Positions 1 through 64,000 of a stretch of DNA of 64,000 nt are shown piece after piece. Each line of letters opens with the position of its first letter. The stretch's first letter is position 1. The translations under genes and the position numbers were made by a program. Below the pieces are notes generated by a model. The model did no database searches. It was not told the origin of the DNA and saw nothing but the letters and a program-made list of their open reading frames with translations. The stretch comes from Pedobacter sp. MC2016-05 (GTDB taxonomy: Bacteria > Bacteroidota > Bacteroidia > Sphingobacteriales > Sphingobacteriaceae): NCBI RefSeq assembly GCF_026239735.1, contig NZ_JAPIVT010000013.1, forward strand, positions 62,001-126,000, written 5' to 3'.

Positions 1-195
1 GCTTCTGTTTGTCGTGCAACATCACCCGGACTAAATCCGCCTCATATACAGTTTCTGTTCGTAAGCCCCCATATTTGCCGCCGACTTCCTTTAGATTCGC
101 AGTCACCCACGACACCCTTGTCTTAAGCTAACACTTCCTACTGCTAAGCGTGTTCGGGACTCTAACCCTATAGTCGATTGCCATGCCCGGCGCAC
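1..195 (-). mobile_element. Group IIC-like intron, 5' part of the ribozyme (domain I), truncated by window edge
   Basis: Read on the minus strand from 195 downward, the sequence starts GTGCGCC, the typical 5' end of a bacterial group II intron. It then carries blocks such as GGGTTAGAGTCCCGAAC, GTTAGCTTAAGACAAGGGTG, AATCTAAAGGAAG and TATGAGGC, which match in order what I remember of domain I of the Oceanobacillus iheyensis group IIC intron. No protein reads through it. The intron continues beyond base 1, so its reverse transcriptase/maturase, if present, is outside the window. The 5' boundary lies 9 bases past a strong terminator hairpin, which is the known insertion preference of class IIC introns. 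The assignment rests on remembered sequence and on context. Confidence 0.8.
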
Positions 196-204
196 ACGAA
201 AAGA

Positions 205-238
205 AAAAGCCGAATAAATGAGAATTTATCCGGCTTTT
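205..238 (-). terminator. Intrinsic terminator of rlmF, target of the intron
   Basis: A 15-pair stem (205-219 with 224-238, one A/C mismatch, GAGA loop on the plus strand) is followed on the minus strand by TTTTTCTTTTCG. It lies 69 bases behind the rlmF stop codon and in the same orientation. The intron boundary at 195/196 falls right after the T-rich tail. Confidence 0.85.
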
Positions 239-307
239 GGTTAATTTTTATTTCAACTCGCTGGCAAGAGACCCAAGACTTTCGACTCCAGACTAACGAC
301 TAAAAAC
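239..307. other. Degenerate short-period spacer
   Basis: Between the rlmF stop and its terminator the minus strand reads as a string of AGTC cores at 7-9 base spacing (TTAGTCG, TTAGTCTGG, AGTCGAA, AGTCTTGG). No gene is visible. Other spacers of the window show the same style of degenerate repetition with other cores. Confidence 0.5.
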
Positions 308-1273
308 TTACTTCCATCCTTTCGCCCACTCTGTTTGTGCAGCATCATCTTGAAAAGTCCAAGCCACAAAACGGCTAATTTTTTGTCCCTGGCTCATTTG
401 CACCGTACGCACTTCAAAGGCGTTTGCATTAACCAAAGCACTGTAAATACTTTTTAAGTTTGCACTTTTAGATACCAATGAAGTAAACCATAACACTTGG
501 TTTTTAATTTGTGCGCTTTGAATAATCATTTGCTCCACGAAAGCTCGTTCACCTCCTGGGCACCAAAGCTCAGCCTTGTTTCCACCGAAGTTTAAAACGT
601 GTTTTACTTCTTTTTCGTTGCCACCCAAGTTACGCCATTTCTGGCGGGTTCCTTGCTCTGCCTCTTTTAAAGATGCGTGAAAAGGCGGATTGCAAACCAC
701 AGCATCAAAACGCTCTTTTGCACCCACAATATTTCTAAAAATACCCATTTTAGAAGATTGCTGACGGATTTCTACCGCACCCTGCAACGGTTTATTTGCT
801 TCAATAATTCGTTTGGCAGAATCAACAGAAAGCGGATCAATCTCAGAACCTACGAAATTCCAACCATATTCCTGATGACCAACAATTGGGTAAATACAAT
901 TTGCACCCACGCCAATATCAAGCACATTTATATTTGCCCCCTTTGGATTTTTACCCTTGTTGCTCGACCCTAAAAGATCGGCAACATAGTGAATGTAATC
1001 AGCCCTGCCCGGTATTGGCGGACAAAGGAAATCCTGAGGAATATCCCATTGAGAAATATTATAAAAATATTTTAATAATGCCCTGTTAAGTGCTTTAACG
1101 GCATTTTGATCTGCAAAATCAATAGAATCGTCATTATGCTCGTTTTTAAAAACGAAACGTTTCAATTCTTTTGATGCAGCAGTAAGTTGTTTGAAATTGT
1201 AACGCGAACGGTGTTTGTTGCGTGGATGTAACTCGCTTTTTTCTTTGCGGTTATTTTGTTCTTCTTGAGCCAA
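308..1273 (-). CDS. rlmF: 23S rRNA (adenine(1618)-N6)-methyltransferase RlmF
   Basis: This enzyme methylates N6 of adenine 1618 (E. coli numbering) in 23S rRNA, using S-adenosylmethionine, in the cytoplasm. The 321-residue protein has the basic N-terminal LHPRNKHRSRY block of the family (residues 16-25), the SAM-binding VLDIGVGANCIYP loop (117-129) and the N6-adenine methyltransferase catalytic motif NPPF (195-198). Length matches the family (about 300-330). It is monocistronic by appearance: a terminator follows at 205-238 and a TAnnTTTG promoter precedes at 1318-1325. The 35-base leader carries a perfect hairpin (1291-1311). Confidence 0.93.
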   Translation of the reverse strand: MAQEEQNNRKEKSELHPRNKHRSRYNFKQLTAASKELKRFVFKNEHNDDSIDFADQNAVKALNRALLKYFYNISQWDIPQDFLCPPIPGRADYIHYVADLLGSSNKGKNPKGANINVLDIGVGANCIYPIVGHQEYGWNFVGSEIDPLSVDSAKRIIEANKPLQGAVEIRQQSSKMGIFRNIVGAKERFDAVVCNPPFHASLKEAEQGTRQKWRNLGGNEKEVKHVLNFGGNKAELWCPGGERAFVEQMIIQSAQIKNQVLWFTSLVSKSANLKSIYSALVNANAFEVRTVQMSQGQKISRFVAWTFQDDAAQTEWAKGWK

Positions 1274-1290
1274 TGTGATCTGGTTTAACT

Positions 1291-1325
1291 AAACATGCTG
1301 TGTGCATGTTTCTGGCACAAAGGTA
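1291..1325 (-). promoter_or_regulatory. rlmF promoter (-7 element) and leader hairpin
   Basis: On the minus strand TACCTTTG (1325-1318) matches the Bacteroidota -7 element TAnnTTTG; no clear TTG -33 box is visible. Transcription should start near 1311. Precisely there begins a perfect 8-pair hairpin, AAACATGC / GCATGTTT (1311-1304 with 1298-1291, 5-base loop), so the mRNA would start with a stem-loop. Promoter match seen; start point inferred. Confidence 0.5.
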
Positions 1326-1513
1326 AGTTAAATAGTTGGTTTATGTATTGTGAGTTGCCTGTTACATGTTACCTGTCATAGTTCCAATAAAAAGTAAAAG
1401 AAGCTATCGCTCACTTTGGTGTTAGCATCTCGAGAAGTCTAATGAATACACCTCTGAAAGATTGGGGTGCTAGAATCCAGCCTGGCAACAGATAACTGGT
1501 AACCCGCAACACT

Positions 1514-2782
1514 TTAACTTTCCTCATTTTTCTCAATCGCTGCTGGCTGGATTGCTCTTAAATACTTCGCCTGATCAAACTGATTTTCGCTTTTGGCAAT
1601 TACGATTGTCGCCACCCCGTTTCCAATAACGTTGGTAATGGCTCGTGCTTCGCTCATAAAACGATCTACACCAATCAAAATAGAAATATGCTCGATGGGC
1701 ATTATTTTTAAAGCCGTAAGCGTAGAAACCAACACGATAAAACCACTTCCTGTAACGCCCGCAGCACCCTTTGAGGTAACCATCAACACACCCAAAACAG
1801 TAATCTGCTGACCCAGAGATAAGTCAACATGAAAAACCTGACAAAGAAAAATAACCGCCATGGCCAGGTAAATTGCAGTACCATCCAAATTAAAAGAATA
1901 TCCTGTTGGGATAACTAAACCCACCACAGATTTATCGCAACCAATGGCTTCCATTTTTTGCATCATACTAGGCAAAGCTGATTCAGAAGAAGAGGTACCC
2001 AAAACAATTAAAATCTCCTGCCGGATAAATTTAAGATAAGCCCATAAGCTGAACTTATAATACCTACAGATGCCATTGAGCACCACAAAAATGAATAAAA
2101 TGCAAGTTAGATAAACCGAACCCATTAGTTTAGCCATCCCGAAAATACTTTGCAAACCATGTGTGCCGATGCTAAAAGCCATACCGCCGAAAGCACCGAT
2201 TGGTGCCAAACGCATAATCACTTTCATGATTTTAAATAGCACTTTTGAAATTTTATCGAAGGCATTTAACACAGAAGTACCCTCCCCTCCTAGTTTGTTT
2301 AAACCATATCCGAATAGGATGGCAAAAAGCAAAATTTGTAGAATATTTCCTTCAGCAAAGGCAGCAATCACATTATGGGGAATGATATGCAAGAAAAACT
2401 CAGCCCAATTCATATCTTTTGCCTGCTCGGCATAACCCGAAATTTTCGATGCGTCGCCTGCTTTCGCAATTACACCTGCTCCGGGTTTAAGCACATTTGC
2501 AACCAGCAAACCGACTGCGATGGCCACGGTACTCACAATTTCAAAATATAACAGTGCCTTTCCTCCCACTCGGCCAACTTTTTTCATATCACCCATGTGG
2601 GCAATCCCCAAAACAATGGTAAAGAAAATAATAGGTGCAATGAGCATGCTAATCAGGTTAATAAAACCCTGGCTAATTAATTTGGCTGTCGATGCGAACT
2701 CAGGAAAGTAGGTCCCAACAAAGATCCCGATGATAATTGCGATGATAACCTGAAAAGTTAAATTGGAAAGAATAGATTTCAT
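1514..2782 (-). CDS. dctA: Dicarboxylate/amino acid:cation symporter (DctA type, DAACS family)
   Basis: An inner-membrane symporter that takes up C4-dicarboxylates (succinate, fumarate, malate) and often aspartate with protons or sodium. The 422-residue protein is hydrophobic throughout. It carries the re-entrant loop motif SSSES (264-268) with the DctA-like continuation ALPSMMQKME, and the TM7 motif GYSFNLDGTAIYL (about 294-306), which is the DctA form rather than the NMDGT of GltP-type glutamate carriers. The nearby isoaspartyl peptidase would release aspartate, a possible substrate, but that link is only inference. Gene symbol by motif resemblance; a broader glutamate/aspartate carrier remains possible. 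Confidence 0.8.
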   Translation of the reverse strand: MKSILSNLTFQVIIAIIIGIFVGTYFPEFASTAKLISQGFINLISMLIAPIIFFTIVLGIAHMGDMKKVGRVGGKALLYFEIVSTVAIAVGLLVANVLKPGAGVIAKAGDASKISGYAEQAKDMNWAEFFLHIIPHNVIAAFAEGNILQILLFAILFGYGLNKLGGEGTSVLNAFDKISKVLFKIMKVIMRLAPIGAFGGMAFSIGTHGLQSIFGMAKLMGSVYLTCILFIFVVLNGICRYYKFSLWAYLKFIRQEILIVLGTSSSESALPSMMQKMEAIGCDKSVVGLVIPTGYSFNLDGTAIYLAMAVIFLCQVFHVDLSLGQQITVLGVLMVTSKGAAGVTGSGFIVLVSTLTALKIMPIEHISILIGVDRFMSEARAITNVIGNGVATIVIAKSENQFDQAKYLRAIQPAAIEKNEES

Positions 2783-2963
2783 TTTGGTTTTTTAAAAACG
2801 AAATATAGCTTATATTTTTATCTTACCTTGAAAATAGCTAAAACAACAGGAGATAAAATGTTTGTTTATCAAAATCATTCAGTTTTCTGCCCATTTTTTA
2901 CTGAAAATATTTTTATTATTCAGTAATTCATATATTTAGCCAACCGAAACCAACGAACTATAC

Positions 2964-3560
2964 ATGTCTGTTTATAATTTATCTGCGGAAAAAATATTGC
3001 TGCAAAAAATTGCTGGTGGCGATGAAATTGCTTTTAAGCATGTTTTTGAGCTTTATAAAAATAGGGTTTACAGTTTCGTGGTTAGATTTGTACATTCTAA
3101 AGCTGATGCGGAAGAAATTGTTCAGGACACTTTTTTTACCATCTGGCAGAAAAGAGATACGCTACCGAATATTGAGCATCCCCGAAACTACATTTACACA
3201 ATTGTTCGTAACAAAACCTATAATTATTTAAACCAGGCTGCTAAAAATCAGAAAATACTGGCCCAGCTATGGGCAAATATGCAGGTAGAAAGCAATGGTA
3301 TTGAAGAACAAACTGACTTTAAGGATAGTGAAATGCTAATCAACAGGGGGCTGGCAAATTTATCAGAGCAGAAACAGCAGATTTTTAAAATGAGCCGCTT
3401 TGATGGTTTGAGCCACGAGGAAATTGCCCTTCAGGTTGGCTTATCAAAAAGCAGGGTGAAGAACGTTATAGTTGATGTGCTAAAATACCTTCGCCACTAC
3501 CTTTCGATTAATACACTTAAAATAAGTATAACTGCATATTTTGTTTGGTTGCTTTCTTAA
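2964..3560 (+). CDS. ECF sigma factor, FecI-like (locus 1)
   Basis: A sigma-70-family extracytoplasmic function sigma factor of the Bacteroides FecI type, 198 residues. Region 2 is seen at about residues 20-75 (ELYKNRVYSFVVRF, then DAEEIVQDTFFTIWQ), and the region 4 helix-turn-helix at about 150-180 (LSHEEIALQVGLSKSRVKN). The expected partner is the FecR protein at 4701, and the target the susCD genes from 6024. Unusually, its anti-sigma gene does not follow directly: a hydrolase gene on the opposite strand ends 1 base after this stop codon. Start ATG is the first in frame and fits the region 2 position. Confidence 0.9.
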   Translation: MSVYNLSAEKILLQKIAGGDEIAFKHVFELYKNRVYSFVVRFVHSKADAEEIVQDTFFTIWQKRDTLPNIEHPRNYIYTIVRNKTYNYLNQAAKNQKILAQLWANMQVESNGIEEQTDFKDSEMLINRGLANLSEQKQQIFKMSRFDGLSHEEIALQVGLSKSRVKNVIVDVLKYLRHYLSINTLKISITAYFVWLLS

Positions 3561-3561
3561 T

Positions 3562-4563
3562 CTACTTAAAATATTTAGCCATAAACTGATTAATGGCCTT
3601 GGTTATTGATTTCACATACTCGGGCCTTTTTTTATCATCCATCCTTACATCCGAATTAAACTCCAGCTGGATTGCAGAAATGTTTCCAGAAAATTTAGAG
3701 CCATGCCTTGCCGTGTTGTAACCGCCGTTAAAGTACCTGCCATCCGGAAAAAATTCTTCATCAACCGGGTTTGGAACCGATTTGCCAGGAGTAGCCAAGA
3801 TATCTTTCTCGCTTAACAAGGTACCCATAGCATAATCACCTTTTATTAGCTCAGTCATTGTGGCCTTGCCACTTTTGACCATAGCTTTTACGCTTGATTT
3901 ATCGGCATATTGCTCCAAATCGTTGGATTTGAAATCTTTGCCTTTTAAAAGCAAACCAATTTCTGTGCGTTGCGGGCGGTGTGCATTTCCATGAATATCA
4001 AACAGCAAGCCCTCATTATTTTTAAGCACCTGCGCTTTCGCATCATCAATGAAAGCATGAAATGCTTTCCAGGCAGCTTCGGCATTTACATCGCCCTGCG
4101 CAGCTAAAGACATTGCCCGGTTCGCATCCAGCTTACTTCTGTGTAAATGGTTTAAAATGATGTGTGGCCTTAATCCTGTTGTTCTTTTTATTTCCTCGGC
4201 TAGTGCCTGGGTAAGCTCAAGGGTTTTAGAATCCGATACTGCAGAGAAACTTTCGGTGTCGCCATAGCCATTATCTTCGGCTTTAACTACGTATTCATTC
4301 GTTCTAGTTCTGATGAAATCCGGTTTCAAACTTCCGCCATGTGGCGAAGTTAAAATTAGTTTAGATTTATGATCGCCTGCGATGTATTCTATTGCCAGCG
4401 CATATTCGCCCGATGGCGCAGTTACGTTAAAGGTATAGGTTTTGCCCGGTTGGTAATGCCTGGTAGTATCCTGAAAGCCCGGTGATAAAATTTTGTTGGC
4501 CATTAGGTCTGAAGTACAGATCGTCAAAATGAAAGCAATTAGAATGGTTGTTTTTCTACACAT
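3562..4563 (-). CDS. Secreted N-formylglutamate amidohydrolase-like metallohydrolase
   Basis: The protein belongs by motif to the N-formylglutamate amidohydrolase family, zinc enzymes with a carboxypeptidase-like fold that cleave N-acyl or amide bonds of acidic amino acids. Seen (numbered from the ATG at 4563): signal peptide (about 1-22), SPHGG (likely zinc His) near 72, HRSKLDANR near 140, DIHGNAH near 190, TEIGLLL, and a late IQLEFNSDVR, whose Glu is a candidate general acid. The ATG at 4599 would add 12 residues ahead of the signal peptide, so I prefer 4563 (333 aa). It lies between the sigma and anti-sigma genes of locus 1, on the other strand. Substrate unknown; a role on peptides or gamma-glutamyl material is inference. 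Confidence 0.72.
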   Translation of the reverse strand: MCRKTTILIAFILTICTSDLMANKILSPGFQDTTRHYQPGKTYTFNVTAPSGEYALAIEYIAGDHKSKLILTSPHGGSLKPDFIRTRTNEYVVKAEDNGYGDTESFSAVSDSKTLELTQALAEEIKRTTGLRPHIILNHLHRSKLDANRAMSLAAQGDVNAEAAWKAFHAFIDDAKAQVLKNNEGLLFDIHGNAHRPQRTEIGLLLKGKDFKSNDLEQYADKSSVKAMVKSGKATMTELIKGDYAMGTLLSEKDILATPGKSVPNPVDEEFFPDGRYFNGGYNTARHGSKFSGNISAIQLEFNSDVRMDDKKRPEYVKSITKAINQFMAKYFK

Positions 4564-4609
4564 TTTTTGAAGTTTAAGCTTAAATGATAGACCGGACACA
4601 ACAACTAAA

Positions 4610-4646
4610 GGACCGCTAAAAAAAATATTTTTATTTCCCGCGGTCC
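4610..4646. promoter_or_regulatory. Inverted repeat in the divergent hydrolase-fecR spacer
   Basis: GGACCGC (4610-4616) and GCGGTCC (4640-4646) form a perfect 7-base inverted repeat around an A/T-rich 23-base loop. It lies between two divergently transcribed genes, where both promoters must be, so it could be an operator or a leader structure. Function unknown. Confidence 0.35.
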
Positions 4647-4700
4647 CTTGTATCCACTTAATAGTCTATGTATTAAAGGCGCAATTTTGCCAATCCCGAC

Positions 4701-5882
4701 ATGCCTGAAAACAACGACAGAATTAACGATTTACTGGATCAATATGTAAACAAAACTATAACGGAAGAAGATTTCGCGGAGCTATTTAATTACATCAGCA
4801 AAGAGGAGTACAAACCGCTTTTGGATGATTACATGAAAAAATTGGATAAGGTTACCTCACCAGATGCCGATGTACACCATGTTGATTGGAACTACATGTA
4901 CCAAAACATCGTAGTTGATAAAAAAGAAAGATCGAAAACGGCAATCATCATCTCCCTTGCTAAAAAATTAACAATTGCGGCCTCGCTGGTCATTGTTGGT
5001 TACTTAGGGTATCATATCTACAACAAGCAAAAGGTTCCACAACCTACTGTACAAATCGTAAAAAAAGATTTGCTTCCCGGAGGAGATAAAGCTATTTTAA
5101 AATTGGCTGATGGTTCTGAAATCATCTTAAATGATGCGCAGAAGGGAACACTTACCCGGCAAGGCGCATCAAATATCAACAAAAGCGATGAGGGTTTTAT
5201 TGAGTATGCAGTTAACGATAAAGGAGAGCAGAACGTATATACCAATACCTTATCTACACCCCGCGGCGGCCAGTACCGTTTAATGTTGCCTGATAAAAGC
5301 TTGGTTTGGCTTAATGCCGAATCATCCATCACTTTCCCTACAGCATTTGTGGGCAGCCAAAGAAAAGTTATGGTCACAGGTGAAGTTTATTTTGAAGTAT
5401 CGAAAGATAGAACCAAACCATTTGTTGTAGAAAGCGAACAGGCAAACGTAGCAGTTTTGGGTACACATTTTAATGTAAACCTTTATCCTAACGAAGAAAA
5501 TGCCGCTGTTACCTTATTAGAGGGATCAATAAAATTGAATCATAACAATGTCTCGAAAATTCTGGTTCCTGGCCAGCAAGCTGTTTTTGATGCAAATAGT
5601 TCCCGCATTTTGCTTAGAAATGTTGATGTAGATAATGTGGTAGACTGGAAAAACGGGCTATTTATTTTCGAAGATGCCAGTATAAAAGATGTGATGCGCC
5701 AGGTGGAGCGATGGTATAATGTAGAGGTGAAATACGTTGGTAAAACACCAAGCATTAAGTTTAACGGGGTAGTAAGTCGCAATAACAATGTTTCGAAGTT
5801 ATTAAAACTGCTTCAGGCAGCTGGAAACGTAGAATTTAATATTAACAATAAAACGATAGAAGTGAAACCAATCAGCAAGTAA
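4701..5882 (+). CDS. FecR-type anti-sigma factor (locus 1)
   Basis: An inner-membrane anti-sigma factor that relays a signal from an STN-domain SusC receptor to the cognate ECF sigma factor. The 393-residue protein has a cytoplasmic N-terminus of about 85 residues, a single membrane span (about 90-107), the periplasmic FecR domain with TPRGGQYRLMLPDKSLVWLNA (around 190-210) and a C-terminal DUF4974-like domain (VMRQVERWYNVEV, near 335). The STN-bearing SusC follows 141 bases downstream. Its sigma partner is presumably the gene at 2964, from which it is separated by the inverted hydrolase gene. Confidence 0.92.
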   Translation: MPENNDRINDLLDQYVNKTITEEDFAELFNYISKEEYKPLLDDYMKKLDKVTSPDADVHHVDWNYMYQNIVVDKKERSKTAIIISLAKKLTIAASLVIVGYLGYHIYNKQKVPQPTVQIVKKDLLPGGDKAILKLADGSEIILNDAQKGTLTRQGASNINKSDEGFIEYAVNDKGEQNVYTNTLSTPRGGQYRLMLPDKSLVWLNAESSITFPTAFVGSQRKVMVTGEVYFEVSKDRTKPFVVESEQANVAVLGTHFNVNLYPNEENAAVTLLEGSIKLNHNNVSKILVPGQQAVFDANSSRILLRNVDVDNVVDWKNGLFIFEDASIKDVMRQVERWYNVEVKYVGKTPSIKFNGVVSRNNNVSKLLKLLQAAGNVEFNINNKTIEVKPISK

Positions 5883-5917
5883 CGTATGAAGTAAAGCCAA
5901 AAACCATAATAGCAAAA

Positions 5918-5947
5918 AAATCTTCCCGGTTGCACCCGGAAAGATTT
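5918..5947 (+). promoter_or_regulatory. Hairpin between fecR and susC (locus 1)
   Basis: AAATCTT (5918-5924) pairs with AAGATTT (5941-5947) and CCGG (5926-5929) with CCGG (5936-5939), with one C/A mismatch between the arms. The tail is T-poor (AATTAAAG), so it is a weak terminator or an RNA-stability element rather than a strong stop. It would separate fecR from susC expression. Confidence 0.45.
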
Positions 5948-5972
5948 AATTAAAGCTGCAAGCAGCAGTTTT

Positions 5973-5982
5973 GGGCTATAAA
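5973..5982 (+). promoter_or_regulatory. GGGCTATAAA element upstream of susC, shared with locus 2
   Basis: GGGCTATAAA lies 41 bases before the susC start. The same ten bases occur in the fecR-susC gap of locus 2 (20375-20384, minus strand). It is a candidate ECF-sigma promoter element. Only two instances are seen, so this is a suggestion. Confidence 0.35.
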
Positions 5983-6023
5983 AATTTATCAACTTATCAA
6001 TAAACCCAAACCAAAACAAACTT

Positions 6024-9000
6024 ATGAAAGATTGTCTACAATCTCAAACGGGCAGCCCCATGCCCAAACCAATTACAAAATTAAAAGGAACCTGTTATGC
6101 GTTTAAAGCTTTTTTGGTTATGAAACTAGCGGCAATAATTATTTTTTGCTTATCGCTCCAGGTGAGTGGTAAAACAATGGCCCAGAAAATCACACTTACC
6201 GCAAATAATGCTTCCTTAAAAACTATTTTCAAGGAGATAAGAAAACAAACCGGCTATTATTTCATCTACAGTAATGAAGTAATTGAAGAAGCTAATCTGG
6301 TTAATGTAAAGGCAAAAGATCAGGGTTTGGATGAGCTGTTAAAAAATATTTTTAGCAGGCAGCCACTAAATTACGCCATCGAAGATAAAACCATTATTGT
6401 AAGCGTAAAACCTGTGGCTAAAGTGTTCGGGGTAGATCGGATTATCTCGGGCGTGGTAAGCAGCAGCGATGACAATACTACCTTACCAGGAGTTTCTGTA
6501 CGAGTAAAAAGTAAAGGTAACGGTGTAATTACCAATTCTGACGGAAAGTATACCATTACGCTTAGAACAGGAGAAACCACCTTAGTTTTTTCATACCTGG
6601 GTTATACCTCGAAAGAAGTTATAGTTGGCGCCAATAACACGTTAAATGTTCAGTTAACCATCGAGAACAAGCAGCTGGAAGAAGTTGTTGTTCAGGCATA
6701 TGGTACGGTTAGAAAGAGCGCATTGACCAACTCCGTATCAACAATCAATTCGAAAGAACTGGAAAACCGGCCAATTTCGAACCTGGCAACGGCATTAGTT
6801 GGTGCTGCGCCCGGTATTCAAACCACTACGGGAAGCGGTCAGCCTGGCGCTGGCCCGAGCGTACGTATTCGTGGTTTCGGTACCATCAACGGAGGTTCTG
6901 ATCCATTATATGTTGTAGATGGCGCACCTTATGAGGGCGCACTGAATAACTTAAATCCTGATGATATCGAAAGTATTTCTGTTTTAAAAGATGCATCGGC
7001 ATCAGCGCTTTATGGTTCAAGAGGTGCAAATGGTGTGATTCTAATTACTACAAAAAAAGGGAAGGATGTGGCCCCGAAGCTTACTTTGAAAACAACGCAG
7101 GGTTTAAATTCAAGAGGTTTGTCTGATTACGAGAAAGTTGATGCTTTCCAGTATTACCCGCTACTTTGGGAATCAATGCGGAATAGTTTAGTATCCGGTG
7201 GCGCAACACTTGATGCGGCAAACACGCAGGCATCAAATAATATCGTCGGATCGTTAATTTCAAATCCATTTACTGTAGCCGATAACCAGGTAGTGTTAAC
7301 TAATGGAACGATAAATCCGGCGGCTTCTCTAATCTATCCTGAAGACTTAAACTGGGTAAATCAGCTGAGACGCACCGGCATACGCAGCGAATATAATATG
7401 AATTATAGCGGAGCGAGTAACAAAAGCGATTTCTTTGGTTCCCTGGCTTATTTAAAAGATGAGGGTTACTCTGTATTAACGGATTTCAACAGGTATAGCG
7501 GCAGGGTAAATATAAATACCCACGTAAAAAAATGGATTAAAACCGGCATTAACCTTTCGGGTTCAGTTCAAAAAACAAACGTTGGCAATCAAGAGAGCGG
7601 AATCTGGGAAGATCCATTTTATACTGATTTAATTTTTGCACCAATTTATGCTGTACACAAGCATAATGCCGACGGAAGTTACTTACTGGATGCGCTAGGA
7701 AATCAGGTGTATGATGAAGGTTACACCCGCCCTATTGCTCCTGGCAGAAACGTGTTAGCAGAAACAGAATACAATGAGAATTACACCGAGCGTAATTTTA
7801 TCAGCGGGCGTACATTCGCTGAGATTTCTTTCTTAAAGAATTTTAAGCTGACTACCAATTTCAGTCTGGACTTAAACAACTACAAATTTAACGTTTTTGA
7901 TAGCCCTATTATCGGCGACGGTTTGACCTCCAATGGAAAAAGTAACCGCACTAGCTCAACAACCAGAACAATGAATATTAACCAGTTATTAAACTACAAC
8001 CGTTCTTTCGGAAGCCATAATATTGATGTATTGGCTGGCCACGAGGCTTACCAACGCCGTTATGATTATAATTTTGGCAGTGCATCCGGTCAAATTGTTT
8101 CAGGATCAACTGAACTTAAAAACTTTGCTACAATTCTTTCTTTAACTTCTTATCAGGATAACTACCGGATTGAGTCCTATTTCGGAAGGTTCCAATACGA
8201 CTATGATGGAAAATATTTTGTTTCCGGATCTTACCGTACAGATGGATCTTCAAAATTCTCTCCGGTAAACCGCTGGGGAGAATTTTGGTCTGTAGGTGCT
8301 GGATGGCAAATCAATAAAGAAAAATTCTTTAATGTTAGCTGGGTTGATAATTTAAAACTTCGTGGCTCTTATGGCCAGGTAGGGTCTGATGATTTGGGAA
8401 GTTATTACCTGTATCAAACTTTTTATGATACTGGCTTTAAAAATGGTAATGAAGCAGGTATCAAGCAAGCTTTGGCACTTGGAAATGAAGATATCCAATG
8501 GGAATCGACCAATAGTATGGATATTGCCCTGGAGTTTGGCTTTTTGAAAAACCGCATTTCAGGTAGTGTTGAATATTTTAACCGTTATACCGATAACCTT
8601 TTATTTAACGTACAACTTGCCCTCTCTTCGGGGTTAAATACACAAAACCAAAACTTCGGCAGTCTTTACAATCGTGGTGTAGAGATTCAGTTAGATGGTA
8701 CGCCAATCAAGACCAAAAGCTTTAAATGGAATGTTGGCGTTAACTGGACAACCTTTACCAATAAGATTTCCAAGTTACCCTACGATGAGTTTATCGATGG
8801 CACCAAGAAATATATGGTAGGCCAATCTCGCTATGATTATTGGCTGAGAGATTATTATGGCATAGATCCTGATACAGGTTCTGAACTTTTTGTGGCCGGG
8901 CCGGCAGCAACGACTACCAAGACCATGCCCGATGGCACGGTGGTAACCACGAGCGGTACCAATGCCTTGTACCATTATGCAGGTTCATCTATTCCTGATT

Positions 9001-9467
9001 TCTATGGCAGTATCAACAATACCTTTACATACAAAAATTTCGCATTGGATTTCAGATTTATCTATCAGGTTGGCGGCGTTTCTTTTGATGGCGATTACCA
9101 GTCTCTGATGTCTAACGGCACTTATGGAAGAGCATTACATGTTGATGCCTTAGATCGTTGGCAAAAACCAGGTGATGTAACAAATGTACCCAGGCGAGCA
9201 ATTGGAACTACAACGTACGATAGCGATCGCTGGTTGGTAGATGCTTCTTATTTATATTTAAGAGCAGCGAACTTTAGTTACACCGTACCAAAAACATTTT
9301 CCCGCAAACTATCGATTACCAATGCAAGAATCTTTGTAACCGGCGAAAATTTATTTATGCGCTCATACCGGAAAGGCTTTGATCCATCGCAGGCATACAA
9401 CGGAAATTCGAGCTACACTTATGCTCCAAACAGAATTGTTTCTTTAGGTTTAAATGTAACGCTTTAA
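6024..9467 (+). CDS. SusC-like TonB-dependent receptor with STN signalling domain (locus 1)
   Basis: An outer-membrane beta-barrel importer energised by TonB. The 1147-residue protein has an extended n-region and signal peptide (about 33-53), a secretin/TonB short N-terminal (STN) domain (55-128), a carboxypeptidase-regulatory-like domain (140-214), a plug domain with VRIRGFGTINGGSDPLYVVDG and LYGSRGANGVILITTKKG (about 275-345), and a long barrel ending in an aromatic-rich strand. The STN domain marks a transducing receptor that signals through FecR (gene at 4701). susD follows after 9 bases. The neighbouring carboxypeptidase and amidohydrolase suggest a peptide-type ligand; this is inference. 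Confidence 0.93.
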   Translation: MKDCLQSQTGSPMPKPITKLKGTCYAFKAFLVMKLAAIIIFCLSLQVSGKTMAQKITLTANNASLKTIFKEIRKQTGYYFIYSNEVIEEANLVNVKAKDQGLDELLKNIFSRQPLNYAIEDKTIIVSVKPVAKVFGVDRIISGVVSSSDDNTTLPGVSVRVKSKGNGVITNSDGKYTITLRTGETTLVFSYLGYTSKEVIVGANNTLNVQLTIENKQLEEVVVQAYGTVRKSALTNSVSTINSKELENRPISNLATALVGAAPGIQTTTGSGQPGAGPSVRIRGFGTINGGSDPLYVVDGAPYEGALNNLNPDDIESISVLKDASASALYGSRGANGVILITTKKGKDVAPKLTLKTTQGLNSRGLSDYEKVDAFQYYPLLWESMRNSLVSGGATLDAANTQASNNIVGSLISNPFTVADNQVVLTNGTINPAASLIYPEDLNWVNQLRRTGIRSEYNMNYSGASNKSDFFGSLAYLKDEGYSVLTDFNRYSGRVNINTHVKKWIKTGINLSGSVQKTNVGNQESGIWEDPFYTDLIFAPIYAVHKHNADGSYLLDALGNQVYDEGYTRPIAPGRNVLAETEYNENYTERNFISGRTFAEISFLKNFKLTTNFSLDLNNYKFNVFDSPIIGDGLTSNGKSNRTSSTTRTMNINQLLNYNRSFGSHNIDVLAGHEAYQRRYDYNFGSASGQIVSGSTELKNFATILSLTSYQDNYRIESYFGRFQYDYDGKYFVSGSYRTDGSSKFSPVNRWGEFWSVGAGWQINKEKFFNVSWVDNLKLRGSYGQVGSDDLGSYYLYQTFYDTGFKNGNEAGIKQALALGNEDIQWESTNSMDIALEFGFLKNRISGSVEYFNRYTDNLLFNVQLALSSGLNTQNQNFGSLYNRGVEIQLDGTPIKTKSFKWNVGVNWTTFTNKISKLPYDEFIDGTKKYMVGQSRYDYWLRDYYGIDPDTGSELFVAGPAATTTKTMPDGTVVTTSGTNALYHYAGSSIPDFYGSINNTFTYKNFALDFRFIYQVGGVSFDGDYQSLMSNGTYGRALHVDALDRWQKPGDVTNVPRRAIGTTTYDSDRWLVDASYLYLRAANFSYTVPKTFSRKLSITNARIFVTGENLFMRSYRKGFDPSQAYNGNSSYTYAPNRIVSLGLNVTL

Positions 9468-9476
9468 AATATCATC

Positions 9477-11021
9477 ATGAAAAATTGTAAAATCACTTCA
9501 GTAATCATGCTTATGATAGCATTGTTTACTTCATGTAAAAAAGATTTTCTGGAAACCTTCCCAACTGATCAGGTTGCGCAAACAACGGCTTTCGAATCTA
9601 TTGCCAATGCAAAACTTGCCGTAAACGGGATGTATCGTTTAATGTATCTTCAAATTTCAAATCAGTCGCAGGATGCACATGGTGCCATGATGTTGAATAT
9701 GGATGCCATGGGCGAAGATTTTGTATGGTCAGGAAATACTTACAGTTATTTTAAGCCCGCACTAAGATGGATCGATCACCGAAGTGCATCAAGCTCACTT
9801 GCCGCTTTCCCTTATTTACTATACTACCGGATTAACAGTAATGCCAATATGATTATCGAAAACATCGATAAGATTGATGGTGCTGCGAATGAAAAAGCTG
9901 TGATTAAAGGCGAAAGCTTAGCTGTTAGGGCCTGGTGCCATTTTAACCTGATCCAACTTTATGGCAAACGTTATGAAGCAGGAAAGCAGAACACACAGGC
10001 AGGTATTCCAATCATTATCTCAACGGAGGGTGTAGATCAACCGCGTTCATCGGTAGAAGCCGTTTATACTCAGATCAATCAAGATTTAAATCAGGCGATT
10101 TCTCTTTTAGAAAACGCAACAGCCAGATCAGCAAAGACCCATGTAAACTTAAATGTCGCCAAAGGCTTTAAAGCAAGGGTTGCACTAACTATGCAGGATT
10201 ATGCCAACGCGGTGAAATATTCAAAAGAAGCCAGAACTGGTTTCTCTTTAATGACAAATACGGATTATCTGGGTGGATTTACTTCGATTTCGAATGTGGA
10301 ATGGATGTGGGGTGCTAACCAGTTAACAGATCAGGTACCAAGCTTTGGTTCTTTCTATTCTTACGTATCGGGTAATTTTAATTCGTCGTGGAACAGGCTC
10401 GAGCCCAAGATGATCAACTCTCTTTTATATGCTAAAATCCCCAGTACAGATATCCGAAAAAAATTATGGTGGGATGGTACCACTGCAGATAAAGTTAATT
10501 TCCCTGGTGCAATAGATGCCGCAACGGGTGCTGCCGCATCAAATGTAAGGGTAATTAAATACATGCACAGAAAATTCAAAGTTCTGGATGTTACCAGCCG
10601 GGCCGGCGATATCCCCTTTATGCGGGTTGCCGAAATGTACCTGATAGAAGCTGAAGCTTTGGCACGAAGCGGACAGGATGCTGCTGCAGCTGCTGCACTA
10701 TACCCACTAGCGGTAAACAGAAACCCAAATTATGTACTATCTGCAAAAACAGGCGCAGCTTTAATCGATGAAATAATGGTACAAAGACGTATTGAACTGT
10801 GGGGCGAAGGCTTCCGTTTCTACGACCTGAAACGTACAGATGCCGACATGGACAGGAACGGAATGGATAACCCTAGAGTAAGTAGCACCGTAACCTACAC
10901 CGATATTGCCAATACTTTATTTAAAGCTCGGGCATCGCAAAATAACCTTTGGGAATACAGAATTCCTCAAGATGAAATTGATGTAAACAAGGCCATTGGT
11001 CCTGAAGATCAAAACCCTTAA
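9477..11021 (+). CDS. SusD/RagB-family surface lipoprotein (locus 1)
   Basis: The surface-exposed ligand-binding lid of the SusC importer, anchored by lipid. The 514-residue protein has a signal peptide with lipobox LFTSC (Cys20), a TPR-like helical SusD body with AVRAWCHFNLIQLYG (about 148-162), and the C-terminal family block RRIELWGEGFRFYDLKR (about 440-457). It is cotranscribed with susC (9-base gap) and followed by an intrinsic terminator at 11043. Confidence 0.92.
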   Translation: MKNCKITSVIMLMIALFTSCKKDFLETFPTDQVAQTTAFESIANAKLAVNGMYRLMYLQISNQSQDAHGAMMLNMDAMGEDFVWSGNTYSYFKPALRWIDHRSASSSLAAFPYLLYYRINSNANMIIENIDKIDGAANEKAVIKGESLAVRAWCHFNLIQLYGKRYEAGKQNTQAGIPIIISTEGVDQPRSSVEAVYTQINQDLNQAISLLENATARSAKTHVNLNVAKGFKARVALTMQDYANAVKYSKEARTGFSLMTNTDYLGGFTSISNVEWMWGANQLTDQVPSFGSFYSYVSGNFNSSWNRLEPKMINSLLYAKIPSTDIRKKLWWDGTTADKVNFPGAIDAATGAAASNVRVIKYMHRKFKVLDVTSRAGDIPFMRVAEMYLIEAEALARSGQDAAAAAALYPLAVNRNPNYVLSAKTGAALIDEIMVQRRIELWGEGFRFYDLKRTDADMDRNGMDNPRVSSTVTYTDIANTLFKARASQNNLWEYRIPQDEIDVNKAIGPEDQNP

Positions 11022-11042
11022 AGATTTCTCTTCTCGTTGAAC

Positions 11043-11062
11043 AGGCTGTCGTGAGGCAGCCT
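11043..11062 (+). terminator. Terminator between susD and carboxypeptidase gene
   Basis: AGGCTGTC (11043-11050) pairs with GGCAGCCT (11055-11062) around a GTGA loop, followed by TGTTTCTTATTTT. It ends 27 bases before the next gene, so that gene is probably expressed by partial read-through. Confidence 0.75.
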
Positions 11063-11089
11063 TGTTTCTTATTTTAAAACTTTCACATC

Positions 11090-12319
11090 GTGATTAAATT
11101 ACAAAATCAAACGGCTTTTATAGTAATCCTCGCAGCATTCATATTAGCATGTAAAACTAAAAGTTTAACGCAAAGTATTAATGAACACGCATCAAAAGCA
11201 ACCACAAATTTCCAAATAAGAAAGACTTATCGCTTTAATAAAAATCAGATTCTGTTAACCAATAACTTTGGTGGCGCCAGGCTAAATTCAATTTCACAGG
11301 AAAACGATAGCACCTTTAACATTGAGATTGCTCCCGAAAACGAGCCCATCAATCCCAGCCCATGGTATGCTTTTAAAGTTTGGTCGGCACAGCAAAAAAA
11401 TCTTTACGTTAACCTCAATTATAAAGGTACTTCACATCGCTACAACCCTAAATACCGTTATCAACATCAGCCCTGGAAAGATCTTGCTGATGTCAAAATC
11501 AATCAGAATAAAAAGCAAGCCTCTTTTAAACTATCAGCAAACAACGATACCATATTGGTTGCTGCACAGGAACTGTTAAGTGCTTCGGATAATTATCATT
11601 GGGAAGATAGCTTGGTCAGGCTTCCTCAGGTAAAAAAGCAAAAAATTGGTGAAAGTATTTTGGGTAAACCCATTAATGCAATAAACATTGGTAATCAAAG
11701 CAAAAAACTGATTGTGGTATTGAGCAGGCAGCATCCACCTGAGGTTACGGGTTATATGGCCATGCAGGAATTTATCAGAACCGTAACTGCCAATACTGAA
11801 CTGGGAAAGAGCTTCAGAATGAAATTCGAGCTGCTCTTAATTCCGGTAATTAATCCTGATGGTGTGGATGAAGGCAACTGGCGACATAATGTGGCCGGTG
11901 TAGATTTAAACCGCGATTGGGAAAACTTTGCACAACCGGAAACAAGAGCGGTTAAAGATTATCTCTTAAAAAAAATTACGCAGCAAAATGCAAAGGTATA
12001 TTTCGGGATAGATTTCCATTCAACCTATTACGATGTATTTTACACCAATGAAGACCAGCCTCAGAACAAAACCAATTTACCGGGTTTTACGCGGAAATGG
12101 CTCCACGCTTTTAGCGAAAGTATCCCCGGTTTTAAGCCTAATATTAAACCATCTCCAAATGGTGGTAATGTATCTAAAAGCTGGATGGGGAGGGTTTTGC
12201 ATGCAGAAGCATTAACCTATGAGGTTGGAGATGATACGCCCCGGACTTTGCTTAAACTAAAAGGTAAGGTTGCAGCCGAGAAAATGATGGAATTATTGCT
12301 GGCCACTGAAAATAAATAA
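11090..12319 (+). CDS. M14-family zinc carboxypeptidase lipoprotein
   Basis: A metallopeptidase of the M14 carboxypeptidase family, predicted lipid-anchored. It starts with GTG: the upstream in-frame stop at 11075 leaves no ATG, and the GTG start gives a full signal peptide with lipobox ILAC (Cys21). Zinc ligands are visible as HPPE (His215, Glu218) and the His of DFHST (His310); NRDW at 274-277 supplies the substrate-binding Asn-Arg pair; Glu378 in ALTYEVGD is the likely general base. An N-terminal beta-rich domain (about 40-185) precedes the catalytic part. It follows susCD of locus 1 and probably trims peptides before import. Confidence 0.85.
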   Translation: MIKLQNQTAFIVILAAFILACKTKSLTQSINEHASKATTNFQIRKTYRFNKNQILLTNNFGGARLNSISQENDSTFNIEIAPENEPINPSPWYAFKVWSAQQKNLYVNLNYKGTSHRYNPKYRYQHQPWKDLADVKINQNKKQASFKLSANNDTILVAAQELLSASDNYHWEDSLVRLPQVKKQKIGESILGKPINAINIGNQSKKLIVVLSRQHPPEVTGYMAMQEFIRTVTANTELGKSFRMKFELLLIPVINPDGVDEGNWRHNVAGVDLNRDWENFAQPETRAVKDYLLKKITQQNAKVYFGIDFHSTYYDVFYTNEDQPQNKTNLPGFTRKWLHAFSESIPGFKPNIKPSPNGGNVSKSWMGRVLHAEALTYEVGDDTPRTLLKLKGKVAAEKMMELLLATENK

Positions 12320-12380
12320 TAGGATTACCTTCAAAATTGCAATATAATCGAAAGAAATCTTTAATTGACTAGATAAAAAA

Positions 12381-12418
12381 AGCACGAAGCAATTCTATCA
12401 TTTAGCTTGCTTCGTGCT
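12381..12418. terminator. Bidirectional terminator between convergent genes
   Basis: AGCACGAAGCAA (12381-12392) pairs perfectly with TTGCTTCGTGCT (12407-12418) around a 14-base loop. A-runs precede and T-runs follow, so it can end both the carboxypeptidase transcript (plus) and the cyanophycinase transcript (minus). Confidence 0.88.
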
Positions 12419-12429
12419 TTTAATTGAGG

Positions 12430-13272
12430 TTAGGGTTTAATTTTAATGACATCTCCTGCGGTAAAAATTCCAAATTCGGATTGCTTAAATTTCATCAAAC
12501 CTTTATCTGTTTTTTTTAATTCTTTTGGATTAGCCAATCTAACCACCTGACTTTCGCCAGCAACTGTGGCTTTATTGCCATGAACAATAATTGCTGTACT
12601 TTCATCGATACCGACACAAACCAAATCAGGATGGGCCGCAAGAGCAGAAATTAAACGGTTGTAGCGGTTTCTTTTTAAGAAATGTTGATCAATAATTGTA
12701 TTTTCCAACAAACCCATGCCCGGCAAAAATTCAATGTTTTTATCCCAAAGCTTGTTAAAAGTTTCTTTGTAAACGGTATCTAAAAGTTGTTTTCCGGTAA
12801 TCATATATTTACTCATCACCGCAGCGCCAGCGCTTGTTCCGGCAATAGTAGCGCCGTTTTGATAAGCTTTATGAATGGCGGTGTAAACTGGTGTATTCAA
12901 AACCACATTCATAAAACGGCTTTGATCGCCGCCCAGGATATAAATAAGCTTTGCGCTGGATAAGGAATCAGTCCACTTTTTATCATTTACGTCATGCTCT
13001 GCGAAATTGAAGTTTTTAATTACTCTGGGATCAAGCTTTTGCAACTGAGCGGAAAGTGTGCCAAAACCAACATCAGGAACTTCACTGGCCATTGGCAGAA
13101 CAACAATGTAATCGCTCGGTTTTAATTCGGCAGTATTAAGCATTTGCTTCATTAATTCATCAGAACGATTGCCGCCGCCGATGATAAAGAGATTTCCTTT
13201 TGTAGCTTTACTTTGTGCATTTAGCATTAAGGAAAAGCCAACTAAAGCAAATATTAGAAATAACTTTTTCAT
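12430..13272 (-). CDS. Cyanophycinase-like serine peptidase (S51), exported
   Basis: S51 peptidases of this group cut cyanophycin (poly-aspartate with arginine side chains) to beta-Asp-Arg dipeptides. The 280-residue protein has a signal peptide ending LNAQ (about 20), GGGNRSDE (32-39), GGDQSR (114-119, which corresponds to the substrate-pocket Gln in CphB), the nucleophile in GTSAGA (Ser147), DQHF (His197) and DEST (Glu224), giving the expected Ser-His-Glu set. Its ATG overlaps the TAA of the isoaspartyl peptidase gene by one base (TAATG), implying translational coupling. True substrate is untested; other beta-aspartyl peptides are possible. Confidence 0.85.
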   Translation of the reverse strand: MKKLFLIFALVGFSLMLNAQSKATKGNLFIIGGGNRSDELMKQMLNTAELKPSDYIVVLPMASEVPDVGFGTLSAQLQKLDPRVIKNFNFAEHDVNDKKWTDSLSSAKLIYILGGDQSRFMNVVLNTPVYTAIHKAYQNGATIAGTSAGAAVMSKYMITGKQLLDTVYKETFNKLWDKNIEFLPGMGLLENTIIDQHFLKRNRYNRLISALAAHPDLVCVGIDESTAIIVHGNKATVAGESQVVRLANPKELKKTDKGLMKFKQSEFGIFTAGDVIKIKP

Positions 13273-14297
13273 TATTTATAAATGTTTACTTCAATTTTCC
13301 CATCAGCAGTAATTGCACCGCGATACATGCCTTCAGTATTAAAAGGCATCGCAATATTTCCTTTTTTATCCAATGCAATTAAGCCACCATCTCCACCCAT
13401 TTTACCAACTTTATCTAATGCCATTTTAGATGCTACGGCAACAGACAAACCTTTGTATTCCATTAGATCGGAAATGGTTTTGGCTACTACATTACGGATG
13501 TAAAATTCGCCCCAACCAGTGCAAGAAACACCAGCTGTTTCATTGTTGCAATAAGTTCCAGAGCCAATAATTGGCGCATCGCCCACGCGACCGTATTTTT
13601 TGTTGGTCATTCCACCTGTAGACGTACCGGCAGCCAAATTACCTGCTTTATCTAAGGCCACGCAACCAACAGTACCGAATTTGTAATCGTGATTTTTACT
13701 CCCTAACAATTCTGATTTTTTACTCCCATGATCCAAAACCGCTTTGGTTGAATCTTCTTTTATCGCTTGTTGTAATCCATCCCAACGCTCTTTAGTCCAG
13801 TAATATTTCGGATCAACAATTTCCAAACCAGCATCTTTTGCGAATAGATCCGCACCAGCGCCAACCATCATCACATGCTCCGATTTTTCCATCACCGCTC
13901 TTGCTGCAGAAATTGGATTTTTCACTGTGGTCACTCCGGCAACCGCTCCTGCCATCAATGTTTTACCATCCATAATGGCGGCGTCCAGTTCGTTTTTACC
14001 ATCGTGGGTGAAAACCGCACCTTTACCAGCGTTGAAATGTGGGTCGTTTTCCATCACATGAATAGTTGCTTCCACTGCATCTAAACTGGTTTTGCCCGAT
14101 TTAATTTTTTCATAACCTGCCTGCAAAGCCTGGGTTAAAACAGCAATATAAGCAGCTTCTTTTTCAGGGGTCATATTTTTTTTTAAAATGGTTCCGGCAC
14201 CGCCGTGAATAACCATTACATATTTTTTCTGCTGCGCAGAAACATTCAATGCTAACACAGAGAATAGTAATACCGTAAATAATTTCAATGTTCTCAT
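13272..14297 (-). CDS. iaaA: Isoaspartyl peptidase / plant-type L-asparaginase, exported
   Basis: An N-terminal-nucleophile hydrolase that matures by self-cleavage and splits beta-aspartyl (isoaspartyl) dipeptides; some members accept beta-Asp-Arg. The 341-residue precursor has a signal peptide ending NVSAQ (about 22), HGGAG (31-35), FNAGKGAVFT (88-97), the self-cleavage and nucleophile site GTVGCVALD (Thr209), the substrate-binding Arg in GRVGD (237) and STGGM (226-230). It lies between two cyanophycinase-like genes, 6 bases after the upstream one and overlapping the downstream one, so it would hydrolyse the dipeptides those enzymes make. Confidence 0.92.
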   Translation of the reverse strand: MRTLKLFTVLLFSVLALNVSAQQKKYVMVIHGGAGTILKKNMTPEKEAAYIAVLTQALQAGYEKIKSGKTSLDAVEATIHVMENDPHFNAGKGAVFTHDGKNELDAAIMDGKTLMAGAVAGVTTVKNPISAARAVMEKSEHVMMVGAGADLFAKDAGLEIVDPKYYWTKERWDGLQQAIKEDSTKAVLDHGSKKSELLGSKNHDYKFGTVGCVALDKAGNLAAGTSTGGMTNKKYGRVGDAPIIGSGTYCNNETAGVSCTGWGEFYIRNVVAKTISDLMEYKGLSVAVASKMALDKVGKMGGDGGLIALDKKGNIAMPFNTEGMYRGAITADGKIEVNIYK

Positions 14298-14303
14298 TTT
14301 ATT

Positions 14304-15395
14304 TTATTGATCTTTTTTATTTAAAACTCCGTTATCGATCCACCACCAATACCATTTTCCACCGGTGGCTTCACTTGCCTTAAAGTTAGCAACATTAAAG
14401 CTTCCACCACCATTAACCGAGGCAGCAATTTCATAAACTGCCAACGCTTTTTCACCATTGCTCCAGATTGCCTTTTTAAACGCTTCCATTTGCTCGGGTT
14501 GTTTACCAGCATCAGAAGAAATGAAATAAGCATAACTGTAAGGTCTGGTTAACGAATAATCTCCAAAAACTTTAGCCATTCCATCCTTATCAATGCAAAC
14601 AGCGGTACGCTCATCAGCAGCGATGCATTTGGCTGGCGTTTTCCAATCTTTATTTATCCTACCTAAAAACACGACAGATCTTCCTTCCCGATCGCGAGTT
14701 AAGTAATGTTGGTCGGTAATTACATTCTGCAAATACGGCGCTTTCAAAAAGTCATTGTTGTAGAGTGTAACATTAGCATCATAAGGGTTTGCCAAAGCTT
14801 GTGCAGAAGTAACGCCGCCCGTTTCGCCGCTGTAGTAAAAGCCACCCAAAATGGCACAACCAGCACTTGTTCCTCCAACTGGTGCCTTTTTGTCATTTAA
14901 CAGATAATTTAATGCCTGCTCGGTTTTTGTTCCTTTCCAGTTTCTCATATAGTCAGATTGATCGCCACCGGCAATAAAAACCATTTCAGCATTGCGGATG
15001 ATGTAAGCCACTGTATCATTATTCGCCAATTCTTTCGTGTTGATTAACAAAGTTTCAACGGAATTTACACTGCCCAAACTATTGATATACGGATTGTAAG
15101 CATCAGTTCCGGTAGCACGTAAAACTACTACATCTCCTCCACCACTTCTTTCAATCATCCATTTAAAAGCGGCATCAACGTCGGTTCCGCCACCCATTAA
15201 AACCATTCCACCATTTGTAGATTTTATCACGTTGGAACTATCGCCAACAATACCGATTGAGGCAGGTCGGCGTTTAGCCACCGGTATGGCTGTACCACCA
15301 CCTGTCGGTTGAGGTTTTGGAGTTTCAGTTGTTTTACTGCAGCCCATTACAGAAAAACAGCAAGCCACTAAAATGATTAGAAAAGATTGTTTCAT
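14304..15395 (-). CDS. Cyanophycinase-like lipoprotein (S51)
   Basis: A second S51 enzyme, 363 residues, but lipid-anchored: lipobox VMGC (Cys19) is followed by a Thr/Pro/Gly-rich linker (20-36). Seen: LMGGGTDVD (66-74), AGGDQSDYM (142-150), nucleophile Ser177 in GGTSAGC, DQHY (His230) and ADERTA (Glu262). Compared with the paralogue at 12430 it has an extended C-terminus. It is the first enzyme gene after susD, which suggests surface or periplasmic depolymerisation ahead of the isoaspartyl peptidase. Localisation on the outer face is inference. Confidence 0.83.
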   Translation of the reverse strand: MKQSFLIILVACCFSVMGCSKTTETPKPQPTGGGTAIPVAKRRPASIGIVGDSSNVIKSTNGGMVLMGGGTDVDAAFKWMIERSGGGDVVVLRATGTDAYNPYINSLGSVNSVETLLINTKELANNDTVAYIIRNAEMVFIAGGDQSDYMRNWKGTKTEQALNYLLNDKKAPVGGTSAGCAILGGFYYSGETGGVTSAQALANPYDANVTLYNNDFLKAPYLQNVITDQHYLTRDREGRSVVFLGRINKDWKTPAKCIAADERTAVCIDKDGMAKVFGDYSLTRPYSYAYFISSDAGKQPEQMEAFKKAIWSNGEKALAVYEIAASVNGGGSFNVANFKASEATGGKWYWWWIDNGVLNKKDQ

Positions 15396-15422
15396 TTTAA
15401 AATTTACTAGGTTAAATGATGA

Positions 15423-15485
15423 TCACGCAAGGCTTGTCGAAAGCTAACAGATATCTCTATTTGCGTTTCGACAAACTCAACGTGA
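15423..15485. repeat. REP-like imperfect palindrome between susD and the cyanophycinase gene
   Basis: TTGTCGAAA (15434-15442) and TTTCGACAA (15466-15474) are perfect inverted copies, extended outward by TCACG (15423-15427) and CGTGA (15481-15485), giving about 20-base imperfect arms around a 23-base centre. The string resembles the TTTCGACAAGCTCAACGTGACA palindromes I recall from other Bacteroidota spacers. It may act as an mRNA processing or stability element in the operon. Confidence 0.55.
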
Positions 15486-15517
15486 CAATAGTCATGCGAT
15501 ATTCACTTATGATTTAC

Positions 15518-16912
15518 CTAATAATTAGGATTTTGAATCGTTTGCTTGTTGACTGAAATTTCTGCTGCCGGAATTGGAAACGAATATTGCGCCTGAGTAG
15601 TTGGCAAAGTAACTGCCCCTGAAGCATTTGCAGCATCAACGGCCAGTCTAACAACAGGCAAATTCCTTCTTTTTAAATCGAAAAAACGATGACCTTCGAA
15701 CGATAATTCCTTATAGCGCTCTTCCATAATGGCCGCTATTAGTGTTGGCTTATCAGCAAAAGTAGCACTAACATAGCCGTTTATACGGGCATTACGTAAA
15801 GCATTTAAATCTCCAGCGGCGTCACCGGTAGATTCTGCTTCAGCTTCCGCTTTAATCAAATACATTTCACCTGTACGGAATAATTTAATATCTGTTAAAC
15901 CAGGAGCTGTTGATGTTCCACCAATATATTTATTAACAAGGTACTGTGATCTCGTTCCGGTTCTGGTAGCATCAAATCTGATATAAGCTGAATAGCGTAA
16001 ATCATTCACTTTATCAAAAGTATTAATCAATTTCTGAGCTGGTGCATACAAGACAATTCCTCCAGCCTGGCGGAAATAAAAATCGCCTAGTCTTGAATCG
16101 GTTGTTCCCACACGTTTTGCCTTCCAGATCACTTCACTATCATTGGCGTCAGTCCAAATACCTGGGAATTGCGCTTTAGTGGCCAGTGGAAAAGCAGCAA
16201 TGGCTTCATTGGCATAGGCAATTGCTTCACTCCAATTTTTCTCATACAAAGCTAATCTTGCTTGAATAGCGGATACTGCTGCTTTTGTAATCCGTGTTTT
16301 ATCCGTAAATGTTGTTGGAATTAGTGGCTTAGCTGCAATAAGATCTGCTTTTGCGTTAGCAATAACTACTTCAAAATTATCTCTCGCTGGATAACTAATG
16401 GTTGAGAACTGCATATAAGGAACACCTAACGCACCTGTTTGATATGCTGAAGCATAGTTACGAAGCAATTCGAAATGAAAATACGCCCGTAAGGCCAGCA
16501 ACTCCCCACGATAACGAGCAGCAGTTGTTGCATCTACTCCTGTCAACGAGAGCGCATCAAGTCCTGCTAAAGTTCTGTTTACACGATCAATAGCGACGTA
16601 AAAAGTATAATATTGCGAAGTAACAGAACCGCTCCCAGCGTTGTATAACCACCTAAATGCATCACTATTACCAACTGTGTTTTCCGTTGGAAAAGTAGCC
16701 TCATCAGAAACGGTTGAGGTAACACCAATAGTACTTCCATCTAAAAGCGCATAGGCACCTAAAACACCTAAATTAATATCACTAATATTTCTGTATGCCT
16801 TGTCTGGAGAAATGGTATCTGTAGGAACCAAATCTAATTTCTTGCATGACGATGCCGTAAGAACCAACAAAGAAAATATAAGGATGTATTTTTGATATAT
16901 TTTATTAATCAT
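15518..16912 (-). CDS. SusD/RagB-family surface lipoprotein (locus 2)
   Basis: The ligand-binding lipoprotein partner of the SusC at 16924. The 464-residue protein has lipobox TASSC (Cys23), the helical SusD core with RGELLALRAYFHFELLRNY (about 134-152), and the C-terminal block EERYKELSFEGHRFFDLKRR (about 397-416). It lies 11 bases after susC and upstream of the cyanophycinase-like genes, so it is the predicted receptor for the polymer or its fragments. Confidence 0.92.
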   Translation of the reverse strand: MINKIYQKYILIFSLLVLTASSCKKLDLVPTDTISPDKAYRNISDINLGVLGAYALLDGSTIGVTSTVSDEATFPTENTVGNSDAFRWLYNAGSGSVTSQYYTFYVAIDRVNRTLAGLDALSLTGVDATTAARYRGELLALRAYFHFELLRNYASAYQTGALGVPYMQFSTISYPARDNFEVVIANAKADLIAAKPLIPTTFTDKTRITKAAVSAIQARLALYEKNWSEAIAYANEAIAAFPLATKAQFPGIWTDANDSEVIWKAKRVGTTDSRLGDFYFRQAGGIVLYAPAQKLINTFDKVNDLRYSAYIRFDATRTGTRSQYLVNKYIGGTSTAPGLTDIKLFRTGEMYLIKAEAEAESTGDAAGDLNALRNARINGYVSATFADKPTLIAAIMEERYKELSFEGHRFFDLKRRNLPVVRLAVDAANASGAVTLPTTQAQYSFPIPAAEISVNKQTIQNPNY

Positions 16913-16923
16913 TGCTGTAAATT

Positions 16924-19900
16924 TTAAAAGTTAACATTTAAACCAGCCGTATAAGTTCTGGTATTTGGATATTGGAAACGACCATATACTGCATTATTTT
17001 CAGGATCTAAACCTCTCCATTTGGTCCAGGTGAATAAGTTCTGACCTTGAACAAAAATTTTAACTCCTTTGATAATTTTGGTTTTTTCCAATAAGCTTTT
17101 TGGCAGTGAGTAACCAATGTTCACGTTTCTTAGTCTTAAGAAAGATGCATCCTGAATATCTTTCGAAGTAAAGTTTCTTGGAAGATCGAACTTCTGCAAA
17201 ATCGCATCATTACCGGTATCGCCAGGAACCTGCCATCTGTTTTCTAACATTCTTACCGTTTGGTTACTGGTTGCATAACGTTGATTCTCGTTGTAAAAAT
17301 CTTCATTATTCCAACGCATTACGTTAGTTACGAAAGAAAATAAAGCCGATGCCGTAATGCCTTTGTAACTTAATGAAGTATTAAAACCACCAGTAAAGGT
17401 TGGATACAAACTGCCAGAATTGGTGGTACTTTGTGTATTAACGTTGTAAGCTGTGGTAATTGATCCATCTAAATTATAGTACTGGGGTTCTCCAGTTTGA
17501 GGATTTACGCCGGCCCAATCTGGAGCATAATACGTTCCATAAGGCAAACCTACTTTCAAAATTCTTGAGTCGCCATCAGGATAAGAATCTACTAAATCGG
17601 TAACATGAAGGATCTTATTTTTATTGTACCCGGCATTTACACCCACAGTCCAGATAAAATCCTGGTTCTTGATTACATCGCCGCTTACATCAAATTCCAC
17701 CCCTCTATTTCTCATTACACCAGCACTTAAATTTAACTCGCTAAAACCAGATGTTGCAGAAAGCGGCTGATTGATAAACATGTTAGTTGTTTTACGATTA
17801 TAGTAATCAACTGTAATACGCAACCTATTTTTAAACATAGCCAAATCAAAACCTGTGTTAAATTCTTTTACATACTCCCAATCGAAAGCATCGTTACCAG
17901 GAGTTGTGGCTCTAATTGCAGATGCGCCACCGTATGAAGTGTTAACTGCATAAGTTGGCAGATAAAGGAAATCGCCACCGAACGGACTTGCAGTAATACC
18001 GTAGCTTCCTCTAACTCTTAAATCATTGATGAGCTCGTTATTTTTTAAAAATTCCTCTCCTTTAACATTCCAATTTGCACCAAATGAATAGAAGCCATGC
18101 CATTTGTTTTGTGGAGCAACTCGTGTAGATCCATCGTAACGGTAACTTCCCGTTAAGGTATATTTATCATCATACGTATACCTGGCTACACCCATGATAG
18201 ATGCCAATGCATTTTTAGTTTTTCCACCAGTGGTACTTGGTAAAAAAGTAGCACTACCATTTGTTGCACCTGCCGGCGTTTCTGGCAAACGGCCATCAAT
18301 ACCATAGGCACTGAAACCAAACGAATTGTAGTTGTTGTACACATATTCGTAGAATGCAGAAGCTTCAAAATCGTGTATTTCATTAAAGTTCTTAGCGTAA
18401 GTTAAACCAGTAGTAGAAATGATATTAAAGTTTCTTCTGCTTGCATCTGTTAATCTTCCTCTTCCACCCAATGTATTGGCTACACTTCTCGATCCATAAT
18501 ATGAATCTGGGTTAACAAACTGTTGATCTGTCGACTGACGGTAATCAATACCTGCTCTTGTTGTTACTTTTAACTCTGGCAAAATCTGATAAGCAAAATT
18601 AGTGCTGATAATCGACTTAAATTGTTCTGTTTTATCTGAAGAATTCAATAAACGTTCTAAAGCCTGACTACCTTCACGCTGATCTAAAATAAAATATTGA
18701 GATCTGTTTCCTGGATGTACCAAAGTACCATCAGATGCGTATGGATTTTCGTAAGGCAAGGCATAATAAACAGAGGCCATTGCGGTACCGGCACCTGTGC
18801 CACCCTCGCCTTCAGTAAAACTAGATTGAGAATAACCAATGGCAACATTTGTGCTTCCGCTGAATTTGCCATCATTAAAATCAAGGTTACTTCTTAACGA
18901 GTAACGGTCAAGACCTGTACGTTTAGCAACACCCTCTTGGCTATAATAATTTAATGAGTTGTAAAAACGAAGTTTGTCATTACCACCGCTTACACTTACC
19001 TGTTGTTCCTGGAATTTACCTCGTTGAAAGAAAATATCCCGCCAATCTGTATTGATTTGTCTTAAACTGTCGATAATATAATCAGCACGGGCACGAGTTG
19101 CAGGTGTGCCGGCAGCGTAAGTAGGATTTTTTGGTGAATATGTCCAACCCGGACCGATGTTACGGCCAAAACTTGCCCCAATTTCCTCTTCAAACTGCAA
19201 ACGTTGTTGGGTGTTCATCATTTCGAAATTTGGTCTGCTCAAATTTGAAAAACCATACTGAGATGTATAATTCACCGATAATCTTCCTGCCTTACCTTTT
19301 TTCGTGGTCAAAACAATAACACCATTCGATCCTCTTGAACCATAAAGCGCTTTAGCAGAAGCATCTTTTAAAACGGTTGCAGATTCAATATCTTCTGGAT
19401 TAATGGTTTGAAAATAACCTGCTTCAATTGGTACGCCATCTAAAACAAAAAGTGGCGTAGATGAACCATTTATACTTCCAATACCGCGAATTACAACTGA
19501 TGCACTCTGACCTGGCTGTCCAGACGTAGAAATTACACTCATTCCCGGAACGCGGCCTTGTAAAATTTGATCGACAGTTAATCCTGGAACGGTATTAATT
19601 TTATCGGCCGATACCAACGAACTTGCCGCAGCAGATTGTGTTTTGGTATAATTGGTATAACCAGTTACCACTACATCGCTCAATGTTCCGGCAGATGGCG
19701 ATAATTTAACAGCACCCATTTGCGATTTTGCCGCAATCTCTCTATCCGTATATCCTATATAAGAAATTACTAAAACTGCGTTTTCATCTACATTTCTGAT
19801 CGTAAAGTTACCGTTGCTATCACTTACCGTACTAGCCGATTGTCCTTTAACCCGTACTGAAGCACCTGGCATTGGGTTTCCGTTTTCATCAACAATTTTT

Positions 19901-20325
19901 CCGGTTACATCTATAGCTTTTAAGTTTTCATTATTGGATGATTTAGGAAAAATCAGAATGGTATTGTCTTTAATTTCCCAACCAAATGGTTGTGATTTTA
20001 GCGTTTGCGTTAGTACTTCACTAAGCTCTGCATTTTTCAGATCGATTGTAACTGGTCTCGATTTTTGCTGAACTAAATCGGTATCATACAAAAAGAAATA
20101 ACCAGTTTGGCGTTTAATTTCTTTTAAAACACGTACCAATGGAACATTCTTTTGGCTAATGTTAATGCGTTGAGAAAATGCATTCGCACTTACCTGAACA
20201 CATAAAATAGTCATTAGAAAAACAAATATTTTCATAGTTCTAACAATTTTTTGGTTTAAATAATTTGTAGTAAAGCCTTTTGTTTTTTCTGACAAGAGAT
20301 TACTACTTCGAGTGTAAAAGTTCAT
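16924..20325 (-). CDS. SusC-like TonB-dependent receptor with STN signalling domain (locus 2)
   Basis: Outer-membrane TonB-dependent importer, 1133 residues. Signal peptide at about 31-51 after an extended n-region, STN domain (53-126), carboxypeptidase-regulatory-like domain (140-215), plug with VVIRGIGSINGSSTPLFVLDG and LYGSRGSNGVIVLTTKKG, then the barrel. The STN domain and the fecR/sigma genes directly upstream define a substrate-sensing receptor. Placed with two cyanophycinase-like enzymes and an isoaspartyl peptidase, its ligand is predicted to be cyanophycin fragments, such as beta-Asp-Arg oligomers. Confidence 0.93.
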   Translation of the reverse strand: MNFYTRSSNLLSEKTKGFTTNYLNQKIVRTMKIFVFLMTILCVQVSANAFSQRINISQKNVPLVRVLKEIKRQTGYFFLYDTDLVQQKSRPVTIDLKNAELSEVLTQTLKSQPFGWEIKDNTILIFPKSSNNENLKAIDVTGKIVDENGNPMPGASVRVKGQSASTVSDSNGNFTIRNVDENAVLVISYIGYTDREIAAKSQMGAVKLSPSAGTLSDVVVTGYTNYTKTQSAAASSLVSADKINTVPGLTVDQILQGRVPGMSVISTSGQPGQSASVVIRGIGSINGSSTPLFVLDGVPIEAGYFQTINPEDIESATVLKDASAKALYGSRGSNGVIVLTTKKGKAGRLSVNYTSQYGFSNLSRPNFEMMNTQQRLQFEEEIGASFGRNIGPGWTYSPKNPTYAAGTPATRARADYIIDSLRQINTDWRDIFFQRGKFQEQQVSVSGGNDKLRFYNSLNYYSQEGVAKRTGLDRYSLRSNLDFNDGKFSGSTNVAIGYSQSSFTEGEGGTGAGTAMASVYYALPYENPYASDGTLVHPGNRSQYFILDQREGSQALERLLNSSDKTEQFKSIISTNFAYQILPELKVTTRAGIDYRQSTDQQFVNPDSYYGSRSVANTLGGRGRLTDASRRNFNIISTTGLTYAKNFNEIHDFEASAFYEYVYNNYNSFGFSAYGIDGRLPETPAGATNGSATFLPSTTGGKTKNALASIMGVARYTYDDKYTLTGSYRYDGSTRVAPQNKWHGFYSFGANWNVKGEEFLKNNELINDLRVRGSYGITASPFGGDFLYLPTYAVNTSYGGASAIRATTPGNDAFDWEYVKEFNTGFDLAMFKNRLRITVDYYNRKTTNMFINQPLSATSGFSELNLSAGVMRNRGVEFDVSGDVIKNQDFIWTVGVNAGYNKNKILHVTDLVDSYPDGDSRILKVGLPYGTYYAPDWAGVNPQTGEPQYYNLDGSITTAYNVNTQSTTNSGSLYPTFTGGFNTSLSYKGITASALFSFVTNVMRWNNEDFYNENQRYATSNQTVRMLENRWQVPGDTGNDAILQKFDLPRNFTSKDIQDASFLRLRNVNIGYSLPKSLLEKTKIIKGVKIFVQGQNLFTWTKWRGLDPENNAVYGRFQYPNTRTYTAGLNVNF

Positions 20326-20370
20326 ACATTCAGTTTGGTTTTAGGTTAAATTGATTAGTTATTGTTTGCT

Positions 20371-20384
20371 GGGCTTTATAGCCC
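20371..20384 (-). promoter_or_regulatory. Hairpin and GGGCTATAAA element in the fecR-susC gap (locus 2)
   Basis: On the minus strand GGGCTATAAAGCCC forms a GGGCT/AGCCC hairpin and contains GGGCTATAAA, the same decamer as at 5973-5982 in locus 1. It lies 49 bases before the susC start. It may be a sigma-dependent promoter element, a weak attenuator, or both. Confidence 0.4.
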
Positions 20385-20398
20385 TTAGTTATTCTTAA

Positions 20399-21574
20399 TT
20401 ATATTTTTGAGATCACTTTTAATCGTTTCCCTTCGGTGAGTTGAAATTTGATGTTACCGGTTTTCTCCAACATGGCCAAAACTTGTGATAATTTCGATGT
20501 TCTGGGTACCATGCCATTGTATCGTTTATTAGGAAGCGATGAATAGTCGATTTTTACATCGTACCACCGCTCCAGTTGAATCAGAACATCCCGCAGTTCC
20601 AAATCGTTGAAACGGAATAATCCATTTTTCCAGGCCACTTCGTCATCAAGGTCTACATCATTTGATACGTGGATAAAAGCATTTTCTGCTATTCCCGTTA
20701 CCGCCTGCTCGCCGGGTTTTAAAGTTTTGTTGGATTTTTGATTACTAATTTTGATACTACCCTCTAACAGTGTGGTTTTTATGGTTTTGTCATCCATGTA
20801 ACTGTTGATGTTGAAATGCGTCCCCAATACTTCCACATCCTGGTTTTTGCTTCTTACGTGGAATGGTTTCGTTTTATTTTTAGCCACTTCAAAATAAGCT
20901 TCGCCCGTTAATTGAACCGAACGCTCATTACCAACAAACACTTCCGGATATTTTAAAGAGGATGCAGCGTTTAGCCAAACTTTCGTCCCGTCGGGTAAAA
21001 CAATTTGGTACTGACCGCCATTAGGAGTTTCGATGGTATTGAAAGCGTTATTTTCTTTATCTACTAATTGGTGGTTAAGAACAGTATAAACCAATTTTCC
21101 GTCTTCAGTTTTCGAGATGCTAATACCGTTTGTATTACTGATGTTTGCAGCTGTATTGGCATCAAGAACCACTTTTTTCCCATTCGCTAATGTTAAAATG
21201 GCCTTGTCTGAACCAGGAAGCACATCTAAATTTTCTACCTTGGCTTTCGTTGTGCTTGAACTGGATATTATTTTTTGATTTCTAAGGAAAAATATGCTTC
21301 CGCAAACCAGTACCAATGCAGCGGCGATCGAAATGTATTTATAAACTGTATTTAGATTATATTTTTTATCTGCAGTAATTTTATTTTGAATGGCCCTGAA
21401 GTTCTGATCTTCTAAAGATTGAAGTTCTTCGTTCGGCACATGTTCGGAAATATCTCTTTTTCCAAGAAAATTATAATATTCGTCAATAAAAGAAATCTCT
21501 TCAGCACTTGCCTTGCCAGATAGATAACGTCTGACAATATCGTTTAAGTGTTTCTCAGGTTTGAAGGCGCTCAT
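20399..21574 (-). CDS. FecR-type anti-sigma factor (locus 2)
   Basis: Inner-membrane anti-sigma factor, 391 residues: cytoplasmic N-terminus, a membrane span at about 80-98 (YISIAAALVLVCGSIFFL), FecR domain with TPNGGQYQIVLPDGTKVWLNA (about 190-210) and a C-terminal DUF4974-like domain (VLIQLERWYDVKI). It lies between its sigma factor (92-base gap) and its STN-type SusC (73-base gap), the canonical order. Confidence 0.93.
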   Translation of the reverse strand: MSAFKPEKHLNDIVRRYLSGKASAEEISFIDEYYNFLGKRDISEHVPNEELQSLEDQNFRAIQNKITADKKYNLNTVYKYISIAAALVLVCGSIFFLRNQKIISSSSTTKAKVENLDVLPGSDKAILTLANGKKVVLDANTAANISNTNGISISKTEDGKLVYTVLNHQLVDKENNAFNTIETPNGGQYQIVLPDGTKVWLNAASSLKYPEVFVGNERSVQLTGEAYFEVAKNKTKPFHVRSKNQDVEVLGTHFNINSYMDDKTIKTTLLEGSIKISNQKSNKTLKPGEQAVTGIAENAFIHVSNDVDLDDEVAWKNGLFRFNDLELRDVLIQLERWYDVKIDYSSLPNKRYNGMVPRTSKLSQVLAMLEKTGNIKFQLTEGKRLKVISKI

Positions 21575-21666
21575 TTTTCTGGCTTTTCTTATACTGTACC
21601 AGAAAATAAAAAATATCCCAAAAGAAATTTAAATATTTTCCAAAAAAAATTGGCAAAAGAATTCTT

Positions 21667-22254
21667 TTAACTGAAAAAGGCGAAATAAAACGAGACCAGA
21701 AATACAAACAGATGTGTTAATCGAAATTTTAGCGCATGGGTGGCAGTAGTTAATTGATTTTGCACCGTTTTTTGCGATATATTTAGCTGGACAGAAATTT
21801 TTGCAGTAGATAAACCTTCAAAATAGTGTAACAAAAAGATTTTTCTACGCTTTTCCGGAAGTGCTTTGATAAATAATTCCAGCAAACCTTTTACTTCCCG
21901 ATCTAACAATTCCCCATCCGCTTGCATTGGAGATATCAATTGGTTTTCAAAAGATTCTGTAAAAAAGCTATCTTTTGGTTTTCTGGAAATATGTTTCAGC
22001 ACCTGAAACTTTACCGCAGTATGCAGGTAAGCCAGTGGATTTTCCAATTCCAGTGTTTCTCTTCTGTTCCAAAGATCGGCGAAAACATTTTGAATTACAT
22101 CCTGGCATTTTTCCTTTTCTGGCAAACGTTTGTAAGCGGCATTATAAAGCTCTACCCAATAAAGTTTGTAAATTTTTCCAAATGCTGCCTCGTCTCCTTG
22201 CTTTAATAAGTCAAAAAGTACGTTATCGTGCTCACTATTTCTCGACGCGTTCAA
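21667..22254 (-). CDS. ECF sigma factor, FecI-like (locus 2)
   Basis: Sigma-70-family ECF factor of 195 residues. Region 2 lies at about 18-80 (FGKIYKLYWVELYNAAYKR, then CQDVIQNVFADLWNRRE), the region 4 helix-turn-helix at about 145-178 (FEGLSTAKISVQLNISQKTVQNQL), and a hydrophobic C-terminal tail of about 15 residues ends the protein, as is common in this Bacteroidota subfamily. It should drive the susCD and peptidase genes downstream. The ABC exporter gene ends only 36 bases upstream, so read-through from there is possible. Confidence 0.92.
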   Translation of the reverse strand: MNASRNSEHDNVLFDLLKQGDEAAFGKIYKLYWVELYNAAYKRLPEKEKCQDVIQNVFADLWNRRETLELENPLAYLHTAVKFQVLKHISRKPKDSFFTESFENQLISPMQADGELLDREVKGLLELFIKALPEKRRKIFLLHYFEGLSTAKISVQLNISQKTVQNQLTTATHALKFRLTHLFVFLVSFYFAFFS

Positions 22255-22290
22255 TAATCAGGTTTATAGGAAACCCAAACATAATCATTT

Positions 22291-24063
22291 TTAAGAACTT
22301 TTAGCGATCCCTCCGGATGAGAATTGCAAATCGTAAAGCTTTTTGTAATAACCGTTTAGCTTCAGCAGTTGTTGGTGAGTTCCCTTCTCTTTAATCTCGC
22401 CTTTATCAAGCACGATAATTTGATTGGCTTTCTGAATGGTTGATAAACGGTGTGCAATTACGATAGAAGTTCTTCCTTCCATCAGGTTATCAATCGCCTT
22501 TTGAATCAATAATTCGGTTTCGGTATCTACGGATGAGGTCGCCTCATCCAAAACCAAAATGGCTGGATTGTGAACTAAGGCCCTGATGAAGGAAATTAAT
22601 TGCGCCTGACCTGCAGAAAGTGTTGCACCTCTCTCCATCACATTATATTGATAGCCGCCAGGCAAACGCTCGATAAATTCGTGAGCACCAACTTTTTTTG
22701 CCGCATTCACCACTTCCTCAATCGTGATTTCAGCATTATTTAAGGTGATGTTATTTAGGATTGTATCCGAAAACAAGAAAACATCCTGCAGAACTGTGGC
22801 AATATTGCTTCTCAGATAATCAAGCTCAAAATCTTCAATTTTTATTCCGTCAACTGTAATTTCGCCTTTTTTAACTTCGTAAAAGCGATTTAAGATGTTA
22901 ATGGTAGATGATTTCCCTGCACCTGTCGCACCAACCAACGCAACCGTTTCTCCAGCTTTAACTTCAAAAGTTAAATCTTTCAATACGTACTGCTCGTCGT
23001 TATAAGCGAACCAAACGTTTTTAAACTCAATATTTCCATCCAGTTTCACTGGCTTTTCGGTTCCATCGTTAATGGTCACTTCGTCGGTATCCAAAACCTT
23101 AAAAACCCGCTCTGCTCCAACCATTCCCATCTGCAGGGTATTAAATTTATCGGCCAGCTGGCGAATCGGAGTAAAGACCATCCCCAGATACATGATAAAT
23201 TGGGTGATGGTTCCTGGCGTAACGTCAATCGGTTTTGCTAAAATACTTTTAGCGCCGTACCAAACCAGCAAACCTAAAGACATTGCTGAAATCAGTTCTA
23301 CAACTGGAAAAAAGATAGAATAATACCAGTTGGAACGGATATTGGCATCGCGATAGCGTTTATTTATCGCATAAAACTTTTTGTATTCCTGCCTTTCACG
23401 AGCAAAATATTGAACGATAGAAACCCCGGTAATATGTTCTTGCAAAAAGGTATTGAGGTTAGAAACCTCATTTCTAATTTCTTGGAACGCCACTTTAATG
23501 GCTTTCTGAAATTTTCTAGTGGCTACAATCAATAAAGGGATCGGTAATAGCACCACGAGACTTAATTCCCAGTCGGTATAAAGCATTACGCCCACAATTA
23601 CCACTACCTGCAATGAATCGCCAATCATCGAGATCAACCCTTCTGAAAATATATCAGCGATGGTTTCCAAATCAGAAACTGTCCTGGTAATCAACTGTCC
23701 TATAGGCGTTTTGTCAAAATATTTCAACCGCAAACTGGTAATATGATTAAAAACTTTTATCCGCAAATCGCGGATAACCGATTGGCCCAAAGTATTAGTT
23801 AACAAGGTATGATTATATTGAATCAGCGTTTGCAAGATCAACATAAAAATCATCAGCATGGTCATTTGTACCAGGCCAGAATAGTTTCCCAAGAGGATAT
23901 AATGATCGAGGGTATACTTGATTAAAAAAGGCCGAACTGGGGAAATGGCCGCCAGCAAAACCGTTAAAATAACCGACCAAACAAAAACAGCACGATAAGG
24001 CTTTACGTATTGAAAAATACGTTTAAGCAATCCTGTGTTATATACTTCGCCTGTTACTGCCAT
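22291..24063 (-). CDS. ABC exporter, fused permease and ATPase (MsbA/MdlB type)
   Basis: A half-transporter expected to work as a dimer in the inner membrane, exporting lipids, drugs or peptides. The 590 residues comprise a six-helix transmembrane domain (about 20-320) and a nucleotide-binding domain with Walker A GATGAGKSS (378-386), Q-loop (VLQDVFLF), signature LSAGQ (482-486), Walker B ILVLDEATS (502-510) and H-loop AHRLST. LSAGQ instead of LSGGQ is common in this group and does not indicate loss of activity. Substrate cannot be told from the sequence; no link to the sigma gene behind it is evident. Confidence 0.9.
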   Translation of the reverse strand: MAVTGEVYNTGLLKRIFQYVKPYRAVFVWSVILTVLLAAISPVRPFLIKYTLDHYILLGNYSGLVQMTMLMIFMLILQTLIQYNHTLLTNTLGQSVIRDLRIKVFNHITSLRLKYFDKTPIGQLITRTVSDLETIADIFSEGLISMIGDSLQVVVIVGVMLYTDWELSLVVLLPIPLLIVATRKFQKAIKVAFQEIRNEVSNLNTFLQEHITGVSIVQYFARERQEYKKFYAINKRYRDANIRSNWYYSIFFPVVELISAMSLGLLVWYGAKSILAKPIDVTPGTITQFIMYLGMVFTPIRQLADKFNTLQMGMVGAERVFKVLDTDEVTINDGTEKPVKLDGNIEFKNVWFAYNDEQYVLKDLTFEVKAGETVALVGATGAGKSSTINILNRFYEVKKGEITVDGIKIEDFELDYLRSNIATVLQDVFLFSDTILNNITLNNAEITIEEVVNAAKKVGAHEFIERLPGGYQYNVMERGATLSAGQAQLISFIRALVHNPAILVLDEATSSVDTETELLIQKAIDNLMEGRTSIVIAHRLSTIQKANQIIVLDKGEIKEKGTHQQLLKLNGYYKKLYDLQFSSGGIAKSS

Positions 24064-24182
24064 TGTCTGTTGTCTGTTAAGAAATTGTTCCGCCTAAAGG
24101 TTTAATTATCTAAAAATTTTTTTTTGCACCCGACTGGTAACCGGTAATTGTTAACTGAAAACCGGTAATCGCTAACTGATTT
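24064..24182. repeat. Spacer with short direct repeats
   Basis: ACCGGTAATTGTTAACTGA (24140-24158) and ACCGGTAATCGCTAACTGA (24161-24179) are near-identical direct repeats 21 bases apart. TGTCTGTTGTCTGTTAAG lies earlier in the same spacer. No gene seen. Confidence 0.55.
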
Positions 24183-24935
24183 TTACTTTATATACGGATA
24201 TTCAACTTTAACTAAATATAAACCGCATGCTGGAACTGACTGGCCAGCTTTGCTGCGATTTTTGCTTTCAATTATTCCTTTAAATTCATTGAGTGTTATT
24301 TCATGTTTCCCTACTCTAACCAAAGTGCCCATTATTGCCCTAACCATGTTTCTTAAAAAGCGATCGGCCTGAATGGTAAAAACCAAACCATCTTCTAGTG
24401 TATCGAAGCTAGCTCCTACAATTTTACAATTATTAGTGAAAGTTTGGGTATTTGACTTACTGAAACAAGAAAAATCGGTATACTCCAACAATATCGCAGC
24501 TGCCTGATTCATTAATGGTACATCAAGTCTATCTTTAACCAGCCATGATCGATTTAATTTAAAAGGATTTTTTTCGAAATGCAGATAATATTTATAGGCT
24601 CTCGCAGTGGCATCAAAACGAGCATGTGCGTCGTCATGGACAGGAATGATTCTTTTTGCAGCAATTTGGTAAGGCAGCATGGCATTTATCCCTACTACCC
24701 CCTGTATCACTTTCGATTCTTCCATATCTTCCACATCGAAATGTGCAAAAAACTCGGTAGCATGAACCCCAGAATCCGTCCGGCCGCAGCCCAAAGTTTC
24801 TATTGGCTGCCTGTAAAAGGTAGACATCGCTTTATCCAAAAGCTCCTGCACAGTTATTGCATTGGGCTGAATTTGCCAACCGTGATATAAGCTGCCATCA
24901 TAAGCAATTTGTATGAAATACCTTTTTTTACTCAA
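24183..24935 (-). CDS. truA: tRNA pseudouridine(38-40) synthase TruA
   Basis: Isomerises uridines 38-40 of tRNA anticodon arms. Family marks: KRYFIQIAYDG near the start, GWQIQPNAITVQ, catalytic Asp in GCGRTDSGVHA, RAYKYYLHFEKNPF and RFLRNMVRAIMGTLV. The first ATG (24986) would add 17 residues, MQCLSFEVKGKKYFCSA, that are absent from TruA proteins, and a promoter-like TTTG-N17-TATTTTTG lies inside that stretch. I therefore choose the TTG at 24935, giving 250 residues and the usual N-terminus (LSKKRYF). Catalytic Asp is then residue 54. Confidence 0.88.
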   Translation of the reverse strand: MSKKRYFIQIAYDGSLYHGWQIQPNAITVQELLDKAMSTFYRQPIETLGCGRTDSGVHATEFFAHFDVEDMEESKVIQGVVGINAMLPYQIAAKRIIPVHDDAHARFDATARAYKYYLHFEKNPFKLNRSWLVKDRLDVPLMNQAAAILLEYTDFSCFSKSNTQTFTNNCKIVGASFDTLEDGLVFTIQADRFLRNMVRAIMGTLVRVGKHEITLNEFKGIIESKNRSKAGQSVPACGLYLVKVEYPYIK

Positions 24936-24941
24936 AGCGCT

Positions 24942-24970
24942 GCAAAAATACTTTTTTCCTTTTACTTCAA
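24942..24970 (-). promoter_or_regulatory. Promoter of truA
   Basis: The minus strand reads TTTG, 17 bases, TATTTTTG, matching the Bacteroidota pattern TTG-N17-23-TAnnTTTG. The same TTG-N17-TATTTTTG arrangement occurs before the gene at 55547. Coordinates are approximate. Confidence 0.5.
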
Positions 24971-25004
24971 AGGACAAGCATTGCAAATTACATTCAAATG
25001 ATTC

Positions 25005-27497
25005 TTATTCTGATTTAGCGACATTCTTTTCATCAAGTTGCCATTTGTTGTTGTAGAATCCGGTTAATTTTATACCCTTACTTCCTTGTTTGGGCAGATC
25101 GGATGAAAAAATCATAAAATCAGGAAACCCACTTCCGCCGGCAAAATATTGATTGGCATAAGCCACTTTTGTACCTACAGCACCTGTTCCAGCAACAACA
25201 CCAATTAAAAGCTTGGGATCTTTTTGAGGCCAAATATAATATGCAGCTAAGTCAGCTCCCTTCCATTGATGTTTTCCAGCCGTTATTTGGGTATTGCTTA
25301 CCTGAATCGGACAATCTTTCAAGAGTCCTTTCCATGCGCTGTTATTCTCCGAATTACCATACAAAATGATATTTCTCCCTGCATATTTCGAACCCAAAAA
25401 TTCTTTGTCCGTAATGATATCCACCGCTCCGTTACCACGGTAATACCAGCTTTCCGCATCATATTTTGCTTTATTTAAGTTGGCTTGATTGGCCTCAGCA
25501 TTGCCTTTGGTACCAACAACAAATATCATCTTGTAATTAAAGGCTTCTTTAAACGTACCAGATCTAAGCGGATTCTTATTTTGAACATTAACCCCTTTTA
25601 CAATTTGCCACTGTTGATCAGATTTTTCCAGTGTTAACGTATCGTGATCGGTTTGCGTGATGTAATTGATATCAGCTAAACTATCTAAAGTAATTTTAAC
25701 GCTAGTTTTAGCGGCAAATTCTGTCAAGGCTAAACGCAACATCTCAATGTTTTCTGTTTTACCGGTTATGGTTGAAGACTTCCTATCTCTGTTCAAAATT
25801 ATCCGGCTGTATTGTGAAGGTTGAATTTGCTGATGAATTGTAGCCCATCGATATGTTGCAGAAATACCTGGACTGGAGGTAATGAAATCAATATGGTTGA
25901 CAGCAGAATCAGCTTTGATGTTATGCCATTTAAAAAAATTAAATATTGGCGGCCAATCTACACTTTGATCACCAAACCAATGTTCGCCGCCCGGGTATTC
26001 GTAATAGCTAAAATCAGGATGAAAATCTGCCAGCACTTTTTTCATTTGCCTGGCGTAGCTAACAGGAACAACACGATCTGCATCACCATGTAAAATATAT
26101 ACTCCGAGCTGTTTGTAATTGCTGGCTAACTTTGGTACATCGCTTTGATTTCCGGCTCTCAGCAACATCTTTTCGATCATATTTTTGCTGCTGTCTGGAA
26201 TTTTACCATCTGCAGAGCCATAGTCTTTTAGCGATGCATAACCGGCTGCGGGAGCAATTGCCGCCCATTTATCAGGATATGTGGCGCCTAAAAACCAGGT
26301 GCCGTGTCCGCCCATAGAGTGACCAGTAAGGTAAATCTGCTTTTCATTCGGCTTAAATTGTTTTTTCGCCAGCTCTAAAACCTCAAGCGCATCCTGACGG
26401 CCCCAATCTTCCCAATTAAAACCTCGTGGCCGGCGATTGGTAGCAGCTGCAACTGTACCCCAATCTTTTGACTTGTAAGCCCGTGCCTGTCCTATTGCTT
26501 CTACCCCCGCACCATGTACAGAAAGAAACAAGGCAGAATTAGGCTTCCAACCACCCAGCTGAGGAGTTACGGCAAAATACTGCAAACTGCCATCTATTTT
26601 ACTGATAAAAGTTTGCTTATAACTTGATGAACCTTTTACGGCTTCAACTGACAAGTTTTGCAGATCAGCAATTTTTCCATTTTTTAGTAGCTGAATCTCC
26701 AGATTATAATTACCTTCCTCCCTGACTGCACTGGCGTCGAATTCGAAAATCGACTTTCTCATACTTAATTTTAAGATTTTCGCGATCTTAGTTTGTTTCT
26801 GCCTGCCATTCAAAATTGTTTTTATCTGTAAAGCATCTTCATCATTTAAAGAAGAATTGCTAATGGTTATGGCACCTTTCAATATTCCGTTTATTTCACT
26901 GATTACAATATGAGGTAGCGTGAGGTCATCTGTATGGATGATTAAGGGTTTAACATTTAAAATGATTCTTGGCAGAATACTGGCACCTCGAACAAAAAGT
27001 TCGTTAACTCCTTTTTTCAATTGCACAGGGATGTGCATATAACCAGAACCGTAAGGATCGCCCATATGTGGAATACCATTAAAAAACAGTGTATTACCGC
27101 CAATTACGTTCAAAATGGCCGTTTGTTCTTTTAGAGAAGTATAACTTAGATAGATGTAATCGGAACCTCTGTCTATACCCCCAGGATTTAAAAAAGGATT
27201 ATTGGTGGTTTGCGTCGACCTTCTGGTAAATACACTGAAACGACCGTTCGCATCTGCTTTAATTGCTTTCCAAAAAATTTTTTCACCGTTCGCACCGCTA
27301 GTAAATTCGCCGCTTTCATTTGGCGTTTGTAAGGTGCCGTTCGCCATTTTATACGCTAGCTGATCAGTGTATATTGCCTCACGGCCATAGCGACTTCCGC
27401 TGGCCACCGTAAGAGCATTTTCAAATTTAAGGGTATCTTGAGCAAAAGCTTTTGATGCCGCAATTAAAATAATTAATGTAAATAAGTGTTTTAACAT
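25005..27497 (-). CDS. Large secreted alpha/beta-hydrolase (prolyl oligopeptidase-like esterase)
   Basis: An exported 830-residue protein with signal peptide (ends KAFAQ, about 20), an N-terminal beta-rich region (20-300), and a central alpha/beta-hydrolase domain: oxyanion strand SVHGAG (326-331), nucleophile elbow GHSMGG (Ser394), acid in HGDADR (about 472-474) and His506 in GGEHW. About 300 further residues follow without a recognised domain. The domain resembles the S9/phospholipase-carboxylesterase group, so it could be a peptidase or esterase. It is a lone gene between truA and a divergent DUF4293 gene. Confidence 0.75.
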   Translation of the reverse strand: MLKHLFTLIILIAASKAFAQDTLKFENALTVASGSRYGREAIYTDQLAYKMANGTLQTPNESGEFTSGANGEKIFWKAIKADANGRFSVFTRRSTQTTNNPFLNPGGIDRGSDYIYLSYTSLKEQTAILNVIGGNTLFFNGIPHMGDPYGSGYMHIPVQLKKGVNELFVRGASILPRIILNVKPLIIHTDDLTLPHIVISEINGILKGAITISNSSLNDEDALQIKTILNGRQKQTKIAKILKLSMRKSIFEFDASAVREEGNYNLEIQLLKNGKIADLQNLSVEAVKGSSSYKQTFISKIDGSLQYFAVTPQLGGWKPNSALFLSVHGAGVEAIGQARAYKSKDWGTVAAATNRRPRGFNWEDWGRQDALEVLELAKKQFKPNEKQIYLTGHSMGGHGTWFLGATYPDKWAAIAPAAGYASLKDYGSADGKIPDSSKNMIEKMLLRAGNQSDVPKLASNYKQLGVYILHGDADRVVPVSYARQMKKVLADFHPDFSYYEYPGGEHWFGDQSVDWPPIFNFFKWHNIKADSAVNHIDFITSSPGISATYRWATIHQQIQPSQYSRIILNRDRKSSTITGKTENIEMLRLALTEFAAKTSVKITLDSLADINYITQTDHDTLTLEKSDQQWQIVKGVNVQNKNPLRSGTFKEAFNYKMIFVVGTKGNAEANQANLNKAKYDAESWYYRGNGAVDIITDKEFLGSKYAGRNIILYGNSENNSAWKGLLKDCPIQVSNTQITAGKHQWKGADLAAYYIWPQKDPKLLIGVVAGTGAVGTKVAYANQYFAGGSGFPDFMIFSSDLPKQGSKGIKLTGFYNNKWQLDEKNVAKSE

Positions 27498-27779
27498 AAA
27501 TCGTTTTATTGAGTGACGTGAGTTTGAATTAAATTAGTTTTTATAATTGAAAAAGTGTCGTAACTTATCTGAAGAATTGGTTTTGACTAATATCAGCTAT
27601 AATTTTCAGATCACCATTAAAAAAAGGGTTCACCTCACATTTTCACCTATTTGTTACATTAATGAAATAAGCTTACGGTGATAAATTTAAAAATTTGACA
27701 GTAGTTGATTAGCAGAGCAGGAAAATATTTTTTAAGGATGAAATAGAATTCCTATAATTGCCTATTATTTTAAATTAAC

Positions 27780-28247
27780 ATGATACAAAGAATACAAACC
27801 ATTTGGTTATTACTAGCGGCGCTAACATTGGCTTTAATGATTTTCTTTCCAATTGCATTCAAAGAAACAGGGCCAACTGTAGCTGAGATTTATACGAATG
27901 GCTTACATAAAGCGGTTATAGGAAGGTCAGGTTCAGGAGTAACTGTTAGTGATTTCCTTCCGTTGTTTATCACCAATATCGCGGTAGCTTTGATGAGTTT
28001 TGCCAACATCTTCAATTTCAAACGAAGAAGCGTTCAAAAAAAAGTAGCGATTTTAAACATCGTGTTGATTATTGGTTTTGCTTTTTGGTGCAGTATTTAC
28101 GCCAAACAACTTCCTGGAGGAATTGACAGCGCAAAGTTTGGAGTCGGTGCTTACCTACCCGCTATTGCAATCTTATTTATTATTTTAGCCATTTTCGGCA
28201 TTAATAAAGACGAGAGGTTAATCCGCTCTGCTGAAAGGTTGCGATAA
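27780..28247 (+). CDS. DUF4293 family membrane protein
   Basis: A small inner-membrane protein of 155 residues with four predicted spans (about 8-26, 58-77, 90-107, 122-142). The N-terminus MIQRIQTIWLLLA is characteristic of this Bacteroidota family. No function is known. It stands alone before an inverted-repeat element. Confidence 0.8.
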   Translation: MIQRIQTIWLLLAALTLALMIFFPIAFKETGPTVAEIYTNGLHKAVIGRSGSGVTVSDFLPLFITNIAVALMSFANIFNFKRRSVQKKVAILNIVLIIGFAFWCSIYAKQLPGGIDSAKFGVGAYLPAIAILFIILAIFGINKDERLIRSAERLR

Positions 28248-28300
28248 TATTGTTGATGCTTTTGCCTTTTAAACCCGATTGAAACGAAAATACTTTTTGC

Positions 28301-28382
28301 AAACCTCGTAGGTTTTTAAACGGCGAAGTACTCAATGAGGCAATTACAATAATAGACTACTTGAATTAAACCTACGAGGTTT
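28301..28382. repeat. Paired AAACCTCGTAGGTTT inverted repeats
   Basis: AAACCTCGTAGGTTT (28301-28315) and its reverse complement AAACCTACGAGGTTT (28368-28382) are 52 bases apart. Each copy is itself a near-palindrome (AAACCT/AGGTTT), so the DNA can form one long or two short hairpins. It looks like a dispersed REP-type element. Confidence 0.6.
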
Positions 28383-28607
28383 AAAACAAAAAGATTGCAG
28401 TGTAAAGCGGGAGTGATTTAGCCCACAGAAAGCAGGTTTTGATTTTCAAATTCTAAAGATATTAACAAACGTTTCGCTGCTAATTTACCTTCGTCTATTT
28501 TCTATTTCCAATACCCTCTTCCCCTTAATTTCTTTCTTGCTTATTTTCAATTATTTAGCTATAAAAACTATTTAACTAACTATCAGTAAAATACGAAATA
28601 TTAACCG

Positions 28608-28615
28608 TACCTTTG
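28608..28615 (+). promoter_or_regulatory. -7 promoter element of the DEAD-box helicase gene
   Basis: TACCTTTG matches TAnnTTTG and lies 25 bases before the start codon, leaving a leader of about 20 bases. No convincing TTG -33 box was seen. Confidence 0.5.
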
Positions 28616-28640
28616 CGGCTCAATTAAAAATAAAAGACGA

Positions 28641-30575
28641 ATGACAAACCCATTTCAATTATTGGGGATAAGTGATGACGTCGTTAATGCCGTAAAGGAC
28701 CTTGGATTTGAAACTCCAACGCCTATTCAGGAGCAAAGTATTCCTGTACTGTTAGAAGGCACTAATGATTTTGTTGGTTTGGCCCAAACAGGAACAGGAA
28801 AAACAGCCGCATTTGGTTTGCCGCTGTTAGAACTAATCGATTTTAAAGTTAATAAACCACAGGCATTGATTTTATGCCCTACCCGTGAGTTATGCTTACA
28901 GATCGCTAACGACCTTAAAAACTTTTCTAAAAACGTTGCTAATGCCCACGTTGTTGCCGTTTACGGTGGCGCGAACATTATGCAACAACTACGCGAAATA
29001 CGCCAAGGCGTTCAAATCGTAGTGGCCACGCCCGGCCGTATGTTGGATATCATTGGCCGTAAGGCAATTGATTTTTCAAACGTTAAATATGTTGTGCTTG
29101 ATGAAGCTGACGAGATGTTAAACATGGGTTTCCAGGATGACATCAACGACATTTTATCAACTACTCCTGATGACAAAAAAACCTGGTTATTCTCGGCTAC
29201 AATGCCAGCAGAAGTTCGCCGTATTGCTAAAAAATACATGAACGAGCCTGTTGAATTAACCATGGGCACAAAAAACACGGGTAACGTTAACATCGAACAC
29301 GAATATTATATTGTTCGTGCCCGTGATAAATACGCTGCCTTAAAACGTATTGTAGATTTCAACCCTGAAATTTTTGCCGTAGTATTTTGTAAAACCAAAT
29401 TGGATACACAAGATGTTGCTGAGCATTTAATTAAAGATGGTTACAATGCTGATGCTTTACATGGCGATTTATCGCAACAACAACGTGATAAAGTAATGCA
29501 ACGTTTCCGTGAGCGTAACATGCAATTGTTAATTGCTACTGATGTTGCTGCCCGTGGTATCGATGTAAACAATGTAACCCACGTAATTAACTATTCTTTA
29601 CCTGATGAAATTGAGAGTTATACCCACCGTTCTGGCCGTACTGGCCGTGCTGGTAAAACTGGTATTTCAATCTGTATCATCAACTCAAAAGAGCTGGGAA
29701 AAATCCGTCAATTGGAGCGCATTATTGGTAAACAATTTACTAAAGCTGAGCTTCCTACCGGATTTGATGTTTGTGAAAAACAATTATTCTCATTGGTACA
29801 TAAAGTGCATAATGTAGAAGTTAATGTGGAGCAAATTGATCAATACATTCCGCGTATTATGGATGAATTTAAAGATTTATCTAAAGAGGATGTAATCAAA
29901 CGTTTTGCTTCATTAGAATTTAACCGTTTCTTAGACTACTATTCTAAAGCACCTGATTTAAATGCAGCTGTTGGCGATGATCGTGGCGAAAGAGGTGAAC
30001 GTGGTGAAAGACGCGGACGTGGTAGCGAAGGTTACACCCGTTTGTTTATCAACTTAGGTTCTGTAGATGAATTTACCCGTGGCGATATGTTATCATTTAT
30101 CTGTAACAACGGAAAAATTGCTGGCAAAAGCGTTGGTAAAATCGACTTAAAAGGTGTTTTCTCTTTCTTTGAGGTTGAAGATGATGTAGCTGATAAAGTT
30201 TTCGAAGGCTTTAAATCTGTTGAATTTAACGGTCGTGCAGTACGTATCGAGAAAAGCGGAGATGGTGGTCGTGGCGAAGGTGCTGGCGAAAGACGCGGTG
30301 GCGGTGAAAGACGTAGCGGTGGTTTCGGTGGCGAACGCAGAAGCGGCGGTGGCGGTGGTTACCGTGGTGGCAGCGGCGGTGGCGACAGAAGAAGTTCTGG
30401 CGGTAGCGGTCGTAGAGAAGGCGGAAGCAGAGAAGGTGGAAACGCTGGTGGTGGTTTTAGAGATTTCTCAGGACGTAGCCGTGATGAAAAAGGTGGAAGT
30501 AGAGAAGGTGGAAGCGGACGCAGAGAAGGTGGAAGTCGTGAAGGTGGAAGTGGCGAACGCAGAAAAAAATGGTAA
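28641..30575 (+). CDS. deaD: DEAD-box RNA helicase with DbpA-like RNA-binding domain and RGG tail
   Basis: An ATP-dependent RNA helicase that remodels RNA in ribosome assembly, decay or cold adaptation. The 644-residue protein shows the Q-motif (TPIQEQSIP), Walker A AQTGTGKT (48-55), PTRELC, DEAD (near 155), SATMP, ATDVAARGIDV and HRSGRTGRAG. A DbpA-type RNA-binding domain follows at about 463-538. The last 100 residues are almost only Gly, Arg, Ser and Glu (RGG/REGG repeats), a flexible RNA-binding tail that expands and contracts easily. A strong terminator follows. Confidence 0.92.
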   Translation: MTNPFQLLGISDDVVNAVKDLGFETPTPIQEQSIPVLLEGTNDFVGLAQTGTGKTAAFGLPLLELIDFKVNKPQALILCPTRELCLQIANDLKNFSKNVANAHVVAVYGGANIMQQLREIRQGVQIVVATPGRMLDIIGRKAIDFSNVKYVVLDEADEMLNMGFQDDINDILSTTPDDKKTWLFSATMPAEVRRIAKKYMNEPVELTMGTKNTGNVNIEHEYYIVRARDKYAALKRIVDFNPEIFAVVFCKTKLDTQDVAEHLIKDGYNADALHGDLSQQQRDKVMQRFRERNMQLLIATDVAARGIDVNNVTHVINYSLPDEIESYTHRSGRTGRAGKTGISICIINSKELGKIRQLERIIGKQFTKAELPTGFDVCEKQLFSLVHKVHNVEVNVEQIDQYIPRIMDEFKDLSKEDVIKRFASLEFNRFLDYYSKAPDLNAAVGDDRGERGERGERRGRGSEGYTRLFINLGSVDEFTRGDMLSFICNNGKIAGKSVGKIDLKGVFSFFEVEDDVADKVFEGFKSVEFNGRAVRIEKSGDGGRGEGAGERRGGGERRSGGFGGERRSGGGGGYRGGSGGGDRRSSGGSGRREGGSREGGNAGGGFRDFSGRSRDEKGGSREGGSGRREGGSREGGSGERRKKW

Positions 30576-30600
30576 ATCACTAAAAACATATATTTTAAAA

Positions 30601-30624
30601 GCCGTCCTGTTCATTCAGGACGGC
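30601..30624 (+). terminator. Terminator of the helicase gene
   Basis: GCCGTCCTG (30601-30609) pairs perfectly with CAGGACGGC (30616-30624), extended by AAAA/TTTT, and is followed by TTTTTT. Confidence 0.93.
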
Positions 30625-30753
30625 TTTTTTTGTGCTTAAAATTTGCAAAAACTGTATCAATATGGGTGGCTATTTCAATATAAATGATGTAGTTACCGCA
30701 GTGAGTTTAGATAATAGGAGTATATCTGCTATATTTAAATCAACAAAAATATT

Positions 30754-32601
30754 ATGCAGTTTTTAAAATTTGTTTTCTCGTTTTTATTTCTACTACAAAC
30801 CAGCAAAGTTTCAGCTCAACATGTGAGTAAGTCCAATGAAAAAATGCAGTGGTTTGCCGATGCAAAGCTCGGTATTTTTATCCATTGGGGAATTTATTCT
30901 GTGAATGGAATTTCAGAATCGTGGTCATTTTTCAACAATTACATTAACCACGATGCTTACATGAAACAACTGGAAGGGTTTGGTGCTGATCAATACAATT
31001 CGCAGGAATGGGTAAATCTGATTAAAGAAAGTGGAGCCAAATACGCGGTAATCACCACAAAACATCATGATGGCATTTCACTTTGGAATAGCAAAGCAGC
31101 GAATGCAACTACAACCATAAAGAATAGTGCAGCAAAAAAAGATTTGATCACGCCTTTTGTAAATGACTTAAAGAAAGCGGGATTAAAAACCGGTCTGTAT
31201 TTTTCGCTGCCCGATTGGAGTTACCCTGATTACGATATCTTCACCCGGGAAAGGAAACGTTATGATTTAAAAAAAAATCCAAAACGCTGGAACATTTTTT
31301 TAAACTATTACCATACACAGCTAAAAGAACTTTCAAATCAGTATAATCCTGATTTATTTTGGTTTGATGGAGATTGGGAACATACTTCTGCCGAATGGCA
31401 AACAGATAGAGTTCGAAGTTTATTGCAAAATAAAAATCCTGAGATTATCATCAACTCACGCCTTGATGAGCAGGGCGACTATGAAACGCCAGAACAAGGT
31501 GTACCAATTGTTAAACCCACAGGTAGCTACTGGGAGCTTTGTTATACTATGAATGATTCATGGGGCTACCAGCCTTATGATAGTCGTTATAAATCGTCTA
31601 ATATGATCATTAGAACTTTGATAGACTGTATCAGTATGGGCGGAAATTTGTTGCTTGACATTGGCCCGAAGCCGGATGGAACAATCGCCTCTGAGCAAGT
31701 TAAAATTTTGAAAGATTTAGGCCGTTGGACTAACAAACATGCAGATGCAATTTATGGCACTACAGCAGGCATACCAAAAAAGCATGTGAATGCTAAAACT
31801 GCTTTATCAAAAGATAAAAAGCAGCTCTACATTTATTTAGATTTCAAAACCACACATGGTATTGTTTTATCAGGCATTAAATCAAAAATAAAAAAGGTAG
31901 ATGTGCTTGGCAATGATGCGCCCGTTGAAACAACAAAACTTAATGATACAGATTATATTTTTGATATTAAAGAAGAACAGTTCGATAAAGATGCTACCGT
32001 ATTACGGGTTACTTTTAGCGGAGAAATACAGCTATCAGAAGAAAAGGATGAGCCAATTTCGTTTCAAACGTTATTCGAAGTTACTCCTGCAACGGATTTT
32101 ACAAATTTAAATCTGAGCACCCTTTCAAGTAATTTAAATGATGGGATCAATATTTTCGATAATACTAATCTTGCTGCAGATGGAAAGGACTTTAAATCGG
32201 GTATCAAAAATTCAAAGAAAAGCATAAACGAATGGGTTATAAAAAATGCAGAAGCTTTATATAAAACCAAAGCTGGCATTCCTACAGGGCACTATCAAGG
32301 TAATACTGTACTTTCTGCAGATAAACAAACACTGTATTTATTTTTAGAAGGTGAGCCTACAGGCCCAATTTCGATAAAGGGATTAGAAAATAGAATAAGT
32401 AGAATTCGGGTGGTTGGACAAGGCACGATGCTAAACCATGAAATTTACAACAAGCTTTATTGGAGCAAAATACCAGGTATTGTATACATCGATATTCCAA
32501 AAGAAATATTAGATACACACTTAACTGTAATTGCGGTACTTTTAGATGGACCTCTAAAATTGTACCGAGGAAACGTGGGCGCAATTGAAAGCAATCTCTA
32601 A
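30754..32601 (+). CDS. GH29 alpha-L-fucosidase with duplicated C-terminal domain
   Basis: An exported glycosidase (signal peptide ends VSAQ, about 22) that removes alpha-L-fucose from glycans. The (beta/alpha)8 catalytic domain shows IHWGIYS (43-49), TTKHHDG (101-107) and the nucleophile in WFDGDW (Asp205). The protein is 615 residues, longer than usual, because the beta-sandwich after the barrel (about 326-425, DAIYGTTAGIP then LSKDKKQLYIYL) recurs at about 495-605 (EALYKTKAGIP then LSADKQTLYLFL). It stands apart from the GH29-GH3 locus at 35484-40827. Confidence 0.88.
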   Translation: MQFLKFVFSFLFLLQTSKVSAQHVSKSNEKMQWFADAKLGIFIHWGIYSVNGISESWSFFNNYINHDAYMKQLEGFGADQYNSQEWVNLIKESGAKYAVITTKHHDGISLWNSKAANATTTIKNSAAKKDLITPFVNDLKKAGLKTGLYFSLPDWSYPDYDIFTRERKRYDLKKNPKRWNIFLNYYHTQLKELSNQYNPDLFWFDGDWEHTSAEWQTDRVRSLLQNKNPEIIINSRLDEQGDYETPEQGVPIVKPTGSYWELCYTMNDSWGYQPYDSRYKSSNMIIRTLIDCISMGGNLLLDIGPKPDGTIASEQVKILKDLGRWTNKHADAIYGTTAGIPKKHVNAKTALSKDKKQLYIYLDFKTTHGIVLSGIKSKIKKVDVLGNDAPVETTKLNDTDYIFDIKEEQFDKDATVLRVTFSGEIQLSEEKDEPISFQTLFEVTPATDFTNLNLSTLSSNLNDGINIFDNTNLAADGKDFKSGIKNSKKSINEWVIKNAEALYKTKAGIPTGHYQGNTVLSADKQTLYLFLEGEPTGPISIKGLENRISRIRVVGQGTMLNHEIYNKLYWSKIPGIVYIDIPKEILDTHLTVIAVLLDGPLKLYRGNVGAIESNL

Positions 32602-32670
32602 TTCTTTAACTATTGTAAAATAGTAGTTCTGCTTTACAAATATTCTTAAATTGCATTACTTTCGCTAATT

Positions 32671-34257
32671 ATGCAGGCAAAATATATTTCCTATCAGGAA
32701 ACTGGCTCTTTTTCGAAACTGGTTTTAGATTATATTAATGATGAAGCGCAGTTAAGGCCTTTTTACAGTTATCGTCCTGATAGGGATGGTTTAGCCCAGG
32801 CAATAGAAAACAGGAATTTTTTAGGAGACCGAAACATTCTGGTTGATGTTCTGAAAAATCAATATCGGCATATCCAAACCAATAAATCGGTAACAAAAAA
32901 CATCGAACTGCTGGCTTCTGAAAATACTTTTACAGTAACCACAGGCCATCAACTTAATCTTTTTACGGGTCCTTTATATTTCATTTACAAGATCGTTACC
33001 GCGATAAATCTTGCTATCGAGTTAAAGATGGCCCATCCTGATAAAAATTTTGTCCCTGTTTATTGGATGGCCACAGAAGATCATGATTTTGAAGAAATTA
33101 ATCACGTAAGTGTTGATGAAAAAAATATCAGCTGGATACAAACCACCAATGGTGCTACTGGCAGGTTAAGTACCAAAACTGTCGCTGCTGCAGTAACCGC
33201 TTACAAAGGCTATTTGGGTATTTCGAAAAATGGAAAGCACATTGCTAAACTGGTAGAAAAAGCTTACCTAGAACATGATAATTTAGCAGATGCTACACGT
33301 TATCTGGTAAATAATTTATTTGAAAAATACGGTTTGGTAATCGTTAATGCAGATGAACCGGCACTAAAAAAGATTTTCGCGAGTATAATAGCGGATGATG
33401 TGAGGCAGCATAACAGTTCTAAAAATATCGACTCTACCTCTAACCAGCTCGAGGAAAAAGGCTACAAAACCCAGGTTAACGGCAGGGATATTAATTTCTT
33501 TTATCTCAAAGATGATTTGCGGGAACGTTTAATATTTGAAGATGGAAAATACGTGGTCAATCATACTGACATCAGTTTTACCGAAGATGAATTGTTAGCA
33601 GAAATCGCATCGAATCCCGAACGGTTCAGTCCAAATGTAGTGATGCGACCAATGTACCAGGAATTAATTTTGCCCAACATTGCTTACATCGGTGGGGGCG
33701 CCGAAATAGCTTACTGGATGCAGCTGAAAGCCAATTTTGATTTTTATAAAGTAGACTTTCCGGTGTTATTGCTCCGTAATTCGGCTTTGTTGATTGATAA
33801 ACGTAGTGCCGAAAATTTATACAGTCTAGGGTTCTCTTTGGAGGATATCTTTTTACCGGTTGAAGAGTTGAAAAATCTGTGGGTAAAGAAAAACTCAACT
33901 GCCCAGCTTAGCCTTGCCGATGAAACCCGTGCCATCAATAGTATTTTTGACCAGATTAAGTTAAATGCTTACAAGATTGATAAAACCTTATCGGTTTCTA
34001 CCGATACCGCAAAGCAAAAGACGAATCGCTTGCTAGCCAACCTGGAAAAGAAACTTTTTAGGGCTGAAAAACGGAAGCATGAAATGGCATTGGTACAAAT
34101 TGAAAATGTTAAAAAGCGCCTTTTTCCTAATGGTACGATGCAAGAAAGAACTTTGAATATCGCACCGATGTATGTCAACTACGGGGAAGATTTTCTTTCA
34201 TCCTGCATAGAAAACTTTGAGCCACTTGGCGGCGATTTCACGCTACTTTTACCCTAA
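32671..34257 (+). CDS. bshC: Bacillithiol biosynthesis cysteine-adding enzyme BshC
   Basis: Catalyses the last step of bacillithiol synthesis, joining cysteine to glucosaminyl malate, in the cytoplasm. Family motifs: TGHQLNLFTGP (91-101), YWMATEDHDFEE (131-142), VVMRPMYQELILPNIAYIGGGAEIAYW (split here for reference: VVMRPMYQE and IAYIGGGAEIAYW, near 325-350) and a C-terminal coiled coil. Length 528 is typical. It implies that this organism uses bacillithiol as its low-molecular-weight thiol. The Ldh-family gene follows after 33 bases. Confidence 0.93.
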   Translation: MQAKYISYQETGSFSKLVLDYINDEAQLRPFYSYRPDRDGLAQAIENRNFLGDRNILVDVLKNQYRHIQTNKSVTKNIELLASENTFTVTTGHQLNLFTGPLYFIYKIVTAINLAIELKMAHPDKNFVPVYWMATEDHDFEEINHVSVDEKNISWIQTTNGATGRLSTKTVAAAVTAYKGYLGISKNGKHIAKLVEKAYLEHDNLADATRYLVNNLFEKYGLVIVNADEPALKKIFASIIADDVRQHNSSKNIDSTSNQLEEKGYKTQVNGRDINFFYLKDDLRERLIFEDGKYVVNHTDISFTEDELLAEIASNPERFSPNVVMRPMYQELILPNIAYIGGGAEIAYWMQLKANFDFYKVDFPVLLLRNSALLIDKRSAENLYSLGFSLEDIFLPVEELKNLWVKKNSTAQLSLADETRAINSIFDQIKLNAYKIDKTLSVSTDTAKQKTNRLLANLEKKLFRAEKRKHEMALVQIENVKKRLFPNGTMQERTLNIAPMYVNYGEDFLSSCIENFEPLGGDFTLLLP

Positions 34258-34290
34258 ACAAAGTCATTGTAACGACAAATTAATGCAAAA

Positions 34291-35376
34291 ATGAACTTTA
34301 TAAACTTCACCGAAACCAAGCTTCGAACTTTTACTTACAACGTTTTTAAAAAAATGGGCTGTTCTGATGAACATGCCGAGCTTGCTACAGATGTATTAAT
34401 TCGTTCTGATTTACGTGGAATTGATTCACATGGTGTAGCTCGTTTAAGTGGCTATGTTCGTTTATGGGAGAAAAATAGAATTAATGCCGCACCTGATATT
34501 AAAATTGTGCATGAAACGCCAACCACTGCAACAGTTGACGGAGATGCGGGTTTGGGTTTGGTTGTGGCACCTTTCGCAATGAAAGTAGCCATCGAAAAAG
34601 CAGAGAAGTACGGAAGCGGATGGGTTTCAGTAAAAAATTCCAACCATTTCGGCATTGCAGGTTACCATGCTTTAATGGCGGTAGAAAAAGATATGATCGG
34701 CATCAGCATGACCAACGCAAGTCCACTGGTTGCGCCAACTTACGCCAATGAAAGGCTACTTGGAACTAACCCAATGTGTTACGCATTCCCGGCAGGGAAA
34801 TATCCACCCGTAATTGTAGATATGGCTACATCAGCAGCTGCAAATGGAAAATTAGAAATCGCTCAAAGAGCTAACAAACCTATACCTGAAGGCTGGGTAC
34901 AAGATAAAAACGGAAAAAATTCCATCGACCCTAATGAATTGAAAGGTGGGGGTTCGCTTTTGCCTTTGGGTAGCGATAAAGATCACGGAAGCCATAAAGG
35001 TTACGGATTGAGTGCTACAGTGGATATTTTATCGGCTGTGCTTTCAGGTGCAAACTATGGCCCATGGGTGCCACCTTTTGTTGCTTTTTTAGAACCCTCG
35101 GCAAACCCTGTTGGTGAAGGTTTAGGCCATTTCTTAGGCGCAATGCGTGTAGATGGTTTCCGCCCTGCCGAAGAATTTAAAAACCACCTGGACAATTGGG
35201 TGGAACGTTTTAAAAATGCAGAAACAATTGATCCTGATAAGAAAGTAATTATACCTGGCGAACCGGAACATGAGTATGAACAAGAGAGAAAAGTTAGCGG
35301 AATACCTTTGATCGACGTTGTAGTAAAAGATTTGAATGAGTTAGCCGAAAAATTAGGAATTGAAGGTTTAAATTAA
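34291..35376 (+). CDS. Ldh-family (malate/L-lactate/ureidoglycolate type) NAD(P)-dependent oxidoreductase
   Basis: A member of the malate/L-lactate dehydrogenase family that differs from the classical fold (AllD, MdhA, YbiC). The 361 residues include SHGVARL (46-52), catalytic His119 in NSNHFGIAGYHA, TNASPLVAPT and GTNPMCYAFPAG. These motifs define the family but not the 2-hydroxyacid used. It may share a transcript with bshC. Confidence 0.88.
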   Translation: MNFINFTETKLRTFTYNVFKKMGCSDEHAELATDVLIRSDLRGIDSHGVARLSGYVRLWEKNRINAAPDIKIVHETPTTATVDGDAGLGLVVAPFAMKVAIEKAEKYGSGWVSVKNSNHFGIAGYHALMAVEKDMIGISMTNASPLVAPTYANERLLGTNPMCYAFPAGKYPPVIVDMATSAAANGKLEIAQRANKPIPEGWVQDKNGKNSIDPNELKGGGSLLPLGSDKDHGSHKGYGLSATVDILSAVLSGANYGPWVPPFVAFLEPSANPVGEGLGHFLGAMRVDGFRPAEEFKNHLDNWVERFKNAETIDPDKKVIIPGEPEHEYEQERKVSGIPLIDVVVKDLNELAEKLGIEGLN

Positions 35377-35383
35377 AGAAAAA

Positions 35384-35410
35384 GCCGCGAGTGTAACCAG
35401 CACTCACGGC
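35384..35410. terminator. Hairpin between convergent genes
   Basis: GCCGCGAGTG (35384-35393) pairs with CACTCACGGC (35401-35410), one C/A mismatch, 7-base loop. A-rich sequence precedes but there is no clear T-run after it on the plus strand, so it is a moderate terminator candidate. On the minus strand the stem is followed by TTTTTCTTT, a better fit for ending the GH3 transcript. Confidence 0.6.
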
Positions 35411-35483
35411 GATAACTAACTAAGTACATATGGTTAACCTACCATAAAAAGGCAAAATCTTTCTGCTTAAACGAAGTGTAGCA

Positions 35484-38159
35484 TCACAATACTTTAAGGG
35501 TTTCCTTTAACAATAACGCTTTACTCGATGCGCCAATCATGATTCGGAAATCTCCTGGTTCAATCACAGATTTCATTTCTGCATTGAGCATTTTCAGCAT
35601 TTCTGGCTCGATTTCAAACACAATCTCTTTACTTTCTCCTGGTTTTAAGCCAATTCTCTTGAATCCTTTAAGTTCCAATACTGGCCTTACAACGGTTGCC
35701 AACATATCCCGAATATAAAGTTGAGCAACTTCTTCACCTGCCCGGTTGCCGATATTTTTTAGTTTAAAAGTGGCGGTAACCTTCTCATGTTGATTGATTT
35801 CACGTTTACTCAAAACCAAGTCACTGTATTCAAATTCTGTATAACTCAAGCCGTAGCCAAATGGGAATAGTGGTTCTCCACTAAGGTTATTGTAATCATC
35901 ACCACGTCCGGTAGGTTTATGGTTATATACCAATGGCAATTGCGATTCATGTACCGGGTAGGTTATCGGCAATCGCCCGGCAGGATTATAATCGCCAAAA
36001 AGCATTTCCGCTATTGCGTTTCCTCCTTCTTCCCCCGGATACCAAACATTTAAAACAGCAGGTACATGATCTATCCAATTATTCATCGTAATTGCACTTC
36101 CACCAACCAATAGCACCACAACAGGCTTACCGGTTTTAGCCATTTCATTAATTAGCTGCTCCTGATTTCCAGGCAAGTTCAACATGGCTCGATCTTGAAA
36201 TTCACCCTCCTTTATACCGGCAGCAATCACCACAACATCTGCTTGTTTGGCAATCGAAACGGCTTCAGCGAGTTCTTTGTCAACATTATCAATCACTTCA
36301 AAATCAGAAATGAATTTGATGTAGGCATTGCCTTTCGTTTCTTGGAATTCGATGCGGACGGCATATTTTTTATCTTTTTCAAAATTAAAAGAGATCAGGC
36401 GACTATGATAAGAAGTTTTCTCCCATTGATCGATCAACAATTTATCGTTGATAAAAAGTCTGAAACCATCATTCCCTTCTAAGCCGATCTTGAATACTCC
36501 GGTTTTCGGAGCAACTAAATTTCCAGTCCACCTTACCGAGTATAGATCTTTTGCAAGTTTGCGGTCGGGCGCATAAAGGGTCCACATGAAATCGATTTTC
36601 TTGTCGATTCTGGTAACCACCGGTGAGCCGCTGAAGTTCAAATTATCGAAGAATTCGGCCTTTAAACCACTTGTTGTATCGGTACGTAAAAAATTAGCTG
36701 GAATAATTTGGTAGAATTTAGGATCGCGACTGCTTCCTTTCGTATAAAGTACATTTCCTGGTTGCCCCACCCTTTTCCTGATTCCTTCCAGAATACTGAT
36801 TTTACCATTTCCAGAACCGCTGTAACCTCCTAGACGTGCTTCAGTGGCATCTTCTCCTAATACTAAAATCTTCTTCTCGGTTTTTAGGGGCAGTATTGAT
36901 TGCTCATTTTTTAACAGCACAAATGACTTTTGGGCGGCTGCTTTTGCTACAGATTTATTGCGTTTATCGCTTACAGCTTTTTCAGCATCCTTTTCTGATA
37001 CATATGGATTTTCGAAAAGCCCCAAATCAAACTTTGCTTTTAAAACCCTTGAAACGGCATCATCGATTCGGCTTTTCGAAATTGAACCATTCAAAAATGG
37101 CGGAATGAAAAGTTTGTAGTGATCAAATTCAGTTTGAAAAATCACATCTAACCCGCCTTCAATGGCTTGTATGGTGGATTGTGCATAGCCTGTTGCGGTA
37201 TGATGCAATACGCTAGCTCCACCAACGGCTCCAGCATCAGAGATTACAAAACCTCCGAAACCCCAATCCGTTTTTAACTTTTGAGTAAGCAATTGATAGT
37301 TTGATGTTGCCGGAGTTCCATCAATAGAATTGTAAGCCGTCATCAGCGATCTGCTTTTGCCCTGTTTTATGGCCACTTCAAAAGGCGGATAATAGATTTC
37401 CTTCATCATCCGCTCATTGAAATGGATAGGATAACTGTCGCGACCGCCATCGCCCACATTTGCAATAAAGTGTTTAGGTGTGGTAATAATATTTTGCTTT
37501 TCGAATGCGCTGACAAAAGCCAAACCCATTTGCGAAGAAAGAAAGGGATCTTCACCGTAGGTTTCTTCGGTTCTGCCCCAACGCACATCCGATGCGATGT
37601 TTACTACCGGCGTCAAAATATCTCTAATTCCTCTCACTTTAGTTTCTCCAGCTATTGCCCGGGCAACATTAGCCATATTTTCGGTATCAAAACTGGCTGC
37701 AAGACCAATTGCCTGGGGAAAAGCAGTTGCACCTTGACGCACCAAACCATGAAGGGCTTCATCAAAAGGAATAATCGGAATGCCCAGCCTGGTTTCAGTT
37801 ACGAAAAATTTCTGGATGGCGTTAATTTTCTTGGCCAATGTGAACGCATTTTCTGAAGTATTGTAGCTCATCATTTGGTTGGCACCACCACCACCTTGAG
37901 ATACAGCACTTACCTGTAAACCGAAGATCCCATTTTGATAACGCTTTTTGTCCACTCCGTCAAGGTCGCCGGGAATCATAAACAATTGCCAGAATTTTTC
38001 TTCCGGAGTCATTCTCGCCAGCAAATCCTTCACCCTGTCATCAATACTTGCCTTCGCATCTTTGTAAACAGGGGTTGTTTGCTTTTGTGCAAATGTGTTT
38101 ATTGCATCAAGAGAAAAAATAGTTATCCCAAGAATGGCTACAAAACATTTTATCTTCAT
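35484..38159 (-). CDS. GH3 beta-glucosidase with PA14 insert
   Basis: An exported beta-glycosidase, 891 residues. Order: signal peptide (about 1-25), GH3 N-terminal barrel with TPKHFIAN (KH at 229-230) and nucleophile Asp308 in FVISDAG, GH3 C-terminal alpha/beta domain, a PA14 carbohydrate-binding insert within it (about 498-620, GNDGFRLFINDKLLIDQW), and a fibronectin-III-like end (about 790-880). The insert position is typical of GH3 enzymes with PA14. It lies 11 bases after the GH29 gene, in one operon with the ROK regulator. Confidence 0.92.
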   Translation of the reverse strand: MKIKCFVAILGITIFSLDAINTFAQKQTTPVYKDAKASIDDRVKDLLARMTPEEKFWQLFMIPGDLDGVDKKRYQNGIFGLQVSAVSQGGGGANQMMSYNTSENAFTLAKKINAIQKFFVTETRLGIPIIPFDEALHGLVRQGATAFPQAIGLAASFDTENMANVARAIAGETKVRGIRDILTPVVNIASDVRWGRTEETYGEDPFLSSQMGLAFVSAFEKQNIITTPKHFIANVGDGGRDSYPIHFNERMMKEIYYPPFEVAIKQGKSRSLMTAYNSIDGTPATSNYQLLTQKLKTDWGFGGFVISDAGAVGGASVLHHTATGYAQSTIQAIEGGLDVIFQTEFDHYKLFIPPFLNGSISKSRIDDAVSRVLKAKFDLGLFENPYVSEKDAEKAVSDKRNKSVAKAAAQKSFVLLKNEQSILPLKTEKKILVLGEDATEARLGGYSGSGNGKISILEGIRKRVGQPGNVLYTKGSSRDPKFYQIIPANFLRTDTTSGLKAEFFDNLNFSGSPVVTRIDKKIDFMWTLYAPDRKLAKDLYSVRWTGNLVAPKTGVFKIGLEGNDGFRLFINDKLLIDQWEKTSYHSRLISFNFEKDKKYAVRIEFQETKGNAYIKFISDFEVIDNVDKELAEAVSIAKQADVVVIAAGIKEGEFQDRAMLNLPGNQEQLINEMAKTGKPVVVLLVGGSAITMNNWIDHVPAVLNVWYPGEEGGNAIAEMLFGDYNPAGRLPITYPVHESQLPLVYNHKPTGRGDDYNNLSGEPLFPFGYGLSYTEFEYSDLVLSKREINQHEKVTATFKLKNIGNRAGEEVAQLYIRDMLATVVRPVLELKGFKRIGLKPGESKEIVFEIEPEMLKMLNAEMKSVIEPGDFRIMIGASSKALLLKETLKVL

Positions 38160-38170
38160 AGTGTTTAATT

Positions 38171-39595
38171 TTATTGCGCTGTAAACTCAAAAGCAAGCGC
38201 TGCCGTACGATCAACTTTAGGAATAGAAACGCAGGTTTCTCCATCAACACTTTTCCATTTTACTTTGTTACCTGTGGAAAGCAAAATGATTTCAGTGCCT
38301 TTTTTGGGTGCGTTTCCTTTCCATTTCACCATATCTGGTATTGCTTGCTCTGGTAAGCAATGAATTGCGAATCTCTTTTTGGAATCTTTACTTTGAGTAA
38401 ACCAGGTTTGTCTGTCGTGATAATCTTTTGTGATGCGGGTGCCGTAAATTGCTTTTCCATTTTTGGAAGTCCACTTTCCAATTTCATTAAGTTGTTTAGT
38501 CACGTCGTCAGGGAGCGTTCCATCTGGTTTTGGCCCAGCACCAAGTAATAAACTGCCACCTTTTGCAACAATTTCTACCAGTTTATGAACTACTTCTGTT
38601 GAAGATTTATATTGATCGTTAGGTACAAAACCCCAGGCACCGCCTAAAGTCATGCAACTTTCCCAGGGATAATCCAATTGTTTTTCCGGAATCCGCTGTT
38701 CAGGAGTTTGGTAATTTTCGTAAGGACCATGAACGGTTCTATCTACCATTAACAACCCTGGTTGTGCTTTCCTTGCCATTGCAGCAATTTTTGGCATATC
38801 AATATCCTGGCTCCATTTAGGGATATTTGCACCCCACGACAGCACCTCTTCGTTCACGGTTTCCAAAGGACGAACCCAGCCCCCATCGAGCCAAAGAATA
38901 TCTACACTGCCGTAGTTATTCATTAATTCTCCAATCTGGTTGTAGGTAAAATCCTTGAATTTATTCCAACGCCATGGATATTTTTTGATATCGTAATTAT
39001 TGTTTCGATCTGCCGTAGCATACTTTTGCCACCAATAATATTGCGAATGCCAATCGGGTTTAGAAAAGTAGGCACCAATCATGAAGCCATCTTTTCTAAA
39101 AGCATCAAAAACATATTTGGCAACATCTGCCTTTGGGTTATTGGCAAAAGGTCCTTTGGCAATGCTGAAATCGCTTTGCTTGGTATCAAACATGGCAAAA
39201 CCATCATGATGTTTGGTAGTAAATACGAGATATTTCATCCCTGCAGCTTTCCCCGCAGCCGACCATTTCTCGGGGTTGAACTTAGTTGGATTGAACTTTT
39301 TGCTAAAATCCCAGTACCGTTTTTTATATTCCTCGTAAGCGATGGTAGAATCTCTTTCGATCCAATCTTCAGAACAGATAGACCAAGATTCGATAATTCC
39401 TGGAACAGCATACAAACCCCAATGGATGATCATGCCAAACTTTTTATCCTGCCACTGCTCTAATTTTTCTTTTACCAAAGGATCTTTTGGCCACTCGTAA
39501 GTAGCAGATTGTTTTACAATATCATTGCGTTCCTGTGCAGAAGAAAACGCGATTGAAAGTGAAAATAGATAAAAGGAAAATATTAATTTTTTCAT
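38171..39595 (-). CDS. GH29 alpha-L-fucosidase
   Basis: An exported alpha-L-fucosidase, 474 residues. Seen: signal peptide (ends SSAQ, about 21), MIIHWGLYAVPG (55-66), TTKHHDGFAMFD (126-137), nucleophile Asp237 in WLDGGW, and a short beta-sandwich at the C-terminus. Only one copy of that domain, unlike the GH29 at 30754. It lies 41 bases after the ROK gene and 11 before GH3, so fucose removal and beta-glycoside cleavage should be co-regulated. Confidence 0.92.
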   Translation of the reverse strand: MKKLIFSFYLFSLSIAFSSAQERNDIVKQSATYEWPKDPLVKEKLEQWQDKKFGMIIHWGLYAVPGIIESWSICSEDWIERDSTIAYEEYKKRYWDFSKKFNPTKFNPEKWSAAGKAAGMKYLVFTTKHHDGFAMFDTKQSDFSIAKGPFANNPKADVAKYVFDAFRKDGFMIGAYFSKPDWHSQYYWWQKYATADRNNNYDIKKYPWRWNKFKDFTYNQIGELMNNYGSVDILWLDGGWVRPLETVNEEVLSWGANIPKWSQDIDMPKIAAMARKAQPGLLMVDRTVHGPYENYQTPEQRIPEKQLDYPWESCMTLGGAWGFVPNDQYKSSTEVVHKLVEIVAKGGSLLLGAGPKPDGTLPDDVTKQLNEIGKWTSKNGKAIYGTRITKDYHDRQTWFTQSKDSKKRFAIHCLPEQAIPDMVKWKGNAPKKGTEIILLSTGNKVKWKSVDGETCVSIPKVDRTAALAFEFTAQ

Positions 39596-39636
39596 ATCAA
39601 TGTCGTGAGATTTTTTTCATTTAAATCTACAGTCTA

Positions 39637-40827
39637 TTAATCAAATTGACTGTTTTCGATTATTAGGCCGGCAGCTGCTAGTAATTCTGCCTCATCAGTT
39701 AGCGTAGATAACTTGATTTTGGTTTGGCCTGCAATTCTTGGTATACAGAATTCATTTATCGCTTGTTGGATTGGAGGCAGCAGCATTTCTCCGGCCTTTG
39801 CTCCTCTTCCACTTAACACAATGCATTCTGGGTTAAGAATATGAATTAATGTTGATAACCCCTTTCCTAACTGAAATCCGGCTTTAGACAAAATAGAAAC
39901 TGCTAAGGGATCTTGAGCAATTACAGCATCTAAAAAATGATCTCTTTGATGTTTAGTTTTATCTTTAAACAACTCTTTCATACTAGATTCTGCGCCATTG
40001 GCTAAAGCCTGTCCAGCTTTTTCTGCCATCACGAGCAATGAAGTATCAACCTCTAAACACCCCCTTTTTCCGCAAGAACATAAATTGTTACTATCAGATA
40101 GTGGAATATGGCTAAACTCACCAGCATAGCCCGTACTTCCTCTGTAAAGTTGGCCGTTGATAATCATACCAAGCCCCGTTCCCCAGCCAATATTTACAAC
40201 CATCACTTCTTTCAAATCCATTGCCTCACCGAAATTGAGTTCGGCCAAAGCGATTAAACTTGAATCATTATCAATAAAAACCGGAAGTTTCACTGCTGAG
40301 GAAATAAATTCGCGTAATGTTAACCCATTATTAATTGGAAGATAGGACAGGTTTATACCTAATTCTGCATTCACAAAACCTGGCATTCCAATCCCTATAC
40401 CTAAAATATCTTTTCTTTTTATTTTTGATCTATCAATACTCTCATTAATAAAATTTACCAGTGTACAAACATCGCTTTTATCATTAGACAAGTCGAAATC
40501 CAGGTATTGCATGGGTACGATTAACTTTCTAGACATATCATAAACGGTAAGTCTGGTAATGAGTTGATCCATGGCAATGGCCACAATAAATTTATTATGA
40601 TTTGGGTTAAGCAGGTACATGGACGGGCGTCGACCGCCAGTAGAAGGTGCTAATCCTTGTTCTATGATATAACCTTCAGCCATTAAATTGTTGACAACAG
40701 AGGTAACCAATGGTAAACTCTTTTTGGTGAGCTTACTTAAATCGGTTAATGACAGCGCTATTTTATAATAGAGATGCTTGATAATATCAGCTTTTAAACG
40801 CTGACCTTTCTCGATGATAACAGACAT
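39637..40827 (-). CDS. ROK-family transcriptional regulator (NagC/XylR type)
   Basis: A sugar-responsive DNA-binding repressor, 396 residues: winged helix-turn-helix at about 10-60 (LTDLSKLTKKSLPLVTSVVNNL), then the ROK sugar-kinase-like fold with GIGIGMPG (144-151), VNIGWGTGLGM (211-221) and the ROK zinc site H240 with CSCGKRGC (Cys250, 252, 257). It lies directly upstream of the GH29-GH3 pair and probably controls this locus in response to a liberated sugar. Ligand unknown. Confidence 0.9.
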   Translation of the reverse strand: MSVIIEKGQRLKADIIKHLYYKIALSLTDLSKLTKKSLPLVTSVVNNLMAEGYIIEQGLAPSTGGRRPSMYLLNPNHNKFIVAIAMDQLITRLTVYDMSRKLIVPMQYLDFDLSNDKSDVCTLVNFINESIDRSKIKRKDILGIGIGMPGFVNAELGINLSYLPINNGLTLREFISSAVKLPVFIDNDSSLIALAELNFGEAMDLKEVMVVNIGWGTGLGMIINGQLYRGSTGYAGEFSHIPLSDSNNLCSCGKRGCLEVDTSLLVMAEKAGQALANGAESSMKELFKDKTKHQRDHFLDAVIAQDPLAVSILSKAGFQLGKGLSTLIHILNPECIVLSGRGAKAGEMLLPPIQQAINEFCIPRIAGQTKIKLSTLTDEAELLAAAGLIIENSQFD

Positions 40828-40871
40828 CTGAACTAAATTTTAATGATAATAATAAGCCTAAGCAAGCTCGG

Positions 40872-42179
40872 TTATTTTAATAGGAGCTTTTCATCGCCCT
40901 CTTTGTATGGAAGAAACAGCATTAACATCGTCATCATCTCATCACTTGATTTCATATCATTAGCTGAAAAAACCATTTTGGGAGGATTATTAGGATTGTT
41001 AGGGTTATTTCTCGAGTTATCGTAAGTAGCCTCCATTGTTAAAATGGAACCCTTCGGAATTTTTATCAGTTGCTTGAAACGATAAATTTCTTGCCATCTA
41101 AAATCCCATGATGGAATAGAAACTAAATTAATCGTTTTTCCATCTGGTGTTACTGCATAAGCTTTGAAATCTTTTCCCAACAGATGCATATGTGGCCAAA
41201 TATATAATAAGGACTGATCTTTCGGTGTAACTATCTTTAAGTTAAATTTCTTTATAGAATCAGCCGGAATCATGAAGTAAGGATCAATTGAATTTTCTCC
41301 GACTCCAGCAGAACCCAAGCTGACTACATCTATTTTCCTTTCTATTGGTGCCTTTTTAAAGAAAAAATTAACGCCTGAAATGCTTTCTTCTTCTTTTGCT
41401 GATGGACCATAATGAATGGTAAGTAGAATTACACCTCTTTTCGGCATTACCCAACCTAAATTAGCCGGATAGGATTCGAATGATGTTCCCGGAATCCAAC
41501 CCCCATAGTAGGTCATTTCCTTTTTAAATGGCATAAATTGATCATAATCGGATCGGTCGCCATCTGTTAAATTTACATAGTCGGCCGCACTATTGATATC
41601 TACACCATCCGCTACCGGATGTATGGCGAAATTTGCATGATGAATAAGTTTCTTATTTGAGGAGAAAAATTCAATTGCCTCTACATTTTTTTCTTCGCCG
41701 AGCTCAAATGGTATCTTGAAAACGATGAAACGTTCTTCCCTATCTGATTTGACGATGAAGGGCTTCATTGTTTTTAAAACCAGTTCTGGCTTACGGCTGT
41801 ATTGTGTTCCTTCTATATAATCCTGCTGCAATTTACCTTTAGCCTTAACTGTACCCTGAGGCATTTTATCATCAACCCAGGCACTAATCATTTTCTTTTC
41901 AACTTCACTTAACGACCGATCATTCTCAAAGCTTCGGTAATGATTATCTGGCTTCCAGGGCGGCATAAAACCAGATTGGGTCACTTTCTTTATAAAGCTT
42001 CCTCTTTTTGAAACATCTTCATAGGTTAATAATGCAAAAGGTGCCGCTTCTCCTGGCCGGTGGCAGGGTGTGCATTTATTTTTAATTATTGGTGCAATAT
42101 GCTCATAGTAGGTTAATTTCTGACTAAAACCCCCTTTAATCACTAGTAAGGCAATAAATAATAACAAAATTTTCTTCAT
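40872..42179 (-). CDS. Periplasmic cytochrome c / type-II copper monooxygenase-like protein
   Basis: A 435-residue exported protein (signal peptide ends GGFSQ, 20) that fuses a cytochrome c-like module to a domain resembling ascorbate-dependent copper monooxygenases such as PHM. The heme site is CTPCH (36-40) with a candidate axial Met72 in FMPPW. Candidate copper ligands are all present: HH at 180-181, His256 in LTIHYGP, HMH at 330-332 in WPHMHLLG, and Met382 before YDNSRNNPNNP. One base separates it from the upstream redoxin gene. Substrate is unknown; its place among glycosidase genes is unusual. Confidence 0.75.
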   Translation of the reverse strand: MKKILLLFIALLVIKGGFSQKLTYYEHIAPIIKNKCTPCHRPGEAAPFALLTYEDVSKRGSFIKKVTQSGFMPPWKPDNHYRSFENDRSLSEVEKKMISAWVDDKMPQGTVKAKGKLQQDYIEGTQYSRKPELVLKTMKPFIVKSDREERFIVFKIPFELGEEKNVEAIEFFSSNKKLIHHANFAIHPVADGVDINSAADYVNLTDGDRSDYDQFMPFKKEMTYYGGWIPGTSFESYPANLGWVMPKRGVILLTIHYGPSAKEEESISGVNFFFKKAPIERKIDVVSLGSAGVGENSIDPYFMIPADSIKKFNLKIVTPKDQSLLYIWPHMHLLGKDFKAYAVTPDGKTINLVSIPSWDFRWQEIYRFKQLIKIPKGSILTMEATYDNSRNNPNNPNNPPKMVFSANDMKSSDEMMTMLMLFLPYKEGDEKLLLK

Positions 42180-42180
42180 T

Positions 42181-42750
42181 TTATTTGTCGTTAATTAAGC
42201 AGCCAACTGGCTTAGTAATTTTAACAGGGTAGTTGGGTGTAGTCAGGTTCGCAAGGGCGTCATTTAAATAATGCGACGTGACAACTTTGCGTTTAACTCC
42301 AAGGCTCTCGGCCCAGTTATCAATTAATCCACGATATTTTAGTGTACCCTCTTTATCGATTAAGATAACCTCTGGCGTAGTGGTGGCATTCAATGCTGAT
42401 GTTAATAATTTTAAATCGTCTACCAACAAGGGGAAACCTACCTTGTATTCATCCTTGAAAGCCGATATTTCCTTCAGTTTATAAGCATTTCCGGGAATTA
42501 GGCCCAGTATTTCCACGTTTGGATATTTTAATTTTAATGCGTTAAGTTCCGCTACATAATTTTGACATAGCGGACATTCTGGAGACAGGAAAATAAAAGC
42601 CGTAGCCTTACCAGCCATGATATGATCTGTTTTTCCATTTAATGCCTTTAACGGAATTTTTTGCAGCTTTTGAACGGAAATTTTGCTTTGGGCCTTCGCT
42701 CCGTAAATGCTTAAATTAATTAGCAACAGATAGGTGAAAATTCTAAACAT
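42181..42750 (-). CDS. Exported redoxin (AhpC/TSA-like thioredoxin fold) protein
   Basis: A periplasmic thioredoxin-fold protein of 189 residues with signal peptide (ends AKA, about 20). Its CxxC pair sits in SPECPLCQNY (Cys59, Cys62). The cis-Pro region is TTTPEVILID, and an extra Cys lies near the C-terminus in KPVGCLI (about 185). It probably exchanges electrons or assists metal or heme handling for the copper monooxygenase-like protein encoded 1 base downstream; similar redoxin and monooxygenase modules are, as I recall, fused in some other bacteria. A terminator hairpin lies just upstream. Confidence 0.78.
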   Translation of the reverse strand: MFRIFTYLLLINLSIYGAKAQSKISVQKLQKIPLKALNGKTDHIMAGKATAFIFLSPECPLCQNYVAELNALKLKYPNVEILGLIPGNAYKLKEISAFKDEYKVGFPLLVDDLKLLTSALNATTTPEVILIDKEGTLKYRGLIDNWAESLGVKRKVVTSHYLNDALANLTTPNYPVKITKPVGCLINDK

Positions 42751-42762
42751 CCTCTTAATATA

Positions 42763-42792
42763 AAAAACTCCCGGCTTTCACCAGGAGTTTTT
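42763..42792 (-). terminator. Terminator/attenuator between susD and the redoxin gene
   Basis: The 12-pair stem (42763-42774 with 42781-42792, one C/A mismatch, 6-base loop) is followed on the minus strand by TTTTTT built into the stem base and then ATATTAAGAGG. It ends 12 bases before the redoxin start codon, leaving no room for a separate promoter. Confidence 0.8.
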
Positions 42793-42801
42793 GAAAAAAA
42801 T

Positions 42802-44520
42802 TTATTTCTTATCCCACCAAACTCTTCCGGTAATATCACTTGGTCCCTGACCAAAATCAGGATCTGCCTGCATTGCTTTGTAGGCATCTGTAATATTTTG
42901 ATAGTTTAGATTTGTGATTGACGGGATGCTTAACGCTGCTCTTCTTGGAATAGATTGCTCGGTACCCGAGGCTATAATCCTTTCAAGCGCAACAACAGTT
43001 GTGGTATTTGGCATACCTGTTCTTTTAAAAATTGCCCAGGCTTCGTTAGGTTGTTTAAAAAAGTTAAGGTAAGCCTGACTGATAATTTGATCCAAACCTT
43101 TGGCTGCATCATACTTAACTGGCGTTTTAGCAAGATAGTTGCTAATTTCTGTCGCTGTTACGGCTTGATAATTAGCAGCACCTGTGCGATCAATAATTTT
43201 AGCTTTGTTTGCAAGATCATCATACAACCTGATAGATGCTTCTACACCTTTATTGTACCAGCTTTCAGCGCTTTCTGATGTTACGCCTCTTGCTGCTAAC
43301 TCAGCACGCATAAAACAAACATCAGGATAAGTAATCAAAGGAAATGCGTTCATCCCTGTACCGCCATTTTCACCAGCGGCAAAAAGGCGTGGTTGAATCA
43401 GTGATAAGGTATCCATCACCTGGGGCACACTTTGTCCACTTGCATTTCTTACCGTGATAGTGATGTTGTTAAGGAATTTAGCAAAGTCTGGCGCAGCAGA
43501 GGCATCCGGACTTGTAGCAACACCATAATATCTTCTCGGATCGAAGGTTGAAGAAGCTGGAACTTTACCTTGTGCCTTAGCCAGGTCGAAATTGGTTTGA
43601 CTAAATAAATTCTCCTGATAGAAAAACCTGATTCGAGGATCGGAATTGGTATACATGAAATCAACAATTGGCCTAGGAGCACGCAGGTTCCCAGCCGACC
43701 AGTCTCCACCATCTGCGTAGTTGGCATTGGCTCTAAAAATCCAACTTTCATTCGCATTATCAATCAAACCACCTGGGGCGGCTAAAATATCCAATACTTT
43801 AGTTCTCATTTTAGCAGCATCTCTCTTCATTAAACGCATCGCTATTCTCAATCTTGTTGAGTTTGCCACTTTTATCCATTTAGCCACATCACCCTGAAAA
43901 AACAGGTCGTTTTTACCAAAAGAAGTTTGTGCAACAGGTTGCGTTGCACTTAAAGTTGTTACTGCGCTTTTTAATTGAGCGTCAAGAATATCAAATAGTT
44001 CAGGTTGAGTGTTATATTTTGGTGTTTCAGTACCGCCATATCTCACCATAAAGGCATCTGTGTATGGAATGCTGCCACTAATATCAGAAACATAAAAGGC
44101 ATAATAAGCCTTAACTATTTTTGCAATTTCGACTTCATGTACTCTTTTTGCCTGTTCTTCTGCAGACATTTTTCTAATCAGTTGTTCTACATCTGTAAGG
44201 TTACCACCTACTGCAGGATAGAAAATGCCATAACGAACATTTCTTAAACTGCCAGATTCCGAAATAAATGTTACACTATTTCCAGCAAGTGGAGTCAACA
44301 TTTGCATCCAGGGCATAATGCCTCGAAAGTTATCATAATAAGCCTCGAAACGGTCTCCTTGAATACTTGCAACAGCATTCATAAATTGTTGTTCCGGAGT
44401 AATTACATCGATCAGCTGAGGATTGGTGTTCAGTTCAACAAACTTCTCCTTTTTACAGCCTGTAATGGTCAGCCCAATTAAAGCTGTACAGGTTAAACCT
44501 ATTTTATATATCGTTTTCAT
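42802..44520 (-). CDS. SusD-like lipoprotein (SusD/RagB homologue, second Pfam type)
   Basis: Ligand-binding surface lipoprotein, 572 residues, of the shorter-motif SusD-like class rather than the classical SusD_RagB type: lipobox TITGC (Cys22), ELNTNPQLIDVITPEQQF, RIAMRLMKRDAAKM (about 226-239) and a C-terminus with FKQPNEAWAIFKRTG and VWWD. It follows susC by 21 bases. Confidence 0.88.
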   Translation of the reverse strand: MKTIYKIGLTCTALIGLTITGCKKEKFVELNTNPQLIDVITPEQQFMNAVASIQGDRFEAYYDNFRGIMPWMQMLTPLAGNSVTFISESGSLRNVRYGIFYPAVGGNLTDVEQLIRKMSAEEQAKRVHEVEIAKIVKAYYAFYVSDISGSIPYTDAFMVRYGGTETPKYNTQPELFDILDAQLKSAVTTLSATQPVAQTSFGKNDLFFQGDVAKWIKVANSTRLRIAMRLMKRDAAKMRTKVLDILAAPGGLIDNANESWIFRANANYADGGDWSAGNLRAPRPIVDFMYTNSDPRIRFFYQENLFSQTNFDLAKAQGKVPASSTFDPRRYYGVATSPDASAAPDFAKFLNNITITVRNASGQSVPQVMDTLSLIQPRLFAAGENGGTGMNAFPLITYPDVCFMRAELAARGVTSESAESWYNKGVEASIRLYDDLANKAKIIDRTGAANYQAVTATEISNYLAKTPVKYDAAKGLDQIISQAYLNFFKQPNEAWAIFKRTGMPNTTTVVALERIIASGTEQSIPRRAALSIPSITNLNYQNITDAYKAMQADPDFGQGPSDITGRVWWDKK

Positions 44521-44541
44521 TTCAATTTCTTTTTTAAATTA

Positions 44542-47500
44542 CTATAAAGAACCTTTTAATGAGAATGCAAATGTACGTACGTAAGGCATACCTCCGTATT
44601 CTGCAAAAGCTCCTGCAGTATTATTGAACAAACCTTCAGGATTAAGATGATCTGGTAAACTGTTGTATATGTAAGTTAAATTCCTTGCGATTACACTTAC
44701 GTTAATTCGGTTGAAACTAAGTTTTTCTGTGAATTTTTTAGGTAAAGTATATCCTACCGAAACCTCTCTCAGTGCAACCCAGCTATTTTCGAATGTAGAA
44801 TATTCTCTAATACCTGTAGACCATTGTGTTAAACGTGCGTAATGGACACGGGCACTTACTGGCTGAATCAGCCCTCTGTTCACAGCCTCCTGGAAAGTTA
44901 AACCAGAAACATTAACATTACTGATTGTTGTACCTGCTGCAAAAACACCTTCAGGGATGATACCATCATTTGCAATGATATTTCCTTGTGCATCTTTTCT
45001 AGGTAAACCACCTAAATCAGCAGAACGGCCAAATAATGTGCTTTCAAATGCACCGAAATTTGTGCCATACTGATGTGTTCCAGAAGCTATTAAACCACCT
45101 ACTTTAGCATCAATTTGGAAATTAACATTAAAGTTTTTATACCTGATATTATTGATTAAGCTTCCGTTGTACTTTTCCATCATACTACCCAAATTTTTGT
45201 TGCCCTGGCCTAAATCACCACTTCTCCAATAACTTCCATTTGCTTTTAAAAGCTTTTGACCGCTGTTAGGATCAGTAGCATAACCATAACCAGTATAAAT
45301 ACTTCCGTATTCTTGTCCTGCAACAGCAACTGAACTCATGTCAGCTCCAAATGCATACCCCAAAGTGTAAGTATCAACGCCTGGAGCTAATTCAATAATT
45401 TTATTGCGATTGCGAGCAAAGTTCAAGGTGGTATTCCATTCAAGATTATTCGACTTAATTGGTGTACCAGTCAATAGTATTTCTATACCCTTGTTCTGAA
45501 TGTTTCCTGCATTAAATAGTTTTTGACGAACTCCAGACTCAGACGGCAATGCCAATGACAAAATCTGATTAGTTGTATTCTTTTTATAGAATGAGAAATC
45601 TATTCCAAATCGATCATTAAAGAAACGTAATTCTGCTCCCAATTCAATTTCCTTAGTTAACTCATTTTTCAATTGTGAATTTCCTAAAGTATATTCAGGA
45701 TATCCATACCTAGGCATTTGATTGCCATTTTCATCAATATAAGTGCTTAAAAACGAATATTTACCTTTACTCGTTGTGTATGGCGCAGTTCCCAATCCGG
45801 TGTGACCATAATTGGCTCTTAATTTACCGTATGAAAGAAATGCGAAAGCATCATTATTTTTTAAAGATTCAGAAAAAACATAAGATAAACCTACTGATGG
45901 ATATAAATAACTATAATCGCCACTACCATCAGGATAAGTTAAAGTTGAAGACCAATCGTTTCTTACACTATAGTTTAACGTAAGCATATTTTTATAAGAG
46001 AAATCTCCGTAAGCATATACCGCATCGGTACGTTGGCTTCCATCTATCGAGAAGTCAGTAACTGCTGTATTTACAGAGTTTCCGATAAAGAACTTACCCG
46101 GATCTTTCAATCCTCCGTCAGTTCTGGTACGGGTGTAGTTATTACCAAAATCTTTAGTGGTTTCGGCACCAACACTTAAGCTTAAGCTGAAATTATCTGT
46201 AATTTGCTTATTTCCGTTTAATAAAAACTGGAACCTTGTACTTCTTTGATCTGACTGGCTTTTAGCATATTCGCCTCCGGTAAACCCAACACCTGTACCA
46301 ATATTTTTTGTTTCCTGTGAAGTATTGATTTGGTTTAACGTACCACGTAAAACTGCATTTAACCATGGCCTAATATTGGCTGTAATATCAAGGTTACCTC
46401 TAAAATTGTTTTCACGTTGTCTAACGTTAGTATTGTAGATCGACCACCAAAGCGGAGCTAAACCATATGGGTCATCGCTACCTGTTAAGATACCGCCATT
46501 TGTTGGGCTAATATATTTGTCTTTCCAATAGTTGGTATCATAGCTTCTTGGATTCGCGTAAACCAAGGCAAATAAAGGATTATTGTTATTTGACTGGTTA
46601 ACCGGATTAAAACTATTACTAGTAGTATAGTTTACACCAGCGTTAATTTCGAATAGTTTAGCAAATTTATGCGAACCTCTAAAATCGAAAGCGTCCCGCT
46701 CAAATTTATTATTTGGCAAAATACCTGTGCTGAAAAGTTTAGTATATGAAAGACGGAAAGTTCCGTTTTCGTTAGCCCCCTGGAATGCAAGATTTGAATT
46801 GCTGTAGTTTCCTAATTTATAGGCATCAAGTAGATTATTTGGCTTTGCATCCCATGTAATTATCCTACCATCAATGTCCTTAACCTGACTTCCGTCGAAT
46901 CTTGGGCCAAAGCTCCAAAAATAGTTAGCGGCATCAACCTGTGGAATACCATCGGTACCTTTCGTAAATGTTGGATTAATACCCGCACCGAAGTCATTCT
47001 GTAAATCCATAGTCCGGTAAGCCTCCTCGATTGTTTGAGTATGAGAAAATGAAATTCCTAAACCCTGACCTGCTTTCCCTTTTTTAGACGTGATCAAAAG
47101 CACTCCATTCTGGGCTCTCGAACCATATAAAGAACTTGCAGCAGCACCTTTCAATACCGTTATGCTTTCATAATCATCAGCATTTAAGTTTTTCATGATG
47201 TTACCAAAATCCTGGGCACCATTACCATATGAGTCAGCTCCTGAAACACCTGGCTGAATCAAAACTCCATCAATCACAACTAAAGGTTGAGTATTCGGAC
47301 TTAATGAAGAGTTACCCCTGATTCTGATTCTTGATGATGATTGCGGACCGCCTGTTCCCTGGTTAATCACAACACCAGCTACTTTACCCTGTAAAGCGTT
47401 TACAATGTTTGGTTCATTGGCACGAACCAAATCATCGCCTTTTACATCCTGAATAGAATAACTCAACTTTCTGGTTTGTTGCTTCACTCCAAAACCTGTT

Positions 47501-47823
47501 GTTACTACTACTTCATCAAGGGCTTTAGAATCTTCTTTCAGAGAGATGTCTATTGATGAACGATTTTCAACTGGTATTTCAGTTCTTAAATATCCAATTG
47601 CTGAGAAAACAATAGATTCTCCTGGGTTTAGAGAAAGACTATATTTTCCGTTTGCATCAGTTTGGGTTGCCCGCTTCGTTCCTTTTACAGAAACACTAAC
47701 CCCAGGCACGGGGTTTCCGGTTACATCTTTAACGGTACCAGTAACCGTTTTTTGAGCATACGCACCTATAAACAATAATGTTAATAAGAATGCAGTAAAT
47801 AGCCCTTTGTAGATTTTTTTCAT
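44542..47823 (-). CDS. SusC-like TonB-dependent receptor (glycan locus)
   Basis: Outer-membrane importer, 1093 residues: signal peptide ends GAYAQ (24), carboxypeptidase-regulatory-like domain (26-100), plug with SRIRIRGNSSLSPNTQPLVVIDG and LYGSRAQNGVLLITSKKG (about 165-250), then the barrel. There is no STN domain and no sigma/FecR gene nearby, so induction must be by another route, perhaps the ROK regulator at 39637. It heads the block of seven same-strand genes ending with GH29 and GH3. Confidence 0.93.
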   Translation of the reverse strand: MKKIYKGLFTAFLLTLLFIGAYAQKTVTGTVKDVTGNPVPGVSVSVKGTKRATQTDANGKYSLSLNPGESIVFSAIGYLRTEIPVENRSSIDISLKEDSKALDEVVVTTGFGVKQQTRKLSYSIQDVKGDDLVRANEPNIVNALQGKVAGVVINQGTGGPQSSSRIRIRGNSSLSPNTQPLVVIDGVLIQPGVSGADSYGNGAQDFGNIMKNLNADDYESITVLKGAAASSLYGSRAQNGVLLITSKKGKAGQGLGISFSHTQTIEEAYRTMDLQNDFGAGINPTFTKGTDGIPQVDAANYFWSFGPRFDGSQVKDIDGRIITWDAKPNNLLDAYKLGNYSNSNLAFQGANENGTFRLSYTKLFSTGILPNNKFERDAFDFRGSHKFAKLFEINAGVNYTTSNSFNPVNQSNNNNPLFALVYANPRSYDTNYWKDKYISPTNGGILTGSDDPYGLAPLWWSIYNTNVRQRENNFRGNLDITANIRPWLNAVLRGTLNQINTSQETKNIGTGVGFTGGEYAKSQSDQRSTRFQFLLNGNKQITDNFSLSLSVGAETTKDFGNNYTRTRTDGGLKDPGKFFIGNSVNTAVTDFSIDGSQRTDAVYAYGDFSYKNMLTLNYSVRNDWSSTLTYPDGSGDYSYLYPSVGLSYVFSESLKNNDAFAFLSYGKLRANYGHTGLGTAPYTTSKGKYSFLSTYIDENGNQMPRYGYPEYTLGNSQLKNELTKEIELGAELRFFNDRFGIDFSFYKKNTTNQILSLALPSESGVRQKLFNAGNIQNKGIEILLTGTPIKSNNLEWNTTLNFARNRNKIIELAPGVDTYTLGYAFGADMSSVAVAGQEYGSIYTGYGYATDPNSGQKLLKANGSYWRSGDLGQGNKNLGSMMEKYNGSLINNIRYKNFNVNFQIDAKVGGLIASGTHQYGTNFGAFESTLFGRSADLGGLPRKDAQGNIIANDGIIPEGVFAAGTTISNVNVSGLTFQEAVNRGLIQPVSARVHYARLTQWSTGIREYSTFENSWVALREVSVGYTLPKKFTEKLSFNRINVSVIARNLTYIYNSLPDHLNPEGLFNNTAGAFAEYGGMPYVRTFAFSLKGSL

Positions 47824-48102
47824 TACAAATGAATTTAGTTAATAAATAGTTTGGTTGTCGGCTTTGTGAAGATTGTTTCTGTTCTGTAATTATAATAGTT
47901 TGATTAGGTTAAAATATTCTCACCACTTGTAGCTAATCTGTATTGTGCTAACGTACTCGATGTAATCGTAAATTCGAAGCACTCTATCGCTGTAGTTATC
48001 AGGCGATAGGAGTGTAAGCTTGGTTGTTTGTAACAAACTTAATAAATAAATTTAAAACTTAAAATAAACTTATTAATTTTTTTTAAAAGTTTACCACAAA
48101 AC
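47824..48102 (-). promoter_or_regulatory. susC leader with long inverted repeat and promoter-like element
   Basis: On the minus strand TAAGTTTG (48041-48034) fits TAnnTTTG, overlapping a GTTTG/CAAAC dyad (48026-48038). The leader to the ATG would be about 200 bases and contains a stem of CACTCTATCGC (47980-47990) with GCGATAGGAGTG (48003-48014), one bulged base. The downstream part is A/T-rich and otherwise featureless. Promoter assignment is tentative. Confidence 0.4.
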
Positions 48103-48136
48103 AAAAAAAGGCTTAGATTTCTCTAAGCCTTTTTTT
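48103..48136 (-). terminator. Terminator of lepB
   Basis: GGCTTAGA (48110-48117) pairs with TCTAAGCC (48122-48129) around a 4-base loop, extended by seven A/T pairs. It follows lepB by 21 bases and would work in both directions. Confidence 0.92.
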
Positions 48137-48157
48137 GTTTTGATTTTCCAGGAAAAA

Positions 48158-49351
48158 CTAGTCAATTCCTCTAAATAACCTGCTCCATCTTATTTTACTA
48201 AAGAAAGAAGCATCACTATCCCAGCTCATCCAAATAAATAATGCTTTACCTACAATATGATCTTCGGGAACGAAACCCCAGTAACGTGAATCTGCTGAAT
48301 TATGGCGATTATCTCCCATCATCCAGTAATAATTCATTTTAAAAGTGTAAGTGTTTGCCACCTTATCGTTGATGTACCAAACGCCACCCTTCTTCTCTAC
48401 TTTATTTCCTTCATAAGTTCTGATGGCTCTGTAGTAAAGTGGCATTGTCAAACTATCTATTTTCACCGTCCAACCTTTGGCGGGAACTTTAATCGGTCCG
48501 AAGTTGTCCCGGTTCCAAACCCGATTTGGATCGTGAGGGAAAACTCCACCTTGCTCAGGACCGGCAGCATCAGGGCTTAGCGTTACCGAACTGATAAAAT
48601 CAAAAGCTTTCAATTTATCAGCTATTTCTGGTGACGCATTTACGATATAGGTATTTTCAGCAATTGCAGGACTATTACCCAAATCCAATTTAAATTCATC
48701 GAGCGCTGCGTAATTAAAATCCATAGTTTTAAATACGATTTTATAAGGCATCATGCCCGTATTTTTTAATGGCTCTTGCTTTCCGTTTACAACAGCAACG
48801 CCGTTAGCCATTGAAATCACATCACCTGAAATGGCGATGCAACGCTTAATAAAGTTCTCTCTTTTATCAACTGGCCGATCAACAATCGTAAAGTTATTAC
48901 GAACTTGCTCTCTACCCATGTTACGAACCATATTGTAGTAACTATCTGACTGATTTTCTACAGCAACGGTATCACCTTCCGGAAAATTAAAAACCACTAC
49001 GTCGTTTCTTTTTATTTCGGATAAGCCAGGCAAACGGTGATATTTCCATTGAACGCCATCCCAATAGGCTTTTGTTGATGTTGTTAACGGCATTGTGTGG
49101 TGTGCAAAAGGGAAAGCAACCGGTGTCATCGGGATGCGGGCTCCATAATTAACTTTACTCACAAAAAGAAAGTCGCCAATTAATAAAGAACGCTCCATTG
49201 ATCCGGATGGAATGGTGTAAGCTTCAATAAAAAAAACACGAATAATGGTTGCTGCCACTACAGCGAAAACAATGGCATCGACCCATTCTCTTGTTTTTGT
49301 TTTTTTCTTTTTAGTGGCATCTTTTTTTCGTTGCCAGAATTTATAATTCAT
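48158..49351 (-). CDS. lepB: Signal peptidase I LepB
   Basis: Membrane serine protease that removes signal peptides after export. The 397-residue protein has a basic N-terminus, one membrane span (about 24-42), nucleophile Ser51 in PSGSMERSL and general base Lys169 in ENFIKRCIAISGD, and the late GDNRHNSADSRYWGFVP. It is longer than E. coli LepB (324) because of an insert after the catalytic Lys, as is usual in Bacteroidota. It is the last gene of the par-dapB block, separated from dapB by 169 bases of repetitive spacer. Confidence 0.94.
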   Translation of the reverse strand: MNYKFWQRKKDATKKKKTKTREWVDAIVFAVVAATIIRVFFIEAYTIPSGSMERSLLIGDFLFVSKVNYGARIPMTPVAFPFAHHTMPLTTSTKAYWDGVQWKYHRLPGLSEIKRNDVVVFNFPEGDTVAVENQSDSYYNMVRNMGREQVRNNFTIVDRPVDKRENFIKRCIAISGDVISMANGVAVVNGKQEPLKNTGMMPYKIVFKTMDFNYAALDEFKLDLGNSPAIAENTYIVNASPEIADKLKAFDFISSVTLSPDAAGPEQGGVFPHDPNRVWNRDNFGPIKVPAKGWTVKIDSLTMPLYYRAIRTYEGNKVEKKGGVWYINDKVANTYTFKMNYYWMMGDNRHNSADSRYWGFVPEDHIVGKALFIWMSWDSDASFFSKIRWSRLFRGID

Positions 49352-49364
49352 ATTATTTTATGCT

Positions 49365-49520
49365 ATTAAAGCCCCACCCCAACCCTCCCCAGAAGGGAGG
49401 GAGTTGCAAAGCGACTTAAAATCTTTGTTTCTTATTTCTTGCTCTTTGTTCCTTAATCTTTGTTCCTTGCTCCTTAATCCTTGTGCCTTAATCCTTGCTC
49501 CTCACTCTTCCTTCTCGCTC
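49365..49520. repeat. G/C palindrome and purine/pyrimidine tandem tract between dapB and lepB
   Basis: CCCTCCC (49383-49389) pairs perfectly with GGGAGGG (49395-49401). From about 49430 to 49500 the plus strand repeats TTCCTTAATC- and TTGCTCC-like units at 12-14 base spacing, a nearly pure pyrimidine tract apart from the A/G of each unit. No gene seen. The palindrome resembles REP-type sequences I recall in related genomes. Confidence 0.6.
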
Positions 49521-50255
49521 CTATTCAAAAATATCAGTGATACTGAAAAATCCTTTTTTGTCTTTTAGCCATTCTGCAGCAACCACAGCGCCTAAAGCAA
49601 AACCTGCTCTGCTGTGTGCAGTATGTTTAATTTCAATGTCGTCTACCTCGCTGCTGTAAATCACCGTGTGCGTTCCCGGTATGTTTTCAATGCGATGCGA
49701 TTCAATAAGCAGTTGATCTGCTTTCGCGAAAGCTTCTACATCTGTTCCCACAACTTCATTTAACCACTCTGTCTTTCTCTCTAAATTATCTACGATACCT
49801 TCGGCAATTGTAATTGCAGTACCACTTGGCGCATCTAATTTTTGTGTGTGATGAATTTCCTCCACCTGCACTTCATAGGCCGGGTAGTTATTCATCAGCC
49901 TTGCTAAAGTTTCATTTAACTTAAAAAACAAATTAACGCCAATACTGAAGTTAGACCCATAGAGCAAAGTATTGTTACTGGTATTACAGTCATTTTTAAC
50001 TTCCTGCAATTTGCCGTACCAACCTGTTGTACCTACCACGACAGGAACATTTGCATCGAAACACGCACTAATGTTATTTAAAACCGAATCAGGTGTACTA
50101 AAATCGATAGCCACATCTGCCGATTTTAGGTTCTGCCTGGTTAAATCTTCCTGGTTATCGATGGATATTTTTAGCACGATTTCATGACCGCGTTCAAGAG
50201 CAAATTTTTCTATAATCTGTCCCATTTTGCCATAACCTAAAAGCGCAATTTTCAT
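49521..50255 (-). CDS. dapB: 4-hydroxy-tetrahydrodipicolinate reductase DapB
   Basis: Reduces the dihydrodipicolinate precursor in the diaminopimelate/lysine pathway, supplying cell wall and lysine. 244 residues: nucleotide-binding GYGKMG (7-12), GTTGW (75-79), catalytic HHTQK (135-139) and DAPSGTA (141-147). It lies 10 bases after the DUF5683 gene in a same-strand block. Confidence 0.94.
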   Translation of the reverse strand: MKIALLGYGKMGQIIEKFALERGHEIVLKISIDNQEDLTRQNLKSADVAIDFSTPDSVLNNISACFDANVPVVVGTTGWYGKLQEVKNDCNTSNNTLLYGSNFSIGVNLFFKLNETLARLMNNYPAYEVQVEEIHHTQKLDAPSGTAITIAEGIVDNLERKTEWLNEVVGTDVEAFAKADQLLIESHRIENIPGTHTVIYSSEVDDIEIKHTAHSRAGFALGAVVAAEWLKDKKGFFSITDIFE

Positions 50256-50265
50256 GGATTTATTT

Positions 50266-50997
50266 TTAAAAAGTTAGAGATAATTTTAAGGCTGGCATGG
50301 CTCTAAAGCTGTACATGCTGTTTGAATTTATCAATGTAGGAACCGCCCTGAAGGATAATTTATCATCGATATTAAAGAAGTGCAAACGAGCCGCAACGTA
50401 AGCATCTACCACGTTCGCGATGTAAACTAAACCGTATGAGAAAAGTACAATTTGCTTGTTTCTCCTGTAAGTATCTTTGCCGGTAGTGATCCCTGAAGTA
50501 GAAAATTCACTTCCATCGTCTTTAATAAATGGCCCATTAGGATCTGCCTTGCCGCCGTGATTATTCCGATACTGTAATTCTTTCAGGTACAAATCATATT
50601 GTTTACTACTCTCGATATACGACAGCGTTAATACGGTAAACCCACCATAAATGGCTCCTATTTTACCTATGGTGTAAATGCGTTGGAAGGTAAGATTTTT
50701 ACCCGCCCTGGAACCATCATTCAATAGTTGAAGATTGTAAATCTGGCCAAGTCCGGGCAATATTAATGATTTTAAAACTGCCTTTCTTCCGGCAACTTTA
50801 CCTGGGTTTACATATTTGGATTTTACGGAATCACGCCGGGTCATTACTTTAGGCGAATCTACTTTCATAGGCCTATAGTTACGACTTTTCAGCGTATCAG
50901 TTGCTTTTGATACTGTATCTTCTACCTGAGCCGAAGCTTGGTTTACCAGAAAAAACGTAAATAAAGACACCAGTATTAAAAGCTTATTGAAATGCAT
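50266..50997 (-). CDS. DUF5683 family exported protein
   Basis: A 243-residue protein with signal peptide (ends ASAQ, about 24). After a polar stretch comes LILPGLGQIYN (near 90-100), followed by two hydrophobic segments (about 120-136 and 180-200), as in the DUF5683 family. Function is unknown. Its ATG overlaps the parB stop (TAATG), and dapB follows after 10 bases. This neighbourhood recurs in the phylum. Confidence 0.8.
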   Translation of the reverse strand: MHFNKLLILVSLFTFFLVNQASAQVEDTVSKATDTLKSRNYRPMKVDSPKVMTRRDSVKSKYVNPGKVAGRKAVLKSLILPGLGQIYNLQLLNDGSRAGKNLTFQRIYTIGKIGAIYGGFTVLTLSYIESSKQYDLYLKELQYRNNHGGKADPNGPFIKDDGSEFSTSGITTGKDTYRRNKQIVLFSYGLVYIANVVDAYVAARLHFFNIDDKLSFRAVPTLINSNSMYSFRAMPALKLSLTF

Positions 50998-51905
50998 TAC
51001 CAGTCTAATAATTCTAAAATTCGGTTCAAATCATCATCACTCATAAAAGGAATTTCGATAGCGCCTTTGCCATTCTGCGAAACTTTCAATTTTACACGTG
51101 TAGCAAATTTAGATGCCAGATCATCCTGCAGTTTTTGATATTGGAAAGAAACGCCCTTTACTGCTGGCTTCTCCTCGATTTTGAGTGGCGAATGCTGTAA
51201 ATTACGAACCAGTTCTTCTACTTTACGTACTGACAAACCTTTATCTAAAATCTCCTGATGGATAAATAATTGTTTATCAACACCATCAACATTAATTAAA
51301 GCCCGGGCATGCCCCATTGATATTCGCTGATCGCGGATGGAAGCTTGAATGGCCGGTGGAAGTTTCAATAAACGCAAATAGTTGGTTACTGTGGTACGAT
51401 TTTTTCCAACCCGCTCACCTAACTGTTCTTGTTTTAAACCCACCTCATCAATCATCCTCTGAAAACTTAATGCAACCTCAATGGCGTTCAGGTTTTCTCT
51501 TTGGATGTTTTCGATCAATGCCATCTCCAACATCTGTTGGTCGTTAGCACTTCGAATATATGCTGGTACTTGTGTTAAGCCTGCTAGTTTGGAAGCCCTA
51601 AATCTACGCTCACCAGAAATTAACTGGTATTTGTTTGCACCGATTTTTCTTACCGTAATGGGCTGGATTAAGCCTTGTACTTTGATGGAATCTGCTAGCT
51701 CATTTAAAGCTACCTGATCAAACTCGGTACGTGGTTGATAGGGATTGGTTTCAACTTCCGTTAAACTTACATGACTGATATTACCAATCTGCTCGGTTTC
51801 ACTTACAGCATTTACTTGCTGTTTTGATGGATGAGAAGATTCGCTATCATCTAAAAGCGCACTTAACCCTCTTCCTAAACCTGTTTTTCGCTGAAAAGAT
51901 GTCAT
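50997..51905 (-). CDS. parB: Chromosome-partitioning protein ParB
   Basis: DNA-binding CTPase that loads at parS sites and helps segregate the origin region. 302 residues: N-terminal KTGLGRGLSALL (ParA-stimulating end), the ParB/Srx nuclease-like domain with NPYQPR (54-59) and GERRFR (98-103), helix-turn-helix (156-181, LKQEQLGERVGKNRTTVTNYL) and a C-terminal dimerisation region. It follows parA by 7 bases. No sequence like the parS consensus TGTTTCACGTGAAACA was noticed in the neighbourhood. Confidence 0.95.
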   Translation of the reverse strand: MTSFQRKTGLGRGLSALLDDSESSHPSKQQVNAVSETEQIGNISHVSLTEVETNPYQPRTEFDQVALNELADSIKVQGLIQPITVRKIGANKYQLISGERRFRASKLAGLTQVPAYIRSANDQQMLEMALIENIQRENLNAIEVALSFQRMIDEVGLKQEQLGERVGKNRTTVTNYLRLLKLPPAIQASIRDQRISMGHARALINVDGVDKQLFIHQEILDKGLSVRKVEELVRNLQHSPLKIEEKPAVKGVSFQYQKLQDDLASKFATRVKLKVSQNGKGAIEIPFMSDDDLNRILELLDW

Positions 51906-51912
51906 CTATAAT

Positions 51913-52716
51913 TTATAAAGTTGCTGTATCTATGTTTTCTTCCTCTTTTAACAGTCCGTTTTTCTTCACGATTTCTCGGGCAAGATTGAGGTAGTTAATT
52001 GCGCCTTTGCAATTGGCATCATGCATAATTACCGAAACGCCATAACTTGGTGCCTCACTTAAACGGGTATTTCGCTGAATAATGGTATCAAAAACCAACT
52101 CATGGAAATGCGTACGAACCTCTTCAACCACCTGGTTTGATAAACGTAAACGAACATCGTACATGGTTAATAAGATTCCTTCTATTTCCAATTCAGGGTT
52201 TAAACGGTTTTGAACAATTTTAATTGTATTTAACAATTTACCCAAACCCTCTAACGCAAAATATTCGCATTGAACCGGAATAATAACCGAATCGGCTGCT
52301 GTTAAAGCATTGATGGTAATTAATCCTAACGAAGGAGAGCAATCGATGATAATGAAATCGTATTGATCTTTAATTTTTTCTAACACCGCTTTCATTTTAT
52401 ACTCACGGTTATTGAGATTGATCATTTCAATTTCGGCACCAACCAAATCAATATGCGCAGGTAACAAATCTAAATTTGGAGTATCTGTTTTTTGGATAGC
52501 CTGGGCAGGGTCGATATCGTTGATGATACATTCGTAGATACTGTCCTTGATATTCCGGGGATCAAAACCAATACCTGAAGTTGAATTCGCCTGAGGATCA
52601 GCATCTACCAATAAAGTTTTGTATTCTAAAACGGCTAAACTCGCCGCAAGGTTTATAGATGAAGTTGTTTTACCAACACCACCTTTTTGATTTGCTAATG
52701 CAATTATTTTGCTCAT
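51913..52716 (-). CDS. parA: Chromosome-partitioning ATPase ParA (Soj)
   Basis: A deviant-Walker ATPase that forms DNA-bound dimers and pulls ParB complexes. 267 residues with KGGVGKTTSS (11-20), DADPQANST, and DFIIIDCSPSLG. Heads the minus-strand block parA-parB-DUF5683-dapB-lepB. The 181-base spacer to the divergent FMN reductase gene holds its promoter; I could not identify a clear -7 box on this strand. Confidence 0.95.
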   Translation of the reverse strand: MSKIIALANQKGGVGKTTSSINLAASLAVLEYKTLLVDADPQANSTSGIGFDPRNIKDSIYECIINDIDPAQAIQKTDTPNLDLLPAHIDLVGAEIEMINLNNREYKMKAVLEKIKDQYDFIIIDCSPSLGLITINALTAADSVIIPVQCEYFALEGLGKLLNTIKIVQNRLNPELEIEGILLTMYDVRLRLSNQVVEEVRTHFHELVFDTIIQRNTRLSEAPSYGVSVIMHDANCKGAINYLNLAREIVKKNGLLKEEENIDTATL

Positions 52717-52787
52717 CTATCTATCCGAAATTTAATAACGCGTATTTGGGCGCTGTTTATTTATGCCTTTAAATCGGCAAAAAGTTC

Positions 52788-52795
52788 TATTTTTG
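52788..52795 (+). promoter_or_regulatory. -7 promoter element, plus strand
   Basis: TATTTTTG fits TAnnTTTG. It would give the FMN reductase gene a leader of about 97 bases. No TTG -33 box at the right distance. Confidence 0.35.
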
Positions 52796-52897
52796 CGTTG
52801 TTTACGCCCTTTTTATCAATCAGCTAAGATACAAACTATATGGTAATTTTAGCAAGAAGGTCTATCGGGTTTTAAACATCTTATTAACAATTCATTC

Positions 52898-53419
52898 ATG
52901 ATCACAATTATAGCTGCCACCAACAGGCCCAATAGTAACACGCTAAAAATTGCTAAATATTACCAAGCGCAACTGAAAATAAAAGGCCAGGAAGCTGGCA
53001 TTTTTAGTTTGGAAGATTTGCCTGCAGATATTTTAAATACGGATATGTTTGGAAAGCGGTCGCCAGCGTTTCAAGAAATTCAAAATTTGATTAGCGAGAC
53101 AGACAAGTTTATTTTTGTGATGCCTGAATACAATGGAAGTTATCCCGGAGTGTTAAAGGTAATGATCGACGCCGCCGATTTCCCGGGAAGTTTTTATGAT
53201 AAAAAAGCAGCGTTGGTTGGCTTATCGTCTGGTAAATATGGAAACATTCGTGGAGTAGATCATTTCACTGGAGTGTGCCATTATATTCACCTGAATGTGC
53301 TTCCACTGAGGATACATATCCCTAACATCAAACAGGAGCTCGATGAAAATGGAAATTTATTTCAAGAAGACACTGTTAAATTTACGAATGAACAGATAGA
53401 TAAATTCATCAACTTTTAA
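52898..53419 (+). CDS. NADPH-dependent FMN reductase family protein
   Basis: A flavodoxin-fold reductase of 173 residues. Visible: N-terminal flavin phosphate-binding loop AATNRPNSNTLK (6-17) and MPEYNGSYPGVLK (about 77-89), a hallmark of the family. It probably reduces flavin, quinones or related small molecules. It stands alone, with the tandem repeat array behind it. Confidence 0.87.
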   Translation: MITIIAATNRPNSNTLKIAKYYQAQLKIKGQEAGIFSLEDLPADILNTDMFGKRSPAFQEIQNLISETDKFIFVMPEYNGSYPGVLKVMIDAADFPGSFYDKKAALVGLSSGKYGNIRGVDHFTGVCHYIHLNVLPLRIHIPNIKQELDENGNLFQEDTVKFTNEQIDKFINF

Positions 53420-53473
53420 CCAGAATTTTGAAGGATTTAAAGATTTTAAGATCAATGCCTTCACTCCTTGCAT

Positions 53474-53928
53474 GCCTGCGCTCCTTCCTAACGAGCACGA
53501 AAATAGCTTATCGATTTAATCGAATTTGTTTATCCGCCTTCGCCGGTGCCTGCGCTCCTTCCTAACGAGTGCAAAATAGCTTATCGATTTATCGAATTCG
53601 TCTATCCGCCTTGGCATAGGCCTGCGCTCGTTTCTAACGAGTGCAAAATAGCTTATCGATTTAATCGATTTCCTTTATCCGCCTTGGCATAGGCCTGCGC
53701 TCGTTTCTAACGAGTGCAAAATAGCTTATCGATTTAATCGACTTCCTTTATCCACCTTGGCATATGCCTGCGCTCGTTTCTAACGAGCGCAAAATAGCTT
53801 ATCGATTTAATCGACTTCCTTTATCCACCTTGGCATATGCCTGCGCTCGTTTCTAACGAGTGCAAAATAGGTTATCGATTTAATCGATTTCTTTAATATG
53901 CCTACGCTTGTCTCTAATAGATACAAAA
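53474..53928. repeat. 73-bp tandem repeat array with two conserved dyads per unit
   Basis: Six near-complete units start at 53474, 53548, 53620, 53693, 53766 and 53839, each beginning GCCTGCGCTC and 72-74 bases long. A degenerate seventh starts at 53900. Each unit holds a hairpin TGCGCTCGTT-TCT-AACGAGTGCA and a palindrome ATCGAT-TTA-ATCGAT. The array fills most of the 514-base gap between two convergent genes. No open frame spans it, since the period is not a multiple of three. Confidence 0.92.
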
Positions 53929-53933
53929 CAAAG

Positions 53934-55010
53934 TCACTGTTTTTCTAAAGCGTAAACTGCAAATGAGGCTAGCCAGTGATCGCCACCGTAATTACCGGCA
54001 AAAACCAGGGGCAAGGCATTAGCTAAGAATTTATCAGCTGTACTTTCAAAATGTTTTTTCCATTTATGGTTTTCCGCCAATTCTTTCGCAATTCCTTTCA
54101 TGCACCATGCTCGGGTAAAGGATAAACCCACTAAATGAACGCCCTGATAATCGTTGATATCGCTGATGATTGGCAGATCGCTAATCCTATCCAGACTTCT
54201 TTTTTCATAGAATTTATTTAGCCAGTTTACAAAGTCTTTTTTTGGAAGAACCCGCCTGATTAAATCGGCAATCTCTAAACTTGGCGAAAAGAAGTCGGAT
54301 CCATCTGGCTCAAGGTAAGCTGGAGTTGCCTTGTTATCCAAATAGAAAGCTTTTGCCTTTTCTTCAATCTGTTTTTCGAATGCTACGTCTTTGAAAGTTC
54401 TTGCCCAATCTAAGGCGAATACTAAACCAAAAGCCGTATTGGGATGTACGCCCGTTCTGTTGGGATAAGTTTGCTTTGGCAAATAGGCTTTCCAGAGCTT
54501 CAAAATCTGTTGCGTTAAAGGTTGCAAAGCAGCATGCCATTTTTTAGCATCCGGATTATCCCAGGTGTACAGTTCCTGATCAAGCTTTAATAACCAGGCC
54601 CAGCCGTAAGTGCGCTCATAAGTACTGGCCACCTGATATTTAGTAAAATACTCGGCTTCGGCTTTCATCTTATCAGGAGAAAAGGTTTTATCCAAAACCG
54701 CAATAATTTCAGTCTTGCTTTTAAGATCAGGAACCGTTTTTAGCAATCGCAGCAACATCCAATGGCCGTGAACAGAACTGTGCCAATCTAAACAACCAAA
54801 AAAAGCGGGATGCAGTTCGCTTGGCAGTAACCTTCCATCAACTGCTGTATTGGCCACATGCGAAGTTTTATTCGGAAACTCCTGAATAATGCATCCAAGC
54901 GGCATCTTGGCTAGCTTTTCTGCAACATCAGCAGTTAAAGTGGGTACAACCTGTGCCGAAGCAAATACGAAAGAGAATATAAGAATGCAAAAGGAAATGC
55001 TTTTTTTCAT
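53934..55010 (-). CDS. DUF2891 family exported protein
   Basis: Exported protein of unknown function. The ATG at 55064 would place 18 residues before a normal signal peptide, so I choose the internal ATG at 55010 (358 aa, signal peptide ends FASAQ, about 20). The family mark is ELHPAFFGCLDWHSSVHGHW (about 60-79), with further WAWLLKLDQEL and NRTGVHPNTAFGL. The many conserved His, Asp and Trp residues suggest an alpha-helical toroid enzyme, perhaps glycan-related; that is a guess. Confidence 0.8.
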   Translation of the reverse strand: MKKSISFCILIFSFVFASAQVVPTLTADVAEKLAKMPLGCIIQEFPNKTSHVANTAVDGRLLPSELHPAFFGCLDWHSSVHGHWMLLRLLKTVPDLKSKTEIIAVLDKTFSPDKMKAEAEYFTKYQVASTYERTYGWAWLLKLDQELYTWDNPDAKKWHAALQPLTQQILKLWKAYLPKQTYPNRTGVHPNTAFGLVFALDWARTFKDVAFEKQIEEKAKAFYLDNKATPAYLEPDGSDFFSPSLEIADLIRRVLPKKDFVNWLNKFYEKRSLDRISDLPIISDINDYQGVHLVGLSFTRAWCMKGIAKELAENHKWKKHFESTADKFLANALPLVFAGNYGGDHWLASFAVYALEKQ

Positions 55011-55088
55011 GATTGATTTAATTATAAGCCATTTAATTATCATCGGGAATGGCCGCATAACCATTTCAAATCTCCCACACCATCAGTT

Positions 55089-55547
55089 TTAAGCTCCAAA
55101 CCTGATCCATTTATCACCTTCATGACCGAAGATAAAAGAACCAGGATGAAGCATTTCAGCCATGTCTTCAATCAGCGATACAGCATTTTCAGCTGATCTT
55201 TCCCGGTTAACATCATCATTAAGCAAAATGATGCGGTTGTTTTTTACTGCTTGCCAATCGCTATCTAAAACAGATGGCACCTCTCTCATCAGATCGGTAA
55301 GCATTTTCCCAGGTTGGTAGTAGATAATAAAAGCAGCATTCATCACGTCGGACTCGATCATTCCTCCAGCTAAAGCAATCTCTTCCGTAAGTAAATAACT
55401 TGGATTATTGTTTACATCTAATAAAGCAACCGGCATTTTATCCATAAACTTAATTTTATGCTCAACAATATCCAAACGCTCCTGTAAATCATCACGTTTT
55501 GTAGCATCCAAGCCAATAAATAAATCGTTTAAAAAAGACATCTGCAT
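55089..55547 (-). CDS. Half-size, signal-less BtuF/FhuD-like (class III binding protein) C-lobe protein
   Basis: A 152-residue protein without signal peptide. From about residue 15 a long helix (KRDDLQERLDIVEHKIKFM) leads into PVALLDVNN, YLLTEEIALAGGM, and AVKNNRIILLNDDV. This order matches the linker helix and C-terminal lobe of cobalamin/siderophore-binding proteins (where W-x-A-V-K-N-G-R-V is typical); the N-lobe is missing. A promoter TTG-N17-TATTTTTG (-7 at 55573-55566) lies across the more distal ATG at 55577, so translation starts at 55547 or at 55541. Function unknown. Confidence 0.6.
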   Translation of the reverse strand: MQMSFLNDLFIGLDATKRDDLQERLDIVEHKIKFMDKMPVALLDVNNNPSYLLTEEIALAGGMIESDVMNAAFIIYYQPGKMLTDLMREVPSVLDSDWQAVKNNRIILLNDDVNRERSAENAVSLIEDMAEMLHPGSFIFGHEGDKWIRFGA

Positions 55548-55565
55548 TAAATTTATTAATTTGTG

Positions 55566-55593
55566 CAAAAATAACATTCCTTACCGCATGCAA
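55566..55593 (-). promoter_or_regulatory. Promoter of the half-BtuF-like gene
   Basis: On the minus strand TTG is followed after 17 bases by TATTTTTG (55573-55566), the Bacteroidota pattern. The transcript would start near 55560. It overlaps the start of the divergent gene at 55588. Confidence 0.55.
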
Positions 55594-57222
55594 GGCTCAT
55601 TTAGATATATATTTTGGATTTTTTGTCTTATCATCTGCATTTCCTGCAAACAAAAAAATAATAATAGCGACAAAAAAGTTTTCAATATCAATCTGGATCA
55701 AGGTCTGACTTCTCTCGATCCGGCATTTGCCCGAAACCAAAATGCGATTTGGATGACCAACCAAATTTTTAACGGCCTGGTGCAGATAGATTCATCGTTG
55801 CAAACTGTTCCATGTATTGCAAAAAGCTGGACGGTTTCTGCAGATGCACTGACCTACACATTTAACTTACGCGATGATGTATACTTTCAGGATGATGAAA
55901 TTTTTAAAAATGGCAAGGGAAGAAAAGTTATTGCCAGTGATTTTGCCTATTCATTCTACAGGTTAATCGATCCAAAAGTAGCCTCCTCTGGCGGTTGGAT
56001 TTTTAGTGACAAAGTCAAAGATCAATCGAGTTTTATTGCAATAAACGACAGTACTTTTAAAATTCAACTGGTTCGCCCTTTTCCACCATTTATGAATTTA
56101 CTCACTACACAATATTGTTCGGTGGTGCCAAAAGAAGTGGTGGAGCATTACGGTAAAGATTTTCGAAGTCACCCGGTAGGGACAGGCCCTTTTAAATTCA
56201 AATATTGGAAAGAGGGAGAAATTCTGGTTCTATTAAAAAATGAACATTATTTCGAAAAAGATAACACAGGGAAACAATTACCGTATTTAGATGCCGTTAA
56301 AGCTACTTTTATCAGCGACAAACAGAGTGGTTTTATGAGTTTTTTAAAGAAAGACCTTGATTTTTATTACAACGTTGATGGAAGCTACCGTGATGACATT
56401 CTGACGAAAAGCGGTAAGATGAGCACCAAATACAAAGGCAAGTTTACCTTAACCAAAAGCCCGTATCTGTGCACGGAATACGTTGGCATTTTGGTTGATT
56501 CAAATTTAGCCTTGGTAAAAAACTCGCCACTGAAAATTAAGAAAATTAGACAGGCTATTAATTATGCCATTGATCGCGACAAATTGATTAGATATTTGCG
56601 CAATGGGATCGGCATCGCCGCAACTTCCGGGTTTATACCGAAAGGGATGCCTGGATTTGATAGTGTTGCCGTTCGGGGCTATTCCTACAATCCAAAGCTT
56701 TCTGCCAAACTGTTAAAGAAAGCTGGTTTCCCTGATGGGAAGGGTTTGCCGGAAATCACCTTGAATACTACCACTACTTACAAAGACTTGATCGAATTTA
56801 TTCAAGGAGAGTTGACAAACGTGGGCATTAAAGTTAAAATTGATGTGAGTCCGAGCGCAAGTTTGAGAGATTTAATGTCGAAAAACAGTGTGAATTTTTT
56901 CCGTGGTTCATGGCTAGCCGATTATGCAGATGGAGAAAATTTTCTTTCGATGTTCTATTCCAAAAACAAAGTTCCCTTCGGCCCAAATTACTTTGCCTTT
57001 TACAATAAGGAATTTGATCGGTTATTTGAACAAAGTTATTACGAAACTGATAACGAAAAACGTTTTGCGCTTTACCGCAAAATGGACCAACTGGTGATGG
57101 AAAACTCACCTGTGGTGCCATTATTTTACGATCAATCGGTAGTGATGCTACAAAATAACATTAGCGGCTATGCATTTAATGCCTTAAGCTTAATGATCTT
57201 AAAAGGCATTAAAAAGGATTGA
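55588..57222 (+). CDS. Oligopeptide-binding lipoprotein (SBP family 5, OppA/DppA-like)
   Basis: Solute-binding protein of the peptide/nickel ABC transporter family. The open frame begins at 55408, but that part overlaps the opposite gene and lacks sense as a leader; the ATG at 55588 gives a lipoprotein signal (lipobox near ISC, about residue 19) and 544 residues. Seen: SLDPAFARNQNAIWMTNQIFNGL, the family signature region PVGTGPFKFKYWKEGE, and AINYAIDRDKL (about 315-326). No permease or ATPase gene lies nearby, so partner components must be elsewhere. It ends 5 bases from the convergent S9 peptidase gene. Confidence 0.88.
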   Translation: MQGSFRYIFWIFCLIICISCKQKNNNSDKKVFNINLDQGLTSLDPAFARNQNAIWMTNQIFNGLVQIDSSLQTVPCIAKSWTVSADALTYTFNLRDDVYFQDDEIFKNGKGRKVIASDFAYSFYRLIDPKVASSGGWIFSDKVKDQSSFIAINDSTFKIQLVRPFPPFMNLLTTQYCSVVPKEVVEHYGKDFRSHPVGTGPFKFKYWKEGEILVLLKNEHYFEKDNTGKQLPYLDAVKATFISDKQSGFMSFLKKDLDFYYNVDGSYRDDILTKSGKMSTKYKGKFTLTKSPYLCTEYVGILVDSNLALVKNSPLKIKKIRQAINYAIDRDKLIRYLRNGIGIAATSGFIPKGMPGFDSVAVRGYSYNPKLSAKLLKKAGFPDGKGLPEITLNTTTTYKDLIEFIQGELTNVGIKVKIDVSPSASLRDLMSKNSVNFFRGSWLADYADGENFLSMFYSKNKVPFGPNYFAFYNKEFDRLFEQSYYETDNEKRFALYRKMDQLVMENSPVVPLFYDQSVVMLQNNISGYAFNALSLMILKGIKKD

Positions 57223-57227
57223 TATCC

Positions 57228-59315
57228 TCACTTTTCTCTATCCATCAGCTTGCGTTTTAAAAAATCTGCCGTGGCATCACTCACTTTTACGCCATTAGAA
57301 AACTTCATCCAATGGTGGGTATCATCAGGAATAGCCAGAAATTCAAAATCCATCTTCAAATCTTCAAAGCGTTTCGCTAAATCTACACTTTGATTAAAAG
57401 CTACGTTGCGATCATCATCGGCATGGATGATCAAGGTTGGGGAAGTCCAGGTTTTAACATAGGTAACTGGTGAAGATTCATTCGCAATTTTCGCCGCCAA
57501 ATCCGCATCGGGAGCAGGCGTTTTCCCTTCGATCGCTGTACTACTAAATCGACTGTTAACACCGTGAATGTCTACACCTGCAGCGAACAGCTTAGAGTCT
57601 TTCCCAAGTGCCAGAGCCGTTAAGTAACCTCCATAAGAGCCGCCATAAATCCCTATCCGTTTAGGATCGATATTGGCTTGATTCGCTAACCACCCCCCTG
57701 CTGCCTTAATATCCTGGTATTCTGAAGCACCTTGAGCTCCGGCATTTTTAGGTTTGTGAAAATCATATCCATAACCCAAACCCAAACGGTAATTGACAGA
57801 AAGTACCGTAAAACCCATACTCACGAGGTACTGATTCAAAGCATAATCAATGGAATAATAATCCATCGGGCTCCAGCCCAGATACATTTGGCGTTGGGGT
57901 CCACCGTGAACATAAACAATGGCCGGGTGATTTTTAGCAGCTTTTTTAGGAGAAAAAAGTTGTCCATAAACGGTATTGCCATCAGCCGCTTTAAAATTAA
58001 CGTGTTTGGGAGTAACCATTTTCGATAACGGAAAATCTTTTGGAATCAATTCTTCACCAATTAGATTTATAGTTCCTCCGGCTTTCAAAAGTGCTGGCAG
58101 CAAGGGCCGCTGTGCAGTAGCACTTAAACAAAATACCTGTTTTGCATCTCCCGAAAATACGGGATAAGCTTCAATACCCAAACCCGAACTTAAAGGTTTC
58201 ATATTGGCTTTATCCGCATCAACAGTATAGATATGTCTTCGGTCTAAATCATGAACGTCCTTACCGGTGTTGGATGCAAACACCAAAGTTTTTTTATCAC
58301 TGCTTAATTTGATGTTTTCAACGGTGAAGTTACCAGGAGTAAGTAATATTTTTTGTGATCCATCAGCTTTCATGGCATACAAATGCGGCCATCCATCTTC
58401 ATACGAAGTAAATACAATCCTATCCTTTGCCCACATTAAGTTTGCCCCACCCTCTATCGATGGAAAAGATCCACGTACTGTTTCCGGGGCCTTCCAAATT
58501 TGTTTGCTTTTTTCGGTTTTAAGATCAACTGTCCAAATGGCCCAGGGTTGGTGTTTCGCTTTTAATATAGAATCTGTTTCTCCGCCAACTCCTTGCATCC
58601 TGACAAAGGCTATAGCATCCCCGTCGGGCGACCAAACAGGAGAATTATCTCTGGAAAATGAGGGGGACAACCATTTAATTGGCGTTTTTTGATCTTGATA
58701 AATCCCTATAAATGAATGATCGGTGCGATTACTTACAAATGCAATTTTCTCCCCATCAGGCGACCATTTATAGGATGTATTAGATCCTTTTACGCTGATA
58801 ATATTTTTTGCGGGTGAAGCGCCATCTGCCGGGCTTAGATAAATCTGACCTCCTTTCGCAAAGAGGAGCTGATTGCCTTTTGGTGAAAATACAGGGTTAT
58901 CACCTTCGGAAATTGAATTTATTTTACCCCCTGAAAATGGAATGGTAAAAATTTCTACCTTGGGTGGGGTTGGTAAGGAAGCCGCATTCACTGAACCGCC
59001 GTCTCTTCCACCATGATCGCCGCCCTTTACAAAAACAACCCATTGGCCATCAGCAGAAATAGAAAGACTGGTCAGCTCCTGGCCATCATCTTCATTAAAG
59101 TTGGTTATTTTTACCGCTTTATAATCTGGCGCTTCGGCAGTATAAATATTTCTTTTACCTTGTTCATTAGCTGCCCAGGTCATTTTAGAACCCACTGGAG
59201 ATGCTACCAATTGCGACGGAAAAGGATAACTAAGTACGGATTTAATGGAAAATGATTGCGCAAAAGCTGAGGCTATTGAAGCAAATACCAGTAAAGTAAA
59301 AAGCGCTTTCTTCAT
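57228..59315 (-). CDS. S9-family prolyl oligopeptidase / acylaminoacyl peptidase
   Basis: An exported serine peptidase of 695 residues: signal peptide ends AFAQ (20); a beta-propeller of PD40/WD40-like repeats (about 30-420, e.g. SPDGEKIAFVSNRTD and SPDGDAIAFVR); and an alpha/beta-hydrolase domain (about 430-690) with GGP (471-473), nucleophile Ser560 in GGSYGG, acid in HADDDR (about 634-635) and His667 or His668 in DDTHHW. It trims short peptides. It follows the susCD pair at 59399-63978, behind an intrinsic terminator. Confidence 0.92.
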   Translation of the reverse strand: MKKALFTLLVFASIASAFAQSFSIKSVLSYPFPSQLVASPVGSKMTWAANEQGKRNIYTAEAPDYKAVKITNFNEDDGQELTSLSISADGQWVVFVKGGDHGGRDGGSVNAASLPTPPKVEIFTIPFSGGKINSISEGDNPVFSPKGNQLLFAKGGQIYLSPADGASPAKNIISVKGSNTSYKWSPDGEKIAFVSNRTDHSFIGIYQDQKTPIKWLSPSFSRDNSPVWSPDGDAIAFVRMQGVGGETDSILKAKHQPWAIWTVDLKTEKSKQIWKAPETVRGSFPSIEGGANLMWAKDRIVFTSYEDGWPHLYAMKADGSQKILLTPGNFTVENIKLSSDKKTLVFASNTGKDVHDLDRRHIYTVDADKANMKPLSSGLGIEAYPVFSGDAKQVFCLSATAQRPLLPALLKAGGTINLIGEELIPKDFPLSKMVTPKHVNFKAADGNTVYGQLFSPKKAAKNHPAIVYVHGGPQRQMYLGWSPMDYYSIDYALNQYLVSMGFTVLSVNYRLGLGYGYDFHKPKNAGAQGASEYQDIKAAGGWLANQANIDPKRIGIYGGSYGGYLTALALGKDSKLFAAGVDIHGVNSRFSSTAIEGKTPAPDADLAAKIANESSPVTYVKTWTSPTLIIHADDDRNVAFNQSVDLAKRFEDLKMDFEFLAIPDDTHHWMKFSNGVKVSDATADFLKRKLMDREK

Positions 59316-59346
59316 TATAGGAAATTTCTGGATAATTTATACAAAA

Positions 59347-59375
59347 AAGCCCTAACCAGTAAATGGGAAGGGCTT
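59347..59375 (-). terminator. Terminator between susD and the S9 peptidase gene
   Basis: AAGCCCT (59347-59353) pairs with AGGGCTT (59369-59375) around a 15-base loop; on the minus strand TTTTTT follows. It ends 31 bases before the peptidase start, so read-through probably feeds that gene. Confidence 0.75.
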
Positions 59376-59398
59376 GAAAATTGTTTTTTATAAAATTG

Positions 59399-60835
59399 TT
59401 ACTGATCCCACCACAATCTTGTGGTTCTTGGTACATCAACAGGAACGTTTGCTCCATTTTTACTCCTTTCACCCTGAGTGTAATCCAGGCGGCGAATGAA
59501 AGTTGGCAATGCATTATTCACTGGCAATGTAAAATCTTTGTATTTATAATCAAAACGGCGAGCATCATTCCAGGCTTCTGGGTTGAGATAGGTGGCGATA
59601 TATTTTTCTTTAAAGATTAAATCTTTAGTAAGTGCGGCTGCGCCTATAGAAACTGTAGGCCTTGCTAAATAAGCTGCCTTATCTACTGCTTCAACCTGAA
59701 ATTTATCCATGTTCGCAGAAATCCCTGCCAAATACGCGTTATATGATCTCGTTCTGTCGGTATCGAAAGCGGCTTCTGCTTCAATGAATTTTAGCTCTGC
59801 GTAGGTTACCAGAAAAATTGGAGAAGTGTTTCCGCTCCAGGGAGAATTCTGTGAAATATAGTTTTCATTTTTCAAAGTGTTTGCTCCGGGAGGTCGATTA
59901 CCTGCTCCGTTTACAGTGCCAATCCATTTTCCATCAACTGTTAAGTCAGTAATTTTTGGCAGTCGTGGATCAATCGGACCAGGATATGATGTCCCGTTTA
60001 ATGCATCAATTAATTGCTCAGAAAGCCATCCACCTAAAGATTGCTGTGAATTATTAAGCGCCACAGTTGCCCAAAAATTACGCTCTCTAAAAGTCTGCAT
60101 TCTTGCATCTTCATTGTTATTAGCGATTGATTTGCTTACAGCATCTAAAACAGCTGCCGGATTGTAGCTAGCAGTTTTACTTACTTTATTCAATAGTCGA
60201 GCTTTCAAAGCGTAAGCAAACTTTAACCAGTTGGCCCTTTCAGTAGCAGCAGTAGTGCCATAAATTAAATCGCTGGCTGCCGCTAATTTAACCGCTGAGT
60301 TTGTTTTTGCCAACTCCACAATGGCCTCATCAATCAAAGCCATAGAAGATGCATAAACATCTTGTTGATTATCATACTTCGGCACTAAATTATTGATATT
60401 AAAAGCTTCAGAAAAAGGAGCATCGCCCCATAAATCATTCACCATGATCAAATTGTAGGCAATGATCACATCGGCAACGCCTTTATATTCGCTTGAATTT
60501 TGGGCAATCGCTAGCTTTTTCATTTCATTGGCATCAGCCATAGCAAAATACAAGGCATCCCAGGTACCACTAAAATCTATGGCCTGGTAAGTATCGCCGG
60601 CGCCATTTGCAGCAGGGTTGGCTGTATACTGCACGTAAGGCAAAATAATACTCGCCACATTATAGTTATTTAAACCCGCTTTATAAGTAGATGTTGCTAA
60701 TAAGGCGTTTAAGGTTGGGTTAGCAACCTGGTTTGGATTATCTGATAGTTTATCAAAGTAACTATCCTTACAGCCTTGCAAACCTAATGTTGCAATCATG
60801 GCCGAAAACAAGGTATATTTTATAATCTTTTGCAT
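59399..60835 (-). CDS. SusD-like lipoprotein (peptidase locus)
   Basis: Surface ligand-binding lipoprotein of the second SusD-like type, 478 residues: lipobox LQGC (Cys22), KLSDNPNQVANPTLNALL, WLKFAYALKARLLNKVSK (about 203-220) and LNPEAWNDARRFDY near the C-terminus. It follows its susC by 11 bases. With the S9 peptidase behind it, a peptide ligand is likely (inference). Confidence 0.88.
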   Translation of the reverse strand: MQKIIKYTLFSAMIATLGLQGCKDSYFDKLSDNPNQVANPTLNALLATSTYKAGLNNYNVASIILPYVQYTANPAANGAGDTYQAIDFSGTWDALYFAMADANEMKKLAIAQNSSEYKGVADVIIAYNLIMVNDLWGDAPFSEAFNINNLVPKYDNQQDVYASSMALIDEAIVELAKTNSAVKLAAASDLIYGTTAATERANWLKFAYALKARLLNKVSKTASYNPAAVLDAVSKSIANNNEDARMQTFRERNFWATVALNNSQQSLGGWLSEQLIDALNGTSYPGPIDPRLPKITDLTVDGKWIGTVNGAGNRPPGANTLKNENYISQNSPWSGNTSPIFLVTYAELKFIEAEAAFDTDRTRSYNAYLAGISANMDKFQVEAVDKAAYLARPTVSIGAAALTKDLIFKEKYIATYLNPEAWNDARRFDYKYKDFTLPVNNALPTFIRRLDYTQGERSKNGANVPVDVPRTTRLWWDQ

Positions 60836-60846
60836 CTTAATTCTTT

Positions 60847-63800
60847 TTAAAAACCAACATTAAGCGTGAACAGAATCTGACGGGAAGATGGATAGGTAAA
60901 TCCTGCAGAGCCATCATTGTTGCTTCCTGCATCATAAGAACTTGATTCAGGATCTACGCCGTAATATTTTGTCCATAACCACAAATTGTTTCCCGTAACC
61001 GATAACGAAGCGTTTTTAATTGCTTTTGCAGGTAACCAATTCTGTGGAAAACGGTAAGATAAACTTGCCGAACGTAAACGTACCCAGGAAGCATCAGATA
61101 CAAATGGCTCAGATACATTTCTGTAATAAATCCGGTAATAACCCTCGCCGTAATTAACATTATCAGGCCCGGTAGTTTGTCCGAGCCAAACTTGTTTGGT
61201 ATTCGGCGTTCCATTTGCAAGTACACCTTCAAATGTTTTAAACGATCTTCTGTCGGTTGTATAATCTGGCAAGCCAAATGCCGAATAAAAATCTTCTAAC
61301 CAGTTATATTTCTCGAAACCTAAACGGGCATCAAACAACACGTTTAAGCTGAAGTTTTTGTAGTTGAACGTGTTTCCTAAACCAATAATATAATCTGGTT
61401 GAGAGTTACCTAACAATCTTTGTGTGCCACCAGAAATGATTGGAAAACCATTTGTACCGATTAGTAAAGGAAGATTTTTATCTAAAACGATTGGATCCTG
61501 AGGGTTTGGAGAATACCTCTGGAAATAACTTCCATAAATATTTCCGTAAGGCTGGCCTTCTATCAGTTTCATGGTTACCCCAGCATTTCCATAACCTCTC
61601 GCAGCGCCATACACAATCTCTTTAATGCCATTAGGCATGTTAAGCACCTTGTTTCTATTTGCCGAAAGGTTAAGGTTTACGCTCCAGTTGAAATCTTTAC
61701 CTACAATTGGTTTACCATTAATGACCAATTCTACACCTCGGTTACGAATATCGCCCGCATTAATTGATTTGGTTACATAGCCTACAGCTGATGAAATCTG
61801 GGTTTGAATAATTTGATCCTGACTTAATGAATAATAGTAAGTGAAGTCAAATCCCAGGCGGTTTTTGAAAAACGACATTTCCAAACCTGCCTCATAGGTA
61901 TTTGTAAACTCTGGTAATAAATCAGGGTTACCCAGGTTAGAAGCAATTGTTAAACCACCTGTACCGGTTGGTAAATTACCGTAAGGAGAATAGCCTGTAA
62001 AAGTAGAATATTCTGAAGCATCCTTACCGATCCGTGCATAAGACAACCTTAATTTAGCCTGATTGATCACTGATGGCAGTTTTAAATGATCAGAGAAAAC
62101 GTAGCTTAAACTTGCAGAAGGATAAAAGAATGATCTGTTTTCTTTTGGCAAAGTTGAAGTGATATCATTTCTTCCTGTAACGGTTAAGAACAGATAATTC
62201 TTATAATCAAACGTAGCCTCTCCAAAATAACCCACCAAACGCTTTTCGCGGAGGTTTTGGCTTAGCGTTACCACCCCTGCATTAGTAAGATTAAAGAAGT
62301 TATAAATCCCTAAAATACTGCCCAAGGTTCCAATCTCTTTAATTCGTCTGTCGTAAAGTTCTTGCCCTAATCTTAAAGTACCTGTAATGTCTTCCCCTAA
62401 CTTAGTTGTAAAAGTAGCAACTAAGGTACTGTTCAGTGTTCTAAATTTGGTATTGTACTCTCCGTAGAAGCCCTGCTCGTTATCATACATCGCTTCACCG
62501 GTATACATTGGGCCACGAGCTGTTCTCACCCTGTTATCATTGTAGGTATCGATACCAAAACGGTACGATAGATTTAACCATTTTGCTGGATCATAACTTA
62601 AACTTGCACCGCCAATGAAGCGGTTTACATCGCCTTTAAGCTTATTATTAGCGGTTCCCCAAATCGGATTATTTGTTCCAAGATATTTTTGAGAACCATC
62701 TGCATTTTCATAATCAGAAACATCGTATCGAGGTGAAAAATAAGCTAAACCTTCTCCAAACCGATCGGCTGCATAAGTGTAACCACCTGAATTGGTAAAG
62801 TTCATGTTAACAGAAGCCTTAAACTTTGGACTGATAATGAGATCAGTATTTAGTCTTGCAGATAAGTTTTTATTATCCGTATTAGGCATCATCCCTTTTT
62901 GGTAAAGTTGCGAGATTGAGGAGAAAAATTTAATAGCATCACTTCCACCGGTTAATGAAACCGAATTTTTAACCTGCTGTCCAGTGCCAAAAGCCTGATC
63001 ATAATTATTAAAAAGCTTATCAGGATGGGTTGGATCAATTAATTTCGCTTCCGCAATTGTTGGTCCCCAAGCTGGTCCGATACCACCTGGAGGATTGGTA
63101 TAAACACCTAAAACCCCTTGTGTATATTCTGTTTGAACTTTCGGACTGATTAATACATTCTCGAAACCATAAGTACTATTGAAATTTACCTGGATTCCAT
63201 TTTGCTTACCTCTTTTTGTAGTAATTACCACTACGCCGTTTGCGCCTCTTAAGCCGTATAAAGCCGTTGCTGCGCCGCCTTTTAAGATATTAATGGTTTC
63301 AATATCTTCAGGATTTACGTCCGAAGCCCTATTGGTTACACCTCTTGAGCCATAAGAATTACCGCCTGGATTTGCTCCTACAGTTGAAGTTGAGTTATCA
63401 ATCTGTACTCCATCAATGACATAAAGCGGATCGCCAGAAATGTTTGGGTCAATGGAGTTTACACCCCTAACCCTGATACTTGCACCCTGACCAGGACCGC
63501 CACCAGTACTTGAAATAGTGGCACCAGCAACTTTTCCCTGTAACGCATTAACTAAATTAGGTTGATGGTTATAATTCAAGTCTTCTGATTTAACCGTTTG
63601 AGCAGCATAACCTAACGACTTTGCCTGCCTGGTAATCCCTAAAGCTGTAGAAACGGTAACTTCTTCCAGCTGTTGTGAATCTGAAGCCAACGCCAAAGCA
63701 ATTGTAGTTCGGTTACCAACAGTAACTTCCTGTGTTTTGTAACCAATTAAACTGATCACTAAAACCGCAGATGAAGAAGGTACCTGAATAGTAAAACTAC

Positions 63801-63978
63801 CATTACTATCAGTTGATGTTCCGGTAGTGCTTCCTTTTATTTTAACGCTAGCACCAGGTAATGGCCCAGAATCATCAGAAGAAGTAATTTTTCCTGTTAC
63901 TGTTTTTACCTGAGCCATAGAAGAAAGACCCGTTAGCAAAACACACAAAAAAAATAGTGAGGTAAAGATTTTTCTCAT
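60847..63978 (-). CDS. SusC-like TonB-dependent receptor (peptidase locus)
   Basis: Outer-membrane TonB-dependent importer, 1043 residues: signal peptide ends SSMAQ (23), carboxypeptidase-regulatory-like domain (about 26-100), plug with SIRVRGVNSIDPNISGDPLY and LYGLRGANGVVVITTKRG (about 165-260), barrel ending ILFTLNVGF. No STN domain and no sigma/FecR gene in view. Only 22 bases upstream are in the window, so its promoter is not seen. Confidence 0.93.
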   Translation of the reverse strand: MRKIFTSLFFLCVLLTGLSSMAQVKTVTGKITSSDDSGPLPGASVKIKGSTTGTSTDSNGSFTIQVPSSSAVLVISLIGYKTQEVTVGNRTTIALALASDSQQLEEVTVSTALGITRQAKSLGYAAQTVKSEDLNYNHQPNLVNALQGKVAGATISSTGGGPGQGASIRVRGVNSIDPNISGDPLYVIDGVQIDNSTSTVGANPGGNSYGSRGVTNRASDVNPEDIETINILKGGAATALYGLRGANGVVVITTKRGKQNGIQVNFNSTYGFENVLISPKVQTEYTQGVLGVYTNPPGGIGPAWGPTIAEAKLIDPTHPDKLFNNYDQAFGTGQQVKNSVSLTGGSDAIKFFSSISQLYQKGMMPNTDNKNLSARLNTDLIISPKFKASVNMNFTNSGGYTYAADRFGEGLAYFSPRYDVSDYENADGSQKYLGTNNPIWGTANNKLKGDVNRFIGGASLSYDPAKWLNLSYRFGIDTYNDNRVRTARGPMYTGEAMYDNEQGFYGEYNTKFRTLNSTLVATFTTKLGEDITGTLRLGQELYDRRIKEIGTLGSILGIYNFFNLTNAGVVTLSQNLREKRLVGYFGEATFDYKNYLFLTVTGRNDITSTLPKENRSFFYPSASLSYVFSDHLKLPSVINQAKLRLSYARIGKDASEYSTFTGYSPYGNLPTGTGGLTIASNLGNPDLLPEFTNTYEAGLEMSFFKNRLGFDFTYYYSLSQDQIIQTQISSAVGYVTKSINAGDIRNRGVELVINGKPIVGKDFNWSVNLNLSANRNKVLNMPNGIKEIVYGAARGYGNAGVTMKLIEGQPYGNIYGSYFQRYSPNPQDPIVLDKNLPLLIGTNGFPIISGGTQRLLGNSQPDYIIGLGNTFNYKNFSLNVLFDARLGFEKYNWLEDFYSAFGLPDYTTDRRSFKTFEGVLANGTPNTKQVWLGQTTGPDNVNYGEGYYRIYYRNVSEPFVSDASWVRLRSASLSYRFPQNWLPAKAIKNASLSVTGNNLWLWTKYYGVDPESSSYDAGSNNDGSAGFTYPSSRQILFTLNVGF

Positions 63979-64000
63979 ATCTCTATTATTTAGGTTAAGG

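Follow-up and report, generated by a model that had tools for sequence, protein, structure and literature searches.

A 64,000-nucleotide stretch of the Pedobacter sp. MC2016-05 genome (NCBI RefSeq assembly GCF_026239735.1, contig NZ_JAPIVT010000013.1, positions 62,001 to 126,000 of the forward strand; hereafter the window) encodes a 435-residue protein which, judging by its sequence and its AlphaFold model, is predicted to belong with the PHM/DBH-fold dicopper monooxygenases. Our preferred reading, with a probability of about 0.5, is that it is a specialised periplasmic dicopper monooxygenase whose own cytochrome feeds it electrons and which acts on what the neighbouring SusC/SusD pair imports, and that it is not a peptidylglycine hydroxylase.

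The genes concerned are listed in Table 1. SusC, SusD, redoxin, cytochrome/PHM, ROK, GH29, and GH3 genes follow each other in this order on a single strand with successive gaps of 21, 51, 1, 44, 41, and 11 bases, and the short same-strand gaps suggest that the whole run is probably one operon. The initial annotation had described the two central reading frames, with their lengths, strand, and 1-base gap, as lying between susCD and ROK-GH29-GH3. Both points were confirmed, the latter by Pfam for the flanking genes and by NCBIfam for SusC. The presence of a SusC/SusD pair, glycoside hydrolases, and a regulator makes this a SusCD-type polysaccharide utilisation locus. The GH3 gene product may be either a beta-glucosidase or a beta-xylosidase, as all NCBIfam models that it matched scored below their cut-offs. 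The Bacteroidota promoter pattern TTTG-N-TAnnTTTG matched 6 times in the window, where chance alone would give 5.6, and none of the matches lay just upstream of SusC. The 435-residue protein is 100% identical to one from Pedobacter sp. Leaf41; no relative was found in the plasmid collection searched. PF03712 had one match in the protein's own genome and none in 14 control genomes.

Table 1. Genes of the predicted operon and a nearby GH29-type gene (window positions).
Feature	Position	Strand	Remarks
SusC/RagA TonB-dependent receptor	44542..47823	-	1093 aa; NCBIfam TIGR04056, 552 bits (cut-off 368)
SusD-like_2 protein	42802..44520	-	572 aa; lipobox by eye; PF12771, E 4.9e-56
Redoxin	42181..42750	-	189 aa; signal peptide by eye; AhpC-TSA/Redoxin (Pfam)
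Cytochrome c / PHM-DBH-type dicopper monooxygenase-like protein	40872..42179	-	435 aa; Sec signal peptide by eye
ROK-family regulator	39637..40827	-	396 aa; PF00480, E 2.3e-42
GH29 alpha-L-fucosidase	38171..39595	-	474 aa; signal peptide by eye; PF01120, E 1.3e-98
GH3 beta-glycosidase with PA14 insert	35484..38159	-	891 aa; signal peptide by eye; PF00933, PF01915, PF07691
Second GH29-type gene	30754..32601	+	615 aa; extra C-terminal part; about 3 kb from the GH3 end

The N-terminal 105 residues of the 435-residue protein are mainly helical (DSSP of the model) and carry the heme motif C36-x-x-C39-H40; Met72, within MPPW, is the candidate axial ligand. The predicted copper ligands are His180, His181, and His256 for CuH and His330, His332, and Met415 for CuM. 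All ten of these residues occurred in 82 of 82 homologue rows, and the same ten were invariant in an earlier alignment of 38 homologues. Both parts of the initial annotation's reading, a CxxCH heme site with a candidate axial Met and the six residues of PHM-type copper sites, are therefore backed by conservation, and a profile match and the predicted fold point the same way. A profile of the catalytic part matched human dopamine beta-hydroxylase (DBH; E 6.6e-7) and PHM (1yjk; E 8.4e-5), with the HY and HxH motifs in register with both enzymes and the HH pair in register with DBH; for the DEM motif, the only alignment to PHM was a second segment that did not reach significance. A single-sequence search of PDB sequences gave nothing useful. 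In the Pfam scan, Cu2_monoox_C (PF03712) was barely over its threshold (23.7 bits, cut-off 23), PF01082, which we take to be the N-terminal copper domain, had no match listed at E 0.1, and Cytochrome_CBB3 (E 0.028) remained below its cut-off.

The AlphaFold model of the protein (pLDDT 89.9, pTM 0.85) shows a two-domain jelly-roll catalytic fold. Superposition on PHM and DBH, which covers part of a check suggested at the outset, gave Z 22.7 with DBH chain A (rmsd 3.1, 281 residues aligned) and Z 21.1 with PHM 6ala (model residues 128-425), and the first row outside the family stood at Z 7.7. Among the fold matches of the whole model there was no cytochrome; this carries little weight, since one domain fills the list.

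We compared the gene neighbourhoods of homologues in a genome collection and in a sample of the order. The collection gave 31 loci from Pedobacter, Chitinophaga, Ohtaekwangia, Runella, Parapedobacter, Sphingobacterium, strain A37T11, and one MAG (two contigs). SusC and SusD were directly upstream in 31/31 and a redoxin was present in 26/31, together with ROK in 25, GH29 in 13 (the second-type GH29 alone in 1 more), GH3 in 9, a UnbV plus PAP2 pair in 12, and an esterase-like gene in 6; these are lower limits, because some of the loci are cut by contig ends. UnbV/PAP2 genes occurred without GH29 in 6 of the 31, both Runella loci included. In the order sample, a homologue was found in 49 of 400 genomes, and the 54 match rows gave 52 loci once the window's own gene was excluded and the rows of a split gene (in G026) were merged. 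Some genomes are common to both sets, and one of the order loci (L112) encodes a protein 100% identical to that of the window. In the 45 order loci at least 48% identical, SusCD was directly upstream in every case and redoxin was found in 44, and the fetched stretches, mostly 18 kb long, held ROK in 42, GH29-like genes in 27 (counting matches down to 29% identity), GH3 in 11, UnbV plus PAP2 in 13, and esterase-like genes in 8. In all these neighbourhood surveys, the phylum-level loci below included, neighbours were named by BLAST to proteins of the window or locus and not by Pfam for each gene. Among the seven loci below 48%, SusCD was found in none and redoxin in three.

These results show that SusC-SusD-redoxin-cytochrome/PHM forms the constant core, and most stretches also hold a ROK gene (42/45). 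Whether the pair sits at random genomic positions in relatives had been raised in the initial annotation; in close relatives its position is non-random, and chance adjacency to SusCD is rejected by the 45/45 loci. The co-occurrence with GH29 and GH3 stood only in part: GH29 was found in 27/45 stretches, but the link is looser than that to SusCD, and GH3 was found in only 11/45. A unit requiring these enzymes is rejected, GH29 being absent from 18 and GH3 from 34 of the 45 stretches, and for the same reason a fucosylated substrate is not forced. As a rough yardstick, 7 of 56 listed SusC genes of the same genome lay within 9 kb of a GH29 gene (56 of 136 candidates were scored, the window's own SusC not among them). 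The loci are not independent, because many Pedobacter copies share one site beside a gene like the LepB-like neighbour of the cassette in the window; Parapedobacter, strain A37T11, and Ohtaekwangia also have GH29 close to the cassette, with the genes in different orders. An FG-GAP/UnbV plus PAP2 module often follows the cassette (for example L035:9365-14032 and L174:9584-14271). One PAP2 sequence has the motifs KxxxxxxRP, PSGH, and SRxxGGIHY, which we take to be compatible with phosphatases and haloperoxidases alike, so either a phosphatase or an enzyme resembling vanadium haloperoxidases is conceivable. In L057/L104 (the same record) the gene after the monooxygenase is PNGase F-like, as it is, in the form of a shorter ORF, in L088, and the run of L129 includes a GH18 gene at a greater distance downstream. 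Since the neighbours vary in this way (PNGase F-like, GH18, esterase-like, UnbV/PAP2), different species may have different substrates, or the substrate may be a plant glycoconjugate of complex structure.

Matches in 6 of 35 sampled congeners and in 15 of 23 genomes of other families of the class indicate that the gene is patchy and accessory. At the phylum level, 25 of 395 genomes matched (30 match rows), and SusCD adjoined the homologue in 6 of the 15 places fetched (L174, L175, L176, L177, L178, and L184). The SusCD pair of L178 is on the opposite strand to the homologue; this locus (L178:4378-16221) has the same genes (UnbV, redoxin, cytochrome/PHM, SusD, SusC, and ROK), with the redoxin-monooxygenase pair reversed against SusCD, so the set holds together through rearrangement. 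L177 and L184 have SusCD pairs from different subfamilies, their SusD proteins sharing 25% and 23% identity, respectively, with that of the window. Of the 21 distant class-level loci surveyed, L080 was dropped as it had no recognised monooxygenase ORF; in the remaining 20, a redoxin lay within 1.5 kb in 9 and SusCD was adjacent in none; in L069 a pair lay about 4.6 kb away. From this distribution, the ancestral unit seems to have been redoxin plus cytochrome/PHM, and the SusCD link seems to have come later.

Removal of near copies from 93 distinct ORFs, each 380 aa or longer, left 82 rows, from which a tree was built; a row was called SusCD-linked if a SusD match lay within 2.5 kb on either strand. 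In this tree, which came from a quick search without bootstrap, was midpoint-rooted, and has some long branches, 46 of 47 linked rows fell into one clade (SH-aLRT 99). The 47th, L184, stood apart, and its separate branch and other SusCD subfamily make a second recruitment possible. Several homologues departed from the usual form. The monooxygenase gene is split into two ORFs in L088 and L089 (genomes G026 and G047), and in G806 the match is interrupted by one TGA, although an ORF that retains the ten metal-site residues is still present (L176). By a crude check, a lipobox was present in 9/35 unlinked rows, including a fusion (L188), and in 3/47 linked rows; lipoprotein-like distant homologues were L065, L066, L068, L070, L071, and L137-L139 by this check and L063 and L067 by eye.

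The distant Bacteroidota pairs without SusCD, with a redoxin within 1.5 kb in 9/20 and adjacent SusCD in 0/20, would favour the view that an ancestral housekeeping redoxin-cytochrome-PHM pair was caught in a SusCD operon and plays no part in uptake. We consider this highly improbable, since the pair is kept beside SusCD in 45/45 loci whose outer neighbours differ and residues beside CuM are fixed only in the linked clade.

Two such residues stood out. Trp328 precedes the first CuM His by two residues and occurred in 46/46 rows of the SusCD clade; Thr417 follows the CuM Met by two residues and occurred in 45/46. Neither was present in the 35 unlinked rows. The exceptions were L184, with Leu and Glu at positions 328 and 417, and L177, with Asn at 417. 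Position 419 was Leu in 35/47 linked rows and Tyr in 15/35 unlinked rows. By alignment of the PHM motifs, Trp328, Thr417, and Leu419 stand at the places of PHM Arg240, Asn316, and Tyr318, which we take to be the anchors of the peptide carboxylate. A plain peptidylglycine hydroxylase was rejected on the ground that these anchors are absent. Because the clade has a total of 25 such fixed positions (at least 93% inside, below 25% outside), shared descent may partly explain Trp328 and Thr417. The two changes beside unchanged metal sites would nevertheless fit a change of substrate at the origin of the SusCD link.

Two other readings bear on these sites. In the first, the enzyme would oxidise a non-sugar part of an imported glycoconjugate, such as a phenolic aglycone, a peptide, or an amine, as DBH does a benzylic carbon, and the sugar genes would trim the rest. 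DBH is indeed the best structural match, although within 2 Z units of PHM; the PNGase F-like genes (L057/L104 and L088) and the GH18 gene (L129) suggest glycoproteins in some species, and esterase-like genes occur in 8/45 loci. Given, however, that the PHM peptide-carboxylate anchors are replaced by Trp328, Thr417, and Leu419 and that the nearby regulators are of sugar type (ROK or LacI), we regard it as rather unlikely. In the second, the protein would not be a monooxygenase at all: SusCD would bring in chelated copper or heme, for which the cytochrome/PHM protein and the redoxin would act as a periplasmic metal reductase or copper handler. A redoxin, a cytochrome, and copper sites would suit metal reduction, and distant homologues occur without adjacent SusCD. 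This reading is unlikely in view of the two copper sites, complete in 82/82 rows as a dicopper enzyme needs, the ROK/LacI regulators and GH29/GH3 neighbours, and the residues fixed beside CuM in the SusCD clade.

The redoxin contains Cys59, Cys62, and Cys184. Among 57 redoxin rows (distinct sequences shorter than 230 aa, each encoded no more than 1.5 kb from a homologue, the window's included), Cys59, Pro60, and Cys184, the last in a C-terminal G-C-x-I, were present in all 57, while position 62 was Cys in 46, Ser in 10, and Ala in 1. The initial description of a CxxC redoxin thus holds for the window protein (CPLC), but the second Cys is kept in only part of the family, and the conserved CxxC of ResA/TlpA is not a feature of these redoxins. 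From this pattern, Cys59 and Cys184 are likely the redox or metal-binding pair. The redoxin model (pLDDT 92.5) matched the Thermus thioredoxin-like structures 2ywo/2cvb with Z 20.1 over residues 21-189, and its fold list contained 2ywo, 2cvb, 3u5r, and 2ywi at Z of about 20, ResA at 15.9, and peroxiredoxin Q at 14.3. CP and the C-terminal G-C-x-I are shared in the 2cvb and 2ywi alignments; in contrast to these thioredoxin-like proteins, the redoxin has a signal peptide (by eye), and its second Cys is at +3 (CPLC) and varies, rather than at -3 (CNHCP).

The redoxin and monooxygenase genes are closely associated. Of 82 same-strand ORF pairs, 78 overlapped or were at most 30 bases apart, as computed with mechanical start codons, and in one distant genome redoxin, cytochrome, and PHM are fused in a single 599-aa ORF (L188:7756-9555; redoxin profile E 4.2e-24), a natural fusion that supports joint working of the two proteins. 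No redoxin was found beside SusCD and the monooxygenase in L047, L048, L049, L052, L062, and L175, which are from Runella, Ohtaekwangia, one MAG, and G610. The only cysteines of the 435-residue protein are the two heme ones, which is more in line with a redoxin that reduces the heme site or handles copper than with one that repairs disulfides. In the alignment, 15/20 SusCD-clade rows and 4/18 others had only this pair; the extra cysteines of the remaining rows (5/20 and 14/18) make the argument weaker outside the window protein. It might also be supposed that the copper sites use H2O2, with the redoxin as a peroxidase partner controlling H2O2 and the PAP2 protein of some species as a haloperoxidase. 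The AhpC-TSA match, the peroxiredoxin Q in the fold list, and the UnbV plus PAP2 genes in 13/45 loci could be read in this way. Such a peroxide-driven system seems very unlikely, however, because the redoxin is nearest to the thioredoxin-like structures, ahead of ResA and then peroxiredoxin Q, and the PAP2 motifs suit a phosphatase as well as a haloperoxidase.

For the preferred monooxygenase, we infer the metal loading, the electron path and donor, the reaction, the substrate, the product, and the role of the redoxin as follows. The dedicated SusC/SusD pair would import a fragment of a glycan or glycoconjugate, probably one that carries fucose. The 435-residue protein, located in the periplasm, would bind one c-type heme and two coppers (CuH and CuM), and electrons supplied by the respiratory chain or by some other donor in the periplasm would pass to the heme and on to the coppers, the cytochrome domain replacing the ascorbate that serves PHM and DBH. 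O2 would be activated at CuM, and the imported molecule would receive one oxygen at a C-H bond that most likely adjoins an ether or glycosidic oxygen or belongs to an attached group, after which GH29 and GH3 would finish the molecule. The redoxin, via Cys59/Cys184, would keep the site loadable by reducing the heme-binding cysteines or handling copper. Bovine PAM is reported to carry out sulfoxidation and N- and O-dealkylation (PMC6669573), and its O-dealkylation makes ether cleavage on a glycan chemically reasonable. A reading that goes one step further, and that we hold to be less likely than not, is that the SusCD-linked clade is a glycan-active dicopper monooxygenase of the PHM fold, driven by its cytochrome and not by ascorbate. 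It would cleave the imported glycan at an ether or a glycosidic bond, by O-dealkylation or chain cleavage, with Trp328 and Thr417 facing the sugar, and would fill in Bacteroidota part of the place that copper LPMOs hold elsewhere.

The systems known from SusCD loci are chiefly hydrolytic, and the carriers of the cassette are soil and plant-associated bacteria. If true, a conserved oxidative copper enzyme tied to SusCD would extend the means of Bacteroidota from soil and leaves to oxidation, and the PHM/DBH family would gain a bacterial branch with a heme electron donor. Our search of the literature on bacterial PHM/DBH-like proteins, copper monooxygenases, and SusCD loci, and on UnbV and haloperoxidases, dealkylation, P450 demethylation, and LPMOs, whose coverage lacked most subscription journals, found no description of the cassette. 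Trp328, Thr417, and Met72 of the monooxygenase and Cys184 of the redoxin are concrete targets. The system could also provide a tractable model for electron delivery to two coppers, which the DBH structure paper calls a difficult point for that enzyme (PMC4846438).

Among known systems, human DBH (PDB 4zel) is the closest in structure. Its ligands, given in the same paper as His262, 263, and 333 for CuH and His412, 414, and Met487 for CuM, all have counterparts in the 435-residue protein, and chain A, the best structural match, is described there as a closed form with the coppers 4-5 A apart (PMC4846438). DBH has an N-terminal DOMON domain, for which the Pfam scan of our protein gave no match; in its place the bacterial protein has the mainly helical CxxCH domain, and it is encoded in a SusCD operon. 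PHM (1phm and 6ala) shares the fold and the H-x-H, HY, and D-E-M motifs, whereas the 435-residue protein differs in its heme domain, in having only the two heme cysteines, and in the residues at the anchor places. Animals use copper enzymes of the PHM/DBH kind to make noradrenaline and peptide hormones. PHM is described as widespread in eukaryotes (PMC8812541). With respect to glycans, LPMOs likewise combine copper, O2, and a glycan context, but their fold and copper site are unlike those of PHM/DBH. A 2016 paper stated that no LPMO had so far been discovered in Bacteroidetes (PMC5127042). A further parallel is the cytochrome P450 that is reported to demethylate 6-O-methyl-D-galactose during porphyran use by marine bacteria (PMC10033563); it too is an oxidative enzyme serving glycan use, although it belongs to an unrelated enzyme class.
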